From assembly GCA_021796225.1 (NCBI GenBank), contig JAJYOL010000002.1, forward strand, positions 1 through 64,000: a stretch of 64,000 nucleotides of DNA, written 5' to 3'. Positions within the stretch are counted from its first letter, which is position 1; the number at the start of each line of letters is the position of its first letter. Below are positions 1 to 64,000 of this stretch, one piece after another. Made by a program: the position numbers and the translations under genes. Source of the stretch: Microcaldota archaeon. Lineage in GTDB: Archaea > Micrarchaeota > Micrarchaeia > Micrarchaeales > CABMGC01. The notes below the pieces were generated by a model, which was given only the letters and a program-made list of their open reading frames with translations, searched no databases and had not been told where the DNA came from.

Positions 1-1
1 A

Positions 2-72
2 TGGAGGCACAGGGAATCGAACCCCGCCCTTCACCGTGTAAGGGTGACGTCCTACCAATAGACTATGCCTCC
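2..72 (-). tRNA. tRNA-Val (anticodon TAC)
   Basis: Reverse complement GGAGGCA..GTCTATTGGTAGGAC..TCACC-CTTACAC-GGTGA..CGGGGTTCGATTCCCTG..TGCCTCC-A folds as a cloverleaf; anticodon loop CTTACAC gives TAC. Confidence 0.9.
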
Positions 73-78
73 ATTTAT

Positions 79-1299
79 TCATTTGGAATGCCGCTTGCAG
101 AAGCGTTCTATCTTGTCGACCGCATCACCGAGCACGTTTTTCGGAGGAAGGGCCACGAGACGAATGTGGTCCTTTGCACCGAATCCCGAGCCGCGTGTTA
201 TCTGTACGTATTCTTCGTGAAGCAGTTTTTTTACAAATTCCGTGTCATTGCGTATTCTCAACTCTGACATGTTGAGCTTTGGAAATATGTAGAACGCGCC
301 GTTAGGCACTACCGTATGCATATACCTGCTTTCATTTATAAGTTTTGAGGTGTAATTCACCCGGTCCTCTATGTCGTCGACCATCGCGCGTATCGCTTTC
401 TTATGTGCGGAAGTATTGCTCAGCCCCTCGGCTATGGCGTATTGCGCCGGTGCATTCGCAGAAAGGCGCACCCTGGCCAGATTTCTTATGGTTTCGTTAA
501 GCTGAACGGATACCTTATCGTCTTCGGGAACCATCACGAACCCTATCCTGAATCCGGTAGCGTCGAGTATCTTTGACGCACCGCCTATGATCATGTGCGG
601 AATCCCTTTCGCAACCTCGGAAACGCTGGTAAATTTAGCCCCGTTGAATACGATTTCGTCGTAAATTTCATCGCTTATCAGCACGATATCATTGTCGTTC
701 GCTATGGATACTATTTCCTTGAGAACGTTTTTTCCGAGAACCGTTCCGGTGGGATTGTTCGGGTTAGTGATAAGCATGTATTTTATCCTGTTATGCTTAG
801 CTTCCGCGGATACCCTCTTTCTGAGTCTGTCGAGGTCTATGTCCCAACCGGTTTCCTCCCTGTACGATTCAATTATAGGCCTTCCACCGTAAAGCTGGAG
901 ATCCGGAGCGTACTGCGTATAGAAGGGCTTGAACAGCACGGCCGCATCGCCCCGGTCTATCAGCATCGTGTTGAGAAATATCAGCGCTTCGCTTACCCCC
1001 TGCGTTATCGTGACTTTATCACGGTCAAGATTCGTCTTGTAGAGCTTCTCGTATCTGTTCGCCACCGCGTCCCTGAGTTCCGGCACTCCGAGAGGATTCG
1101 CATATCCCGTTTTATGCTCCCTCAGTGCCCTGATAAACGCATCTATTATGTATTTAGGAGTGTGGAAGTATACAGGCGGATCGCCGCGGTTTATGCGTAT
1201 GACGCTCTTTCCTTTCTTCATGAGGCGTATAGCATCCTCGTCGTCTTCCTGAATCGGATTTACCGCATATTTTGCGGCTTTTGATAATATTCCTTTCAT
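79..1299 (-). CDS. Pyridoxal-phosphate aminotransferase class I/II (aspartate aminotransferase-like)
   Basis: ORF with NPNNPTG, SDEIYDEIVF and GGASKILDATGFRIGF (PLP-lysine region) motifs; start set at the internal Met (MKGILSK). Confidence 0.85.
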   Translation of the reverse strand: MKGILSKAAKYAVNPIQEDDEDAIRLMKKGKSVIRINRGDPPVYFHTPKYIIDAFIRALREHKTGYANPLGVPELRDAVANRYEKLYKTNLDRDKVTITQGVSEALIFLNTMLIDRGDAAVLFKPFYTQYAPDLQLYGGRPIIESYREETGWDIDLDRLRKRVSAEAKHNRIKYMLITNPNNPTGTVLGKNVLKEIVSIANDNDIVLISDEIYDEIVFNGAKFTSVSEVAKGIPHMIIGGASKILDATGFRIGFVMVPEDDKVSVQLNETIRNLARVRLSANAPAQYAIAEGLSNTSAHKKAIRAMVDDIEDRVNYTSKLINESRYMHTVVPNGAFYIFPKLNMSELRIRNDTEFVKKLLHEEYVQITRGSGFGAKDHIRLVALPPKNVLGDAVDKIERFCKRHSK

Positions 1300-1436
1300 A
1301 TTTACCCCGTGATAAACCATAGAAGTACAGCAATTTAATAGCCTTGCGCATATGCGGTACAGTAAACGTAATGGATGCGGTACTTGATGGTCCGGAAAGA
1401 CTTTTAATATTTCATAGGTATGGATATTGCGATATT

Positions 1437-3359
1437 ATGCGGAGAAAGGATATGCTTTTCGGCAACATTCTGATCTTTTCGATGATTTTTGCCTTTTCCT
1501 TGCTGCAGCAGGTGGGCGCCAGCACTCAGACGATATGCAATCCTGTCATGAATTCCTCTGGAGGGAGCTTGATTCTTGCAAACGCATCGTGCCAATACAG
1601 TACGGTGACGTTTAATCAGGGGGTTAGCAACGCATCCATTTCATGCAGCGGACAGACGCTCGGAAGCAATACGCATATTGTGCTGCATAACGGCAGTGTG
1701 GCCGACAGGATATACAACTGCACGATAAACGGAAGCACAGTAGACATGTTGGGAAGATCAAGCCTTTACATAATAGGCAGCAATTCGCCCGTGTTCACGC
1801 CGGATTTTGAAAACAACTATTCAAACATAACAATTGCGAATTACCTTACCGTAAGGTCATTTCAGCCGTTATGGTCCAATTCCATAATCGTCTTTGGCAA
1901 CAGGGTTGCCGCATTTTCCTGGATTTTTCCAACGATGAACAGAACATTCAGCAGCAACAACACCGAAATGCAGATGGGGGAATTTTTCAACAATTTTACA
2001 GATGCATTCACAGCACTTAAGGAAAGAATACCTTTCGGGGCTTATGGGATTAATGCCAGTGAATTCTATGAAAACGAATCGTACAGCAATTACGGCAAGA
2101 TAGTCGGATTGAAGACGTTTGCGCTTCCACAGTATACGATATCGAAATCCGGAACGGTAAATTACAATCCCTATGAGGTGGATTATTCTTTCATAGGATT
2201 CGACCAGCTTGTCACGTTTACAATAAACGTTACAAAAAACATGAACCTTACGCCGTTTTACATAGAACCGATATTTCCGCAATTCAATTTCAACATACTT
2301 CCTGACAACAACACCAGAACCATGACGATAAAATACATGGTTGCGGTTCCTCCGGAAGATTCAAACTGGAACTTCACAGCATATTTGTACAGATACGACC
2401 CTACCGAGTTCGTAATGAATCCCACCGAAGGAATAGGCAGCCATTCGGTGCTCTACAAGGCATTTGAATTTCCAAACGCCACTCCCGCCGAGATGTACAA
2501 CGGCACTTACATATATTACGTAAATTATACCGAACCGATGACACTCGGGATGAACTCCTCAATAATGATGATCCCGGGAAACATACCGGGAATAGGAACG
2601 TTCATTGAAGACTCTACGACACCTTCATTCAGCTGGGGACTCGGATACTGTGCAATCGCCAATAGTCTTACCGTTCCCATGAGTTATATAAAAATTTCAA
2701 ATTCCGGAGAATACGGCATGGTGCCTTACCTGAAGCCTCTTGCCGAACCTGCATTGCCGCAGCTTGTGGATGCCGCATGCGGCGTAGGAGCGATTGTCAA
2801 CGGAAGCGATATAACGATAAACTGCAATGGCGGCACGATAAACGATACAGGAGCAGGGATAATCATAGAAAATTCAAGCGTAGTGACGCTTAACGATTGC
2901 AACATAATAGGAAATGGGATCAAAATCATAAACTCGACTGGTATAGAGATTAACAACCTGACGTTGACCCCGAGCATTGCAAACAATTTCGGAATAGACA
3001 TACATGATGCACAGGGAGTTACATTCAACGGGCTCAGGATAAACAACGGCTACGTTTCGCCGTTTTCCGTGTTCTCATCTGCAGGAACACCGTTCTCGGA
3101 AGCGATAAGCGTCAACAACCTGTTCATATGCGGATCTGAGAATCTTTCCGCAATAAAGCACGTTGCTTTTGTATACAGCTATACGCCGACGTGCGGGGAC
3201 ACCGTACTGTATAAACTATCTGAAGAAATATCCCCGATGGAGAAGCTTGCCGCTCTTAGCATATTCCTGATACTGTTCTACGCGTTTTACATATGGTCGA
3301 GAAGAAGAAAGGCGCAGGAAAAGAAACTGAAGAGAAAGGGCAAAGGAGGGTATAGATGA
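1437..3359 (+). CDS. Secreted/membrane-anchored protein with right-handed beta-helix-like repeats
   Basis: N-terminal hydrophobic signal, many N-x-S/T sequons, NSSVVTLNDCNIIGNGIKIINSTGIEINNLTL beta-helix-like stretch, C-terminal TM followed by a basic tail. Confidence 0.55.
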   Translation: MRRKDMLFGNILIFSMIFAFSLLQQVGASTQTICNPVMNSSGGSLILANASCQYSTVTFNQGVSNASISCSGQTLGSNTHIVLHNGSVADRIYNCTINGSTVDMLGRSSLYIIGSNSPVFTPDFENNYSNITIANYLTVRSFQPLWSNSIIVFGNRVAAFSWIFPTMNRTFSSNNTEMQMGEFFNNFTDAFTALKERIPFGAYGINASEFYENESYSNYGKIVGLKTFALPQYTISKSGTVNYNPYEVDYSFIGFDQLVTFTINVTKNMNLTPFYIEPIFPQFNFNILPDNNTRTMTIKYMVAVPPEDSNWNFTAYLYRYDPTEFVMNPTEGIGSHSVLYKAFEFPNATPAEMYNGTYIYYVNYTEPMTLGMNSSIMMIPGNIPGIGTFIEDSTTPSFSWGLGYCAIANSLTVPMSYIKISNSGEYGMVPYLKPLAEPALPQLVDAACGVGAIVNGSDITINCNGGTINDTGAGIIIENSSVVTLNDCNIIGNGIKIINSTGIEINNLTLTPSIANNFGIDIHDAQGVTFNGLRINNGYVSPFSVFSSAGTPFSEAISVNNLFICGSENLSAIKHVAFVYSYTPTCGDTVLYKLSEEISPMEKLAALSIFLILFYAFYIWSRRRKAQEKKLKRKGKGGYR

Positions 3360-5146
3360 TACATGGATGGTTCGCTTCCTTTTTCTACAATAACTGGAGG
3401 AGCGTATATGTCGCATACGATGCGGCAATGCTTGCCGCGATGATAATAACCGCATTGCTGTGCGTGAATGCCATAAAGGGAAATCTTGAAGGAGTAGGGA
3501 AGCGCAGGCTCATTATCCTTGGGATCATAATACTGGGCTTCCTTGCGGTCGAATTGTTCTTCGTGCATCCGACACAGCAGCTTTACAATGACGATTACAT
3601 ACACATGAGCATAGCGAAAAGCATAGTATTCGACAACAGCGTAGGAATATGCAGTTTCTCATCGCCTCTGCACTGCGTCCCCGGAACTTCCGGACTGTTC
3701 CAGCAACCGACGGGATGGGCCATGATGCTCAGCCCGATATTTGCCCTATTCGGGGCAAGTTTCGCGAGCGCATTTGCAGAAGAGCTTGCATTGTCCCTGA
3801 TTTCCATATTCCTGGCATTCTACGTATCGTATATGCTTACCGGTGACAGAAATATTTCGCTCATTGCAACGCTGTTTCTCGCTGCAACCCCGTTGTTTCT
3901 TACGTTTTCGAGATCCGCAATACTTGATACGCCGGAGCTCACGATAATGCTTCTTGGGATGGGCCTTTTGCTTACATACTTGAAAGATAGGAAGCCCCTT
4001 TACGGCATTGCCGCGGTATTTGCCGTCGCTTATGCAACAATAATGAAGGTTGACGCAATAGTGGTACTTCCGATAATAGCCTTGGCAGTGCTGCTTAACC
4101 TTTACGGCCCGTTATATTGGAAAAAAGGATGGAAAAGGAGGGCTGTTATGGATGTTGCGATGATCATATTGCTAATTGCAGTAATGATTCCGCAGTTCGC
4201 ATTTCTCTATAATTCATGGAGCCTGAATACTTTCGGATCAACAACCATGCAGGGACGGTTCTCCCTTGCAAACTTGAATCAGAATTTTCTTCAAAACGTT
4301 GAATTCTGGTTCGGAGCTTACGGAAGCATACTGTTCGGACACGGTTATTTTACATATAATATAGAATACCCGACAGTCTACGCGATATTTGCCATCGTAG
4401 GAATGGTAACGCTTGCAATTTACGGAAATAGGAGGGTTGCGTTATTTCTCGGTTTGTGGTTTGCGATAGTGTTTCTTTTTTACACCGCTTATTATGCGGG
4501 GGGAGTGCTTTACGGCGCGGGAGACGATGTAAGATATTTCATGAGCGCATTCCCCGTTATGGCGCTGCTTGCCGCTTATGGAATAATGGGAACATATAAG
4601 GCGGTCGAACCGAAATTGCGTATCGTATTAAAGGCAAAAAGTGCGGATAAGAAAAGAAAAATAAAAATGGCAACGTTTGCTGCGTTGATGATAATCATAA
4701 TGCTGGGACCGCTGTACGGATTCGTGCACTATGTTGCAAAATCGCCGCAGGACATTTATCCTTTCTCGGCAGAACGCGCCGACCAGCAATTTATAATGGC
4801 GAATTACCACAAAATACCCAGCGGTTGCTACGTTATGACGTATCAGCCGCCGCTCTGGTACATGCTCAATATGAGCAACATATATGCGGACTGGTTCTTC
4901 ATCGGACAGTATAAGGGGCCGTTGATCAACATGTCTAAAGGGTGCCTTTATTTTGATTACAGCATAGACTGCCAGACTAATGACATAGGATACGACAACA
5001 CCTCGAGGGGGTGCAGCAACATAATGAGCAATTTCACCATGGAAAAAATAGCGAGTCAGCCGTATGACAAATTCGGATGGAATACCACATTCGCGCTTTA
5101 CAAGATAGTAAGCTATAAGAATGGGACGTCGTTATATAAGCCATAG
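3356..5146 (+). CDS. Polytopic GT-C (ArnT/PMT-like, GT39-type) glycosyltransferase
   Basis: Multi-TM protein with acidic YNDDYIHMSIAKS motif near the first extracellular loop; 4-bp overlap with the upstream gene. Confidence 0.6.
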   Translation: MIHGWFASFFYNNWRSVYVAYDAAMLAAMIITALLCVNAIKGNLEGVGKRRLIILGIIILGFLAVELFFVHPTQQLYNDDYIHMSIAKSIVFDNSVGICSFSSPLHCVPGTSGLFQQPTGWAMMLSPIFALFGASFASAFAEELALSLISIFLAFYVSYMLTGDRNISLIATLFLAATPLFLTFSRSAILDTPELTIMLLGMGLLLTYLKDRKPLYGIAAVFAVAYATIMKVDAIVVLPIIALAVLLNLYGPLYWKKGWKRRAVMDVAMIILLIAVMIPQFAFLYNSWSLNTFGSTTMQGRFSLANLNQNFLQNVEFWFGAYGSILFGHGYFTYNIEYPTVYAIFAIVGMVTLAIYGNRRVALFLGLWFAIVFLFYTAYYAGGVLYGAGDDVRYFMSAFPVMALLAAYGIMGTYKAVEPKLRIVLKAKSADKKRKIKMATFAALMIIIMLGPLYGFVHYVAKSPQDIYPFSAERADQQFIMANYHKIPSGCYVMTYQPPLWYMLNMSNIYADWFFIGQYKGPLINMSKGCLYFDYSIDCQTNDIGYDNTSRGCSNIMSNFTMEKIASQPYDKFGWNTTFALYKIVSYKNGTSLYKP

Positions 5147-5152
5147 AAATGA

Positions 5153-6661
5153 ATGGTTTTAATGGGGGAAAACAGGAGCGGAAAGGATGTGAAATTCATC
5201 TGGAGATATGCAGTTGTAGCGTGCGCGATGCTCGCCATAGGCTTGTTTTCCTTCTCAGCCGTCTATGCAATTCGTGGCAATTCAACAACAGCGGCACCGA
5301 ATCAAACCAATAATATTACAATTTACCGCGTGCAGCCTGCCAACGCAAATGTTGTTACCGGTGCACAAAACGTGGTGCGCTACGACTTCAATGTCGAACA
5401 TCTTTACCATAGCAATGCGAGCGTCGATCCTGTAACGCAATACCTCAATGCGGCAATATACGGTCCGGCGACGATATACGGAAACGTGCTCCTCGTCTCT
5501 ACGATGGGCAACCTCACAAACCTTGAAAATAGCAGATACGACTTGACCAACGGCTCTGTCGCGGCAGTGGATTTGAATACGGGAAAGCTCCTCTGGAGGG
5601 ATTATTTTCCAAACCAGATAATGTCGGAACCTATTGCGGTTGACAACCTTGCAGTTGTAGGAATAAGCAATAACGGGGAAGTGCCTGCACGATACTACAA
5701 CACGAATTACGACGGAATTGCTGCAATAAACATAACCACAGGGCAGATAGTCTGGATAACCAGGAATAACGACGGAGGGAGTACGGGGCCAGATATGCCT
5801 ACGCCAGCATATTTCAACGGCAATATCATAGAGCCGGGAATAGGCTCTGTTGATTTCTTAAATCTCACAACAGGGAGGATTGTAAACATCGTTTCTACAG
5901 GACTTCCGGACACGTTGTCGTCTCCTCTTCTTGCAAATGGCACCATTTATTTCGGGGCGGGATATGCCACCGTATACGGATTCAAAAACCTTTATCAGAA
6001 TCTTTCAGACGTGCCTGTAAATGTGATAACCAACTTCACTTTCTTTGCGATGAACGCCACTACGGGGAATTTTCTGTGGTCGGATCATTTCCCTAATGCG
6101 GGTGGCGGATTGAATGACGTTTCGCCGGCATTGTGGAACGGCACGGTGGTAACAGGATTCCTATATCGAAGCGATTATGCCGATCCATGGGTTGTCGGAA
6201 TCAATATGACAACGGGAAACGTGCTTTGGGAAACCAATGAAACCGCATATATAGACTCGATGGCAAACAAATCGGAACAGCTTCCCAGTACGATAAATTT
6301 CGGATACAACCAAAACAGCATATCGCCAGTAACGATATTCAGGGGAACGGCGTATTTGGATTCCAATTTTCTGGGATATCTTGTTGCGGTAAACATCAGC
6401 ACCGGTAAAATAATATGGGCCGTCAATACCTCTCAGGACGAGAGCAATCCAAACGTTTTTTATGGAAATTATCTGCTTCAGATAAATGACAACGGGATAT
6501 TGTACGTGTTGAACGCCACTACGGGCAGCCTAATCAACCACGTTGACCTTGCAATGCCTCATCTTTCAGGAGAGCCGATAATCACGAGCAAATATGCAAT
6601 ACTTACAGGAATGGACGGGCGCATAATATACGTGCCTTTAAGCACGCTGATTAACGGGTGA
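5153..6661 (+). CDS. Secreted PQQ-type beta-propeller repeat protein
   Basis: N-terminal TM; seven repeated xxTGxxxW-like blade motifs (AVDLNTGKLLW, AINITTGQIVW, FAMNATTGNFLW, GINMTTGNVLW, AVNISTGKIIW and others). Confidence 0.75.
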   Translation: MVLMGENRSGKDVKFIWRYAVVACAMLAIGLFSFSAVYAIRGNSTTAAPNQTNNITIYRVQPANANVVTGAQNVVRYDFNVEHLYHSNASVDPVTQYLNAAIYGPATIYGNVLLVSTMGNLTNLENSRYDLTNGSVAAVDLNTGKLLWRDYFPNQIMSEPIAVDNLAVVGISNNGEVPARYYNTNYDGIAAINITTGQIVWITRNNDGGSTGPDMPTPAYFNGNIIEPGIGSVDFLNLTTGRIVNIVSTGLPDTLSSPLLANGTIYFGAGYATVYGFKNLYQNLSDVPVNVITNFTFFAMNATTGNFLWSDHFPNAGGGLNDVSPALWNGTVVTGFLYRSDYADPWVVGINMTTGNVLWETNETAYIDSMANKSEQLPSTINFGYNQNSISPVTIFRGTAYLDSNFLGYLVAVNISTGKIIWAVNTSQDESNPNVFYGNYLLQINDNGILYVLNATTGSLINHVDLAMPHLSGEPIITSKYAILTGMDGRIIYVPLSTLING

Positions 6662-8376
6662 CGAGAATGGACTGGAAAACCACGAATAAACAGTTGAAAG
6701 CGATTGCACTGAACAGGGAATACCAGCTGCTTGCATTGATAGTATTATTCGGTGTTGCCCTCTCCCTTTCGCTCATGAAAGGGGTCAGTTTCTACGGCGA
6801 TGACATTTCGTATACGGCCTTTGTACCGAGCGTGCTGAACGGCACGTTCAGCGAAAACATAAACATATTTTCCTTAAGGCTTGGCGTGCTTTACCCCCTT
6901 GCGGCATCGATAGCGATTTTTGGATATAATGACCTTGGCGCTGGAGCGTGGGCACTTTTCGCATATGCAATAACCATGGTAATAATTTACCTTATAGGAA
7001 AGGAGCTGCATGGTGGAAAGGCGGGCCTCCTGTCTGCCGCATTGTTTGCGGTGTATCCGCTTGCACTTAAATTCAACACGTCTCCGGATCCCATGCTTCC
7101 GCTCGTAATGTTTCTCAGCCTTTCAATGCTGTTGTTCGTATACGGCAGAAAGAGCAGAAAGATAGGTTTCTTCATACTTTCAGGTATATCCGCATTCGTA
7201 GGCACGCTTATAAATCCCCTCGCGTACCTGTATTTTGTATTCTACGCGTTTTACATAGTTGCCGAAGGAATGTTCACCACGATTAAAACCCGCAAGGTGA
7301 CGTTCGATTACGCTGCCGTTGCAGTCTTCATAGGATTGCTTACAGGGATTGCGATTATGGGATACATAAACATACCGCTGGCGCACGGCAAGCCATTCTT
7401 TGAAATAAACATGACTAACAATTATTACAGCGCCGCTGGAGGCCCTGATCAGATATTCTACACGAATCCGAGCCTGACATTCTACATTGACGGATACTTT
7501 CCGTATGGTTTTGTGCAAAATCTCATAGTTCCGCTTATTCATTTGAATGTGGGCAGCTTCGTACGCAACGCAAGACAGCTTTTCGAAAGCATGTTCAGCC
7601 TTTACGACATAAACCTTAACAGTGTCGGCCTGTTCAGCTATGCGGTCGTTTTGGCCGGCATATGGCTGCTTGCAATAAACGATAAAAAGTCCCGATTCAT
7701 GCTTCTTTGGGGGGCATTCCTTGTAGGCTATATGGAATTCGGAAGTATGAGCGTTACCCATTATTTCCCAATATACAAGCTGATGAGATTCACGGCAATT
7801 GCCGCTGCGCCTTTAATGTTGATTTTAGGAGCCGCGCTTTCCGAGTTTATTTCGCATGCAAAACGCAAGAGGGGTTATGAAAAGAATTTTAGGATAATCA
7901 TCGTTATTGCAATAATCGTTTTCCTCTTTGCCACATCTTATCAAATAGACAACTACTACTACCTTTTCAATCACAATTCGATGCAATACGTCAAGACGGT
8001 CGCTTCGGAACTGAAGAGCATCTCGCCTGCCGGCAGCGTTGACCTTTACGCGCCTGCACTCGTTCCGTATTATATACAGTATTACATGGGATATCCCGCT
8101 ACGATGCAGGCATACGAGTATGATAATGGCGCTTATGGCGGCCTGTTCATGCCTTCCTGCTCCGACATACCTTCAAATTCCTATCTTTTGATACCGTCGG
8201 CAAGCGCCATAGAAACGATAAACAGCTACAATCTGTGGTCAATAAACGAAACGTGGGCATACGACCCTTCGGAATGCAACCTGACACTGGTAGCGGATAA
8301 TTACGCAAACGTTTCCCTGCAGAACCTGCAGATATTGGATCCCACTTACGGGGGAAACCTTTACTACAATAAGTAA
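6658..8376 (+). CDS. Polytopic GT-C-type glycosyltransferase
   Basis: Multi-TM, FYGDDISYTAFVPSVL acidic motif in the first loop; 4-bp overlap with the upstream gene. Confidence 0.55.
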   Translation: MTRMDWKTTNKQLKAIALNREYQLLALIVLFGVALSLSLMKGVSFYGDDISYTAFVPSVLNGTFSENINIFSLRLGVLYPLAASIAIFGYNDLGAGAWALFAYAITMVIIYLIGKELHGGKAGLLSAALFAVYPLALKFNTSPDPMLPLVMFLSLSMLLFVYGRKSRKIGFFILSGISAFVGTLINPLAYLYFVFYAFYIVAEGMFTTIKTRKVTFDYAAVAVFIGLLTGIAIMGYINIPLAHGKPFFEINMTNNYYSAAGGPDQIFYTNPSLTFYIDGYFPYGFVQNLIVPLIHLNVGSFVRNARQLFESMFSLYDINLNSVGLFSYAVVLAGIWLLAINDKKSRFMLLWGAFLVGYMEFGSMSVTHYFPIYKLMRFTAIAAAPLMLILGAALSEFISHAKRKRGYEKNFRIIIVIAIIVFLFATSYQIDNYYYLFNHNSMQYVKTVASELKSISPAGSVDLYAPALVPYYIQYYMGYPATMQAYEYDNGAYGGLFMPSCSDIPSNSYLLIPSASAIETINSYNLWSINETWAYDPSECNLTLVADNYANVSLQNLQILDPTYGGNLYYNK

Positions 8377-8380
8377 CGAA

Positions 8381-9229
8381 TTAGCTTCCCAGAACGGACA
8401 TCATGTGGCCTACCGCAAGATCGGTGTAATCCAAGCTGAATGCGTTGTATGTTCCCATGCTATTGATTTCTATTATGAAATTTTTGTACTGCACGACACG
8501 GGTTGCAACCATGGCGTCGCCATAGACTGGGCCTTCGGTGAATACGAATGACGGCTGTCTCTGGAATGTTTGTTGGAGGAATGCCGTTTCTACCGTAACA
8601 TTGCCGCTTGTAAAACTTGACGGCGCGTTGATATACGGAGTCATTAATGCAGTGTATGCATTTGCCGCGTTGGTGGAATTCGAGTATATGTACACGCTAA
8701 GACCGGAAGATATCGGTTCGGTAAAGTCGGTATCGTATGCAGGTATATCCATCGGTATGTTTGGTGAAATTATTTCTTTTGGAGCGACAATCGGAAGACT
8801 GTAATTAAGAGCATAATTTGTACTTACAAGCCAGTAAGGCACGGCAGCGGCATCCATATACGCATTTACCGTATTATTTTCTACGAGAACATAGGAAGAA
8901 ACGTTAGTTACCCCGAACAAGACGTCGGTTTTGTTGATGATCAACGAATTGGCGACTTCAGGTATGGAAACCGAAAGATTCGCCTGGGACGTGATCGTGG
9001 TAGTTGACGTCGCAACCGGAAACGGATTATGCATGAATGGCAATGCCATATAAACTGCAGTTATTGCTATTGCCGCGAAGATTATGCTTCCTATGTACAT
9101 TAGCAAATGCGAACGCGTAGGAGGCTTCTGAATAGAATCTGATGGTGCTGAATAGGTACTGGCACTGCCCTGATTTATCTTGTTATTTTGCGAAGCAACA
9201 TTATCAAGTCCGGATATTTCATCGGTCAA
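8381..9229 (-). CDS. Hypothetical protein with single N-terminal TM and extracytoplasmic domain
   Basis: Single TM (LLMYIGSIIFAAIAITAVYMALPF) then a sequon-rich domain. Confidence 0.55.
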   Translation of the reverse strand: MTDEISGLDNVASQNNKINQGSASTYSAPSDSIQKPPTRSHLLMYIGSIIFAAIAITAVYMALPFMHNPFPVATSTTTITSQANLSVSIPEVANSLIINKTDVLFGVTNVSSYVLVENNTVNAYMDAAAVPYWLVSTNYALNYSLPIVAPKEIISPNIPMDIPAYDTDFTEPISSGLSVYIYSNSTNAANAYTALMTPYINAPSSFTSGNVTVETAFLQQTFQRQPSFVFTEGPVYGDAMVATRVVQYKNFIIEINSMGTYNAFSLDYTDLAVGHMMSVLGS

Positions 9230-9296
9230 TCAAATCCCCTAGTGCACTATATACCTAAGCATGTGCATTTATACCTTTTTCTATGCCTTCGGCGTC

Positions 9297-10040
9297 CTAT
9301 GAAGCCAGCTTCCTTGCCAAACTTTCTGCCAGCTTAAAGCTTATATCGGAACCGTTGGAAAGAGGCGTTGATGATGTCGTTATTATCTCGCTTACGATGT
9401 TGGTTTCGGGATATACAAAAACCGTGACGTATTGGAAGACCGGTGGTGAAATCACGGTTTTTCCATATAGCGGCAATCCGCTCGAATTCGTATTTTGATA
9501 TATGTTGTAAAACGTAATATTGACCCCGTTTATAATACGATTTACCGCGGAATTTTCCAGAGGATTTGATGAGTTTGATATGTATCCGTCAGTTTTGCTC
9601 GAAGGCGTCGCACCGAAGAGTATGGAGATAAGTTCGGTTTTTGCAGTGCTGCTGTCGCTGGCGTTCAGCAACGTTATCGAGATTGAGGGGGGTACGCTGC
9701 TCGGGGCCGTGCCATAGAGGGAAAATATCTGTTCTTCCCCGTAAACACGGGAGCTGGAGCTGTTGTCCAGGTTAAACGCCGGTATTGCGCTGCTGGTCAC
9801 GTTGTATGTCCAATTGCCGACTACTTCCGACAAAATCTTCGTACTTATTATACCGGTTGAGTTGAATGTGCTTGGAGTAGGCATGGAAGGCCTGGTGCTA
9901 TCCGTATACACGGCCGCAATTATAATCAGAACAAATATTACGGCAATGATATTGCGCAATCCTTGCTTTTTGGATTTCCCGTGAGCGCGTTTTCGCTCAG
10001 TTTTCTTGGTTTTGCGATGGTTAGGCATTTTAATGACCAA
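9297..10040 (-). CDS. Hypothetical TM-anchored extracytoplasmic protein
   Basis: Basic N-terminus, one TM, sequon-rich domain resembling its two neighbours. Confidence 0.55.
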   Translation of the reverse strand: MVIKMPNHRKTKKTERKRAHGKSKKQGLRNIIAVIFVLIIIAAVYTDSTRPSMPTPSTFNSTGIISTKILSEVVGNWTYNVTSSAIPAFNLDNSSSSRVYGEEQIFSLYGTAPSSVPPSISITLLNASDSSTAKTELISILFGATPSSKTDGYISNSSNPLENSAVNRIINGVNITFYNIYQNTNSSGLPLYGKTVISPPVFQYVTVFVYPETNIVSEIITTSSTPLSNGSDISFKLAESLARKLAS

Positions 10041-10052
10041 TATTCTTAGTTA

Positions 10053-10658
10053 CTAGGACGTCTCATTTAATATATATTTCAATATGTCGATTGACGCGTT
10101 TCTGTCAAGAGTTGAGGTAAAGCCGACGGAAGTGACAATCAGAAGCACGTTTTTGTCTGAAGTAATCGCAGTATATTGGAATATGGGCATCTTGAAATTT
10201 GCATAATATGTCCCATAGTTGTGTATGAGGGAATTTGGCGCGGCAACGGAATATATGTTGTATGCGAAGACGTTGCCGTCTGATGTTGCGAGGTCATAAC
10301 TGTTTTCTTTAAGGTCGTTATTATAGGGGTTGCGCGATAGGTTAAGATATTCCGATGCTTCTGTATTATTTTGGAATACTGTTGCGGATATTACTATTGC
10401 TGCAGGAAGGGAATAATTACTGTCATTTCTTATGTTAACAAAAGAAAGCACCGATTCGTGAAAATCATTTCCGTAATAGTCTATAGAGAGATGCGGGTTG
10501 TAAGAAGATATCGAAAAGACGTTGGTTCCGAGCAACGCATTAACACGATTTGTGCTTATGTAATAAGGATTCGGTTTGAAATTATACGTTATGAATACTA
10601 TCGCGGCACTAATTGCTACGAAGAATAATATCTGCCATGATGCTGATTTTTTGGCCAT
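10053..10658 (-). CDS. Hypothetical TM-anchored extracytoplasmic protein
   Basis: One N-terminal TM plus a domain resembling the neighbours (NNTEASEYLNLS, FQYTAITSDKNVLLIV). Confidence 0.55.
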   Translation of the reverse strand: MAKKSASWQILFFVAISAAIVFITYNFKPNPYYISTNRVNALLGTNVFSISSYNPHLSIDYYGNDFHESVLSFVNIRNDSNYSLPAAIVISATVFQNNTEASEYLNLSRNPYNNDLKENSYDLATSDGNVFAYNIYSVAAPNSLIHNYGTYYANFKMPIFQYTAITSDKNVLLIVTSVGFTSTLDRNASIDILKYILNETS

Positions 10659-10732
10659 ATACCCACATTTTACAGTATCGCATGTGCAACAAGATGCAGA
10701 ACACTAACCCGTGTGAAACGCCCTTCAACGGA

Positions 10733-13132
10733 TTACGTCACGATGTAACCGTTGACAATGTAATTGTCAATTGGAGCTGTGTTTACGTCGTATAACAGGA
10801 ATATCCCATGCACTATTGTTATGCTGTTTATCGTAATCTGCTGGCCCGTCGCAGGATTTAGCAGAGTGTCTCCTACCTGCAGATTGCTTGCGAGCACCGT
10901 GTTATCCCCATTTACACCTGAAACAGGTTCTCCAGCGTCTACCACGAGATTTCCATTTATTATATACTCGTTGTCCGAAATCACGGGAAGCACTGCAACG
11001 ACTGTGCTTGGAACGAATTTGTTTGCCGAGAAGTTGTAGCTCATCACGCTGTCTCCTATTTGCAGATTGCTAACCTGCATCTGCGTGCCGTTTGCAAGAA
11101 GGATCATGGAGGTTCCGGTAACTGAACTGGTTACCGTTGTCTTGGTATCTATGAGATAGCCCGCGGCAACGAAATTGTTGTTCGGAGCCAGATAGAAATC
11201 ATACACGATTCCGCCGGTGTTCTTCACGGATATATTGTATATGGTTACGTTGCTGTTTGTCACAGGATCATAAAGCACGTCGCCGACCTTCGCATTGAAT
11301 GCCCTGTTCCACGCACCGTTGAGGAATATTATTTCGTCTGCATCTACTGAAAGGTTTCCGTTTATCACATAGGTGTTGTTCACCATGGTAGTTGTTACGT
11401 ATGTAACTGCTGAAGGAGCCATCTTGTTGAGTATGAAATTATAGGATTCCAGGATATAGCCGGGCTTCACGTTCTTTGCCGGTATGTAGGTGCCGTTTGC
11501 CAATAACACCATCGTGCTTCCATATACAGATCCTCCGCCACTGCTTGAAGCTGCATTCGTTGTATGAGTTGCTGCGTTAGTAGAATGAGTAGCTGCATTC
11601 GTTGTATGGGTAGCTGCATTCGTTGTATGGGTAGCTGCATTCGTTGCCGCGTTGGTTGCGGCATTGGTTGCTGCGTTCGTTGCGGCATTGGTTGCTGCGT
11701 TCGTTGCCTTGTTCGTTATACGGGTAACCGCATTGGTTGCCGCGTTTGTGATTGTAGTGGCTGCATTCGTTGCGGCGTTGGTTGCCGCGTTCGTGATTGT
11801 AGTGGCTGCATTCGTTGCGGCGTTTGTAACCGTCGTAGCGGCATTCGTTGCAGCGTTGGTTGCCGCGTTCGTGATTGTAGTGGCTGCATTCGTTGCGGCG
11901 TTTGTAGCCGCGTTTGTCACAATTGTGGCAATTGACGTGGTGGAAGACACACCAGAGCCAGAACCTTCACTCTGTTGTGATGAAGATGAATCGGTAACGG
12001 TAGCGCAGTAGTATGCACTTCCGCTTGAAATTGAGAAGGATGTTGAAGTAGTAGTAATGCCAGAGTTTGTTGCGACGACATTAGTGTCAAGTGCGCAGTT
12101 GGGAGACGATCCTGAATAGAGCGTAACGGTATAAGGCGCAGTGCCGCCGCACCATGATACGGTAACCGTAGTCAGCCCGGAGAATGAAATCGTAGGTTGG
12201 CACAGCACAGCGTATTGCTGCGTTGTATACGTACCGGTTCCCGAACCGCCGGAACCTGTCGTCGTGTATACCTGCGTGGTGTAATACTTCTGCGGCTGGT
12301 ATGTTAGCGTTATTGAGGAGGTGTGATCTGCGAATGTCGCATTTACGGTGACTACACCGGCCTTCGTGCTTGAAAGGTAGCTAACCGCTTTCCCGTTTGA
12401 ATTGGTTGTGGATGAAGAAGGAACTAGCGTGAAATTAGAGCCCGCATTTTGAGTGAAGTTTACAGTTGCGCCTGGAAGGGGATAACCGAGAAGCGTAACG
12501 GTTGCGGTTATCATCGTCTGGCCGGAATTTATTGAAGGGGTAAGGTTGTCAGCATATAGTGAGATTGAAACGGGTTCTGATGCGAGGATAGGCTGCGAAT
12601 GCGCTGCCACGGTTCCTTCAAACGTCTGTATCGGATTAGTGCTGCACGATTCGGAACCGGAAGTGCAGGTTTGGCCTGCCAGATACATCGAACCTGAAAC
12701 CACTGAACCGGCGGAATATCCCGACGGGATTGTTACGTTGCATATGATTGATCCTCCGGGCAGTACATATGAAGGATAACAGCTTCCGGTAACGTTTCCG
12801 ATGTTTGGAATGTTAAGCGTAAGTTGCGGGTTGTTCAGCGAGTATTTTTGCGAATTGGAAAGAACCATCACAACTTTTGATGCCGTGGCGGTTGAACCGA
12901 GTATGACATCGTTGCATGAAGCTCCGATGCTCATCGTACACTTCTGCGGTGCGACGAAAGACGGAGCCAGAACGAACGCATAGAGAAGGGATATTGCTAT
13001 TGCTATAATGAGAATTGCCCAGCCGTAAGTGGTAAGATATTCTATTGCTGCTTGCGCCGGTTTTCTGGAAGAATGCCTGGCTTTGTGAACATGCTTTCTT
13101 CCCGCGATATCCCTAACTTTTGCAGATGGCAT
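10733..13132 (-). CDS. Pilin-like N-terminus, Ig-like domain, (NAAT)n repeat stalk and two tandem Hint-like domains
   Basis: QAAIEYLTTYGWAILIIAIAISLLY class III-signal-like helix; bacterial Ig-like segment; NAAT repeats; two copies of [SVxG..M-LLANGT..NGNL.VDA.E..VGD.L..P....YDxx.AP..N....GY] Hint-like sequence. Confidence 0.75.
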   Translation of the reverse strand: MPSAKVRDIAGRKHVHKARHSSRKPAQAAIEYLTTYGWAILIIAIAISLLYAFVLAPSFVAPQKCTMSIGASCNDVILGSTATASKVVMVLSNSQKYSLNNPQLTLNIPNIGNVTGSCYPSYVLPGGSIICNVTIPSGYSAGSVVSGSMYLAGQTCTSGSESCSTNPIQTFEGTVAAHSQPILASEPVSISLYADNLTPSINSGQTMITATVTLLGYPLPGATVNFTQNAGSNFTLVPSSSTTNSNGKAVSYLSSTKAGVVTVNATFADHTSSITLTYQPQKYYTTQVYTTTGSGGSGTGTYTTQQYAVLCQPTISFSGLTTVTVSWCGGTAPYTVTLYSGSSPNCALDTNVVATNSGITTTSTSFSISSGSAYYCATVTDSSSSQQSEGSGSGVSSTTSIATIVTNAATNAATNAATTITNAATNAATNAATTVTNAATNAATTITNAATNAATNAATTITNAATNAVTRITNKATNAATNAATNAATNAATNAATNAATHTTNAATHTTNAATHSTNAATHTTNAASSSGGGSVYGSTMVLLANGTYIPAKNVKPGYILESYNFILNKMAPSAVTYVTTTMVNNTYVINGNLSVDADEIIFLNGAWNRAFNAKVGDVLYDPVTNSNVTIYNISVKNTGGIVYDFYLAPNNNFVAAGYLIDTKTTVTSSVTGTSMILLANGTQMQVSNLQIGDSVMSYNFSANKFVPSTVVAVLPVISDNEYIINGNLVVDAGEPVSGVNGDNTVLASNLQVGDTLLNPATGQQITINSITIVHGIFLLYDVNTAPIDNYIVNGYIVT
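11546..11935 (-). repeat. Coding tandem repeat, NAAT/NAATTIT/NAATHTT units
   Basis: Tandem GCN-AAC-GCN-NCN type codons repeated over about 390 bp within the 799-aa ORF. Confidence 0.85.
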
Positions 13133-13191
13133 GAAAATTTATTCAACTCTTAGATTTATATAGATACCGCAAACGCAGATTTAAACGATTT

Positions 13192-13848
13192 TCACACGCT
13201 TTCCAATGCGTGCAGCGTTCCGTCACTGCGGTCTACGAATGACAACGCCATAAGCATGCTCGGGGATATGTTTGCACCGACTACGCGCCAGTGATCCAAT
13301 CCTTTCGAAAGGCGGTATATCGGACGGATGGCATTGTCTTCCAAACGAAGCAGCTGTCGCAAACTGTCATCGCGCCGGTCTATTTCCGGAGCGTTGATGC
13401 ATGGAAGAGCCGTATTTTCATCCATAAGGTATAATCCGGAGCGCTGTGGAAAGTTTCTGAATATGACGGCGTTATTGTCGGGTATTATGTAAACCTTGTC
13501 CTTGTATATTTCTATTTCCGGATGGTCTATAAGTATTGCAACGGCTTGCAGATTGGTTGCTTCTGCGAGCTCCTTGCCTACTACGAGATTCCAATAGCGG
13601 AAATCCGTATCGGTACAATTGTCAGTAAAGTCGACTCCGAGCTTTAGCGTTTCACCCTTTCGCGGCGTTATGAGAAGCGTATCCGACATGTAATATTCAG
13701 GATATCGCGGCATTTTCCATTTCCCGAATTCGGATAATGCCGTATCGAATTCCTTATTCGTCGGAAGCTGCAGGCGTGCCGCAGCAAGGAGCTTTCTTGC
13801 AATCAGATATTCGCCGCGGGCTACCTTGAAATCCCTGTGTATTGGCAT
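13192..13848 (-). CDS. Hypothetical protein, paralog of the adjacent upstream gene
   Basis: Shares DTLLITPRKG / DEMIITPKPG, NFPQRSGL / NMPRQSEL, LRQLLR..AIRPIYRLS / TRQLRRS..GIRPVYRIA with 13853..14518. Confidence 0.55.
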   Translation of the reverse strand: MPIHRDFKVARGEYLIARKLLAAARLQLPTNKEFDTALSEFGKWKMPRYPEYYMSDTLLITPRKGETLKLGVDFTDNCTDTDFRYWNLVVGKELAEATNLQAVAILIDHPEIEIYKDKVYIIPDNNAVIFRNFPQRSGLYLMDENTALPCINAPEIDRRDDSLRQLLRLEDNAIRPIYRLSKGLDHWRVVGANISPSMLMALSFVDRSDGTLHALESV

Positions 13849-13852
13849 TATA

Positions 13853-14518
13853 TCACGTTTGTTTTTCAAATGTAAACTCTGCGCCGCCACTTCCGTTTAT
13901 GATGCATACTGCCTTTATCGCTCCCGGAAGGTAGTCCGCGCCTATTGTCTTTTCGAAGCGGGACTCGCCGGCTATTCTGTATACTGGACGTATTCCCCTG
14001 TGTTTTGACCTGCGCAGCTGCCGTGTTTCGTCTGTTTCCATTAAGGAAGATCCGCTTGCTGAAGGCATTCCGGTAATAATGTCGGGAATTCCCCAAAGTT
14101 CGGACTGTCTTGGCATGTTAGTAATGATATAAACCTCTTTGGGAATGACAATCACAAGATTCTCGGCTTGCTCGACTTCGAGATGCGTATTTTTAACGAG
14201 CAGTGCGACTTCGTAATTGAATGCCGGTTCGGGAATATAGGAATACGGAAGCATCCAATGCCTCTTTCCGGAATCTTCCTGCATGTCGACAAAATCCTCC
14301 CTGAGAAAAGATGTGCCTGGTTTTGGAGTTATGATCATTTCGTCAGTCCAAAAATGCACGCTTTCCCTTAATGACGATTTCATGCTTTTCAGCATTTCGT
14401 CGGCTTCCCGATTGTCGGGCATGTGTATTTTGGGATTGCCCTTTCGCAGCGCGTCGACTAGCAGTTTTGCTTCAATATACCCTACCTTAGTAATCCTGTT
14501 TGTGACAAGGCTTGCCAT
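13853..14518 (-). CDS. Hypothetical protein, paralog of the adjacent downstream gene
   Basis: Same motifs as 13192..13848. Confidence 0.55.
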   Translation of the reverse strand: MASLVTNRITKVGYIEAKLLVDALRKGNPKIHMPDNREADEMLKSMKSSLRESVHFWTDEMIITPKPGTSFLREDFVDMQEDSGKRHWMLPYSYIPEPAFNYEVALLVKNTHLEVEQAENLVIVIPKEVYIITNMPRQSELWGIPDIITGMPSASGSSLMETDETRQLRRSKHRGIRPVYRIAGESRFEKTIGADYLPGAIKAVCIINGSGGAEFTFEKQT

Positions 14519-14604
14519 GGCGCATACCTGTAGAAAGAAAGGCCGTATAACTATACATATGCCATTTCGCTGTTAATAAATATTCACTAAGCGGGCTTTT
14601 GCTG

Positions 14605-16044
14605 CTATTTAAGCTTGCGATAGCTCTCTACGGAAGCATTTTGCGTGAGCCTCACGAAGCGGGCATTTTCCCTTAATTCTTCTATCGTATGCGCACCGCA
14701 GTAACTCATTCCAGAACGCAGTCCACCCGCAAGCTGCGTTACCACTTCGGAAATTCTGCCGCGATACGGCATTGTGGACTCTACGCCTTCGGGAACTATC
14801 CCCATGGCATCTGACAGATTTATCTTTGACTTGTCGAGCTTCTTTCGCGATATGTTTGCGCCAAAGGATGCCATGCCCCGGTATGTTTTGTACTTCACTC
14901 CGTCGCGCACTGTAAAATATCCAGGGCTTTCGTCCGTGCCTGCGAACATGCTTCCGATCATGACCGCTGCGGAGCCCGCCGCCATTGCCTTAGTTATGTC
15001 GCCGGAAGTGCGTATGCCTCCGTCAGCTATTATGCTGGTTCCGAATGTTGCAGCTGCTTCTGCGCATTCCGCAACCGCGGTGAATTGGGGCACACCTGCA
15101 CCTGCCACCGTGCGTGTCAGGCATGCGAGCCCCGGACCTATCCCTACTTTCAAAACGTCGGCGCCAGCGGCGAAAAGATCATCGACGCCTGCACGTGTCG
15201 CAACATTGCCGGCTACAAGCGGCATCGAAGGAAGTTCTTTCTTTACGGCTTTTATTGCGGATATGACGCTGCTGGTATGTCCGTGCGCCACGTCCAGAAC
15301 GAGTACGTCGGCACCCGATTCGGAAAGAGCAACGGCCCTGTCGGTAAAATCGCCTTTGGTCCCTATCGCGGCGCCTACCAGGAGCCTCCCGAGATTATCC
15401 TTTGCAGATTTTACGGAACCGCGTAGCCTGTTGTGCACGTCCTTAGATGTTATGAGGCCGTGGATCTTATTTTTACTGTCTACAAGCGGAAGCTTCTCGA
15501 GCCTGTGCTTGTCCAATAAGTGCAACGCTTCGTCAAGGGATATCTTTGGGGAGCCGACTATGAGTTTGGAGCGCGGAGTCATTGCCGATGAAACTGGTTT
15601 GCTGCCGTCAGTTACAAATCTTATGTCCCTGCCAGAAAGTATGCCAAGCAGTTTGTTGCCTTTGTCTGCGACAAGAAGCCCGCTTACGCCCATTTCGCGC
15701 ATTATTTCCCTTGCAGTGCTTATCGAATCAGATTTCTTTACGGAATATGGGTTCTCTATGACGAATGCTTCGGCCCTTTTGACCTTCCTGACCTCCGCCG
15801 CCTCGTCCTCTATGCGCATGAATCTGTGAATTATACCCATACCTCCTTCGCGTGCCATGGCTATTGCCATTGGCGATTCTGTTACGGTGTCCATATTGGC
15901 GGAAATCAAAGGAACATTAAGTGCTATCCCTTTCGTCAACACTGACTTCGTAGAAACTGCCGCACGCGATTCAACCGACGATTTTCTTGGAACAAGAAGT
16001 ACGTCGTCATAACTCAGGCCGAGAGTGATTTCCTCCGCATTCAT
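14605..16044 (-). CDS. guaB: Inosine-5'-monophosphate dehydrogenase (with CBS domains)
   Basis: LSYDDVLLVPRKS, VKVGIGPGLACLTRTVAGAGVPQ, IIADGGIRTSGDI, and a CBS pair in the middle. Confidence 0.95.
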   Translation of the reverse strand: MNAEEITLGLSYDDVLLVPRKSSVESRAAVSTKSVLTKGIALNVPLISANMDTVTESPMAIAMAREGGMGIIHRFMRIEDEAAEVRKVKRAEAFVIENPYSVKKSDSISTAREIMREMGVSGLLVADKGNKLLGILSGRDIRFVTDGSKPVSSAMTPRSKLIVGSPKISLDEALHLLDKHRLEKLPLVDSKNKIHGLITSKDVHNRLRGSVKSAKDNLGRLLVGAAIGTKGDFTDRAVALSESGADVLVLDVAHGHTSSVISAIKAVKKELPSMPLVAGNVATRAGVDDLFAAGADVLKVGIGPGLACLTRTVAGAGVPQFTAVAECAEAAATFGTSIIADGGIRTSGDITKAMAAGSAAVMIGSMFAGTDESPGYFTVRDGVKYKTYRGMASFGANISRKKLDKSKINLSDAMGIVPEGVESTMPYRGRISEVVTQLAGGLRSGMSYCGAHTIEELRENARFVRLTQNASVESYRKLK

Positions 16045-16098
16045 GCTTATCCCCAGTTAACCAATTATCAGCGAAGTTTAAAGAATGTACCGCAGCGG

Positions 16099-17571
16099 TC
16101 ACTGCACCCTGTTGAAAAGATGCTCTCCCTTGGTTATTTTGCCGTTGAAATCGGTAAACCTGCAATCTTTCAGCGTTCCGGCATGGACTCCGAGCTGTGA
16201 ATTTATCTTTACAGCTGTTTCCGGCATGAATGGCGATATGAGTATCGATATTATGCGTGCGGCTTCGATAAGGTTGTAAAGAACATTGCCAAGCTCCTTG
16301 CCAGACAGGTCCCATGGGGATTTATCGTTGACATATTTGTTTGCGGATTTCAAAAAGAGCCATATTTCTTCAAGTGCAACTGACAGTTCCTGATTATCAA
16401 TAAGTGCATTTATCCGTTCCGCATTCAAATGAACATTTAATTCAGGAGTTCCTTCTATCTTTCCGTCGAACCTTGATGCGAGCGTGACGACCCTTGATAT
16501 GAAATTGCCTAAATCCGAGGCGAGCTCCCCGTTTATCCTTGCTATTAGCGCCTTTTCAGAAAAGTCGCCGTCTTCTCCAAGCGGCTTTTCCCTCATCAGG
16601 AAATAACGGAAGGCATCGGCGCCGTATTTATCTGCCATTTCTACCGGATCTACGACGTTACCAACGGACTTCGACATTTTCTTTCCGTCTACGGTCCACC
16701 ATCCGTGCGCAAACACCTTCTTCGGCGGTTCGATTCCTGCAGAAAAGAGCATTGCCGGCCATATTACGGTATGAAACCAGTTTATTTCCTTTCCGACAAG
16801 ATGAACGCTTGCCGGCCAATACGCCCTTGCATCGTTGTTCGAATCGGATTTCCCCGAAGGCCACCCTATCCCTGAAAGGTAGCTTATGAGTGCATCTACC
16901 CACACGTATATCGTATGCTCCTTGTTTGACGGAAATGGTATTGCCCACTTTACTGCGGTGCGCGTTATTGAAAGATCCTTCAAACCGTCTTTCACCCTGT
17001 TCTTTATTTCGTCGGCGCGGAATGAAGGCGAAAGAAACTCAGGATTTTTGTCATAATACTGCAGCAGTTTTTCCTGATACTTGCTTAATTTGAAAAAATA
17101 ACTTTCTTCGCGTATCTTCTTCACCTCCCTGCCGCATGAAGGACATTTCCCGTTCACAAGCTGCAGTTCCGTGAAAAAAGTTTCGTCAGGAGTGCAATAC
17201 CATCCTTCGTAATCGCCTTTGTAAATATCGCCGTTCTTTTCCATGCGTGAGACAAATTCGGCGACAGCGGCTTCATGCGTCGCGCTTGAAGTGCGCTGAA
17301 ACGCATCGTATGATATATTGATTTTCTTCCACACGTCCTTGTATACCACCGCGAGCTCGTCCACGAATTCCTGCGGTGTTTTCCCCTTTGCATCCGCCGC
17401 CTTCTGATTCTTCTCCCCGTGCTCATCGGTTCCAGTGAGAAAGAATACGTCGTCTCCGGAAAGCCTGTGCCACCTTGCAAGTATGTCCGCAGCTACAGTA
17501 GTGAACGCATGCCCTATGTGAGGCTTGTCGTTTACGTAGTATATCGGGGTTGTCACGTAAAATTTTCCCAT
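16099..17571 (-). CDS. metG: Methionyl-tRNA synthetase
   Basis: YVTTPIYYVNDKPHIGHAFTT, CPSCG zinc knuckle, KKMSKSVGNVVDP. Confidence 0.95.
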   Translation of the reverse strand: MGKFYVTTPIYYVNDKPHIGHAFTTVAADILARWHRLSGDDVFFLTGTDEHGEKNQKAADAKGKTPQEFVDELAVVYKDVWKKINISYDAFQRTSSATHEAAVAEFVSRMEKNGDIYKGDYEGWYCTPDETFFTELQLVNGKCPSCGREVKKIREESYFFKLSKYQEKLLQYYDKNPEFLSPSFRADEIKNRVKDGLKDLSITRTAVKWAIPFPSNKEHTIYVWVDALISYLSGIGWPSGKSDSNNDARAYWPASVHLVGKEINWFHTVIWPAMLFSAGIEPPKKVFAHGWWTVDGKKMSKSVGNVVDPVEMADKYGADAFRYFLMREKPLGEDGDFSEKALIARINGELASDLGNFISRVVTLASRFDGKIEGTPELNVHLNAERINALIDNQELSVALEEIWLFLKSANKYVNDKSPWDLSGKELGNVLYNLIEAARIISILISPFMPETAVKINSQLGVHAGTLKDCRFTDFNGKITKGEHLFNRVQ

Positions 17572-17637
17572 CTGAATAACCTAGATAATATATACATGGA
17601 AAGACTTTATTGGTTGCGGTACGTTGGAAATAAATCG

Positions 17638-18630
17638 TCATGGTGAAGTATATCCTCCCTGCCACGTCCCGCTGTAAGAAACGTAAATCGGCTCGCCGTT
17701 GTTATTGTTTCCGCTGTAGTCGTTTGCATTTCCGTTGAGCGGCCACCAGCCCACAAGATGCTGCAAATCTACTGGAGCACCTCCTATCCCTTCATTGTAC
17801 AAATAGTCGGCCGCAGTGCTTCCTACCGATATGTTGTATATTTGCACGTTTGCAATCGCGCCAGGAAATTCCGTGGCCCCGTTTCCCCCGCCTATAATCA
17901 GATTATTCGTGACGCCGCTAATCACATTGGCAGGATTTCCATTCGATGTGTAACGCTTGCCATCAATGTACACGGTTACGTTTCCCGATGTGCCGTTATA
18001 CGTCCCTATGTAATTGACCCACGTGCCCGTAGGATTCTCAACATTGGGATTTTCATAATATCGCGTTCCGGTAGATGAAACTACTTCAAATCCGACATGC
18101 GGCTGATTCACTTCGATTATCATATCGTATGCTCCGGAAACACAGCATGCAGCGAAGCCAATTATACCGCGGTATGGGGCAGGTAATGAAGACGGAAGAT
18201 ATATCCATGCGCTTACGGTTACCGCATTTGGATTTGAAAAGAATAGGCGATTGTATGGTACGGTAAGCATGCTGTTTGCCATGAATTCCCCCACGTATTC
18301 CGGCAGTTCGTCACTGCATACACCTTCAAGATTTATGTTGTAAGAAGTTGCAGGACCGTTGGGCCGAAACACCTGACAGCTTCCGGGCTGTGCCTTAGGT
18401 GCAAAATTCGAAGGACTGAATATCCCAAGTGAATAGAGAACTCCAAGGACAACAGCAATGACGAGTATGGCCCAACCATACGTCATGAGATATTCCATTG
18501 CGCTCTGGAGTTTTGGATGAACCCTTTTCCCAAAAGGTTTCCGGTGTTTCATTGCAGAATGCAGTTTTGGCTCCGAACGTACACTTGCAGGAAATTTTTT
18601 GTATTGAGGTTTGTTGCGTTCGGACATCAA
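17638..18630 (-). CDS. Pilin-like N-terminus plus LamG/concanavalin-like surface protein
   Basis: LQSAMEYLMTYGWAILVIAVVLGVLYSLG; WVNYIGTYNGTSGNVTVYIDG LamG-like strands; conserved C-terminus LVGWWPLNGNANDYSGNNNNG. Confidence 0.75.
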   Translation of the reverse strand: MMSERNKPQYKKFPASVRSEPKLHSAMKHRKPFGKRVHPKLQSAMEYLMTYGWAILVIAVVLGVLYSLGIFSPSNFAPKAQPGSCQVFRPNGPATSYNINLEGVCSDELPEYVGEFMANSMLTVPYNRLFFSNPNAVTVSAWIYLPSSLPAPYRGIIGFAACCVSGAYDMIIEVNQPHVGFEVVSSTGTRYYENPNVENPTGTWVNYIGTYNGTSGNVTVYIDGKRYTSNGNPANVISGVTNNLIIGGGNGATEFPGAIANVQIYNISVGSTAADYLYNEGIGGAPVDLQHLVGWWPLNGNANDYSGNNNNGEPIYVSYSGTWQGGYTSP

Positions 18631-18680
18631 TTCATATTCTACTACGCAGTATTAAAAATAACTGCACATGTTCTGGCGTT

Positions 18681-20132
18681 TTATTTGTGATGCTTGCCGC
18701 GGTATTTGGAGATTGTCTTCCATATTATTTCCTTCGACCTTCCCAGATACGTTGAAGGATTGCTGAGATCGGATATCTCCTTTTCGGCAAGCAGGCCCGT
18801 TACCCGTTTATCATTAAGGAGCACGATGTTGTAAGGCAGTTTTTTTGAATATGACGTTATCGCGTCTTCACGGACTATTTTTCGCGCTTCTTCCCTTTCC
18901 ATGCCCCGTGATATGAGCCTGCTCATCAATCGCGGAGAAGTGACCGTTCCCATAGTTGCATTGAGATTGCGGGTGATGTTTTCCTGCATCGGTTCGGTGC
19001 GTTCCAGCACGTTTCCCATTATCTTACAGGAATAATCGGCAAGCACGAACGCTTCCGGTATGATTACGCGGTCTGAAAGCGATGCCGTGAGGTCGCGGAA
19101 ATCGTCGCTCGATACCGATTCGAGAGCGGTAGTCGCGTAGCCGCGCACCGTCTTTGCAATCGATATGCAGCGTTCCTCGATGTATGGATTCCCATGCGTG
19201 TTCTTATGCGGCATTGCGGAACTGCTTACGGTCCCGCTGTCCTGCTTTTCAGACAGTTCGAGTATCTCTGTCCGCTTGAGCATCTTGACGTATCCGGCTA
19301 TGTTTTCCACCCTTCCGCATAGAACGGCTATGTCGGATATTATGCCCGCTATGTTTTCGCGCGGAGGCATCTGCAGGGATATTTCAGACGATGCGATTCC
19401 GAGTACCTTCATTGCCTCGCGCTCTATGGCAAAACCGTCCATGCCTTCGTCTGTAGAAACGTCATAAGTGCCTATGGCTCCCGAAAGCTTTCCTTCAACC
19501 AGATTGTGAACGTCGTATGAGAACCTTGCGGCACTTTTGTCAAGGCAGTAACCGAAAAATGCAAATGCAAATCCGAACGATGCGGGTATGGCATGCTGGC
19601 CGTGCGTGCGCGCTATTGAAGGCATATCTTTCCATTCGTTTGCAAGCGTGAAACAGGTATCGCGTAGCTTTTCCACAGTAATAATCAGCGATTCGAGCCC
19701 TTTCTTCAATTGAACTGCCTTGCCGCTCTCCACGGCGTCTGCGGACGTCATCGTATAATGGACGTATTTTCCGCTGCTTCCCGATTTCTTTGCCAATTCC
19801 CGTATCACCGCACCCATCTCGTGATGCGTAAGCGTGGCTTCCGTTTTTCTGACATCGGAAGGCTTCACGTGCTTCGTATCCGCAACAGACCTTATGCGCT
19901 TTGCATCGCGCACGGATATCTTCTTCGGATAGAGTTTTGACAGCGCCTCGGCACCTGCCGCTTCAACTGCGAGAAGCGCGTCGAGATACCCGGAATCGTC
20001 GAATATCGCAGCCATGTCGGTAGAATATCGCGTGCCTATCGGAGACAATTGTCCCGTTTCGTTGCCATATGACACGTCGAGTTTTCCAGGCCTGGAAGTT
20101 TTCTTCTTCGATGAAGCGCGCGGAGCCATCAC
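18681..20132 (-). CDS. purB: Adenylosuccinate lyase
   Basis: ARTHGQHAIPASFG, SGTVSSSAMPHKNTHGNPYIEERC fumarase/ASL signature. Confidence 0.93.
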   Translation of the reverse strand: MMAPRASSKKKTSRPGKLDVSYGNETGQLSPIGTRYSTDMAAIFDDSGYLDALLAVEAAGAEALSKLYPKKISVRDAKRIRSVADTKHVKPSDVRKTEATLTHHEMGAVIRELAKKSGSSGKYVHYTMTSADAVESGKAVQLKKGLESLIITVEKLRDTCFTLANEWKDMPSIARTHGQHAIPASFGFAFAFFGYCLDKSAARFSYDVHNLVEGKLSGAIGTYDVSTDEGMDGFAIEREAMKVLGIASSEISLQMPPRENIAGIISDIAVLCGRVENIAGYVKMLKRTEILELSEKQDSGTVSSSAMPHKNTHGNPYIEERCISIAKTVRGYATTALESVSSDDFRDLTASLSDRVIIPEAFVLADYSCKIMGNVLERTEPMQENITRNLNATMGTVTSPRLMSRLISRGMEREEARKIVREDAITSYSKKLPYNIVLLNDKRVTGLLAEKEISDLSNPSTYLGRSKEIIWKTISKYRGKHHK

Positions 20133-20133
20133 A

Positions 20134-21144
20134 TCACTTCCTGAGCTTGTAGCGCATGTCGATGGTATCCATCGCTTCCTCCCCCGTTCCCGCTAGAGTT
20201 ACAGGCACGCCTATTTCAGCTTCCATTTCATCAAGCCATTTTTTCGCATCTTCAGGAAGTTTTGAATATTCGCGGACACCTTTTGCTCCGGGAAATTTTA
20301 TGTCGAGTTTAGTTATTGCGACCTGCGTTGCGGAATTTATTCTTGCAACGCGCTTTGCGACTTCCGGATCGAAGAGTGAGACGCGTCTCGGCCTTCCCGT
20401 AACGGTGCCGAATTCCTCAACTCCGAGCTTCTTCGCCTCTTCTGGAGTGAGTTCGCCTTTCAGCACCCCTCCGCCGACTCTTGTGATAAAGGACTTGAAT
20501 ATCACCGTTATGTTATCGACGTATTTCGGGCCTATCCCGACTTCGCTCAGTACGCCGGAAGAAGTCGTGTTCCTGCTCGTCACGTAGGGATATTCACCGT
20601 GATAAAGACTGAGAAAATGCCCCTGCGTCGATTCTATATGTACCAATTTTCCCTGTTCGAGCGCATCCAATACTTTTTCAGGAACGTCGGTCATGTATTT
20701 TGACAATTCGGAGTAATCCTTTGCCAGTTTCAGCTTGCGCAGTATTCTTCTCGATTCCGCGCTGCCTACCCCTTGGAGCGTGCTTCCCACCGTACCGTTG
20801 AGATGTGCGTTTGACTTCTCAGCTTCAATATCCTCTTCTGTTATCACCCCTGTGTGCGGATCTATGAAGAGTCTGCTCCCCGTTCCGGTCTCATTAATCT
20901 CGCGTTCCAGTATCGCAAGCCTGATGAGCGATCCTGGCGCCATTGCGAGTTCCGTTTTCGGATTCACGAATGCGGAAGGCATGCTCCTGAGACCCAGTTT
21001 CTTCCCGTTAAATACTATCGTATGACCCGCATTTGTCCCCCCAGTTCTCACTGACAATGCGGGATTATCCTTCAGCGCAAGAAAAGACGCTATCTTCCCT
21101 TTTCCTTCGTCCCCGTAAAAGCCCCCTACCAATATATCCAGCAA
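20134..21144 (-). CDS. purA: Adenylosuccinate synthetase
   Basis: [32 protein letters not shown]. Confidence 0.93.
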
Positions 21145-21267
21145 TCAATCTACCTCTCGTTTGCAACAGTAATCCCCAAACCCGTGCCAGAAGAGACCGT
21201 GTGTTGCTTTGATATTTCGAATGCAATAATTAAATAGGTTTTAGTAGGAACGGGCATATTGCGGCAG

Positions 21268-22131
21268 TCATCTTCTTCCGAATTCTTCACCGTTCTTCTG
21301 CCAGAATTCTATCGAGAGAGGATTTTTTTGGAAACTTTCCGAAAGCATGTCAAGTTCGTTAAGATCTTCGCTTGAAAGTTTGAGGCTTCCGGCTTCGAAA
21401 TTCTCCTCTACATGCTTTATAGAACCGGCCTTAGGTATCGCAACAGTCTGCGCTTTCGAAACGAGCCATGCGAGGGCTATTTGTCCTACGGTCTTTCCAT
21501 ACTTGGATCCGATGACACCCATCGCATCCGCAAGAAGCCTGTTCTTTTCTTTGAAAAGTTCGCCATGGCCGAGAGGGCTATATGCGATCAGCGTTATCCT
21601 GTTCCGTTTGCAGTAGTCGAGAAGTGCGTCCTCCGGATCTCTGGTTATTATGCTGTATTCCACCTGGTTTGATACTATTTTTGAAGACTTCAGGCATGCC
21701 TGCGCTTCTTCCAGTTCCTTGATTGAAAAATTCGACACGCCTATGTGACGTATTTTTCCTCCCTTCTGCAGCTCTTCCATTGCGCGCATCGTCTCCTTTA
21801 TTGGAATATTGTAATTGGGCCAGTGCAGCTGGTATAAATCAATTGATTTGACCCCGAGGGCGTTCATACTGTTTCTGCATGAATTTAGCACGTCCTTGTG
21901 GCGGAAATGTGAAGGCCATACTTTCGTGGCGACGAAAACTTCTTCTCCTTTTATCGCCTTTGCGACTAGCGGTTCCGTTCCGTATATTTCCGCAGTGTCT
22001 ATGAATTTCATTCCGAGTTCGATGCCGCGTTTCAGCGCGGCAACGCTTTCCTCGTTCATTTCAAGCTTCCATGACCCCATGCCTATCGCGGGAAGCTTTT
22101 CATTTGTGTCTCCAAGCTGCTTATATTCCAT
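21268..22131 (-). CDS. Aldo/keto reductase
   Basis: GMKFIDTAEIYG, LYQLHWPN, IRHIGVSNFSIKEL, IPKAGS. Confidence 0.9.
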   Translation of the reverse strand: MEYKQLGDTNEKLPAIGMGSWKLEMNEESVAALKRGIELGMKFIDTAEIYGTEPLVAKAIKGEEVFVATKVWPSHFRHKDVLNSCRNSMNALGVKSIDLYQLHWPNYNIPIKETMRAMEELQKGGKIRHIGVSNFSIKELEEAQACLKSSKIVSNQVEYSIITRDPEDALLDYCKRNRITLIAYSPLGHGELFKEKNRLLADAMGVIGSKYGKTVGQIALAWLVSKAQTVAIPKAGSIKHVEENFEAGSLKLSSEDLNELDMLSESFQKNPLSIEFWQKNGEEFGRR

Positions 22132-22281
22132 ATTTGAAAGGGACAGTGTGCGTATATTAAGACTTTGCATCGCCCTATCGCAGTGAAATCCCGAGTCCAT
22201 TGGAATAAAGCGCACAACCATAGAGGAGGAGGCAGCCTTAAGGCGCTGTCATTTTATATATTTTACATCTGGAAGCGTATT

Positions 22282-22938
22282 ATGCTCACTGAACACAAAA
22301 TCAAGGATTTTTCAGCCCTGCTTGAAGAGGGCGCGATAAAGGGCCTGACGCCCAAGCAGATAAAGGCGCACTTGGGGCTTTATGAAGGATACGTCAAGAA
22401 GCTGAACGAAATAGAACAGCGCCTTGACGATATAAGAAAGCAGATGGACAGCGAGCCTGACATACTGCAGAAAAATGCGAATTTCAGCTACGGAAGCTAC
22501 AGCGAATTGAAAAGGCGTGAGATAGTCGCATACAACGGAAGCTATTTGCACAAGGCTTATTTTGAGAATCTGGAACCGGTCAACGAACCTGACGATCAGT
22601 TCAAGACCGTCATCAAGGATTCTTTTGGAAGCGTTGAGAAGTGGAAGGCGGAGACGAAAGCCGATGCGGCCTCGACTCCGGGATGGGTTCTTGTCACCTA
22701 CGACAAGATAAGGAACCAGCTGCACAACTGGGTCATAAACGAGCACAGCATAAACGTTCCGGCGATCGCACAGGATGTTGTAATAGCGTTGGACTGCTGG
22801 GAGCACGCTTATGCCATAGACTATGGAACCGATAAGGGAACGTACGTGAAGGTCTTCATTGATAACATAAACTGGGAGGAATCGAACAAACGGCTGAATG
22901 ATGTTTTGAAGGGAAACAAATCCTCGGCAATGCAATAA
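22282..22938 (+). CDS. Fe/Mn superoxide dismutase family protein
   Basis: LTPKQIKAHLGLYEGYVKKLNE, HKAYFENL, IALDCWEHAYAIDYG metal-ligand pattern. Confidence 0.85.
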   Translation: MLTEHKIKDFSALLEEGAIKGLTPKQIKAHLGLYEGYVKKLNEIEQRLDDIRKQMDSEPDILQKNANFSYGSYSELKRREIVAYNGSYLHKAYFENLEPVNEPDDQFKTVIKDSFGSVEKWKAETKADAASTPGWVLVTYDKIRNQLHNWVINEHSINVPAIAQDVVIALDCWEHAYAIDYGTDKGTYVKVFIDNINWEESNKRLNDVLKGNKSSAMQ

Positions 22939-22950
22939 TTCGTTTAAACG

Positions 22951-22980
22951 GATTCGGACATGACGGGATTTGAACCAGTA
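22951..22980 (-). repeat. tRNA-Arg 3'-end fragment (direct repeat of 23570..23599)
   Basis: gattcggacatgacgggatttgaaccagta vs gattcgggcatgacgggatttgaacccgca, 27/30 identical. Confidence 0.85.
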
Positions 22981-23250
22981 TTAGAAATCCTGCATGTACC
23001 ATTTTTCATATTCCTTATGTGTGCCGACAAAATAAAATCTTACGGTTTTGGTTTGCTCGAAAATGTGGTAAACGATTCTATACTGCCCCATTTCGTCTAC
23101 AAAGAATAAGCTTTTCTTCAAATGCCTTTTGAAGGGATATTTCAATATCCTGGCCAATTTCTTGACGACTTTTATCTTTATACTTTCGTCAAGAGTGCCG
23201 AAATATTCCAGCCACTCTTGGTCATACTCTGCCTTGTACGTAACAATCAC
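22981..23250 (-). CDS. RelE/ParE-type toxin
   Basis: YKAEYDQEWLEYF..KKLARILKYPFKRHLKK..GQYRIVYHIFEQTKTVRFYFVGTHKEYEKWY. Confidence 0.75.
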   Translation of the reverse strand: MIVTYKAEYDQEWLEYFGTLDESIKIKVVKKLARILKYPFKRHLKKSLFFVDEMGQYRIVYHIFEQTKTVRFYFVGTHKEYEKWYMQDF

Positions 23251-23489
23251 TTAAGATATTTTGTATGAACACCCAAAGCTTCCTTAGAATTTAGAACTTT
23301 ACGCTTTCCTGTCCCTATCTCCCTGTCAATCTTGTCGAGTTTTCTTTTTACTAAAACGTCTTCATTGATATGTTCTTTGCCAAAGCTGAGTATGGCCAAT
23401 CTTATCGCCTCGGATTTGGTATTTGCATATCCTTCTTTAATCATCGTGTCTAGAATTTCTTGGAGTTTTCCTCTCAAAGTAACATTCAT
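23247..23489 (-). CDS. Ribbon-helix-helix-type antitoxin
   Basis: MNVTLRGKLQEILDTMIKEGYANTKSEAIRLAILSFG; 4-bp overlap with the toxin gene. Confidence 0.75.
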   Translation of the reverse strand: MNVTLRGKLQEILDTMIKEGYANTKSEAIRLAILSFGKEHINEDVLVKRKLDKIDREIGTGKRKVLNSKEALGVHTKYLK

Positions 23490-23573
23490 CCTATCAGCTA
23501 AACAGTATGGTGTAATTTATGATTTAAATATGTTCCGTTTATGTTCAATTTTGAAGTATGCGTGTGAGTGATT

Positions 23574-23648
23574 CGGGCATGACGGGATTTGAACCCGCAA
23601 CCAACAGCTCCGGAAGCTGCCGTGCTATCCAAGTTACACTACATGCCC
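23574..23648 (-). tRNA. tRNA-Arg (anticodon CCG)
   Basis: GGGCATG..GCAGC-TTCCGGA-GCTGT..GCGGGTTCAAATCCCGT..CATGCCC-G cloverleaf. Confidence 0.93.
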
Positions 23649-23663
23649 TTTTTCATGAATAAT

Positions 23664-23738
23664 CGGGCACGACGGGATTTGAACCCGCAACCCCCGGGTC
23701 CGAAGCCCGATGCGCTATCCAAATTACGCCACGTGCCC
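23664..23738 (-). tRNA. tRNA-Arg (anticodon TCG)
   Basis: GGGCACG..TCGGG-CTTCGGA-CCCGG..GCGGGTTCAAATCCCGT..CGTGCCC-G cloverleaf. Confidence 0.93.
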
Positions 23739-23860
23739 GCAGTGCATTATAGCATGCATTATTACATTCTAAATCCTTTGCGTTTGAATGTTCGCGGTTC
23801 ATGACTGCATTCCCACGCACATTTATAAACGTTTGATGACATAACCAATGTAGTGATCCT

Positions 23861-24259
23861 ATGATAACAGGACTGGATATAAGCAAGGTAGAAGCATCAA
23901 GAGATGCAAAGGAAGCCATCACAAACATGAAATTCAACATCAATTTCGATGATGTTAGTGTTGAGAATGACAGCGTTTCTGTCGATTTCACTTTCGTTGC
24001 GGTATACGAAGGCAGCGCGACGAAGCAGGTAGGGCAGATAAAAATCTCCGGAAGCGTCTCTTCAAAGGAGAACAAGAAGGACGTGGAAGAGATAAACACG
24101 ACTTGGAAAAACAAGAAGACACTCCCGCTTAAATTTGCAGAGGACGTGATAAACCTTCTGAACTTCGAATGCGGTTCAAGAGGTACGCTGGTAGCCTATT
24201 CGATAGGTTTTGCGGCACCGCTTCCATTGTCAAGGGCAAAGCTTCAGGAAAACCAGTAA
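23861..24259 (+). CDS. Small conserved hypothetical protein (distant paralog of 42926..43375)
   Basis: Well-formed ORF; VSVDFTFVAVYEGSATKQVGQIKISGSVSS resembles LSVSFTYIARYLG..IANITINGRITF. Confidence 0.55.
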   Translation: MITGLDISKVEASRDAKEAITNMKFNINFDDVSVENDSVSVDFTFVAVYEGSATKQVGQIKISGSVSSKENKKDVEEINTTWKNKKTLPLKFAEDVINLLNFECGSRGTLVAYSIGFAAPLPLSRAKLQENQ

Positions 24260-24305
24260 GCGCACACGCGATTACCTGCCCTCGTAACATAAGAGGAAAT
24301 GCGGT

Positions 24306-26717
24306 ATGGGAAGTATTGAGATAGAGGGCAGAATAATCGATATAAATTACGTCACGCTTGACAATGCGAGCGCGATACGCATCGCGGTTAAAGGCGAGGG
24401 CGGAGTGCACACGCTGCTGGATACCTCCTTCCATCCTTATTTTTACCTGGTGCCCAGCAACCAGAAGCTTGACGAAAAGGCCATCGCAGCTATAAAGATA
24501 GTTGACAAGGCGGAGCAGATACAGGTAAACAAGGTTGAAAAGACCGAAATGCTGCTTAAGGGAACCGAAACGCAGGTATTCCGCATAGAAACTCTTAATG
24601 CGAGACATGTTCCGAAGCTGAGCGATTACTTCAGGGAATTCGGTGACGTTTACGAATACGACATACTGTTCTGGAAGAGATATCTGATAGACAAGGGGCT
24701 GTCTCCGCTGAATGGAATACGTGCAACCGTGAGGGAGGAAAACGGACAGTTAATAGTGGAAAAAATAGAAAGCGCAGAGGTAAAGGAAGTGCCTTTCAGC
24801 TACGTGTGCTTCGACATAGAGACCTACAATCCTTACGGAGTTCCGCGCCCGCAGAAGGATCCCTCGATAATGATAAGCTATACCAACGGAAAGGAAAAGA
24901 GGGTATTTTCAACAAAGAGGATAGCGCGCGACTTCGTGACTTCGTTCAATACGGAAAAGGAGATGATAGACGCATTTTCGGAAGCGGTAAAAAGCAGCGA
25001 TGCGGATATAATATCCGGATACAATTCTTCGAACTTTGACATACCGTATCTTATTGCGCGTGCGGAAGCGACGGGAACGAAACTAGACATAACGAGATAC
25101 GGAGAAGATGTGAAACCGGAGCACCACGGGCTCATCGAAGCCGTGAAGATACCCGGAAGAATGAACATAGACATGTACAACGTAACAAAGTTCATCGCCA
25201 TTGTTGGGGCATCCGAAAAGCTTCTGAAGATAAACCGATTCACGCTTTACGACGTTTACAGGTCCATATCCGGAGACACGAAGATAACGGTTGACAAGAA
25301 GAACATATGGCAGATATGGGACGGCACGGAAGCGGATAGAGAAGAACTGGCAGATTACTCGCTAAGCGATTCGCTCGCATTGGAGAAATTGTACGACTTC
25401 TTCCTGCCTTTGGAAATAGAAATTGCAAAAGTTACAGGTACCACTCTCGGAGAAGCGACGATATCGACCACCGGGCAACTGGTGGAATATCTGTTAATGC
25501 GCTATGCGAAGGAGAACAACGAGCTCGTAATGAACAAGCCGAATGAACGTGACATCAAATACAGGCTTGCAAATCCGATAGAGGGCGCGTACGTTAAGAC
25601 GCCGGAAGCGGGAATATACGACAACATAGCGGTATTCGACTTCAGGGGACTGTATCCTTCGATAATAATAGCGCATAACATAGACCCTTCGACGGTTGCG
25701 AGAAAGGGAGAAGAGGGTTACGAATCCCCGGAAGGAACCGTGTTCAGAAAGGAACCCGAAGGGATAGTGCCGAAGGTTCTGCAGGTTCTCGTAGCGGAAA
25801 GAAGCGAGATAAAGAAAGCATACAAGAAGGATCCCGACAACAAAACGCTTGCCGCAAGATCTCAGGCGCTGAAGATACTTGCAAATTCATTCTATGGATA
25901 CTTAGGTTATGCAAGATCGCGATGGTATGCGCGCGAATGTGCCGGCGCCGTAACCGCTTATGGAAGATTCTACATAAGCAAGGTAATGGAAGAAGCGGAA
26001 AAAGCAGGTTTCAAGGTGCTCTACGGAGATACGGATTCCGTGTTTTTGCTTCTAGGGGATACTAAAAAAGAAGAGGCAATGGCCTTCCTTTCCTCGGTAA
26101 ACAAATCGCTTCCTGGTTCCATGGAACTTGAGTTGGAGGATTTCTACGTTCGCGGAGTTTTCGTAGGCAAAAAAGGGGAAGGAGGCGCCGGAGCCAAGAA
26201 AAAATACGCGCTCTTATCCGAATCCGGCAGAATAAAGATAAAGGGATTCGAACTGGTTAGAAGGGACTGGTCAAGCGTTGCACGAGAGACGCAGCGCAAG
26301 GTGCTTGAAGCCGTGCTGAAAGAGGGAAGCAAGGAAAAAGCGGTAGCGATAGTCAAGGAAGTGGTAGCCGCATTGAAGAGCGGAACCGTAAGCATAAAGG
26401 ATTTGGTGATATATACACAGCTGAGAAAAGGAATAGATAAATACGATTCCACGTCTCCGGAACTTGCAGCGGCGAAGAAGGCGGTCGAGCAGGGACTCAG
26501 GACAAAGGAACAGGTAGAGGGAGCGGCAATAGGTTACGTTATAACAAAGAAAGGGAATACCATATCGGAAAAGGCGGTGCTTGAGGAATACGCGACCGAT
26601 TATGATGCCGATTATTACATAAAGCACCAGGTGCTTCCCGCAACGCTCAAAATACTCAAGGAATTGGGATTCAGCGAGGAGGAACTTATACAGGGGGGTT
26701 CGCAAAAAAGATTATGA
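24306..26717 (+). CDS. Family B DNA polymerase, single-polypeptide, exonuclease-proficient
   Basis: FDIETYNP (ExoI), GYNSSNFDIPYL (ExoII), YSLSDS (ExoIII), DFRGLYPSIIIAHN (motif A), KILANSFYGYLGYARSRWY (motif B), YGDTDS (motif C). Confidence 0.95.
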   Translation: MGSIEIEGRIIDINYVTLDNASAIRIAVKGEGGVHTLLDTSFHPYFYLVPSNQKLDEKAIAAIKIVDKAEQIQVNKVEKTEMLLKGTETQVFRIETLNARHVPKLSDYFREFGDVYEYDILFWKRYLIDKGLSPLNGIRATVREENGQLIVEKIESAEVKEVPFSYVCFDIETYNPYGVPRPQKDPSIMISYTNGKEKRVFSTKRIARDFVTSFNTEKEMIDAFSEAVKSSDADIISGYNSSNFDIPYLIARAEATGTKLDITRYGEDVKPEHHGLIEAVKIPGRMNIDMYNVTKFIAIVGASEKLLKINRFTLYDVYRSISGDTKITVDKKNIWQIWDGTEADREELADYSLSDSLALEKLYDFFLPLEIEIAKVTGTTLGEATISTTGQLVEYLLMRYAKENNELVMNKPNERDIKYRLANPIEGAYVKTPEAGIYDNIAVFDFRGLYPSIIIAHNIDPSTVARKGEEGYESPEGTVFRKEPEGIVPKVLQVLVAERSEIKKAYKKDPDNKTLAARSQALKILANSFYGYLGYARSRWYARECAGAVTAYGRFYISKVMEEAEKAGFKVLYGDTDSVFLLLGDTKKEEAMAFLSSVNKSLPGSMELELEDFYVRGVFVGKKGEGGAGAKKKYALLSESGRIKIKGFELVRRDWSSVARETQRKVLEAVLKEGSKEKAVAIVKEVVAALKSGTVSIKDLVIYTQLRKGIDKYDSTSPELAAAKKAVEQGLRTKEQVEGAAIGYVITKKGNTISEKAVLEEYATDYDADYYIKHQVLPATLKILKELGFSEEELIQGGSQKRL

Positions 26718-26729
26718 TTGTTGATTTAC

Positions 26730-27641
26730 ATGGAAGAAAATTCTGAATATGACTATTCGGTCATCAAGGAAGTTGGAAAGGTCTCTTACGAGGCGTTGGA
26801 ATACGGAAAGGGCCTGATAAAGGAAGGGGCAAAGATTCTCGACATAGCCGAGACTGTGGAAAAATTCATAAGGGATAAGGGATATGAACTCGCGTTTCCG
26901 GCAAACGTTTCGGTAAACGAAGCGGCCGCGCACTACACTCCTACGCCTAACGACAAATCGATAATACCCAAAGACGGAGTCGTAAAGCTGGACATAGGCG
27001 CGAGGAAGGGCGAATACCTCGGAGATTGTGCCGTAACGGTAGACCTTTCGGGAAATTACGGTAAGATGGTGGAAGCGAGCGAAAAGGCGCTTGAAGCGGC
27101 ATTGAGCATGGTAAAGGCCGGGCGCAAGGTCAATGAGATAGGAAGGGAAATAGAAAAGATTGCAAAGGAGAACGGATTTTCACCGATACGCAATCTCGGA
27201 GGGCACGGAGTCGAGAGGCACGACCTCCATGCGGGGATATTCATACCGAATTTTGACAACGGAGACGGTGCGGTTCTTGAGGAGGGAAGCGTGATAGCGA
27301 TAGAGCCTTTCATGACCAACGGGGAAGGTTTCGTAATCGAAGGCAGCGTCATAGAGATATTCCAGAAAACGGGAGAGGCAAGATTGAGATCGCAGGATGC
27401 GCGTGACGTGTCGTCGATTATCAGCGAGAAGCACATGACGTTCCCGTTTGCCGCGAGATGGCTCAATGCAGAGCTGAAAGACTACAGCGAATTCAGGATA
27501 AGAAAAGCGCTGACCGAACTGGCATACGGCGGAGCGCTTGAAACCTTCCCGGTTCTCAACGAAAGGAAAAAAGGAATCGTAACGCAGGCTGAAAAGGAAG
27601 TCGTAGTGGAAAAGGATTCATGCACCGTACTGACAAAGTAG
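26730..27641 (+). CDS. map: Methionine aminopeptidase (type II)
   Basis: VKLDIGARKGEYLGDCAVTVDL, GGHGVERHDLHAG, IAIEPFMTNGEG. Confidence 0.93.
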   Translation: MEENSEYDYSVIKEVGKVSYEALEYGKGLIKEGAKILDIAETVEKFIRDKGYELAFPANVSVNEAAAHYTPTPNDKSIIPKDGVVKLDIGARKGEYLGDCAVTVDLSGNYGKMVEASEKALEAALSMVKAGRKVNEIGREIEKIAKENGFSPIRNLGGHGVERHDLHAGIFIPNFDNGDGAVLEEGSVIAIEPFMTNGEGFVIEGSVIEIFQKTGEARLRSQDARDVSSIISEKHMTFPFAARWLNAELKDYSEFRIRKALTELAYGGALETFPVLNERKKGIVTQAEKEVVVEKDSCTVLTK

Positions 27642-27698
27642 CAACGGCATAAGATTAAATACTTTTACGCGGTGAGAGTTACAGGCGACGGTGAAAGA

Positions 27699-28112
27699 AT
27701 GGGATTTTTTAGTCTTTTTGGAAAGAAGGATGTTAAGAGCGACATAGAGAAGAAGGTTCCTTACTCGATATCGAGTTCGTTCAACCCCTACAGATTGAGA
27801 GCAAACAGCAGGGGAGCGGCATCGATGGCGATACAGATAAAGAACCTTACCAGCGAACCGGTAATGGCTTCACTGGTGCTCGAAGTTCCGGAACGGCTGA
27901 GCTTCGACGAAACGGGCATATCAAGGCAGAAAGAAGTGAGGCTTGGCATGCTCGGCCCAAATGAGGAGCGCGAATCGCTTGTCGACGTTTTCGGAAGCGT
28001 CTCTACAGATGCGGGGGAATACACCATAGGCATAACGGCATTCGTGCACTACAGGGATTATGCGCACGTACTCAATGCGGCGAAGAAAAGAACCGTGTTG
28101 CAGGTAGTATAA
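27699..28112 (+). CDS. Hypothetical protein with Ig/CARDB-like beta-rich domain
   Basis: ORF; AASMAIQIKNLTSEPVMASLVLEVPERLSF; start set at MGFFSLFGKKD. Confidence 0.5.
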   Translation: MGFFSLFGKKDVKSDIEKKVPYSISSSFNPYRLRANSRGAASMAIQIKNLTSEPVMASLVLEVPERLSFDETGISRQKEVRLGMLGPNEERESLVDVFGSVSTDAGEYTIGITAFVHYRDYAHVLNAAKKRTVLQVV

Positions 28113-28155
28113 CAAAAATAGCGCTTGGAAATCGAAGGATAGCGTAAGCCACGGG

Positions 28156-28482
28156 TTAAGGAAGCGGTGCGGGCTGCTGTGCCTGTTTTTCCTGCTGCGC
28201 GGTGTTTTCCTTCTGATTTATCCTGTTCACCACATCCATTATGGATTCCGCTATTTCCTTGCCTTTTGCCGTAAGAAAAAGACGCTTCATCCGGCCGTGC
28301 ACCTCAGTCGTGACAAGGCCTGCACTTTCACACCTGCTTATGAAACGGCTCGTGTGTATGTAAGTGACGTCGGCGGCCTTCGCAAGATCCGTCAGATACC
28401 ATTCTTTTGCTGTGTTTGACAACGCAAGAAGTAGGCGAAGCTGTTTTTCCTTGAATAGCAAGGTTCCGATATTGTCCGTCAT
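28156..28482 (-). CDS. MarR-like winged-helix transcriptional regulator
   Basis: WYLTDLAKAADVTYIHTSRFISRCESAGLVTTEVHGRMKRLFLTAKGKEIAE wHTH pattern. Confidence 0.65.
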   Translation of the reverse strand: MTDNIGTLLFKEKQLRLLLALSNTAKEWYLTDLAKAADVTYIHTSRFISRCESAGLVTTEVHGRMKRLFLTAKGKEIAESIMDVVNRINQKENTAQQEKQAQQPAPLP

Positions 28483-28571
28483 TAAAAGACCGACTCAGCG
28501 TTTAGCTCTTGACGTGATAGATATATAAATATAAAGCATTCAATAAAGTATGACGTTCATTTATTTAGGGT

Positions 28572-28829
28572 GTGCATATGGTAAAATACGTGATTGCTGA
28601 ACAGCTCGTAGGAAAGGAAGTCGTTACTGCAGATGGATTCGATCTTGGCAAATTTGTTGACGCTGAGCTTAATGAAGTCAACGGAAAACTGAGTGCGCTT
28701 ATAATCGAACCCAATGTAGACAGCGAATATGTGAACAAGCTCTCGATAAAGGAAGGAAAGCTTCGCGTCTCATATACCAACGTTATGGCGGTCAATGATT
28801 TCATAGTTGTTGACAGGAAAGGAGTCTAG
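28572..28829 (+). CDS. PRC-barrel domain protein
   Basis: LVGKEVVTADGFDLGKFVDAELNEVNGKLSALIIEP. Confidence 0.7.
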   Translation: MHMVKYVIAEQLVGKEVVTADGFDLGKFVDAELNEVNGKLSALIIEPNVDSEYVNKLSIKEGKLRVSYTNVMAVNDFIVVDRKGV

Positions 28830-28840
28830 TTGGTGATCTC

Positions 28841-29557
28841 ATTCTTATCGCTGGCGGTGATGAGGCCGGGCGAGGCGCGGTGCTTGGACCTCTAGTTGTC
28901 AGTGTGGTAACCATACAGAAAGGCAAGGAAAACAAGCTTTCCAGAATAGGCGTAAGGGATTCCAAGCTTCTCAGCAGAAAGAAGCGCGAATACCTTTACG
29001 ATGAAATAATGTCCATTGCGGATGACGTTGGGGTATACAAGATATCCGAAATGGAAATCAACAAGGCTATGGCCAGCGGCATGTCCCTCAATGAACTCGA
29101 AGCACTTCATTTTGCAAGACTCATAGACGCGTCTAGTGCGAAGCCGCGCAGGATATTTCTGGATTCTCCCGATGTGATATCGGAAAAATTCGGGGTGCGT
29201 GTAGGCATATTCTCAAAGAAACCGCTCAGGATTGCGGGAAAACGAAGTTCCGCTAAAACGGTTTCAAAAGGAAACGAATCGGCGATAAGCGTCGTTGCAG
29301 AACACAAAGCAGATGTGATATATCCTGTCGTTTCGTGTGCAAGCATAATAGCAAAGGTTACGCGCGACAACGCGGTAGACGAAATGAAGGAAAAGCTGGG
29401 CATAGACGTCGGGTCAGGATATCCTTCCGATAAAAAAACCGTTCAGGCGATAAAGACAAGCCTTGGCACGGAAAAGCTTAAGCCGTATATGCGTGACAGA
29501 TGGAAGACCATGCGCAACATAAGGCAGCTTAGAATGGGGGACTTCCTTGACGGTTGA
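28841..29557 (+). CDS. rnhB: Ribonuclease HII; start placed at a non-canonical ATT codon
   Basis: Frame upstream of the ORF-track GTG (28880) reads ILIAGGDEAGRGAVLGPLVVS, restoring the DEAGRG active-site motif; CASIIAKVTRD and GSGYPSDKKT downstream. Confidence 0.85.
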   Translation: MLIAGGDEAGRGAVLGPLVVSVVTIQKGKENKLSRIGVRDSKLLSRKKREYLYDEIMSIADDVGVYKISEMEINKAMASGMSLNELEALHFARLIDASSAKPRRIFLDSPDVISEKFGVRVGIFSKKPLRIAGKRSSAKTVSKGNESAISVVAEHKADVIYPVVSCASIIAKVTRDNAVDEMKEKLGIDVGSGYPSDKKTVQAIKTSLGTEKLKPYMRDRWKTMRNIRQLRMGDFLDG

Positions 29558-30731
29558 TCCTGATTCCATAAGCTACGAGCTCGGATGCCTCTCAAAACTC
29601 ATATCCTTCAATACGGTAAACGGAAATGACGAAGCGCACGTTTCCGCTGCAGATTTCCTGAAGAAACGACTTGAGGAATTGGGATGCATAGTGGAAATGG
29701 TAGATCCGTACCGTGACGGAAAAACAGATACGCCAAAACCAAATGTCATCGGCTATATGGATTTCGGAAAAAGCGAAACGGTTTCGATAAACTGCCATTA
29801 TGACATTGTACCTCCCGGAGACGGATGGGACACAAATCCTTTCAGCATGGAAATCAAAGAAGAAAAAGCCTACGGCAGGGGAGCAAACGACGATAAGGGC
29901 GGGATAGCGATAACCTTAGGGGTATTGAAAAAACTCAAGGAGAGCGGAACGTCGAAATACAACATACAGGTCATCTTCCCCTGTGATGAAGAAGTGGGGG
30001 GGATGCTTGGGACAGGCTACGTTCTTGAAAAAATCGGCACGGATAATTTGTCGATGGCAATAGTGCTCGACTCCAGGAAGAGGGCGATACTCGGCAGCAG
30101 CGGAACGGTCCGCGGCACCATAACGGTGCATGGAATACAGGCGCATTCAGGACAGGAATGGGCTGGAAAGAACGCGATAACGGAAGGCATTGCGCTCCTT
30201 GGTGAAATGAATATATACAAGAAAATACGGAAAAATCACACTTCGGCGCTGGATTTGCCGGAGCCTACGCTTCCGGAAGGAACAAAGTGCTTTGGAAGAT
30301 TTAATATCACCGTGGTGAATTCCGGTTCCGCATACAATACGATACCGGGAAAACTTGAGGCAAAATTTGACATGCGCCTCATACCCGAAGAAACCGTGGA
30401 CGATGCGGTACATGAGCTCGAAGAATTCTTCGAATCCGCCATAAAGATAACGGGAGTCAGCGGTGAACTCAGAATAGATTCTTCCGCTCCTGGATACGCA
30501 GTCGACCAGGATAATGCTTATATCAGAAAATTCATGAAAACTGCAGGCTTCGAAAAAGCTTACGCTACTTCGGGAAGCAACGATGGCAGATATTACCACG
30601 AACGCGGAGTGCCGACTATGGTAACGGGCATGCAAATTGCACGGACGCATCACAAACCGAATGAGAATATCTCATTTGATGAAATAGTCGAGACGGAGCG
30701 CATGCTAACCCTATTCCTTTCGGAAGCATGA
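29547..30731 (+). CDS. M20 family metallopeptidase (ArgE/DapE-like)
   Basis: VSINCHYDIVPPGDGW, YGRGANDDKGGIA, CDEEVGG, SGSNDGRYYHERGVPT. Confidence 0.88.
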   Translation: MTVDPDSISYELGCLSKLISFNTVNGNDEAHVSAADFLKKRLEELGCIVEMVDPYRDGKTDTPKPNVIGYMDFGKSETVSINCHYDIVPPGDGWDTNPFSMEIKEEKAYGRGANDDKGGIAITLGVLKKLKESGTSKYNIQVIFPCDEEVGGMLGTGYVLEKIGTDNLSMAIVLDSRKRAILGSSGTVRGTITVHGIQAHSGQEWAGKNAITEGIALLGEMNIYKKIRKNHTSALDLPEPTLPEGTKCFGRFNITVVNSGSAYNTIPGKLEAKFDMRLIPEETVDDAVHELEEFFESAIKITGVSGELRIDSSAPGYAVDQDNAYIRKFMKTAGFEKAYATSGSNDGRYYHERGVPTMVTGMQIARTHHKPNENISFDEIVETERMLTLFLSEA

Positions 30732-30732
30732 A

Positions 30733-32115
30733 TCACCTTCTTAGCTCGAGAAGCGATGTGCGCAGTGTAGCAAGCTGGTCGTCAAGTCTTTCTTCCAAAA
30801 CCATTTTTGCATCTATTGCGGCGAATTCGGCAGCTTCTATCAGGCCACTTCCCTTGAGATACTCACGGACTATATCTGATTCTGGTCCTTCTTCCACCCC
30901 GGATCTCCCCAATATGCTTTGCGGCTTTAATCCGTCGGATCTGGATCGTTCGTGCAGTTGTGCCATGTAGGGCTCCATTTGCTCTTCCCATTTGGATATC
31001 TCAACGGGCAGACGGCGTTCGTTTTCGATCCCTAGAAATGCGAATATCACGGGATGCTGTCCGGGCATTCTCTGCATGCGCTCTCCTTCCTTTACCACAG
31101 AATATTTTGCATAGGTGCTTACAGGTTCATGCCCGACGATCATCGGGATCAAATCGTAGTATATCCTGTAGCGGGTGCCTTCGCGCAAATATGAGATATA
31201 GTCGCGGTCTATCTCCTCTTCGACAAGCCACTCCTTTATCCTTGACGTTCCCGTGTGCATAGGATCCAGAATGTCGTCTACCACTTCCTCTATTCTTTCG
31301 CGAGTTACCCTGTCGTTTTTTCCATCCGGATTCAGCAGATATACGCCGAGCGCCCGCAGGCCTGCCACGTTGGGTTTCACCACTATGCCTTTTCCGGGAG
31401 GGGCACGTTCCGCGAAATCCATTACCTGTTCAATCATGATATCCCTTCCCGTTTCGGTAAGCACGGTGAAGTTGTGCAGCTTTCGCCCCACCGAATCCAA
31501 ATCGGAATAAAAATCGGATTTTCTGAGCAATCCGGGAACGTTTGCGGGATGCGGCATCCAATTTCCCGTAGGCCAGTTTATGAACACGCTGGAAAACATT
31601 TCCATGTATTCAGGATTCTTCATTAGCCTGGCAAGTACCCTAAAATCCTTGTTTATCTGATCTTCCGTCTGTGATACCTCCGTGTCGGTATAGTTAAACA
31701 GCATGGTGCGCCTGTTGTCGGGGCCGCGCAGAACCGTTCCGTTTTGTACGTTTATCGAATCCAATGCATACTTGAACGAGGAAGTCAGCCCTAGAGGCTT
31801 CGCTACGCTGTCAACCATGAAGCGAAACATCGCTTCGTATGTCCAGCCGTAATTGGTGCGAGTCCATCCCCTTTTTCCCGCAAAGTGGATGTTTTCTATC
31901 TGCGGACCTGCTTCATTCACTATGTCGCGCAGACGATCCTGAAAAGCCCTCAGGTACACGCCGTTGCTATTCACGGTATGAATCAACGGACCGTCGGGCC
32001 TGCGGTTAGGATCCACAAGCATTACCCTATTGGTCGCTCTTTCCACTACTCCGTCGAATGTCGCCTGAAACAGCGTTCTCTTGTTTGGCATCTTGTCTCG
32101 AATTTTTGTCTCCAT
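30733..32115 (-). CDS. Uncharacterised protein, possibly ATP-grasp-like
   Basis: GKGIVVKPNVAGLRALGV and IKEWLVEEEIDRDYI..RYRIYYDLIPMIVG look like ATP-grasp core strands; family not recognised. Confidence 0.5.
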   Translation of the reverse strand: METKIRDKMPNKRTLFQATFDGVVERATNRVMLVDPNRRPDGPLIHTVNSNGVYLRAFQDRLRDIVNEAGPQIENIHFAGKRGWTRTNYGWTYEAMFRFMVDSVAKPLGLTSSFKYALDSINVQNGTVLRGPDNRRTMLFNYTDTEVSQTEDQINKDFRVLARLMKNPEYMEMFSSVFINWPTGNWMPHPANVPGLLRKSDFYSDLDSVGRKLHNFTVLTETGRDIMIEQVMDFAERAPPGKGIVVKPNVAGLRALGVYLLNPDGKNDRVTRERIEEVVDDILDPMHTGTSRIKEWLVEEEIDRDYISYLREGTRYRIYYDLIPMIVGHEPVSTYAKYSVVKEGERMQRMPGQHPVIFAFLGIENERRLPVEISKWEEQMEPYMAQLHERSRSDGLKPQSILGRSGVEEGPESDIVREYLKGSGLIEAAEFAAIDAKMVLEERLDDQLATLRTSLLELRR

Positions 32116-32512
32116 TTGTATCACGTATAGCATAAGCTGGATGTTGTACAACGGCCTTGCGGCCCGGAATCTAAGGATTCGTTACTATAAGATGCACACA
32201 AAACCCCTCTTTTTCCCACAAGGCTCTGTGTGCTTAAACTCCTGTTGACTGTGAATTTCCTGAATTGGTATTACAGATAATGGAATATGCCTGCTTGGCG
32301 CTTCCGCTGGCGGTGCGCATTTCCTGCACAAAGCCTGCAAAACTGCCATGCTGCATATTACCACAAACCATTCAGTAAGATAATGCTTTGACTCGGCTTG
32401 CATATTTAAGCATTTTCTGCAAAAAAACGGCGTTCCTCGTGAACCTATGGAAACTTATAAAAAGGGTTTCAAACGGTGCTTACATTTCCTTACAAATAGG
32501 CCCGTCGAACCG

Positions 32513-32523
32513 TTTAAATATAT
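32513..32523 (+). promoter_or_regulatory. TATA box-like element upstream of the RNR gene
   Basis: tttaaatatat; predicted start about 25 nt downstream, near 32545. Confidence 0.5.
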
Positions 32524-32550
32524 TTGTTGCCATATTCCTTAGCGCCTTAC

Positions 32551-32566
32551 ACACTATAAATTGTGT
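32551..32566. promoter_or_regulatory. NrdR box-like operator 1
   Basis: ACACTATAAATTGTGT, 15/16 match to the consensus aCaCwAtATaTwGtgt as I recall it. Confidence 0.7.
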
Positions 32567-32582
32567 CACTTGTTAACCCTTG

Positions 32583-32598
32583 ACACAATATGTTGTAT
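32583..32598. promoter_or_regulatory. NrdR box-like operator 2
   Basis: ACACAATATGTTGTAT, 14/16 match; 32 bp start-to-start from box 1 (16-bp gap). Confidence 0.65.
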
Positions 32599-32619
32599 TA
32601 TGGCGCGGTGGGTGTTCCT

Positions 32620-35034
32620 ATGGATCCTGAAAAAAAAATTGACGCTTTTGAGAAGACTGAACAGGCAGCAGAGCAGACTGGACGCATTGTGAAGAGCATC
32701 GAGTTGCCAAAAGAAACGCTGGATTATTTCAACGGTGACGAAATACGCGCACGCGTATTTTACGAAAAATACGCATTGAAGGACGAAGCGGGAAATGCCA
32801 TCGAAAAATTGCCTTCGGAGATGTGGGCCAGAGTGGCAAGGGAGATTGCAAGCGTTGAATCCCCGGAAAAACAGCAGGAATGGGTGGAAAAATTTAAGTG
32901 GCTTCTCGCGGATTTCAGATTCCTCCCGGGAGGCAGAATCATGTTCGGCGCGGGACAGAAGAGAAAAGCCACCCTGCTTAACTGTTACGTAATCCCCATA
33001 AGAGAAGATTCCATTGAAGCAATATTCGACTGGTGCAAAGAAGCCGCAAGAACATACAGCTTCGGAGGGGGAGTGGGCACGGACATATCGGTGCTGAGAC
33101 CGAAGGGCGCACCCGTAAACAATTCCGCAATACATTCTACGGGTTCCACTTCATTCATGAACATATTCAGCGAAACGACGCATACTATAGGGCAGTCGGG
33201 CAGGAGGGGTGCATTGATGATAACTATAAGCGTCGACCACCCGGACATAATAGATTTCATAAACATAAAGAAGGACCTGCGTTCCGTGAGGTATGCAAAC
33301 ATAAGCGTAAGGATAACCGATGAATTTATGCGCGCCGTGGAAGCGGATACGGATTTCACGCTCAGATATGAAAATCCTAAGACGGGCAGGATAGAGCGCG
33401 TTGTCAAGGCAAAAGAGATATGGGACAAGCTTGTAGGATCCGCAAGGGACTGGGCAGAACCGGGAATCATTTTCTGGGACCAGATGAAAAGGTATTCGCC
33501 GAGCGAGTACAACGGTATGGAAATCGTTGGCACGAATCCATGCTCTGAACAGCCATTGCAGAAATATGGAGCATGCGACCTTGGAAATATCAACCTTTCG
33601 AATTTCGTCGAAGGGGCATTTACCGAAAAAGCGGCTCTGGACTGGAACGCACTGGAAAAGACGGCAAGATATGCGGTCAGATTCCTTGACGACGTGCTTG
33701 ATTACAACGACCAGAAGCATCCTCTTCCGGAACAGACGGAAGCCGCAAGAATGAGCAGGAGGATAGGGTTGGGTGTTACAGGCCTTGCCGACATGTTCAT
33801 CAAATTGAAAATCAAGTATGACAGCGACAGGGCGCTGGAATTCGTCGACGAGATGTACAACAGGATAGAACACATAGCATACGACGAAAGCGTGGAGATA
33901 GCGAAGGAAAAAGGCTCGTTCAAGATGTTTGACAAGGAGAAGCACCTTTCGATGCTTTTCGTGAAGACGCTTGCTCAGGAAATGCAGCAGAAGATAGCCG
34001 CATACGGACTGAGGAATGTGGCAATACTGACGGTTCCGCCTGTCGGAAGCGGATCGGTGCTTGCGGGAACGTCAAGCGGAATAGAACCGGTATTCGCCTT
34101 CAGCTACACGAGAAGGTCGGAGTCGCTGAGCAAGGAATTTTTCAAGGTGTATCATCCTCTCGTGCTTGAATACATGAAGATGACGGACTTGAAGGATGAT
34201 GTCGGCCTGCCGGACTTCTTCGTTCCGGCGCACAAGATAAAGCCCGATTTCAGGGTAAAGATGCAGGGAACGATACAGCGCCATGTTGACAGTGCGATAT
34301 CGAGCACGGTAAACCTTGCGGAGAGCACGACTGCAGAACAGGTCGGAGAAATATTCATGCAGGCATGGAAAGCAGGATGCAAAGGCATAACGGTTTACAG
34401 GGAAGGTTCGCGTGAAGGAGTATTGATAACGGATGAAGAAAGGGCAAAGACTGAAAAGAAAGAAGAAGAAAAGGCCGTGCAGACTCAGCAGGCAGTCATT
34501 GAAGCCTGGAAGAGACCGCGCCTCATGACAGGCCAGACGATAAAATTGACCATGCCGCAGGGTGCATTGTACGTTACCGCAGATATCGACGAAAATTCAC
34601 AGGTGCGTGAAGTATTCATAAACCTCGGAAAAACAGGGAGCGATGAGAAGAGCTATTGCGAAGCGATCGGAAGACTCATAAGCAAGTACCTGCAGCTTGG
34701 AGGAGATGTCAAGGAAGTGGTTGAAAGCCTGAAAGGAATAAAATCGAACTCGTCGATTTCCTGGGATCAGGGACTTAAGCTTTACAGCATTCCCGATTCA
34801 ATAGCAAAGGCACTCGAAATACTTTCCGGAACAGCACAGTATGGACCGCAGAATCAAACGCTTACGGGAACGAGAACGTCGATTGCGACTGGCAAGCAGA
34901 TGGCGATAGACAGTCCGGTTTCCGCAATAGGCGGGGATAAGGTTGAAATCTGTGTCTCATGCGGAGAAAAAGGAGTCGTGCATGAAAACGGATGTTATGT
35001 GTGCAAGTTCTGCGGATACACGAAATGCGATTGA
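32620..35034 (+). CDS. nrdJ: Class II (adenosylcobalamin-dependent) ribonucleoside-diphosphate reductase
   Basis: LNCYVIPI, GGGVGTDISVLRP, GTNPCSEQPL..GACDLGNINLS, CKGITVYREGSR, C-terminal CxxCG zinc ribbon; start set at MDPEKKID. Confidence 0.93.
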   Translation: MDPEKKIDAFEKTEQAAEQTGRIVKSIELPKETLDYFNGDEIRARVFYEKYALKDEAGNAIEKLPSEMWARVAREIASVESPEKQQEWVEKFKWLLADFRFLPGGRIMFGAGQKRKATLLNCYVIPIREDSIEAIFDWCKEAARTYSFGGGVGTDISVLRPKGAPVNNSAIHSTGSTSFMNIFSETTHTIGQSGRRGALMITISVDHPDIIDFINIKKDLRSVRYANISVRITDEFMRAVEADTDFTLRYENPKTGRIERVVKAKEIWDKLVGSARDWAEPGIIFWDQMKRYSPSEYNGMEIVGTNPCSEQPLQKYGACDLGNINLSNFVEGAFTEKAALDWNALEKTARYAVRFLDDVLDYNDQKHPLPEQTEAARMSRRIGLGVTGLADMFIKLKIKYDSDRALEFVDEMYNRIEHIAYDESVEIAKEKGSFKMFDKEKHLSMLFVKTLAQEMQQKIAAYGLRNVAILTVPPVGSGSVLAGTSSGIEPVFAFSYTRRSESLSKEFFKVYHPLVLEYMKMTDLKDDVGLPDFFVPAHKIKPDFRVKMQGTIQRHVDSAISSTVNLAESTTAEQVGEIFMQAWKAGCKGITVYREGSREGVLITDEERAKTEKKEEEKAVQTQQAVIEAWKRPRLMTGQTIKLTMPQGALYVTADIDENSQVREVFINLGKTGSDEKSYCEAIGRLISKYLQLGGDVKEVVESLKGIKSNSSISWDQGLKLYSIPDSIAKALEILSGTAQYGPQNQTLTGTRTSIATGKQMAIDSPVSAIGGDKVEICVSCGEKGVVHENGCYVCKFCGYTKCD

Positions 35035-35066
35035 ACTTCATGCTTACAACACGATAGTGGTAGCAA

Positions 35067-35540
35067 ATGAAATGCCCATATTGCAGATCCAAGAATACGG
35101 AAGTAGTAGATTCCAGGGATACTGTAGACGGGGAAGGGATTCGCAGACGCAGGAGATGCATGTCGTGCAAAAAACGCTTCACAACCTACGAACGTGCGGG
35201 ACTTGAAGAGATAACCGTGATAAAGAGGGATGGAACCAGGCAGGCGTTTGACAGGTCCAAAATCCTTAACGGGATCATGAACGCCTGTGAGAAACGGCCG
35301 ATAAGCAGGGAGAGGATGGATGCGCTTGTCGACCGCGTGGAGAGCAAGATACGGATGAGCGGTGCACGTGAGATAGAAAGCAAAAAGATAGGAAACATCG
35401 TCATCAAGGAACTTTTCAAGCTCGATTCTGTGGCATACATAAGGTTTGCAAGCGTTTACAACAGCTTCGAATCCCCTGAAGAATTCAAGAATACCGTTCT
35501 TCTTTTCAAAAACAGGGCGAGCGAAAAAAACAGAAAATAA
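35067..35540 (+). CDS. nrdR: Transcriptional repressor NrdR (zinc ribbon plus ATP cone)
   Basis: MKCPYCRSKNTEVVDSRDTVDGEGIRRRRRCMSCKKRFTTYE..VIKRDGTRQAFDRSKI..VAYIRFASVYNSFESPEEF. Confidence 0.95.
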   Translation: MKCPYCRSKNTEVVDSRDTVDGEGIRRRRRCMSCKKRFTTYERAGLEEITVIKRDGTRQAFDRSKILNGIMNACEKRPISRERMDALVDRVESKIRMSGAREIESKKIGNIVIKELFKLDSVAYIRFASVYNSFESPEEFKNTVLLFKNRASEKNRK

Positions 35541-35542
35541 GG

Positions 35543-36025
35543 CTACGATATTTTCGCCGTAATGGTTCCGTATATCGTGTGGGGAAATCCGGTAAATTGA
35601 TTCGTATAATTTAGAACGATATATCCAGTATAGGTCGTTCCTGCTGATTTTGCAAACAATACCCCTTTGCTGTAGCAAGGCACGGAGAACGTATAATTCC
35701 CGCCTATCAATACCGGTATCTGGTTCGATGGGGGATTGTATGGATGCTGCATGTAATTCAGATACGTTGTGGTAACGTTGTCATTGCATCCGAATGCGGT
35801 TATGTTTATAGGAGTCTGCGTTGCCTGCTGTATTGTCACGGTAAGAATGCCGTTAGTCGCAAGCGCGATGTTAGTACAACTGAATCCTGATTCCAAAAGG
35901 CAACTTGATTCGCCTGCCGGTGCGGCTATGATCAGATAATAAAGTGCGGATGCCGCTGCAAGAATTATGAGAAGCGCCCATCCGTAAGTCGTGAGATATT
36001 CCAACGCGCTTTGCAGTCTTACCAT
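35543..36025 (-). CDS. Pilin-like (class III signal-like) surface protein, no LamG domain
   Basis: LQSALEYLTTYGWALLIILAAASALYYLI. Confidence 0.65.
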   Translation of the reverse strand: MVRLQSALEYLTTYGWALLIILAAASALYYLIIAAPAGESSCLLESGFSCTNIALATNGILTVTIQQATQTPINITAFGCNDNVTTTYLNYMQHPYNPPSNQIPVLIGGNYTFSVPCYSKGVLFAKSAGTTYTGYIVLNYTNQFTGFPHTIYGTITAKIS

Positions 36026-36057
36026 GTTATTGCCTTGACGTTTATGTATTATATGAA

Positions 36058-36915
36058 TTATGGTGCCGTGTACCCGTTTTGCCACGATCCCGTGAATGTC
36101 ACGTTTTCCGGAAGTCCGTCGTTTTTGTTTCCGCTGTAGTCGTTTGCATTTCCATTGAGCGGATACCATGCGATGATATGCTGCAGATCTACCGGTACTC
36201 CGCCTATCCCTTCGGTATAAAGATATTTGATATCGTCAGCATCAAGTGAAGTATTATAGATTTGCACATTGGCTATCGAGCCGTTAAACAGCGTCGATCC
36301 GTAATATCCGCCTATCATGAAAATAGTATTTGCACCGAATGTCATCGTGCCCGAGATATTCTCCACGCTGTTTATGTATAATGCTATATTTCCGTTATCG
36401 TATGTACCTACGAGATTGTACCACTGATTATTCTGTAGTGGATGGGCGCTTGCATCGACACGGCCGCAGCAACTTCCTCCGAAATATGCAACATTTGCAC
36501 CGTTGCAACTAAGTCCCAATGCACCTATTCCAGAAATTGCTCCGCAATATCCTCCTGACCCGGCAATTACCGAAGAACCGGTCGCTGAATTGACCTTAAC
36601 CCATGCGGATATGGTAAATTGAGTTAGTGATGAATTAAGCAGAACAGAAGTGGTATTTACATAGCTGCTATGCCCGTTAAACTCTGCAGTATATTTGGGG
36701 ATTTCATTTCCACAATCCCCTACAAGATTGATGAAATCGACAGTGCCGGGACCGTTTGGACGAAAGACGTTGCATGCGCCGGGTTCCGCTTTCGGAGCAA
36801 GAGATGCAGGGTTGAATATCCCGAGAGAATACATGACTCCGAGCACTATGCCTATTACAAGCACGGCCCAGCCGTAAGTCATAAGGTATTCCATTGCGGA
36901 CTGCGCTTTTTTCAT
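36058..36915 (-). CDS. Pilin-like N-terminus plus LamG-like surface protein
   Basis: QSAMEYLMTYGWAVLVIGIVLGVMYSLG; WYNLVGTYDNGNIALYINS; conserved C-terminus. Confidence 0.75.
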   Translation of the reverse strand: MKKAQSAMEYLMTYGWAVLVIGIVLGVMYSLGIFNPASLAPKAEPGACNVFRPNGPGTVDFINLVGDCGNEIPKYTAEFNGHSSYVNTTSVLLNSSLTQFTISAWVKVNSATGSSVIAGSGGYCGAISGIGALGLSCNGANVAYFGGSCCGRVDASAHPLQNNQWYNLVGTYDNGNIALYINSVENISGTMTFGANTIFMIGGYYGSTLFNGSIANVQIYNTSLDADDIKYLYTEGIGGVPVDLQHIIAWYPLNGNANDYSGNKNDGLPENVTFTGSWQNGYTAP

Positions 36916-36930
36916 ATTAAACCATCGAAT

Positions 36931-37818
36931 CTATGGCGGGGTGTATCCGCTTTGCCATGTTCCTGTAAATAATATATTCACTGGCACACCGTTATTATTG
37001 TTTCCGCTGTAGTCGTTCGCATTTCCGTTGAGCGGCCACCAGCCCACAAGATGCTGCAAATCTACTGGAGCACCTCCTATCCCTTCAGTATACAGTGTTT
37101 CGATGTCATTGTTCGAAATAGATGTGTTGTATATCTGTATGTTCGAAATTGAACCGTTCAGCGGATCCGCTCCGCCTATTCCGCTCAGACCCGCTACCCC
37201 GAAACGCATTCCAGATATGTCCATCAGTGAAGTGTTACTGCCACCAGAACCTATGTATTTTCCGTCAAAGAATATTGAAAATTTAGATGTCGCACTGATA
37301 TTTCTTGTAACTACGATATGCTCCCATGTGCCAATAGTTATTGCGTTTGGAGGGGAATATGTAGCTGAAGAAAACGCAGTCGTGAAGCGTATAACAGGAT
37401 TTGAAGTGTAAGAAACTATTTCAAAATCGAAGTCGTTTGTTTCTACGATAGTATACCAATTGGTCAAATCTGCACCAGGTGCAGTTACTATAACCCATGC
37501 AGATATGGTAAAATTGCTTTTGGGCATCAGTGAAACCGAATTAAAAGAGATATACTGTGTCGCTTTTCTGGAAAAAACAGGAACGAATTCCGGCAACTCA
37601 TTGCTGCACGTCCCTTCCAAATTAATGTCATAACTCGTTCCAGGTCCGTTCGGTCTGAATACTTGGCATGAACCAGGGGTCGCCTTTGGCGCGAAATTTG
37701 AAGGACTGAATATTCCGAGAAAATAAAGAACACCGAGGACAACCGCAATGACGAGTATGGCCCAACCATACGTCATAAGGTATTCCATTGCGGACTGCAG
37801 TTTCGATTTCATAGTCAT
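36931..37818 (-). CDS. Pilin-like N-terminus plus LamG-like surface protein
   Basis: KLQSAMEYLMTYGWAILVIAVVLGVLYFLG; WEHIVVTRNISATSKFSIFFDGKYIG; conserved C-terminus. Confidence 0.75.
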   Translation of the reverse strand: MTMKSKLQSAMEYLMTYGWAILVIAVVLGVLYFLGIFSPSNFAPKATPGSCQVFRPNGPGTSYDINLEGTCSNELPEFVPVFSRKATQYISFNSVSLMPKSNFTISAWVIVTAPGADLTNWYTIVETNDFDFEIVSYTSNPVIRFTTAFSSATYSPPNAITIGTWEHIVVTRNISATSKFSIFFDGKYIGSGGSNTSLMDISGMRFGVAGLSGIGGADPLNGSISNIQIYNTSISNNDIETLYTEGIGGAPVDLQHLVGWWPLNGNANDYSGNNNNGVPVNILFTGTWQSGYTPP

Positions 37819-37822
37819 CCCG

Positions 37823-38758
37823 TTATGGCAGTGTATATTCGCTTTGCCACGTGGCAGTGAATATAACGTTTGAAGGCACTCCGTTATTGTTATTACCAGA
37901 ATAATCATTGGCATTACCATTTAATGGATACCATGCTACGAGGTTTTGCAGGCTTACCGGTGCACCTCCTATTCCTTCATTATAAATAGAATTAATCTCA
38001 TTTGCTGTGAGTGACGTGTTGTATATTTGTACGTTGGAGATTAAGCCGTTGAATAGAAGGTCAGTTCCACCTTCTCTACCACTTATGCTCACGAGATTAG
38101 TGCCAGGTACAGTTATAGTACCACCGAAATTGTAACTTCCTACCTGTACCCCGTCAAAATATAATGCTGCGTTTCCAGATGAGCTATTGTATGTCATTGC
38201 CATAAATCCAAAAATACTTGAAGAGACACCAGATACAGTCACAGCGTAATTATATCCTGCAGGAACATTCGATGTTGTCCAATATGTATCTACCCTGCTA
38301 TTTCCGACCGCGATAAAGTTATGAAATCCTGTTAGACCCACTACAATGCAACTTGTACTGGTTGAACATGCAGAAGGTTGATATTCCACCCATGCAGTTA
38401 TTGTCTGAGCATTGATTGGAGAAAGTAGAGAGCTGTGCCCTAGATTTATAGTACTGCTTTGTCCGTTGAAGTATCCGACGTACTGTGGTAATTCGCCACT
38501 GCACGTCCCTTCTAAATTAATGTCGTAACTCGTTCCGGGTCCGTTGGGCCTGAATACTTGACATGAACCCGGCTGTGCCTTAGGTGCAAAATTCGAAGGA
38601 CTGAATATTCCGAGAGAATAAAGAACACCGAGGACAACCGCAATGACGAGTATGGCCCAACCATACGTCATGAGGTATTCCATTGCGCTCTGGAGTTTTG
38701 GATGAAACCTTTTCCCAAAAGGTTTCCGGTGTTCCATTGCGGACTGCAGTCTTGGCAT
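37823..38758 (-). CDS. Pilin-like N-terminus plus LamG-like surface protein
   Basis: LQSAMEHRKPFGKRFHPKLQSAMEYLMTYGWAILVIAVVLGVLYSLG; MAMTYNSSSGNAALYFDGVQVG; conserved C-terminus. Confidence 0.75.
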   Translation of the reverse strand: MPRLQSAMEHRKPFGKRFHPKLQSAMEYLMTYGWAILVIAVVLGVLYSLGIFSPSNFAPKAQPGSCQVFRPNGPGTSYDINLEGTCSGELPQYVGYFNGQSSTINLGHSSLLSPINAQTITAWVEYQPSACSTSTSCIVVGLTGFHNFIAVGNSRVDTYWTTSNVPAGYNYAVTVSGVSSSIFGFMAMTYNSSSGNAALYFDGVQVGSYNFGGTITVPGTNLVSISGREGGTDLLFNGLISNVQIYNTSLTANEINSIYNEGIGGAPVSLQNLVAWYPLNGNANDYSGNNNNGVPSNVIFTATWQSEYTLP

Positions 38759-38954
38759 GTTTTATCTTATGAGCAAAATATTATATTTGTGACAAGTTTC
38801 TGCAGAGATCGCTTATGGTAGAAAAATAGGTTGTAGGAAAGTATATCCATTTGTGATTTTTTATAAAAGAGATGCCGTAAGCGTTCCACTATTCCGCTAT
38901 TCTGACGTTGTTTTTATTACTTTAGATGCCATCTAAGAATCAGCAGGTGCTAGC

Positions 38955-41039
38955 GTGGCAGAAGAGGAGGGTGTTGATCAGAATCTTGAGGAAAAAATCC
39001 TTGAAGACAAGCTGATAGAATTTTACAATAATTACTATTCGGATAAGCTGAGCGAGCTTTATGTAAGCTATCCGAAATTCAGAAGCCTGGATCTGGACAT
39101 AAAGAATCTGGAAAGATTCGATGCGGAACTGGCAAACGAGCTGATAGACAATCCCGATAAAATAATGCCGATAGCTGATGCGGCTCTTGCAAAACTGAAT
39201 CCGCACCCTGATGCGAAGCAGCCAGTGCATGCGAGATTCTTCGGACTCGACATACGCATGCCTATGATACAGGACGTCGGTTCAGATTACATAGGAAAGC
39301 TTCTGACTCTCGACTGCCTTGTGGTAAAGCGTGCAGAAATCACGCCAAAAGTAAGCCTTGGGGTATTCAAATGCAGTTTCTGCAACACGGTAATAAAAAT
39401 AAAGCTTGATAGGGAAGCTGCGCCGGAATTATGTCCGTCGTGTAAAAGGAGGTCCTTGAAACAGGTCAACAATGAATCGGAATTCATCAACCTGCAGAGA
39501 ATCGCGGTACAGGATCCCCTGGAGAAGCTGAAGGGCAGCACGCCCACATGGCAATTGGAAGTGTGGCTTGAAGACGACGTCGTAAATACCATCATACCTG
39601 GGGACAGGGTAGACATTACGGGAATATTGAGAATAAGACCAAGGCACAGCTACAAGGGAAAACAGGACGAGAAGGCATTGTTTACGATGTTCTTCGATTC
39701 GATATCCGTGCAGCAGAAACAGAAGGAATTCACCGAGCTTGCAATAACAGCTGACGAAGAGAAAGAAATACGAGAAATGTCAAAGGACCCGAAGATATTC
39801 GAAAAGGTGGCGAAATCGATAGCTCCTTCCATATACGGGTACGAACAGATAAAGCAGGCACTGGCATTGCAGCTTTTCGGAGGAACGCCGGACAAGAAGC
39901 TCATAGACGGCGGAAGGATAAGGAACGACATACACATGCTGCTCATAGGAGATCCGGGAAGCGCTAAGACGAGGCTTCTTCAGGCAGTCACCACGATAGT
40001 GCCCAAGGGAATATACGTCAGCGGAAAATCGACCACGTCCGCAGGACTTACCGCCAGCGCGGAGAGGGACGATTTCGCAGAAGGAGGATGGACGCTTAAG
40101 GCCGGAGCGCTCGTACTCGGTTCCGGAGGGATGGTAAGCATAGACGAATTCGACAAGATAGGAGACGAGGACAAATCGTCGCTCCTTGAGGCGCTAGAAT
40201 CGCAGACCATTAGCGTCGCAAAGGCGGGAATAGTCGCAAAGTTTAGCGCAAAGACTGCGGTTCTCGCGGCCGCAAACCCGAAATTCGGAAGATTTGACAG
40301 GAACATACTGCCCGCGGAGCAGTTCGACATACCCCCTGCATTGCTGTCAAGATTCGATCTTATCTTCCCCATTACCGACGTGCTTGACGAGGAACAGGAC
40401 AAGCAGATTGCCGAGCACATACTCATACAGCACAGCGCTGCAGGAGCACAGATATCGCAAATAGAGGATTACAAGCAAGTGGAAGCCCCTCCGATAGATT
40501 TGCAGCTCTTGAGAAAATACGTCGCATATGCAAGGAAGAATGTACGGCCAAGGCTTATGCCGGATGCCAGCAAGAAGATAGAGGAATACTACATAGAGCT
40601 CAGGCGTATAGGGATGAAACAGGGCGCAACTCCGATAACGCCGAGACAGATAGAAGGGCTTGTCAGGCTTGCAGAAGCTAGCGCGAAATCGAGGCTGTCG
40701 CAGCAGATAGAGGTGAGAGACTCGGAACTCGGGATATCGCTCTTCGAGTACATGCTTAATACGCTTGCAGTGGACAGGGGAGGCAGGCGTGACATAGACA
40801 TACTTACTACCGGAATGTCAAGAGAAAAGGTCAACCGGATAACCTCGCTCATAGACATAATAAAGAAGATCGAGCAGGAAGAAGACGGAGCCAGAATCAT
40901 CAGGGTGCTCGAAGAAGCTGAAAAGGCCGGAATGGACGGCGCCACCGCAAAGAAGTACATCGATGAGCTTGAGAGGATAGGCGACATATTCAGCCCCAAG
41001 CCGGGAGTGCTCAGGATAGTGAGGCGCGGGGAGGAGTGA
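38955..41039 (+). CDS. mcm: MCM replicative helicase
   Basis: LLIGDPGSAKTRLLQ Walker A, GMVSIDEFDKI Walker B, LSRFDLIF arginine finger, N-terminal zinc motif CSFC..CPSC. Confidence 0.96.
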   Translation: MAEEEGVDQNLEEKILEDKLIEFYNNYYSDKLSELYVSYPKFRSLDLDIKNLERFDAELANELIDNPDKIMPIADAALAKLNPHPDAKQPVHARFFGLDIRMPMIQDVGSDYIGKLLTLDCLVVKRAEITPKVSLGVFKCSFCNTVIKIKLDREAAPELCPSCKRRSLKQVNNESEFINLQRIAVQDPLEKLKGSTPTWQLEVWLEDDVVNTIIPGDRVDITGILRIRPRHSYKGKQDEKALFTMFFDSISVQQKQKEFTELAITADEEKEIREMSKDPKIFEKVAKSIAPSIYGYEQIKQALALQLFGGTPDKKLIDGGRIRNDIHMLLIGDPGSAKTRLLQAVTTIVPKGIYVSGKSTTSAGLTASAERDDFAEGGWTLKAGALVLGSGGMVSIDEFDKIGDEDKSSLLEALESQTISVAKAGIVAKFSAKTAVLAAANPKFGRFDRNILPAEQFDIPPALLSRFDLIFPITDVLDEEQDKQIAEHILIQHSAAGAQISQIEDYKQVEAPPIDLQLLRKYVAYARKNVRPRLMPDASKKIEEYYIELRRIGMKQGATPITPRQIEGLVRLAEASAKSRLSQQIEVRDSELGISLFEYMLNTLAVDRGGRRDIDILTTGMSREKVNRITSLIDIIKKIEQEEDGARIIRVLEEAEKAGMDGATAKKYIDELERIGDIFSPKPGVLRIVRRGEE

Positions 41040-41091
41040 AAATCCGTTGATTTATATATTTGACATTACAAATCCGTTTAGGGCAATCGAT

Positions 41092-42282
41092 ATGTTTTTG
41101 CATTATTTACTTCTTCTAAATGCTACAATAGCGGTTCTGTCCGCAGTATACTACAGCGTAAATACATATCACGCAAGGCGGTACAAACATAGGAAACTTT
41201 CCGCAGGACTGCAGATTTCCGATGTTTCGGTCGTAATAACAGTGCATAAGGAAAGCAGGAGAATGTTCGAAAATGCGATACGTGCGGTAAGCCTGCAGAA
41301 AGCCAGATTCTTTGTATTGGGAGACACACGCTACGAAGAGTTGACAAAAACATACGGAGGCACGTTCATCAATTTTGTCGGTAGGAAAAGGGACAAGCTG
41401 AATTACATAATGCCGATGATAAATACGCCTTACGTCCTGTTCCTTGACAGCGATACGATAATATCTGAAGGCGATATAGGAAGGATGCGTGCAAACTTTA
41501 CCCCTAAAGTAGGAGGCGTCAGCGTTAACGTGATGTTTGCCGGTACAAGCCTCGTTTCGCTGTGCAGCAACTTTTTTGCAAGAATAGGCGAGGTCGTTTC
41601 CAGATCATTGTCGACCGTTACGGGAAACGGGCTTCTGCTCAACGGAGTATGTTCGATGTATCAAACAGAAGTGGTAAGACCGCTCATCGAATCTGAGGCG
41701 TTTAGGAATCCGAAGATAATGGGGATAAAAAGCATCCTCTCTGACGACAGACAGCTCACGAATTACGTTATAAAAACAGGATACAAGGCGGTGGTGGATT
41801 ATGGAATAAACGTGGAAACCAAGCCGCAAAAGAACATGTATTTCTTCTCGATGCAGCTTACGAGATGGATACGCGGAGGTTTCCTTTACTTCCTGCAGGA
41901 ACTGAGCGACGGAACGGCATTCAAGCGCGGGGGGCTTTATACCTTCAATTCATTCTTCATGTATTCCCTGCCTTTGATACTTGCCGTTTCATATGTAGCG
42001 TCATTGTCCCACAACGTCATGCCGTTCTACCTCATGGAATTGCAACACATCCTTGCAATGCAGCTCAACAGGCTAAGCGGCGATTTTCTCATAGTCAACA
42101 TGCTGCGCCTTCTTGGTGTGGCATCGACTGCCGCATTCATACTCACGCTGAGGCGCATGATAAACTCAAAATACAGGAACAGAATACTGCTTTCGGGCAT
42201 AGTTACGATAGCATTCCTCAGCGTCTTTTCGATATATGCAATACTTACATCATGGAAACAGACGGAATGGCTTACGAGATAA
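41092..42282 (+). CDS. Membrane-associated processive GT2 glycosyltransferase (hyaluronan/cellulose synthase-like)
   Basis: VLFLDSDT (DxD), SDDRQLT, QLTRWIRG (QxxRW), C-terminal TMs; start set downstream of a TATA-like tttatatattt. Confidence 0.8.
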   Translation: MFLHYLLLLNATIAVLSAVYYSVNTYHARRYKHRKLSAGLQISDVSVVITVHKESRRMFENAIRAVSLQKARFFVLGDTRYEELTKTYGGTFINFVGRKRDKLNYIMPMINTPYVLFLDSDTIISEGDIGRMRANFTPKVGGVSVNVMFAGTSLVSLCSNFFARIGEVVSRSLSTVTGNGLLLNGVCSMYQTEVVRPLIESEAFRNPKIMGIKSILSDDRQLTNYVIKTGYKAVVDYGINVETKPQKNMYFFSMQLTRWIRGGFLYFLQELSDGTAFKRGGLYTFNSFFMYSLPLILAVSYVASLSHNVMPFYLMELQHILAMQLNRLSGDFLIVNMLRLLGVASTAAFILTLRRMINSKYRNRILLSGIVTIAFLSVFSIYAILTSWKQTEWLTR

Positions 42283-42291
42283 GGTTATGTA

Positions 42292-42966
42292 ATGAAACTC
42301 ATCGCCGTGCGACATGGGGAAACTTTTGAAAATGTCAGTGGGATAATACAGGGGCAGCGCAATGGAAAGCTTACTGAGAAAGGGATGGCCCAGGTATTGA
42401 AGATAAGCAGGGAATTGAAAAACGAAAAGATAGATTTCATATATTCTAGCGATCTTTGGAGGACTGCGTGGACTGCAGAGCATATAGCGGCATATCACCC
42501 GATAGAGGTCAAATATTCTCCGGCACTGAGGGAAAGGGAGTTCGGTATCTTCCAGGGGAAAGGGAGGGAGGAATTTTTTGACGAAGAGATGAAAAGCGGC
42601 ATCTCGCGCTCGAAATACAGACCGAAAGGGGGGGAGAGTTTTCACGACGTCATGAAGCGGGTAAAGGGATTCATGGACAAGACCGTGAAAAACCATGAAG
42701 GGCATAATGTAGTCGTGGTGACGCACGGCGGGATAATAAAATCGCTTCTGGCGCTTTACACGCGCGTTCCTGTTGAAGATATAATGGGCATGAAAACGAG
42801 AAATACAGGGATCCTCGTTATGACGATAAAACAGGGTAAGTGGAGCGTTACGAAGAATACGGCCGTATTTACAAAAGACGATGTGCCAGTCAATTTCGGA
42901 AGGTCACGGAAAAGGCGTGCGAAAACTAGTGCTGCGCATCGGAAGGCTGCTGTGAAAGGGAATTGA
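42292..42966 (+). CDS. Histidine phosphatase family protein (phosphoglycerate mutase-like)
   Basis: KLIAVRHGETFENVSGIIQGQ, REREFGIFQGK, VVVTHGGIIKSLL. Confidence 0.88.
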   Translation: MKLIAVRHGETFENVSGIIQGQRNGKLTEKGMAQVLKISRELKNEKIDFIYSSDLWRTAWTAEHIAAYHPIEVKYSPALREREFGIFQGKGREEFFDEEMKSGISRSKYRPKGGESFHDVMKRVKGFMDKTVKNHEGHNVVVVTHGGIIKSLLALYTRVPVEDIMGMKTRNTGILVMTIKQGKWSVTKNTAVFTKDDVPVNFGRSRKRRAKTSAAHRKAAVKGN

Positions 42967-43375
42967 GAAATTCTACGGCATACGGTTTGCACTTCTCGTC
43001 TGCCGTGCGGTTTATTTCCATGTAGTAATTATCCGGAAGCGTTAGTTTTGCATAATTGGGATTGGAGCTGTCCAGAATGGTAAAGGGCCCGCGGGATGCT
43101 GCCTGAGCGTTCCTGAAAGCGTTGACTTCCGATATCTGTTTTTCCGTAACCGAGAATGTGATCCTTCCGTTAATGGTTATATTCGCGATTTCTGGTATGC
43201 GAAGTATCGATTCCTGCCCAAGGTATCTTGCGATGTATGTGAAGGATACGGAAAGCTCGGTTCCGTTTGCCGACCATTCGTCTATGTGAACGTTTGTTTT
43301 GACGCTTGCGACTTTCTGCACTTCGTCGATTACGCGCTTTTCGGAACGGTCTACGCCAAAATTTATCGTTTCCAT
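42926..43375 (-). CDS. Hypothetical protein, distant paralog of 23861..24259
   Basis: ELSVSFTYIARYLGQESILRIPEIANITINGRITF. Confidence 0.5.
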   Translation of the reverse strand: METINFGVDRSEKRVIDEVQKVASVKTNVHIDEWSANGTELSVSFTYIARYLGQESILRIPEIANITINGRITFSVTEKQISEVNAFRNAQAASRGPFTILDSSNPNYAKLTLPDNYYMEINRTADEKCKPYAVEFLNSLSQQPSDAQH

Positions 43376-43387
43376 TTTATCACAGAG

Positions 43388-43807
43388 TCAATTGCATCCG
43401 AACATCGTCACGGAATGCGTGCAGAAAAATGTTTTTACCCTTTCACGGAACGCCATCGCGGCAACCGTTGCAATTATCATTATGGGAATGCCGACTTCCG
43501 TTCCAAAATCAAATCTGAACACGTGATGTATCACCAGATAATCGAGTATCAAAACGCCGGCTACGATAGACATTATGTAAAGAATGCCGTCACGGTCGGA
43601 TATCAGTCCAACATACGCGCCGAAAATCACTTCCGCAGCTATGAGGATGACTGCGGCAATGGTATAAAGCCAGTATCTGGATATTGAAATTGCAGCACTT
43701 GGAAGCGTGAGATTGCCGTCTATGAGCCCGACTATCACGCCGAGCATCAATACGAACGCGAGATGATGCATTTGGGCTTTTGCAGCTTTGCGTATTTTCG
43801 GATTCAT
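43388..43807 (-). CDS. Small polytopic membrane protein
   Basis: Four hydrophobic segments; start moved to MNPKIRKAAKAQ because the longer ORF runs into a tRNA gene. Confidence 0.5.
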   Translation of the reverse strand: MNPKIRKAAKAQMHHLAFVLMLGVIVGLIDGNLTLPSAAISISRYWLYTIAAVILIAAEVIFGAYVGLISDRDGILYIMSIVAGVLILDYLVIHHVFRFDFGTEVGIPIMIIATVAAMAFRERVKTFFCTHSVTMFGCN

Positions 43808-43842
43808 TTGAATCTCCCCATTCCGCGTGTTTTCAGGATAAA

Positions 43843-43917
43843 TGCTCCCATCGGGATTTGAACCCGAGTTGCGGGGTTGAAAGCCCCACGTCCTTGGCCG
43901 GACTAGACGATAGGAGC
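43843..43917 (-). tRNA. tRNA-Glu (anticodon TTC)
   Basis: GCTCCTA..TGGGG-CTTTCAA-CCCCG..CGGGTTCAAATCCCGA..TGGGAGC-A cloverleaf. Confidence 0.93.
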
Positions 43918-43999
43918 GAATGGTATCCAATGACATAATTTAGCTGAAGTAATTATTAAAGTTATGCGGTTAAATGTTTGATAAACTTATTGTGGTGTT

Positions 44000-44623
44000 A
44001 TGGCGGGCTTTATCATTTGTTTTGACGGAATCGATGGCGCAGGGAAGAAAACGCAGTCCGACCTCCTTGTAAAGAGCATGAATGAGATAGGAAAGAACGT
44101 TTCCCTTCACTCATATCCAGACTACGAATCAAGATATGGAAAAATAATAAGGGAATTTCTCGACGGAAAAATAGAAATGGACGTAAATGAGCTCTTTCTG
44201 CTTTATCTGCTTGATATGGTAAAGGACAAGAAGACGATAAAAGAGGAAATCGCGAGGGGAGACATTGTCGTCATGGACAGATATTTCCCTACTACGATAG
44301 CTTATCAATGCGCAGGGGGATTCGATTACGACAACGCAAGGAAGCTTGAAGAAGTCATGAAACTGCCTGTGCCTTCGCTCATCGTATATCTCGACGTGTC
44401 TGTGGAAGTGTCATTCGAAAGAAAGTCGAAGCAGAAAGGGCACCAGGTTGACAGATTCGAAAAGGACAAACTGTACCTTACGAAGGTAAAAGAGATGTAC
44501 GACAGGCTTTACGAAGAGAAGTATTCCGGAGCGCAGTGGATTAAGATAGACGCCACTGAAAAACCCGAAGACATCCACCAGAAGGTCATGGGGCTTGTTT
44601 CCGTTGACAGGGTGCAGGTATAA
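44000..44623 (+). CDS. tmk: Thymidylate kinase
   Basis: ICFDGIDGAGKKTQSDLL P-loop, VVMDRYFPTTIAYQ. Confidence 0.92.
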   Translation: MAGFIICFDGIDGAGKKTQSDLLVKSMNEIGKNVSLHSYPDYESRYGKIIREFLDGKIEMDVNELFLLYLLDMVKDKKTIKEEIARGDIVVMDRYFPTTIAYQCAGGFDYDNARKLEEVMKLPVPSLIVYLDVSVEVSFERKSKQKGHQVDRFEKDKLYLTKVKEMYDRLYEEKYSGAQWIKIDATEKPEDIHQKVMGLVSVDRVQV

Positions 44624-44663
44624 ATTAACCTAATACTGATATCGAAATGCGTGAGGAGATCAA

Positions 44664-45203
44664 ATGATATTATCGGACTACGACCTTGAAAATGCGATAA
44701 GAACGAAGAGGCTTGTGCTGAAGCCTTTCAGAAAGGATGCGATTAGGGAAAACGGGCTGGATCTGCGTCTTGCAGATGAGATTGCATATAGAAATCCGGT
44801 GCTCGGAAACGATACGCTATTCGACCCGACCAATGCGGAGCATGTGAAGAACGAATACATAGTGAAGAAGAAGCAGAAGAGCATGGTGGTGCACCCGCAC
44901 AGCCAGGTGCTTCTTTCCACTGACGAATACATACACCTTCCTGACGATGCAATGGGATTTGTAGAACTCAGAAGCACGTGGGCGAGACACGGGCTCAGCA
45001 TGCCTCCTACGATAATAGACGCGGGATTTGCGGGCACGGTAACGCTGGAAGTGATAAACAATGCGCCTTACCCCATGCTGTTAAAACCGCACATGAGATT
45101 TGCACACGTAATTTTTGCGGCGACACTGAATAAGGTAACCAATGCATATGCGGGATCTTACTTCAATCAGAGAGGAATAAAACTGCCTAAATTGCTGAAG
45201 TAG
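44664..45203 (+). CDS. dcd: dCTP deaminase
   Basis: ENGLDLRLADEIAY, GFVELRSTWARHGLSMPPTIIDAGFAGTVTLEV. Confidence 0.92.
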   Translation: MILSDYDLENAIRTKRLVLKPFRKDAIRENGLDLRLADEIAYRNPVLGNDTLFDPTNAEHVKNEYIVKKKQKSMVVHPHSQVLLSTDEYIHLPDDAMGFVELRSTWARHGLSMPPTIIDAGFAGTVTLEVINNAPYPMLLKPHMRFAHVIFAATLNKVTNAYAGSYFNQRGIKLPKLLK

Positions 45204-45239
45204 TTGAATGGATCGGTATTATGTGAAGCGATAGCTGCA

Positions 45240-45305
45240 GCTAGGGCATAAAATAAATAAAAGAAGAAAAGAAAAAGAAGGACGACCTTATCTTGAAAGG
45301 TCGTC
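45240..45305 (-). terminator. Hairpin plus T-rich tract downstream of the PRC-barrel gene
   Basis: Minus strand GACGACCTT-TCAAGAT-AAGGTCGTC (9-bp perfect stem) followed by CTTCTTTTTCTTTTCTTCTTTTATTTATTTT. Confidence 0.6.
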
Positions 45306-45575
45306 TACTTCATCCTTACCGGCTTCCTGTCCGGCAGGTGAAGGGGCTGAAACAAGCACAACGTCGCCGACATTCTTGACGTTCTTGTAAAGTATGCTCT
45401 TCTGCTTCAATACCGACTTGGCGTCGCCCTTTGCGTTTTTCCAAGGTATCATAAGAAGCCTGCTTACTTCCCCTCTTTCCAAATCTATTATGACATCCTG
45501 AACTTCTCCAAGGTACTGACCGCCGTCGCTGTATATATCCATGCGGTAAATCTCTGAAATCTTCATACTGATCAC
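45288..45575 (-). CDS. PRC-barrel domain protein
   Basis: KISEIYRMDIYSDGGQYLGEVQDVIIDLERGEVSRLLMIP. Confidence 0.75.
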   Translation of the reverse strand: MISMKISEIYRMDIYSDGGQYLGEVQDVIIDLERGEVSRLLMIPWKNAKGDAKSVLKQKSILYKNVKNVGDVVLVSAPSPAGQEAGKDEVDDLSR

Positions 45576-45635
45576 TGAACAATATTGAATATGCGGTCTA
45601 TATAAAGCTTATTGAAATAGACGAGAATACCGCAA

Positions 45636-46790
45636 TTACGGCTGGAGCCAATCGATTTCGTAGTATTCGTGCCTGCTTCCGGGGAGCTTGATCTGCCTTA
45701 CGCGATAGTACGTGACGGATGTTTCCCTGTCCGCTATCGCAACTATCAGTCCAAGCATTCTGCTCCTTGCTTCCCTTATCGCCCCTGCAAATTCCCTCCC
45801 CCCGATATATTCGTCTTCGCTTAGCGAGAGCATTGCCGACTTCGGTGTTCCAGTATCCGGATTCTCGGGTATGCCGTTTTCCCTATGATAGAGCACGTAA
45901 TCGAGCTTTACCTTCTTGTTGTCCTGCGAGCCCGGCACCGCGAGTATGAACGTCTTGCGCACGGAATGCGCAACGCGTATGGCCCTTGCCCATTCGGATA
46001 TCAGCAGCTTTGAATCCTTTGGGAATACCTGTATGACGTGTTTAGAATGGATCCATTGGCCCTTTCCTTCCTTTACCGGGCTGGCTCCGGGAAAGTATAC
46101 CCTGAAATGCGTGCCGAATTTGAATCCGGTTTTTATCACGTACCCTTTTTCTCTCCAATCCTTGTATACCTCGTACAGTTTTGGAAAATCGCGTCTTGCG
46201 GCAGTGGCGTGCTTGATCAGTTCCTTGTACTTCATGTTGTCAAGAGAAAGCACCTTATGGTCCATCAGAAACGCGGTCTCGAATATGTCGAGCTTGTTCA
46301 GCTGCCCGCGATCCGCGGCTTTGTATGCGCCGTACTGCCCGAGCCATAGTTTTTCGTAAAGATCCTTGCCTTTTTTGTTGTCATCGATTATTGTTATCAG
46401 ATCCGCCTTGAAAAAAAGCCCTTTGACCTTGTATCCGGGTACGGACATCGAAGATGACGGATATTCCTTTGCCGGGATATTTGCCTCTTTTGAAGCGCCT
46501 TCTCCGGCGGTATTTATTATGAGGCCGCGCTCTCTCCAATCCTTATACGTAAAGTATTTTGCTATGAACTTTCTGTCTTTCCAAAATCTTGACGCGACCT
46601 CGTTGAACGAGAGTATTTTCCCCGAATAGGTGCATTCCGCATTTCTCATGTCAATCAGGTACAATGCTTCCTCGGGAGAAAGAAGCAGTTTCCCGGATTC
46701 GTTATGCCCTATGTAGCCGTTGCGCAGAATGTCGGCAGTGGACTGGTCATCCGCTTGAAACTTGCCTTTGATAAGACGTATTTTGAGCAT
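45636..46790 (-). CDS. endA: tRNA-splicing endonuclease, three-unit single-chain type
   Basis: YKDWREKGYVIKTGFKFGTHFRVYFPG..HSKHVIQVFPKDSKLLISEWARAIRVAHSVRKTFILAV catalytic unit, preceded by a degenerate N-terminal unit (LSPEEALYLID..YKDWRERGLII) and followed by a C-terminal nuclease-like unit. Confidence 0.88.
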   Translation of the reverse strand: MLKIRLIKGKFQADDQSTADILRNGYIGHNESGKLLLSPEEALYLIDMRNAECTYSGKILSFNEVASRFWKDRKFIAKYFTYKDWRERGLIINTAGEGASKEANIPAKEYPSSSMSVPGYKVKGLFFKADLITIIDDNKKGKDLYEKLWLGQYGAYKAADRGQLNKLDIFETAFLMDHKVLSLDNMKYKELIKHATAARRDFPKLYEVYKDWREKGYVIKTGFKFGTHFRVYFPGASPVKEGKGQWIHSKHVIQVFPKDSKLLISEWARAIRVAHSVRKTFILAVPGSQDNKKVKLDYVLYHRENGIPENPDTGTPKSAMLSLSEDEYIGGREFAGAIREARSRMLGLIVAIADRETSVTYYRVRQIKLPGSRHEYYEIDWLQP

Positions 46791-46882
46791 CCGATGCACG
46801 CATAAATAGTGGAATCTGCAACAATATATGCCTTGCTTTTTATACTTGTTTCGATAAATTGTTGTGCATACGCGGTGCAGTC

Positions 46883-47908
46883 ATGAGAAAGGACGGTGTG
46901 TTGGAAAATCGCATGGAAAGTGAAAAGCCCCACGTACCGGAGGAGCTAACGTCAAGAATGCGCAAGCAGGGATATCATTTCGTTGGCAGGCATTCGGCAG
47001 CGAAGATATGCAGATATTCGGCAAACAGCATGGAGAAAAACGGCAAAGGCTGTTACAAGCACAAGTTTTACGGGATAGGAAGCCATCGATGCATACAGGC
47101 CACCCCTGCAATAGGATGCAACCTGGCATGCAGATTCTGCTGGAGGATAATACCGGAGGAAGAGGGGTTCAAATGGAACGAAATAAACGCGATGGGCGAC
47201 TGGGATGACCCGGTAAAAATAGTTGACGGGCTTGTCGAAGAGCAGAAGAAAATAATAAGCGGATACAAGGGAAAGAAGACAGTCGATTTGAAGAGATGGA
47301 AAGAAGCGAACGACCCGGCACATGTAGCACTCAGCCTTACCGGAGAACCGCTGTTCTATCCGAAAATGAATGAACTTATCAGTGAGTTTCACAGGAGAAA
47401 GATAAGCACGTTCCTTGTAACAAACGGCACTATGGCGCATGCGCTTGAAAATCTGACGACGCTGCCGACACAATTGTACGTTTCGATACAGGCCCCGGAT
47501 CAGGAGCTGTATGAAAAAATAACACGGCCCAAAACCGCGGCCGCATGGAAAAACTTCCAGAAATTTCTCGACATATTCTCAAAGAAATCCACAAGAAGGG
47601 TATTCAGGCTCACGCTGATAAAGAACTTGAACATGGTGAATCCGGAAGGATATGCCGAACTGATAAAAAAAGGCAAACCGCATTACGTTGAAGTCAAGGG
47701 ATTCGTATTCGTAGGAGGCGCGAGGCGCGATGATAGGGGGCTTTCTTACGGGCAGATGCCAAACGAAGAGGACATACGCGAATTTGCCGTTAGGATTGCG
47801 GAACTTTCGGGTTATAAAATGGTGGATTACCATGAAAGCAGCAAGGTGGCGCTGTTGGCCGCGGATGAAAAGGCGGCAGGGGATAGAATAATAAACTTTG
47901 AAAAATGA
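46883..47908 (+). CDS. 4-demethylwyosine synthase (TYW1), radical SAM
   Basis: GIGSHRCIQATPAIGCNLACRFCWR, SLTGEPLFYPKMNELI, LYVSIQAPDQELYEKITRP. Confidence 0.93.
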   Translation: MRKDGVLENRMESEKPHVPEELTSRMRKQGYHFVGRHSAAKICRYSANSMEKNGKGCYKHKFYGIGSHRCIQATPAIGCNLACRFCWRIIPEEEGFKWNEINAMGDWDDPVKIVDGLVEEQKKIISGYKGKKTVDLKRWKEANDPAHVALSLTGEPLFYPKMNELISEFHRRKISTFLVTNGTMAHALENLTTLPTQLYVSIQAPDQELYEKITRPKTAAAWKNFQKFLDIFSKKSTRRVFRLTLIKNLNMVNPEGYAELIKKGKPHYVEVKGFVFVGGARRDDRGLSYGQMPNEEDIREFAVRIAELSGYKMVDYHESSKVALLAADEKAAGDRIINFEK

Positions 47909-47927
47909 TTTTTTACAGAATGAGAAG

Positions 47928-48983
47928 ATGGCAGGGGAAAAACGCAATACTTCGGAAAGCATATTCAATCTCAAAAGCATAGAGGACATGCGCGAAGGAA
48001 AGGAATACCAGAGACGGATTGGCAGAATAAAGATAATAATCGCGTCGATACTTCTTGCAAGCCTTGCAATTTTCATAATAATAGCAGGCATAGCGATAGA
48101 CAAGGAGGGATTTGGAAAATTCATCGCCGCGATAGCTTCGATAAATCTGTGGTATTTCTCCGCGGCGCTCGGCGTGATATTTCTCGGTTACGTAATGCGC
48201 TTCCCGAAATGGGAATATTACATGAAGCGGCTCGGCGTTAAGATACCGAGAAGACGGAATTTCATGGTGTACATGTCGATGTATTCTATGGATATGACTC
48301 CCGGAAGATGGGGAAGAGCGGTTGTCGGGTATACGATAAACAAGCTTACCGGAATAAGATTTGCACGCACTTTCCCGGCAATAGTCGCGGACATATTCAC
48401 TGATTTCCTCGGATTCGCGGTGGTGCTTGCAATCTCGATTTTCTTCGTGAGGAAATTCGTTGTGCTTTCCACTTTCGTCACCGTGCTTCTCCTGATACCG
48501 TTCTTTTTCATATACGTGCGCAGGCCGTTTGAATTCATAAAGAGGAGATTCGGGCACGTGAAAAGGCTCAAGGGGATATTTGAGACGGGAAAACTCTATT
48601 TCGAATACCACAAGCTGCTGAGCGGCAAGGCATACGCATATTCTATGGCCTATACCATACCGGCGATGTTCCTCAACGGCATTGCATTATATCTGGTGAT
48701 ATTGAGTTTCGGGGTCCATATGCCGATTTCGCTGCTGCCGACCGTGCTCTTCATATTCGCATCGGCGCTCATACTCGGAATGATATCGGGACTTCCGGCA
48801 AGCCTCGGCATAACTGATGCGGCGCTAATAGGATACCTTACGCTTTTCTTCCCGAGCATGATGGGCATAGGGCTCGCTTCGTTGATAACGATCTTCTTCA
48901 GGATAGCGAGCGTGTGGTTTGTCGAGGGATTCGGATTCACCGCACTGGCTTATACGATGAGATACTGGAAGGAAAAGAACTGA
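47928..48983 (+). CDS. Lysylphosphatidylglycerol synthase TM region/UPF0104-like flippase-family protein
   Basis: Polytopic; MDMTPGRWGRAVVGYTINKLTGIRFARTFPAIVADIFTDF and GLPASLGITDAALIGYL. Confidence 0.78.
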   Translation: MAGEKRNTSESIFNLKSIEDMREGKEYQRRIGRIKIIIASILLASLAIFIIIAGIAIDKEGFGKFIAAIASINLWYFSAALGVIFLGYVMRFPKWEYYMKRLGVKIPRRRNFMVYMSMYSMDMTPGRWGRAVVGYTINKLTGIRFARTFPAIVADIFTDFLGFAVVLAISIFFVRKFVVLSTFVTVLLLIPFFFIYVRRPFEFIKRRFGHVKRLKGIFETGKLYFEYHKLLSGKAYAYSMAYTIPAMFLNGIALYLVILSFGVHMPISLLPTVLFIFASALILGMISGLPASLGITDAALIGYLTLFFPSMMGIGLASLITIFFRIASVWFVEGFGFTALAYTMRYWKEKN

Positions 48984-48988
48984 ATCGA

Positions 48989-49756
48989 TTAGACGGAATG
49001 CGAAGAGACGGATTCCTCTTCGGCAAAGCTCACTTCCGAAGGCACGATGATGCAGGACACCTTGCCGTCGAATTTGTCCGCGTTTTTCTTAAGCGTGTCT
49101 ATGTCTGAATACATGATGAGCTGGCCTTCTCTGCCTATGTTGCCCATTGCAAGCCATTTTTTTGACTTGCCGGTTATTTTAATTGATGTTGCCTTCTCGG
49201 CGGAATCGATAAGCTGGAACGCTTCCGAAAGTTTCATCGGATGTGAATCCCTGTGATCCAGGTCCAAAAGGAGAAGAGTATGCTCTTTGTTGTCAAGATT
49301 CTTAGATATCAGGTTTATGAAAGACGTCGGTTTGTAATTGTTGCTCCAAAAAGGCACCGTGGCTGTCGGGCCGAACTTGTAGGCATCGAGCCCGCTCTCG
49401 CTTATTGCGGATGAAAGCACCGAAGAGGCATGGAATATTGCAGTTTCTATGCCCATCTCGTGCGCCTTGTCTATGAATTTGTGGTGCGTAGTCGCAATCA
49501 GTGGGTCTCCGGGTACGAGAACCGCGAGAGTTCCGTTCTTTGCGTTGGCAAGCGTTGACCGCATGTTCTCTTCCATGTCGGAACGCTTTATCATCAGTAT
49601 CGGCTTTTGGAATTCGCCTTCGAGATATTTTACGTAATCGGAAGGAACGGGAACGGTGTAGCTTTCCATCATTGCCGAATCCGAAGATTTGAGCGCCTCA
49701 AGGCCTCTTACGGAAATTTCCTTGTATCCTATCCCAAGACCTATCAGAAAAAGCAT
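48989..49756 (-). CDS. dphB: Diphthine synthase
   Basis: MLFLIGLGIGYKEISVRGLEALKSSD, LVPGDPLIATTH, YKPTSFINLISKNL. Confidence 0.92.
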   Translation of the reverse strand: MLFLIGLGIGYKEISVRGLEALKSSDSAMMESYTVPVPSDYVKYLEGEFQKPILMIKRSDMEENMRSTLANAKNGTLAVLVPGDPLIATTHHKFIDKAHEMGIETAIFHASSVLSSAISESGLDAYKFGPTATVPFWSNNYKPTSFINLISKNLDNKEHTLLLLDLDHRDSHPMKLSEAFQLIDSAEKATSIKITGKSKKWLAMGNIGREGQLIMYSDIDTLKKNADKFDGKVSCIIVPSEVSFAEEESVSSHSV

Positions 49757-50707
49757 TCAATCCCTTATTCCGTTAGGGGTTATCTTTATTACTGCCTCGG
49801 CTTCAGGCATGCTTGGAGAATCGACGAGCCTTATTATCCTCTTCTCTTCCTTGCTCTTTCTCATGTAAAGGCGAGTGGTTGCCGCATGCGCAACTATGTT
49901 ACCGCCAACAGGAGTAGTAGGGTCTCCGAAAAGTATTGCAGGATTGTCCATTACCTGGTTGGTTATGTATACTGCCAATGAGTAAGTGTCGGCAAGGCTC
50001 TGAAGCTTGTGTATGTGCGCGTTGAGCTTCTGCTGTCTTTCTCCCAGTGCCCCCCTGCCAGGGTATTCGGCTCTGAAAAGTGACATGAGCGAATCGACGA
50101 CTATGAGCTTCACGTTGTGCTCCTTTATCGTCTTGTCGGCACGCTCTATCGCCAGTATCTGCTGGTCTGAATTAGCGGCGCGTATTACGAGTATCTTGTT
50201 AAGAACTTCCTTGGGATCAAGGTTGGATGCCTTTGCAATAGACTCAATCCTTTCAGGGCGGAACGTTCCTTCCGTGTCTATGAAAAGGACCGAGCCGTCC
50301 AATCCTCCGCTCCCTATGGGAAGCTGTGCGTTAACGGTAAGCTGGAAGCCGAGCTGGGTCTTCCCTGAGGCAAATTTTCCATATACTTCGGTGATTCCGC
50401 TTGTTTCTACACCGCCGCCGAGCATTTCGTCGAGCCCGCTTGCTCCGGTGCTGATTCTCCCGAGCGCTTTTCTCTTTTCATAAACCTCGGTAGCCATTGA
50501 AAATTCAAGAGTAGTGGCCTGCTTTGCGGCATCGACTGCCTTCTTTGCAGCATCCATGCTCATGCCGGTAAGCTCGGAAAGATCCGCGGGAACAGCCGTG
50601 GCTATCCTGTCCAATGTGTCGAATCCCGCCGTGCGGAGCTTTTCCGCGGTGGTGGGGCCCACTCCTGGCAGGTCCTCTATTTCCTTTACCGATTTTTCCT
50701 TTGCCAT
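49757..50707 (-). CDS. radA: DNA repair and recombination protein RadA
   Basis: DLPGVGPTTAEKL HhH, EVYGKFASGKTQLGFQL Walker A, LIVVDSLMSLFRAEYPGRG, TTPVGGNIVAHAATTRLYMRK. Confidence 0.96.
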   Translation of the reverse strand: MAKEKSVKEIEDLPGVGPTTAEKLRTAGFDTLDRIATAVPADLSELTGMSMDAAKKAVDAAKQATTLEFSMATEVYEKRKALGRISTGASGLDEMLGGGVETSGITEVYGKFASGKTQLGFQLTVNAQLPIGSGGLDGSVLFIDTEGTFRPERIESIAKASNLDPKEVLNKILVIRAANSDQQILAIERADKTIKEHNVKLIVVDSLMSLFRAEYPGRGALGERQQKLNAHIHKLQSLADTYSLAVYITNQVMDNPAILFGDPTTPVGGNIVAHAATTRLYMRKSKEEKRIIRLVDSPSMPEAEAVIKITPNGIRD

Positions 50708-50849
50708 CGTCAAACCCCTTGTGTAAAAGCAATTATAAGTAGCATTTAAATAAAGTAAAGAAAACATATAAACCTTTATCAGGTATCCCCCTGTATTAAA
50801 ACACGTATCGAATGGAAGAAAGGCTGGCGCTGGCTGAAGGTTGATATAT

Positions 50850-50908
50850 AGGAAGAGGCCAACGTCGTGTATAAACACGCGCTGGCAAGGCGACCAGTTT
50901 CTCTTCCT
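50850..50908. other. Candidate structured RNA / imperfect long hairpin
   Basis: AGGAAGAG (50850-50857) pairs with CTCTTCCT (50901-50908); nested GCCA/TGGC and CGTGT-ATAA-ACACG. Confidence 0.3.
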
Positions 50909-50993
50909 ACAATATAGAATTCGTAGTTTTAGTATGGTAATTCAAGCTTAAAAACCTTTCTGAATAACAAGATTTTTCCATAAAAATGGTTAT

Positions 50994-51671
50994 ATGCGTA
51001 CTTTATTTACACTGGATCCCGTCGGTTTGATATCTGCCGCATCGCTCGGAGTGGCACTTCTTCTCCTCGGAGGGTTCCCTATGGGGGTATACTTCCTCCT
51101 GGTTATGCTCTATTTCCTTATTCTCTCGGCCATAGTTACGAGAATGGGAAGCACTAGAAAGAAGGTGCTCGGCGTATATGAGCATAGCAGGGGCTGGAGA
51201 AACGTTATTGCAAACGGCTCTGCTCCTCTCCTGATGGCCGGACTTTTCTTCGTAAACTCGTATTACGGGATGGTCGGCCCTAGCATATTGGTGCTCGGAT
51301 ACGTTGCAGGAGTGGCTGCGATAACCGCGGACAAGTTTGCAAGCGAGATAGGAGTCCTTGGAAAGGCGCCGATCATGCTGCTTACGTTGAAAAAGACGAA
51401 GCGCGGGGTATCGGGAGGGGTGACCGTTCTCGGATTTGCCTTCTCGCTCATCGCTGCGGTATTCATATCCGCTTCGGTGTTCTTCATGCCGATACACGGG
51501 AACTTTACGCTTTATTTCTTCATAGCCGTATTTGCAGCGTTCATAGGGAACCTTGCCGATTCCGTATTCGGCTATTTTGAGGAGCAGGGAATTGGAAACA
51601 AGTACACGTCAAACCTTGCATGCGCTCTGGCCGGAACTGCAGTTGCGATAATTATTGCCCTCATGCTCTAA
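50994..51671 (+). CDS. DUF92 family membrane protein
   Basis: RGWRNVIANGSAPLLMAG, ADKFASEIGVLGKAPIMLLTLKKTKRGVSGGVTVLG, GNLADSVFGYFEEQGIGNKYTSN. Confidence 0.8.
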   Translation: MRTLFTLDPVGLISAASLGVALLLLGGFPMGVYFLLVMLYFLILSAIVTRMGSTRKKVLGVYEHSRGWRNVIANGSAPLLMAGLFFVNSYYGMVGPSILVLGYVAGVAAITADKFASEIGVLGKAPIMLLTLKKTKRGVSGGVTVLGFAFSLIAAVFISASVFFMPIHGNFTLYFFIAVFAAFIGNLADSVFGYFEEQGIGNKYTSNLACALAGTAVAIIIALML

Positions 51672-52354
51672 ATAGTAGGCTTGGTGTTGCCGTTCTTTGG
51701 ATTTTCAGTATCCTTTGGAGGGGAATAAACGAGATAAAGGCGGTTGGTAACCTTAAAGAAAGCGGATATGTTTGCGTCGGTGACCCTTTCGCTTCTGCTT
51801 GCCAAATATGAAACGTCCTTGGCGGTGTCCTTCAAACGTTTTATAATGCGGCTAAGTATCTCTATTATCTCCTCTCCAGATTTGGCAGAATAGATCAATG
51901 GCAACAGGGCCTTGTTTATGCGCGCCTGTGCCCTATATATCGCTGACAACGTTATCGCCGCGGCAGCAGTGGCTTCTTCCTTTTCTTTTGAAAGCCTGGA
52001 ATCGAGTTCATTGAATATCAAGGAATTGGAACCCACCATTTGCCTTTCCGCACCGGAAAAACCGTAGAGCACTATTTCTGAAAATCCGAGAATTAATCCC
52101 CTTTCAGGAACTGCGACGGTCAGATTGGCTCCCGGACGCAGAAGCTGCTTGATGGCAACCGCATCCATGTCGTCCCATTCCTTCAGTGCGGAATTTCTTT
52201 GAAGAGTCTCTATTTCCGTTATATGGTTGTCGAAACGGCGCACCCCGGTAAGCAGTGCGTTGAGCACGCGGTTGTTTGAAAATTGCAGATCGACAAGATT
52301 CCTTATCGCGTAGTCCTTATCGTAAACATGCTTGCGTATGAATTTAGACGCCAT
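51668..52354 (-). CDS. Hypothetical protein
   Basis: Long ORF in a gap between annotated genes, helical; start set at MASKFIRKH. Confidence 0.5.
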   Translation of the reverse strand: MASKFIRKHVYDKDYAIRNLVDLQFSNNRVLNALLTGVRRFDNHITEIETLQRNSALKEWDDMDAVAIKQLLRPGANLTVAVPERGLILGFSEIVLYGFSGAERQMVGSNSLIFNELDSRLSKEKEEATAAAAITLSAIYRAQARINKALLPLIYSAKSGEEIIEILSRIIKRLKDTAKDVSYLASRSERVTDANISAFFKVTNRLYLVYSPPKDTENPKNGNTKPTI

Positions 52355-52410
52355 TATCCCAACCCATGGTTTCAACTAAGCATTGGTATAGTTATTAAAG
52401 CTTACCTACA

Positions 52411-53913
52411 TTATGACAGCAGACGGTCGAGGGCAGGATACCCTGCAAGCGTGTTGTCATTCTCAAGCTGCTGGTACAACGCATACATTATACCGACGGT
52501 GAGAAGTACGCCCATTCCGCTGCCCATTGCACCGGTAAGGTTTGCAAACGCGGCAAGCAATCCCACGAATATGCTGCCTATCACGGTAATGGTAGGGATG
52601 TATTTCTCAAGTATCTGCTCTATTATGCGCGGATCGCGCCTGAAGCCGGGTATCTGCCATCCTACGGACTGTAATTGTTCGGCAACGTTCTTCGGATTTT
52701 GTCCCGTCATTTCTATGTAGAATTTCCCGAATACGACACAGAGCACTACGAGCAGAAGAGTCGAAAGAAGAACGTGCACCCATTCCGGTATCGGAATGCA
52801 GGAATTCGCAAGCGTGCATGCAAATGCAAGATTAACTCCGGAAGGACTATGCCCCCATGGAATCAGCATCGGGCTTGTTCCCGTGGCAAGATAACTGAAA
52901 TACGCGCCGTAGCCGGAAGTTATCGGGCTTAGCGAAAAGCTGTTTATCGATAACAGATACATCAGGCCGCCGGAAAGTATTGATGCGTTGCCTCCGGATG
53001 CGGAAGGCTGGCTCGTGTAGTAGCCGATGAATCCGGCAATGTTGGAAGTTGCAAAATGAGGCAGTACTCCTCCTGCAAGCGAGGTTATCGCTATTTCCAT
53101 AGACGTTGCAAATATGACAGGCATTACGCTGGCGTAGAGCAGCGATATCGGAAGACGTCCGCCTATTCCGCGGAATTGGCTGAACACCATCGGCAATTCG
53201 ACCTTCATATCGTATACGTATATGCTGATGAGCATGACGATTATTGCAACAAACAGAGGGCCGAATGCTTCTATCGCCTGGGGTATTGCCGTGGCCCCTG
53301 GAGTCGCAAGCTGCTGCATCGCGCTTGGAAGCAGTATGGTAAGCGTTCCGGCGATTATCGAATATGCGACTCCTCCAGCGATGAAGAGGTTTATTCCGGA
53401 CGTTATTCCGTACTTGACCATCATTTCATCGAGGAATATAATCATCACTGCTCCGAGTATGAGCTGTATTACCACCAATCCGAAAAATCCCGGAACTATC
53501 AATCCGGAATTGAGGAATGTGAATGAGAAGAAGAATGATTCTATTACCGCTACGACTATTGCTATTAACTTCTGTATGCTTTGGAAGCGCCCTTTCTGCT
53601 CCGGGTCATTGAGATCTATGTTTAAGGCCCCGGATCCTTGAAGCAGTTGGAGAAGGATGCTTGCCAGCACTATCGGGGTAATTCCTACGGTGATAAGCGT
53701 CCCTATCTTTGCAGCGAATATGACGTTTATCAGCTGGAAGACCTGCTGCGCGGATGCATTCTGAACGCCGAGTGCAGGAGTGCTGAAAAGTGCGAAGTAC
53801 GCCACCATTATCAGCGCGGTCCACTTAAGCTTCTCCTTGAACGTAAGAGGCATTAGCGGTTTCTTAATTCCAGGTATAAGCTTCAGTATCGGGTCAAGAA
53901 ATTCCAGGGACAT
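52411..53913 (-). CDS. secY: Protein translocase subunit SecY
   Basis: Ten-TM pattern, LPLTFKEKLKWT, ELPMVFSQFRGIGGRLPISLLYASVMPVIFATSM, FYIEMTGQNPKNVAEQLQSVGWQIPGFR. Confidence 0.95.
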   Translation of the reverse strand: MSLEFLDPILKLIPGIKKPLMPLTFKEKLKWTALIMVAYFALFSTPALGVQNASAQQVFQLINVIFAAKIGTLITVGITPIVLASILLQLLQGSGALNIDLNDPEQKGRFQSIQKLIAIVVAVIESFFFSFTFLNSGLIVPGFFGLVVIQLILGAVMIIFLDEMMVKYGITSGINLFIAGGVAYSIIAGTLTILLPSAMQQLATPGATAIPQAIEAFGPLFVAIIVMLISIYVYDMKVELPMVFSQFRGIGGRLPISLLYASVMPVIFATSMEIAITSLAGGVLPHFATSNIAGFIGYYTSQPSASGGNASILSGGLMYLLSINSFSLSPITSGYGAYFSYLATGTSPMLIPWGHSPSGVNLAFACTLANSCIPIPEWVHVLLSTLLLVVLCVVFGKFYIEMTGQNPKNVAEQLQSVGWQIPGFRRDPRIIEQILEKYIPTITVIGSIFVGLLAAFANLTGAMGSGMGVLLTVGIMYALYQQLENDNTLAGYPALDRLLS

Positions 53914-53929
53914 TTTCGCACCGGGCAGT

Positions 53930-54964
53930 CTATTTTAATCTGATGTCGACGAAATAAGTGTTGTCCTTGCTCAGTCCAGTGCGGACCTGCGGATTTGACC
54001 TGAAAAATGACTTTGCAAATCCGAGGACCATTGAACCGCTCAGGTTCGCAAGGCCTTCCATCGAATTATATTGTTTATATTTAAGTCTTATAACCTTTTT
54101 GCCCCGGGCTCGGTTCTTTACCTCGATGCCCGCAAGGTCGAAACAGTCGGATATGTGCTTTAGCGCTGCGTTGTAATCACCGTGGCATGTGTGCGCGATA
54201 TTCCTTCCTGCGTCGGAGAAGATGCGCGATACCGAAGACGTAAGAGGCTCCTGCATGAACGGAATATTGGAAAGAGCGAGATGCGTGTTTTCGCCGTCGC
54301 GTTGAACAGGATTGGAAAGCATTATTGCGCGCGCGATTTCCTTTGACGGATTGTTTATCCTGCCTGCAGGGTTGCTTTGCTGAACTTCCGACGGTTCGGC
54401 AACAAACTGGCACCTGTCATGCCCTTCGGAAGAACATGCGGTTTCCGTTACGTTTATCATGCGGCCCGTACGTCCCGACAGATATCCCGCGATTATCCCT
54501 GATTCGAAAACGTGTAGCTTGCTTCCCGATGAATATTTCCGTGCAGATTTCCCCGATGTTATCGTTGCGTAGGATCCAGAAGGATAGTATAATGCTTTCC
54601 CCATTCCGAGATTTTCAAGGGCATCGAAGAACTGCGCCATCCCGTTTGCGGATTGGGCATGTACGCTCTGTCCAACATGAAAACCGAATTTGTAACCCAG
54701 CCTTCTCGCAGCGTCGCCGCTGTTGTATATTATGTTCTGTACCGTAGTATCGGCAACTGGAACCGCGTGCTTCATTATCCCGGTTACCATCAATTCGTCG
54801 ACATCCGCAGTTGGCACTGGGAGCGACTTGTATGAAATCTTGGCACGGCTGGCATGCCTGCGGCTTGAAACAAGCCGCTTTTTACTCAATACATGTGCCG
54901 AACGGTGCTGTCGCCTTGCACCGGCACGCTTCCTCTTTGCCCCACTTGCCGGCATACTGTTCAC
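53930..54964 (-). CDS. V4R (4-vinyl reductase-like) domain protein with basic N-terminal tail
   Basis: SKLHVFESGIIAGYLSGRTGRMINVTETACSSEGHDRCQFVAEP matches the V4R C-terminal pattern; Arg/Lys-rich N-terminus. Confidence 0.7.
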   Translation of the reverse strand: MNSMPASGAKRKRAGARRQHRSAHVLSKKRLVSSRRHASRAKISYKSLPVPTADVDELMVTGIMKHAVPVADTTVQNIIYNSGDAARRLGYKFGFHVGQSVHAQSANGMAQFFDALENLGMGKALYYPSGSYATITSGKSARKYSSGSKLHVFESGIIAGYLSGRTGRMINVTETACSSEGHDRCQFVAEPSEVQQSNPAGRINNPSKEIARAIMLSNPVQRDGENTHLALSNIPFMQEPLTSSVSRIFSDAGRNIAHTCHGDYNAALKHISDCFDLAGIEVKNRARGKKVIRLKYKQYNSMEGLANLSGSMVLGFAKSFFRSNPQVRTGLSKDNTYFVDIRLK

Positions 54965-55091
54965 ATTTCTATCGATGGAAAATTATTTATAGGTTGGTAA
55001 TACGCACGCAATGCGATTCCGAGAGCAAAGTGCATCGGGCCGTTTTGTGCAGACAGAAAAGACTATATGCATTCCCGACAGAAATTTTCAT

Positions 55092-56711
55092 ATGCAGGTA
55101 TTCGGCACGCTTGCCACGCTGGTAGTCGATGCGTTATTCTCATGGGCGAGAATGTTCATAGCACTAGGCATATCCATAGTAGTAAGCCTTGCAGTCGGAA
55201 TATGGGCTGCGACGTCGAGAAAGGCGGAACGCATGGTCCTTCCGTTCATAGACATACTGCAAACGGTGCCGATACTCGCATTCTTCCCGTTCGCACTCGT
55301 CGTGTTCGTATATTTTCTCCCGGGTTATATTGGAATAAACGCGGCTGTGATATTTCTCATAGTAACCAGCATGCTTTGGAATATAATTTTCGGAGTGTAT
55401 GAAGCCGTGAAGATGATCCCTGCGGAGTTTCTCGAGATTGCCAGGCTTTACAGAATGGGAATGATGGAAAAAATAAAGAAGGTGTTCTTCCCTGCTGCAA
55501 TGCCCAGGATAGTTAATCAATCGATACTCTCATGGTCAATAGGCTTGTTTTATCTCGTAACAAGCGAGATATTCTCGTATGGAAACGCCTCGGACTGCTG
55601 CAGGGTGCAGCACGGCATTGGGGCCGCTCTTGTAGAAATGGCACCAGGAACGTCGGGTGGAAGCGTAACCGGGTACGTGCTCGGCATCGGGGTTTTCGTC
55701 GGATTCGTTGTTGCAACAAGATTTCTTTTCTTCAAGCCTCTCGAAGATTATGCGGTAAAATACATGAAGCAGGACAGCAAGGCAAACACGTCAAAACCGC
55801 AGGCAGTCGGCGGAGGATTCGTAAGCTGGTTTTCAAAAAGAATAGTGACGAAACCGTTTACCGGAGGAAATGTCGCGAAAGCCGCACAGAAGAGGGCACA
55901 GGAAATCAGATATAGGATAAGAAAAAGGAATGAGGGAAAGATTCAACAGATGATGGAACCGAAGGAGCTGAGAAAAGACATCTATTACATAATCATTGCG
56001 GCGCTGGCAGTCGTAGCGATCGTCGCGGCAATGTTCGACAGAAGCCTCATTTCCTACGAGTACATGTCGCTTTTGTCGCTTGCATTCTCATTCGCAAGGA
56101 TATGGATAGCATTTGCAGTGATAACCGCAATAGCATTTCCTTTGTGCGTGTACCTCGTATTCATATCGAGGCACAGTTCAAAATATCTCATGTTCTTCCA
56201 GATACTGTCGTCGATACCTGCAACTATAATGCTTCCCGGAATAGCGGTTCTTTTCACAGGTGTGCCGTATCGCGGAGAAGCCATTGCGTTCGTGGTGTTC
56301 GTGCTCAGCGGGATATGGTATCTGATTTTCAGCATGATAGCGAGTGCGCGCTCGCTTCCCAACAATATCCCTGAGGTGAAAAAACTGTTCAGGCTCAACG
56401 GAGTGAAGGCATGGAAGAGCATATACGTGAGAGCTCTGCTTCCAGGATTCTTAACGGGCGCGCTTACGGGAATAGCAGCAGAATGGAATGCGAGCATAGT
56501 CGCGGAGAGCTTTACCAGCAACGGGCTGAGCGGCGGAACGATAATAAGCAGCGTCCATACAGGAATAGGGGTACTGCTCGATTCGACGGTCAACTCGGGA
56601 AATCTTACCCTTATGCTTGTAGCACTTTTAAATCTTATAGTGCTAATACTGCTTATCAACACCTTCGTGTGGAAGAGGCTCTACAACAGGGTGTCTGAAA
56701 TATACAAATAG
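55092..56711 (+). CDS. ABC transporter permease with two fused binding-protein-dependent permease domains
   Basis: Two EAA-like loops (EFLEIARLYRMGMMEKIKKVFFPAAMP and EVKKLFRLNGVKAWKSIYVRALLPGFL) in one chain. Confidence 0.88.
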   Translation: MQVFGTLATLVVDALFSWARMFIALGISIVVSLAVGIWAATSRKAERMVLPFIDILQTVPILAFFPFALVVFVYFLPGYIGINAAVIFLIVTSMLWNIIFGVYEAVKMIPAEFLEIARLYRMGMMEKIKKVFFPAAMPRIVNQSILSWSIGLFYLVTSEIFSYGNASDCCRVQHGIGAALVEMAPGTSGGSVTGYVLGIGVFVGFVVATRFLFFKPLEDYAVKYMKQDSKANTSKPQAVGGGFVSWFSKRIVTKPFTGGNVAKAAQKRAQEIRYRIRKRNEGKIQQMMEPKELRKDIYYIIIAALAVVAIVAAMFDRSLISYEYMSLLSLAFSFARIWIAFAVITAIAFPLCVYLVFISRHSSKYLMFFQILSSIPATIMLPGIAVLFTGVPYRGEAIAFVVFVLSGIWYLIFSMIASARSLPNNIPEVKKLFRLNGVKAWKSIYVRALLPGFLTGALTGIAAEWNASIVAESFTSNGLSGGTIISSVHTGIGVLLDSTVNSGNLTLMLVALLNLIVLILLINTFVWKRLYNRVSEIYK

Positions 56712-56720
56712 CGTGGTCAA

Positions 56721-57467
56721 ATGAGCCTTGTCAGCGTTGATAAAATATCTTTCAATTACCAAAACAGCGGATTGGAGATACTTAGCAAGATTTCCTTCAA
56801 GGCAGAGAAGGGAGAATTCATCTGCATCATGGGGCCATCAGGCTGCGGAAAAAGCACGCTGCTTAGAATCATCGCCGGTTTGGTCAAACCTTCGAGCGGC
56901 AAGGTAACATACATGAATCGTACAATCACAGGCCCAATTCTCGGAATGTCATTCGTATTTCAGGATTTCGCATTGCTTCCTTGGCTTACTAATTTGGATA
57001 ACATAAAGATAGGCTTGTCACTTCTTGACATAAGCGACGACGAACGCGATGCAAGGGCAAAGGAGCTCGTCGAGAGATTCGGATTGAGCGGATTCGAGGA
57101 TTATTATCCCAACGTGCTCAGCGGAGGAATGAAGCAGCGCGTGGGAATTGCAAGGGCAGTTGCGTCCGAACCCAAAGTTCTGCTTATGGACGAGCCGTTC
57201 AGCTCGCTTGACGAACTTACGGCAAACACGCTTAGAGACGATATAATATACATGCTTGAGAACAAGAGCATCTCCGTAAATTCCGTAATCATGGTAACGC
57301 ACAGCGTAGAAGAAGCGGTGGAGCTCGCCGACAAGATAGTCGTGCTTTCTGAAAAGCCGACTCACGTGAAGGAAATAAAGATAGTTAAGACAAAGCGCCC
57401 TCGCGACAAGAGAAGCAAGGAATTCATCAAAATAGTAGACGAGGTATACGCTGCTATAGCAAAATAA
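56721..57467 (+). CDS. ABC transporter ATPase (nitrate/sulfonate/taurine type)
   Basis: GPSGCGKSTLLRII, LSGGMKQRVGIARAVASEPKVLLMDEPFSSLD. Confidence 0.93.
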   Translation: MSLVSVDKISFNYQNSGLEILSKISFKAEKGEFICIMGPSGCGKSTLLRIIAGLVKPSSGKVTYMNRTITGPILGMSFVFQDFALLPWLTNLDNIKIGLSLLDISDDERDARAKELVERFGLSGFEDYYPNVLSGGMKQRVGIARAVASEPKVLLMDEPFSSLDELTANTLRDDIIYMLENKSISVNSVIMVTHSVEEAVELADKIVVLSEKPTHVKEIKIVKTKRPRDKRSKEFIKIVDEVYAAIAK

Positions 57468-57471
57468 CCGA

Positions 57472-57972
57472 TTATGCCTTTTTCTTAGGTTTTTTCTGCT
57501 TTAGCACCGCCCATGTATCGTTTTCGGAATCATATTCCAGGAGTTTGGCACGTACGCCTATTCTTAAAAGAAGTTTTTTCATGTTCATGAAATTCGTCTC
57601 CGCGTGGCCGTCAAGCGTTATCCCTTTGGAAGAGAGTTCCTGCACAAGCTCTTCCGTAGTAAGATGCGAACGCGTGAGTGCGGAAATTGCGCTCTTGAAC
57701 GGTTCCAGCTTTACGAGCCTCTCCCTGAGTATCTTGGACATGTTTCCAGGGTTGACCTTTCGGCCCAGTGCCGTAAGCTTGATTTCCGATTCGTCTACGT
57801 CGGTGAATCCCAACATGTCGCATGCTTCAACAAGCGGCATTAGGAAATCGATGTCGATCTCTGCCTCATCTGCGAGCTCCGACAGCTCTATGACCCCACC
57901 GCTCTCCTTTATTATCTCCAGAATCCCCCTGATATTGGCAGTTTCAGAGACCAGGGGAAATAGATTATGCAT
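57472..57972 (-). CDS. AAA-associated C-terminal domain-like protein (stand-alone)
   Basis: GGVIELSELADEAEIDIDFLMPLVEACDMLGFTDVDESEIKLTALGRKV resembles the C-terminal domain usually fused to such ATPases. Confidence 0.6.
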   Translation of the reverse strand: MHNLFPLVSETANIRGILEIIKESGGVIELSELADEAEIDIDFLMPLVEACDMLGFTDVDESEIKLTALGRKVNPGNMSKILRERLVKLEPFKSAISALTRSHLTTEELVQELSSKGITLDGHAETNFMNMKKLLLRIGVRAKLLEYDSENDTWAVLKQKKPKKKA

Positions 57973-58076
57973 AGTTATTCATTTGGATAACAATATTTTT
58001 AATGCTAATCCCTGTCCGACGACATGCCTGGAAAAGGCACTTTTGGCGCATGATGCGCGTTCGCAGGCTGCAACAA

Positions 58077-59006
58077 TTATTTTTTCATGCCGTAGTACTC
58101 TATCAGGTTGTCTATGCCCATGTCAAGCGTGTATTCCGCCTTGAATCCGAGATCCTCTTCGGCCTTCTTCGTGCTGGCAAGCGTGTGCATGACATAGTTC
58201 TTAAGCGGCTGCTGTATGTACTCGGGAACAACTTCCGTTCCGAGGTGCTTTGAAAGCATGCTTACCATTTCGTTAAGCGAGTAGTTCTTCCCCGTCCCCA
58301 CATTGTATATGTTGAACCCTGTCTTTGAGGAGGCTTTTACGAAAGCGGAAACTACGTCTTCTACGAACGTGAAGTCCCTGGTCTGCGTGCCATCGCCGTA
58401 TATTACCGGCTTCTTGCCTTCCTTTACGGCGAGCAGGAACTGCGATACGAGATTTGCATAGCCTTTCTTCGCTTCTTCGTGCCTTCCGTATACGGAAAAG
58501 AGCCTGAGTGCAGTTGAGTTAAGGCCTTCGAATTTGTTGTAAAGTTCGGCCATCCTTTCCACGCCTATTCTCGCCTCGGTGTAGAAATCGGTGACCTTGA
58601 GCCCGAGATTCTCCGTGTGCGGAGGCTGCAGGCCGTTGTAAACCGATGATGATGATGCAAATACCACAGGCGCGTGCTTCTCCACCGCATACTTGAACAG
58701 ATTTATCGAATCGTGTATTACCTCGCTTACGCGCTGATTGTCCTCCCTGTACATTGGCGTGGAAGAATACATCCCCAGATGAAATATGATATCCACATCG
58801 CCGTTTATTTTGGAGATGTTGCCGCTGCTGTCCTGCACGAACTTCACGTTGTTCTGGGACATCAAATCCTTGATGTTGTCGAGAGTACCGGTATGCAGCG
58901 TGTCAAGCACGGTAACCTCGTTTTCCGGGGCAAGCGTCCTGACAAGGTTGCTTCCTATAAATCCCGCTCCTCCCGTTACTATTATTTTCTTGCCCTTTAT
59001 TTCCAT
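58077..59006 (-). CDS. NAD-dependent epimerase/dehydratase (UDP-glucose 4-epimerase-like SDR)
   Basis: VTGGAGFIGSNLVRTLA, FASSSSVYNG, YTEARIGVERM, RLFSVYGRHE, RDFTFVEDVVSAF. Confidence 0.9.
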   Translation of the reverse strand: MEIKGKKIIVTGGAGFIGSNLVRTLAPENEVTVLDTLHTGTLDNIKDLMSQNNVKFVQDSSGNISKINGDVDIIFHLGMYSSTPMYREDNQRVSEVIHDSINLFKYAVEKHAPVVFASSSSVYNGLQPPHTENLGLKVTDFYTEARIGVERMAELYNKFEGLNSTALRLFSVYGRHEEAKKGYANLVSQFLLAVKEGKKPVIYGDGTQTRDFTFVEDVVSAFVKASSKTGFNIYNVGTGKNYSLNEMVSMLSKHLGTEVVPEYIQQPLKNYVMHTLASTKKAEEDLGFKAEYTLDMGIDNLIEYYGMKK

Positions 59007-59084
59007 TGGATCACATCTTAGTATAATTGGTTTTGTTGATGAATCATTATAACTCTTTTTATTTTATACTGATATGGTGTTTAA

Positions 59085-61622
59085 ATGAGTGAGTATAGAT
59101 ATCACACGCTCGGCGACAATGTAATTCCGGAAAATTACCGCATATCCTTCAAAACGAACATGAAAACGTTCAGGTTCTCAGGCACCGAAACGATAAGCGT
59201 AAATGTGGGCAAAGCATGCAACAGCATAAAGCTCAATGCCAGGGAACTCGACATATTGGATGCGGAAGTGAAACAAAAGGCCAAGGCACAGAAAGCGCGT
59301 GTCAGCTACTACAAGAAAAATGAGGAAGTTGTACTGCACTTCAAGGACAAAATACGCGGGAAGGCCGAACTGCATATTGAATTCCGCGGAGAGAATAACG
59401 ACAAGATGTACGGGTTCTACAGGAGCAAGTATAGCGAAAAGGGAAAAGACAGATACATACTAACGTCGCAGTTCGAGGCCGCCGATGCAAGAGCCGCATT
59501 CCCATGTTTTGACGAACCGTCTTTCAAGGCGACTTTTGACATAGCCATGGAAATTGACAACGGGCTTGATGCAATATCGAACATGCCGGTAAAAAGCACC
59601 GTCAAAATGGGGGAAAACAGAAAGCTGGTAGCATTCAAAACGACCCCAAGAATGTCGTCTTATTTGGTATATCTGGGGGTTGGCAATTTCGATTACGTGC
59701 AAGGCAGCCTCGGAAAACTGAAGATACGCGCGGTTACGGTTCCGGGAAAGGGCAGGTTGGGCAAGATGAGCATCGTATACGCAAAGAAATTCGTTTCGTT
59801 CTTTGAGAAATATTTCGGGATAAAATATCCGCTCCCTAAGCTTGACCTTATAGCAATACCCGACTTCAGTGCTGGAGCAATGGAAAATTGGGGAGCCGTA
59901 ACGTTTAGGGAAATAGCGATACTCGGAGATGAAAAAAATACGCCCATAGCGGTTAAGCAGAGTATAGCGGAAACTATTGCACACGAGCTTGCCCATCAGT
60001 GGTTCGGCGACTTGGTAACGATGAACTGGTGGGATGATTTGTGGCTGAATGAGAGCTTTGCCACATTCATGAGCTACAAAGCCATGGATGACGCATTTCC
60101 GGAATGGAATGTCGAAAAACAGTATTTTGACGAGGTCATAGCCACAGCATTTGCCGCAGATTCGCTGAAGACCACGCATCCGATAAGCGTAAAGGTCAAC
60201 ACGCCGAAAGAAATAGACCAGATATTCGACAGCATAAGCTATGAAAAAGGGGGCACGGTTCTGCACATGCTTGAAAATTTTGCTGGGAAAGAAGCATTTA
60301 GGAAGGGCCTTCATGACTATCTGAAAAGCCATGCATACGGAAATGGAACAAAATACGCACTGTGGAATTCCATAGGCCATGCTGCAGGCGGAAGAAAATC
60401 CGCGGAGATAGCCAAATTTGCCAGCAGCTGGATAAACAACCCAGGATATCCGATAGTAGAAATCGAAAATGAAAATGGAAAAATTTATGCAAAGCAGCGC
60501 AGATTCCTTATAGTAGAATCGAACACAGGGAAGGAAGAGAATTGGCCTGTTCCTCTCAATTACCTCACTAGCAATGGAGATATGGTAAACGAGGTTCTTG
60601 GGAAAACGAGAATGCTTTTGAAAGCGCGCAATTCGGAATGGGTAAAACTCAATCACGGACAGCATTACCTTTACAGGACAGATTATCCCGACGAGATGCT
60701 TGACAGACTCGGCAGGCAGATAAAATCGGGGAGATTGAAAGGTACGGATTCGTGGGGCATTGAGAACGACGTTTTCGTACTTGCCAGATGCGGGAGAATG
60801 CCCGTCAGCGAATATCTCGAGTTCGTTGAAAATCATTGCATGAACGCGGATTATCCGCTCAGCTTTAATCTTGCATCCCATTTGGGATGGACAAGAGACA
60901 TGCTGTATGAAAAGGACGGGGTAGAGCGTGTCAGAGAAGTTTCCAGGAAATATTATAGGAAAATTCTTTCCGAGTTGGGATGGCAGAAGAGAAAAGGGGA
61001 AAGCACCACGGATACCATGTTAAGAAGCATTGCGATATCCGGATTGGGACATATTGGAGAACGCGATGTGATAAGGAAGGCCGATTCGCTGTTCAACCGC
61101 TACATGTCAGGCAAAGCTATAGATCCCGACTTAAAGAGCGCGGTATACGGCATTGCCGCATGGAATGGCGATGATAGCACGTATAGAAAGGTCGTCGAAC
61201 GATATAAAACGGAACAGACGCCAGACGATAAACGGCGCCTGCTTCAAACCCTGGCCTTGTTCGGTAGAAAAGACCTTTTAACAAAAACGCTCGATTACGC
61301 ATTTTCCAAGGATGTAAGACTTCAGGATTCTTACGTTCTGCCTGCAATAATATCTTCAAATCCTGTCGGGAGAGACCTGATATGGAAATGGACAAAGAAT
61401 AACTGGCAAAGCATAAGAGGGAAGTATAAGAGCGGAACGCACATGCTTGAGAGGTTCGTAACGAACATGTCTGCCCTCTATGAGGACAAGGATTTTGAGG
61501 AAATAGAATCTTTCTTTTCCAAGAAGGAAAATACAAGAGACGATATCAAGCTCAGGGTAAAGCAGACATTGGAAAGGATACGGGCGAATAAGAATTTCAT
61601 GAAAACGAACGGGTTGCTCTAA
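59085..61622 (+). CDS. M1 family aminopeptidase (tricorn-interacting factor-like)
   Basis: GAMENWGAVTFRE, HELAHQWFGDLVTMNWWDDLWLNESFATFMS. Confidence 0.95.
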   Translation: MSEYRYHTLGDNVIPENYRISFKTNMKTFRFSGTETISVNVGKACNSIKLNARELDILDAEVKQKAKAQKARVSYYKKNEEVVLHFKDKIRGKAELHIEFRGENNDKMYGFYRSKYSEKGKDRYILTSQFEAADARAAFPCFDEPSFKATFDIAMEIDNGLDAISNMPVKSTVKMGENRKLVAFKTTPRMSSYLVYLGVGNFDYVQGSLGKLKIRAVTVPGKGRLGKMSIVYAKKFVSFFEKYFGIKYPLPKLDLIAIPDFSAGAMENWGAVTFREIAILGDEKNTPIAVKQSIAETIAHELAHQWFGDLVTMNWWDDLWLNESFATFMSYKAMDDAFPEWNVEKQYFDEVIATAFAADSLKTTHPISVKVNTPKEIDQIFDSISYEKGGTVLHMLENFAGKEAFRKGLHDYLKSHAYGNGTKYALWNSIGHAAGGRKSAEIAKFASSWINNPGYPIVEIENENGKIYAKQRRFLIVESNTGKEENWPVPLNYLTSNGDMVNEVLGKTRMLLKARNSEWVKLNHGQHYLYRTDYPDEMLDRLGRQIKSGRLKGTDSWGIENDVFVLARCGRMPVSEYLEFVENHCMNADYPLSFNLASHLGWTRDMLYEKDGVERVREVSRKYYRKILSELGWQKRKGESTTDTMLRSIAISGLGHIGERDVIRKADSLFNRYMSGKAIDPDLKSAVYGIAAWNGDDSTYRKVVERYKTEQTPDDKRRLLQTLALFGRKDLLTKTLDYAFSKDVRLQDSYVLPAIISSNPVGRDLIWKWTKNNWQSIRGKYKSGTHMLERFVTNMSALYEDKDFEEIESFFSKKENTRDDIKLRVKQTLERIRANKNFMKTNGLL

Positions 61623-62764
61623 TTCCGCTGCAGAATTGAAAATATCTTGTCGTATACCCCGGGTATATGCGAAGAAAGGAATTGCTTCAGGTTGGCCTTG
61701 CGGTGCAGATATTCCTTTTTGTTGCCCGTTGCAAGCAGATGTGTTATATTAGACACGATTTTCTCAGTATCATAGACATTGCACATTTCCGATATTTCCT
61801 TCGGTATCGGGGTATACTTGGGAAGAAATACAGGGGTACCGAGTGCCACGCTTTCTATCGAAATTACGCTGAGCCCCTCGCGTTCTGACATATTAAGCAT
61901 TGCCAGGGAGCCTTTAATCGCGGAATACAACTCCTGTGAAGAACTGAAGAAGCCTTGCATCGAGACTACGTTTGACAGACCTTTGGAATCTATCATGTTT
62001 CTTACGGATTCTTCCTCTGGACCAGAACCTACTATCAGGCCGTGCACCGGAACGCGTGATGTTTTGTTTACTTTTTCAAGTATTGAAAGCCATAAATCAA
62101 GCCTTTTTTCCTTGATGAGTCTACCTGAAAATAGGATCGTATTATCAGGAAGATGCGATGCACGAATCTTTGACATCGCCTTCGAGTTTATAACAGGGCT
62201 GAAACACCTTAACTTTTCGGCGGCCATGCCCTCGTTTGCGAGGTCCTTCGCAGTTGAACTCGAATTTGCAATGTAAAAATCAGCTCCGCGAAGAAAAAGA
62301 GAATTGAGTCTGTGTGCAAACGTACCTTTAAATTCGCCGAGGTATGATTTCCAGTACTTGCGGCTCCACACTTCGTCTACATGAAGCACCATGCTGCATC
62401 TGAAAATCCAACAGTAAATTCTCACGAGCGGAAGATGGAGCACAGGGAATTGATTAGACACTACGACGTCGAACCTATATCGGAAAATATTAAACATGCT
62501 CATTGAAAAAAGAACCGCTTCGGATATTGAACGTCTGCTGTTATTGTAAAGTGAATCGTGGGTTACGTCGAATAAGGAATGGTAGTGTATGCCTTCGTAG
62601 GTAAAATCCCTGGCCATGCCGGGCCATCTCATCGAGAAGAAGTGCACCTCGTGCTTCTTGGCAAGTTCTTTTGCCTCGTTGTAATGTATGGCCTCAGCGC
62701 CCCCTATATGCCAGGGATACGCCGCGTCGTATATGAACGCTATTTTCATGATACCGCCAATCAT
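61619..62764 (-). CDS. GT4-type (GT-B) glycosyltransferase
   Basis: YPWHIGGAEAIHYNEAKELAKKHEVHFFS, FSGRLIKEKRLDLWL, MLNMSEREGLSVISIESVALGTPVFL. Confidence 0.88.
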   Translation of the reverse strand: MIGGIMKIAFIYDAAYPWHIGGAEAIHYNEAKELAKKHEVHFFSMRWPGMARDFTYEGIHYHSLFDVTHDSLYNNSRRSISEAVLFSMSMFNIFRYRFDVVVSNQFPVLHLPLVRIYCWIFRCSMVLHVDEVWSRKYWKSYLGEFKGTFAHRLNSLFLRGADFYIANSSSTAKDLANEGMAAEKLRCFSPVINSKAMSKIRASHLPDNTILFSGRLIKEKRLDLWLSILEKVNKTSRVPVHGLIVGSGPEEESVRNMIDSKGLSNVVSMQGFFSSSQELYSAIKGSLAMLNMSEREGLSVISIESVALGTPVFLPKYTPIPKEISEMCNVYDTEKIVSNITHLLATGNKKEYLHRKANLKQFLSSHIPGVYDKIFSILQRN

Positions 62765-64000
62765 TTGGTATTCTTCACCGCAGCGACGACAGGAGTGTAA
62801 TTTGACAGCCTGTAAAGCGCCGGACCAAACCCGGTACTTTCAAGCGATGACGCTATTACATTAGTAGGATATGTATTTATGTAGTAGCTGCACGTGCTGT
62901 TTGAATACGGCTGCGTGTTGCACCAATATCCCCTGTCAAATACGAAACAGGAAAATTGACTTTCGAACGCGATGGCTTGGGGGTTTCCGCTTCTGAAAAA
63001 TTCCACCTGCATTGCACTCCTGTTAAGCATGTACCATACGTCGGGAGTGAAGGTAAAGACAAGACAATTGCTTGGAACCAGCGTGGAATTGCCGTGTATG
63101 AAATTAACCATTCCGAATATCCATTTCTGCTGTGGCATCTGTGAAGGAAGCATTGTTATGTTTGGAGCGAGTGCTATGAAAGGATATATTGCAAATGCAC
63201 ACACCATTGCGATAGCGACGACGAATGCTACTGTGGAGATATGTTTACGCGGCCTGCGTTTTCGCAACTTTGTCTTTTGCACGATTTTCGAACGTATCTT
63301 TGATATAGTATCAACCAGGTCATACATCCCGTATACCCCTAGCGACGCAAGAATTGCCAAAGGTGGAAGTATCTGCAACATGAAACGCGAATCAACACCG
63401 TACAACACCGATCCGGCATAGAAAAAATCATAGAACAGATGAAATGGGATTATCCATGCGCCGAGCATAAGAAGCACTGCAAAACGTTCCCTTATGTAAG
63501 GATTTGCGACTAGAAGTACAGCGCCGAAAACTGCCATGATTAAAACTTCTACTGGAAACACCGCAGGATAGCTTGTTTTCTGGTTTAACATCCCAAGGAA
63601 AAAGAGGACATTGGGCTTTATGTTTGACAGGAATGCCTTTGTAGAAAAGAGACCCGTGCTTGTCTGCCCGAAGCTTCCGTGCTGAAATTGCTGAACTGCA
63701 AATGCGATTTCTGGGATGCAGAGCAATGCAAATACCGCTATTACTATCAAGGAATTGCGCGAACTGAAAATATGGTTTATCCTTTCGGGAATGCTTGTTA
63801 TGGAATCGGATATGCTGGAATCTGCAGCAAAGAGATAAAGGAATGCGAATATCGGAAACAGCAATATCGCTTCTCCGCGCATGTATATTGTAATACATAA
63901 GGAAAAAAGGAATGCGGACATTGTGCGTACGTTTCTGTATTTTATGAAAAGCGCGAACAGCAGAAATGTGAATGTGGTAAACATCATGAAAGGCAGGTTT
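62761..64000 (-). CDS. GT-C (ArnT/PMT-like) glycosyltransferase, N-terminus outside window
   Basis: Multi-TM with YMRGEAILLFP and a C-terminal NCLVFTFTPDVWYMLNRS resembling CYVMTYQPPLWYMLNMS of 3356..5146; no plausible N-terminus inside the window. Confidence 0.6.
   Translation of the reverse strand, partial: NLPFMMFTTFTFLLFALFIKYRNVRTMSAFLFSLCITIYMRGEAILLFPIFAFLYLFAADSSISDSITSIPERINHIFSSRNSLIVIAVFALLCIPEIAFAVQQFQHGSFGQTSTGLFSTKAFLSNIKPNVLFFLGMLNQKTSYPAVFPVEVLIMAVFGAVLLVANPYIRERFAVLLMLGAWIIPFHLFYDFFYAGSVLYGVDSRFMLQILPPLAILASLGVYGMYDLVDTISKIRSKIVQKTKLRKRRPRKHISTVAFVVAIAMVCAFAIYPFIALAPNITMLPSQMPQQKWIFGMVNFIHGNSTLVPSNCLVFTFTPDVWYMLNRSAMQVEFFRSGNPQAIAFESQFSCFVFDRGYWCNTQPYSNSTCSYYINTYPTNVIASSLESTGFGPALYRLSNYTPVVAAVKNTK

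Follow-up and report, generated by a model that had tools for sequence, protein, structure and literature searches.

The two near-palindromes upstream of the class II ribonucleotide reductase (RNR) gene of this contig are most probably an NrdR operator of the canonical, dATP-sensing type that sits on an archaeal TATA promoter and would repress the nrdJ-nrdR operon (probability about 0.87). A known regulator and its operator are found here in a new domain setting. Across the Micrarchaeota, an archaeal phylum, this predicted canonical regulon of NrdR is found repeatedly on TATA promoters, and it provides a defined test case of a ligand-gated, DNA-bending repressor versus the TBP/TFB machinery. 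We infer NrdR binding, nucleotide control, repression and the transcription start site from the genomic evidence laid out below.

The nrdJ-nrdR locus and its promoter

The positions of the relevant features are listed in Table 1, where coordinates refer to the window, that is, the whole 64-kb stretch of DNA that was analysed, unless a locus is named.

Table 1. Features of the nrdJ-nrdR locus and apparent fusion ORFs of related genomes
Feature	Position	Strand	Evidence or remark
Archaeal TATA-like element TTTAAATA	32513..32520	+	Sequence; serves the nrdJ-nrdR operon
NrdR box 1 (putative) ACACTATAAATTGTGT	32551..32566	+	Literature-type PWM, 18.6 bits; C4 and G13 present
Spacer between boxes	32567..32582	.	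16 bp; box centres about 3 helical turns apart
NrdR box 2 (putative) ACACAATATGTTGTAT	32583..32598	+	PWM, 17.0 bits; exact fit to search consensus
nrdJ, adenosylcobalamin-dependent class II RNR	32620..35034	+	TIGR02504, PF00317, PF02867, PF12637
nrdR, Zn-ribbon and ATP-cone repressor	35067..35540	+	TIGR00244, PF22811, PF03477
NrdR-NrdD fusion ORF	L123:1546-4173
NrdR-NrdD fusion ORF	L124:1434-4055	-
NrdR-NrdD fusion ORF	L125:1481-3928	-
NrdR-NrdD fusion ORFs	L126, L127, L128

Both boxes are 16-bp near-palindromes, are spaced 32 bp from start to start and lie between the TATA box and the nrdJ ATG, exactly where a first-pass annotation had reported them. That annotation was also right in taking the ATG at 32620, which is kept in congeners, as the probable start codon, and in recognizing an nrdR directly downstream of nrdJ. 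The boxes were scored with a position weight matrix (PWM) of hand-chosen weights, without any fitting to these genomes, on the consensus acaCwAtATaTwGtgt, which we take to be the published NrdR-box consensus. The pair reached a score of 35.6, compared with a maximum of 21.9 among 60 Markov shuffles of the window. Within the 789-kb assembly, the paired-box pattern with up to three mismatches occurred in one place, the nrdJ promoter, with 0 mismatches; a reversed-pattern control gave 0 matches in the same assembly, and no box pair with a 15-bp gap was found there. As in NrdR operators, each box carries a C and a G, both conserved, at a distance of nine bases, the spacer falls in the range of 14-17 (or 24-27) bp, and the two boxes are located within the promoter of an RNR operon. 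C4 and G13 are the counterparts of the G-C pairs that are critical in Streptomyces coelicolor (PMC9110341), and spacings of 14-17 bp are bound well by bacterial NrdRs (PMC12051234).

NrdJ matches TIGR02504 with 551.8 bits (cut-off 400) and has a C-terminal TSCPD domain and no ATP-cone. NrdR matches TIGR00244 over its full length (residues 1-144) with 186.4 bits, above the cut-off of 124.65, and holds the only match in an ATP-cone search of the assembly, which is 83% complete. As nrdR begins 32 bp beyond nrdJ in the same orientation, the two genes are probably cotranscribed. Solved NrdR chains can be aligned with the window NrdR over its entire length (best E 1.7e-40; 1.3e-37 for the 7p37 chain). 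The window protein contains the zinc ligands C3, C6, C31 and C34 (two CxxC) and the DNA-contact residues D15, R17, R26-R29 (the RRRR motif) and R37; the roles of the Zn-ribbon and the DNA-contact residues have been described for NrdR (PMC9110341, PMC12176259). F127, V130 and Y131 of the outer dATP site align with F124, V127 and Y128 of the S. coelicolor protein. Among 24 Micrarchaeota NrdRs, all of these residues are invariant except D15, which is kept in at least 90% of them. Three tandem paralogous ORFs are located beside nrdR on the minus strand (window 36058-38758); they have an N terminus of the QSAMEYLMTYGWA type in common and resemble one another in their C-terminal parts.

In archaea, transcription generally starts some 25-31 bp downstream of the TATA box, and a start near 32544 (TATA start plus about 31 bp) is therefore predicted for the window promoter. 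The full TTTAAATA is found 14-25 bp 5' of box 1 in most close relatives, and in most congeners the predicted start would fall inside box 1. In the window, box 1 begins 38 bp past the start of the TATA box, and the boxes therefore extend over the probable start and the early part of the transcript, not over the TBP/TFB contact. The first-pass annotation had proposed repression by occlusion of the TBP/TFB start region; this reading is supported, with the refinement that the boxes lie clear of the contact itself. From this geometry, blocked polymerase loading or escape appears more likely than direct exclusion of TBP.

A scan of 83 box-pair promoters, confined beforehand to gaps of 15 or 16 bp, showed 16 bp in 66 and 15 bp in 17 of them. 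The best TATA-like octamer mostly starts 10-38 bp 5' of box 1, and the first ATG usually lies within 30 bp 3' of box 2. The geometry of the TATA box is loose in this set, as its excess over shuffled sequence is only about twofold in the best bins. The nrdJ start at 32620 is backed by a leader conserved in congeners (GTGGGTG...ATG), and the ATG at 32590, which falls within box 2, was therefore not accepted as the start. A sigma-70 promoter was likewise rejected, with matches no commoner than in shuffles.

Co-occurrence of the boxes with NrdR

In a search of 60 relatives, 29 genomes passed the TIGR00244 cut-off, all of them from the window's family, and NrdR was found in 0 of the 23 sampled sister-family genomes. 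RNR upstream regions were taken from every genome whose RNR had a usable length. A box pair with a 15- or 16-bp gap was present in 27 of the 28 upstream regions from nrdR-bearing genomes, the 28th belonging to an additional RNR copy at the end of a contig, which was left out of the usable promoters. Twenty-six of these pairs beat all 100 shuffles; that of G002 was weaker but in register. Conservation in relatives had been set beforehand as a test of the proposed operator, and it was found in 27/27 usable promoters of nrdR-bearing genomes and in 0/29 upstream regions of genomes without nrdR, none of which beat all their shuffles. When the second box was searched for freely over 17-60 bp, the best distance was 31 or 32 bp in all 27 family promoters, and six promoters of nrdR-less members of the same family had no near-gene box above 6.2 bits.

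On an aEF-2 tree of 50 relatives, nrdR and the boxes each change four times; the independent contrasts all agree, their number (n=3-4) being too small for significance in a sign test. In many genomes nrdR and the RNR are on different contigs or otherwise unlinked (for example G012, G016, G020, G022, G031, G033, G034 and G035), and the association of boxes and nrdR is therefore one in trans. A sister of the window genome on this tree, G005 of the same genus (82% complete), had no detectable RNR, nrdR or ATP-cone; either they were lost jointly or the assembly lacks this region.

Across the phylum, nrdR above the TIGR00244 cut-off was detected in 135 of 301 genomes. Box pairs precede class II RNRs, ATP-cone RNRs, class III nrdD and operons in which nrdR comes first (nrdR-nrdJ), in at least 15 families, and the presence of the same motif before non-orthologous RNRs argues for a functional link. 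One Woesearchaeota genome (L250) also has a box pair beside nrdR. Outside the window's family, 15 of 31 RNR upstream regions from nrdR-bearing genomes scored well (score of at least 16, plausible position, no equal shuffle), and several of the others were truncated, second copies or weak. The consensus of the 83 promoters is dominated by C4 (99%), A6 (98%), T11 (98%) and G13 (100%).

Near-palindromic, A+T-rich operators are common and the binding protein is predicted from sequence, so that an unrelated archaeal regulator, such as a winged-helix repressor with an operator resembling NrdR boxes, has to be considered. Four genomes (G186, 90% complete; G278, 82%; G202 and G203, 58-59%) even carry boxes while nrdR is absent at a loose threshold, which is likely due to missing assembly. 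We nevertheless hold such a regulator to be very unlikely: boxes and nrdR occur together in an almost one-to-one manner, both in cis and in trans, also when nrdR-less family members are included, the positions that never vary and the 15/16-bp spacing agree with NrdR (PMC9110341, PMC12051234), and one motif stands before several non-orthologous RNR types.

The repeats could alternatively act as RNA hairpins or as a riboswitch-like element of the 5' leader, given that the boxes are self-complementary and probably lie within the transcribed leader. Among 166 boxes, however, C4:G13 was never swapped to G:C and positions 5:12 tolerate A:A and T:T, which indicates that sequence is kept rather than pairing. 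With no family match in Rfam either, this explanation was rejected as the least probable of the alternatives.

Apart from the operator, the survey of relatives revealed that ATP-cone RNRs and NrdR replace each other as a tendency only. A strict either/or was rejected, as some genomes have both (G012, G022, G024, G029, G031, G035) and others neither (G011, G017, G019). Several relatives contain stand-alone ATP-cone ORFs of 81-99 aa away from RNR and nrdR (G024:C48:14497-14730, G021:C16:69560-69766, G029:C98, G018:C9, G057:C60 and G058:C1:730790-730987). In G013:C66, G014:C45, G173:C1, G246:C13 and others, RNR domain matches extend in one frame over about 2.5 kb instead of the usual 1.4 kb or so, possibly owing to inteins.

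Origin of archaeal NrdR and apparent fusions with NrdD

Bacteria are the usual home of NrdR and its boxes, and NrdR has been called rare in archaea (PMC9110341, PMC12176259). On these grounds, the region might stem from bacterial contamination, or from a recent transfer out of a bacterium that brought its own operator along. We consider this very unlikely, since nrdJ-nrdR is flanked on the same contig by archaeal family B DNA polymerase (PolB) and MCM genes, the TATA box of the promoter is archaeal, nrdR is widespread in the phylum and the archaeal NrdRs form a supported branch. In a quick tree of 78 NrdRs, built on a short alignment (157 columns), a single branch (SH-aLRT 97) united all archaeal sequences, from Micrarchaeota, Woesearchaeota and haloarchaeal plasmids, with those of two candidate-phyla bacteria; the 28 remaining bacterial sequences lay outside it. 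The grouping of the archaeal proteins makes a recent bacterial import of the circuit unlikely. The description of the locus as a bacterial-style circuit on an archaeal promoter is accordingly supported, but not in the sense of a recent import. As the pairing of repressor and site recurs across the phylum, we regard the circuit as long-standing in archaea and not as the curiosity of a single genome. The two bacterial NrdRs inside the archaeal branch belong to Woesebacteria (L215) and Levyibacteriota (L238), a hint of exchange among archaea and bacteria with small genomes.

In six Micrarchaeota genomes (G293, G294, G284, G274, G272 and G283), NrdR is in one frame with a class III RNR (NrdD). In Pfam searches, each of the six had Zn_ribbon_NrdR and two ATP-cones, and five also had NRDD. 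The fusions of G293, G294 and G284 span most or all of NrdD and pass the cut-offs of both TIGR00244 and TIGR02487; those of G274, G272 and G283 are interrupted by a stop or by the end of the contig. The fusion of G283, where the NRDD match is on another contig, is the least certain. A PF02867 RNR was undetected in five of the six genomes. The box pair 5' of the fusion is clear in G294 and G272 and weak in G293, G284 and G283. In the NrdR tree, five of the fusions form one clade, with G274 apart, and unfused nrdR-nrdD neighbours in related families suggest a route to the fusion. An assembly error is unlikely given the number of genomes. We put at even odds that in some Micrarchaeota NrdR is indeed fused in frame to NrdD, as a single polypeptide that would both make deoxynucleotides and directly repress its own gene, a development of the phylum-wide circuit. 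If so, these apparent fusions would join a repressor to the enzyme under its control; no published description of an NrdR-NrdD fusion was found.

Predicted repression and comparison with known systems

Upon accumulation of dATP, NrdR tetramers loaded with ATP/dATP would occupy the two boxes, each of them contacted by one Zn-ribbon pair. The bound protein is predicted to bend the DNA and to cover the predicted start and the early transcribed region past the TATA box, which would block RNA polymerase either at loading or initiation or at its escape. The nrdJ-nrdR operon, and with it the repressor's own gene, would thereby be shut down. NrdR binding introduces a kink of nearly 90 degrees into each box in S. 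coelicolor (PMC9110341), and by analogy an equal bend may disturb polymerase loading or escape here. Since the RNR lacks an ATP-cone and NrdR holds the only one detected, dATP feedback would rest on the promoter and not on the enzyme.

A 2025 survey of NrdR boxes covered bacterial genomes only (PMC12051234), and in a search of the openly available literature, no paper on NrdR in Micrarchaeota or DPANN was found. The haloarchaeal plasmid cluster nrdR-nrdBA resembles the window in that an archaeal nrdR adjoins RNR genes, but encodes a class I RNR of bacterial origin (PMC3019208); no convincing canonical box pair was seen upstream of it. The NrdR operators of Escherichia coli and Listeria likewise consist of paired 16-bp boxes with a 15-16-bp gap that overlap the promoter (PMC12176259, PMC12051234). 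They differ in having bacterial promoters and in serving two or three RNR operons per genome, compared with one pair in the entire assembly here, and E. coli, unlike the window genome, is without a class II RNR. The nrdRJ operator of S. coelicolor also has two boxes with a 15-16-bp gap, an operon of nrdR with a class II RNR, the same critical G-C pairs and autoregulation, which is predicted here (PMC9110341). It differs in its bacterial sigma-factor promoter and in its gene order, nrdR-nrdJ as opposed to nrdJ-nrdR in the window, although nrdR comes first in some relatives.
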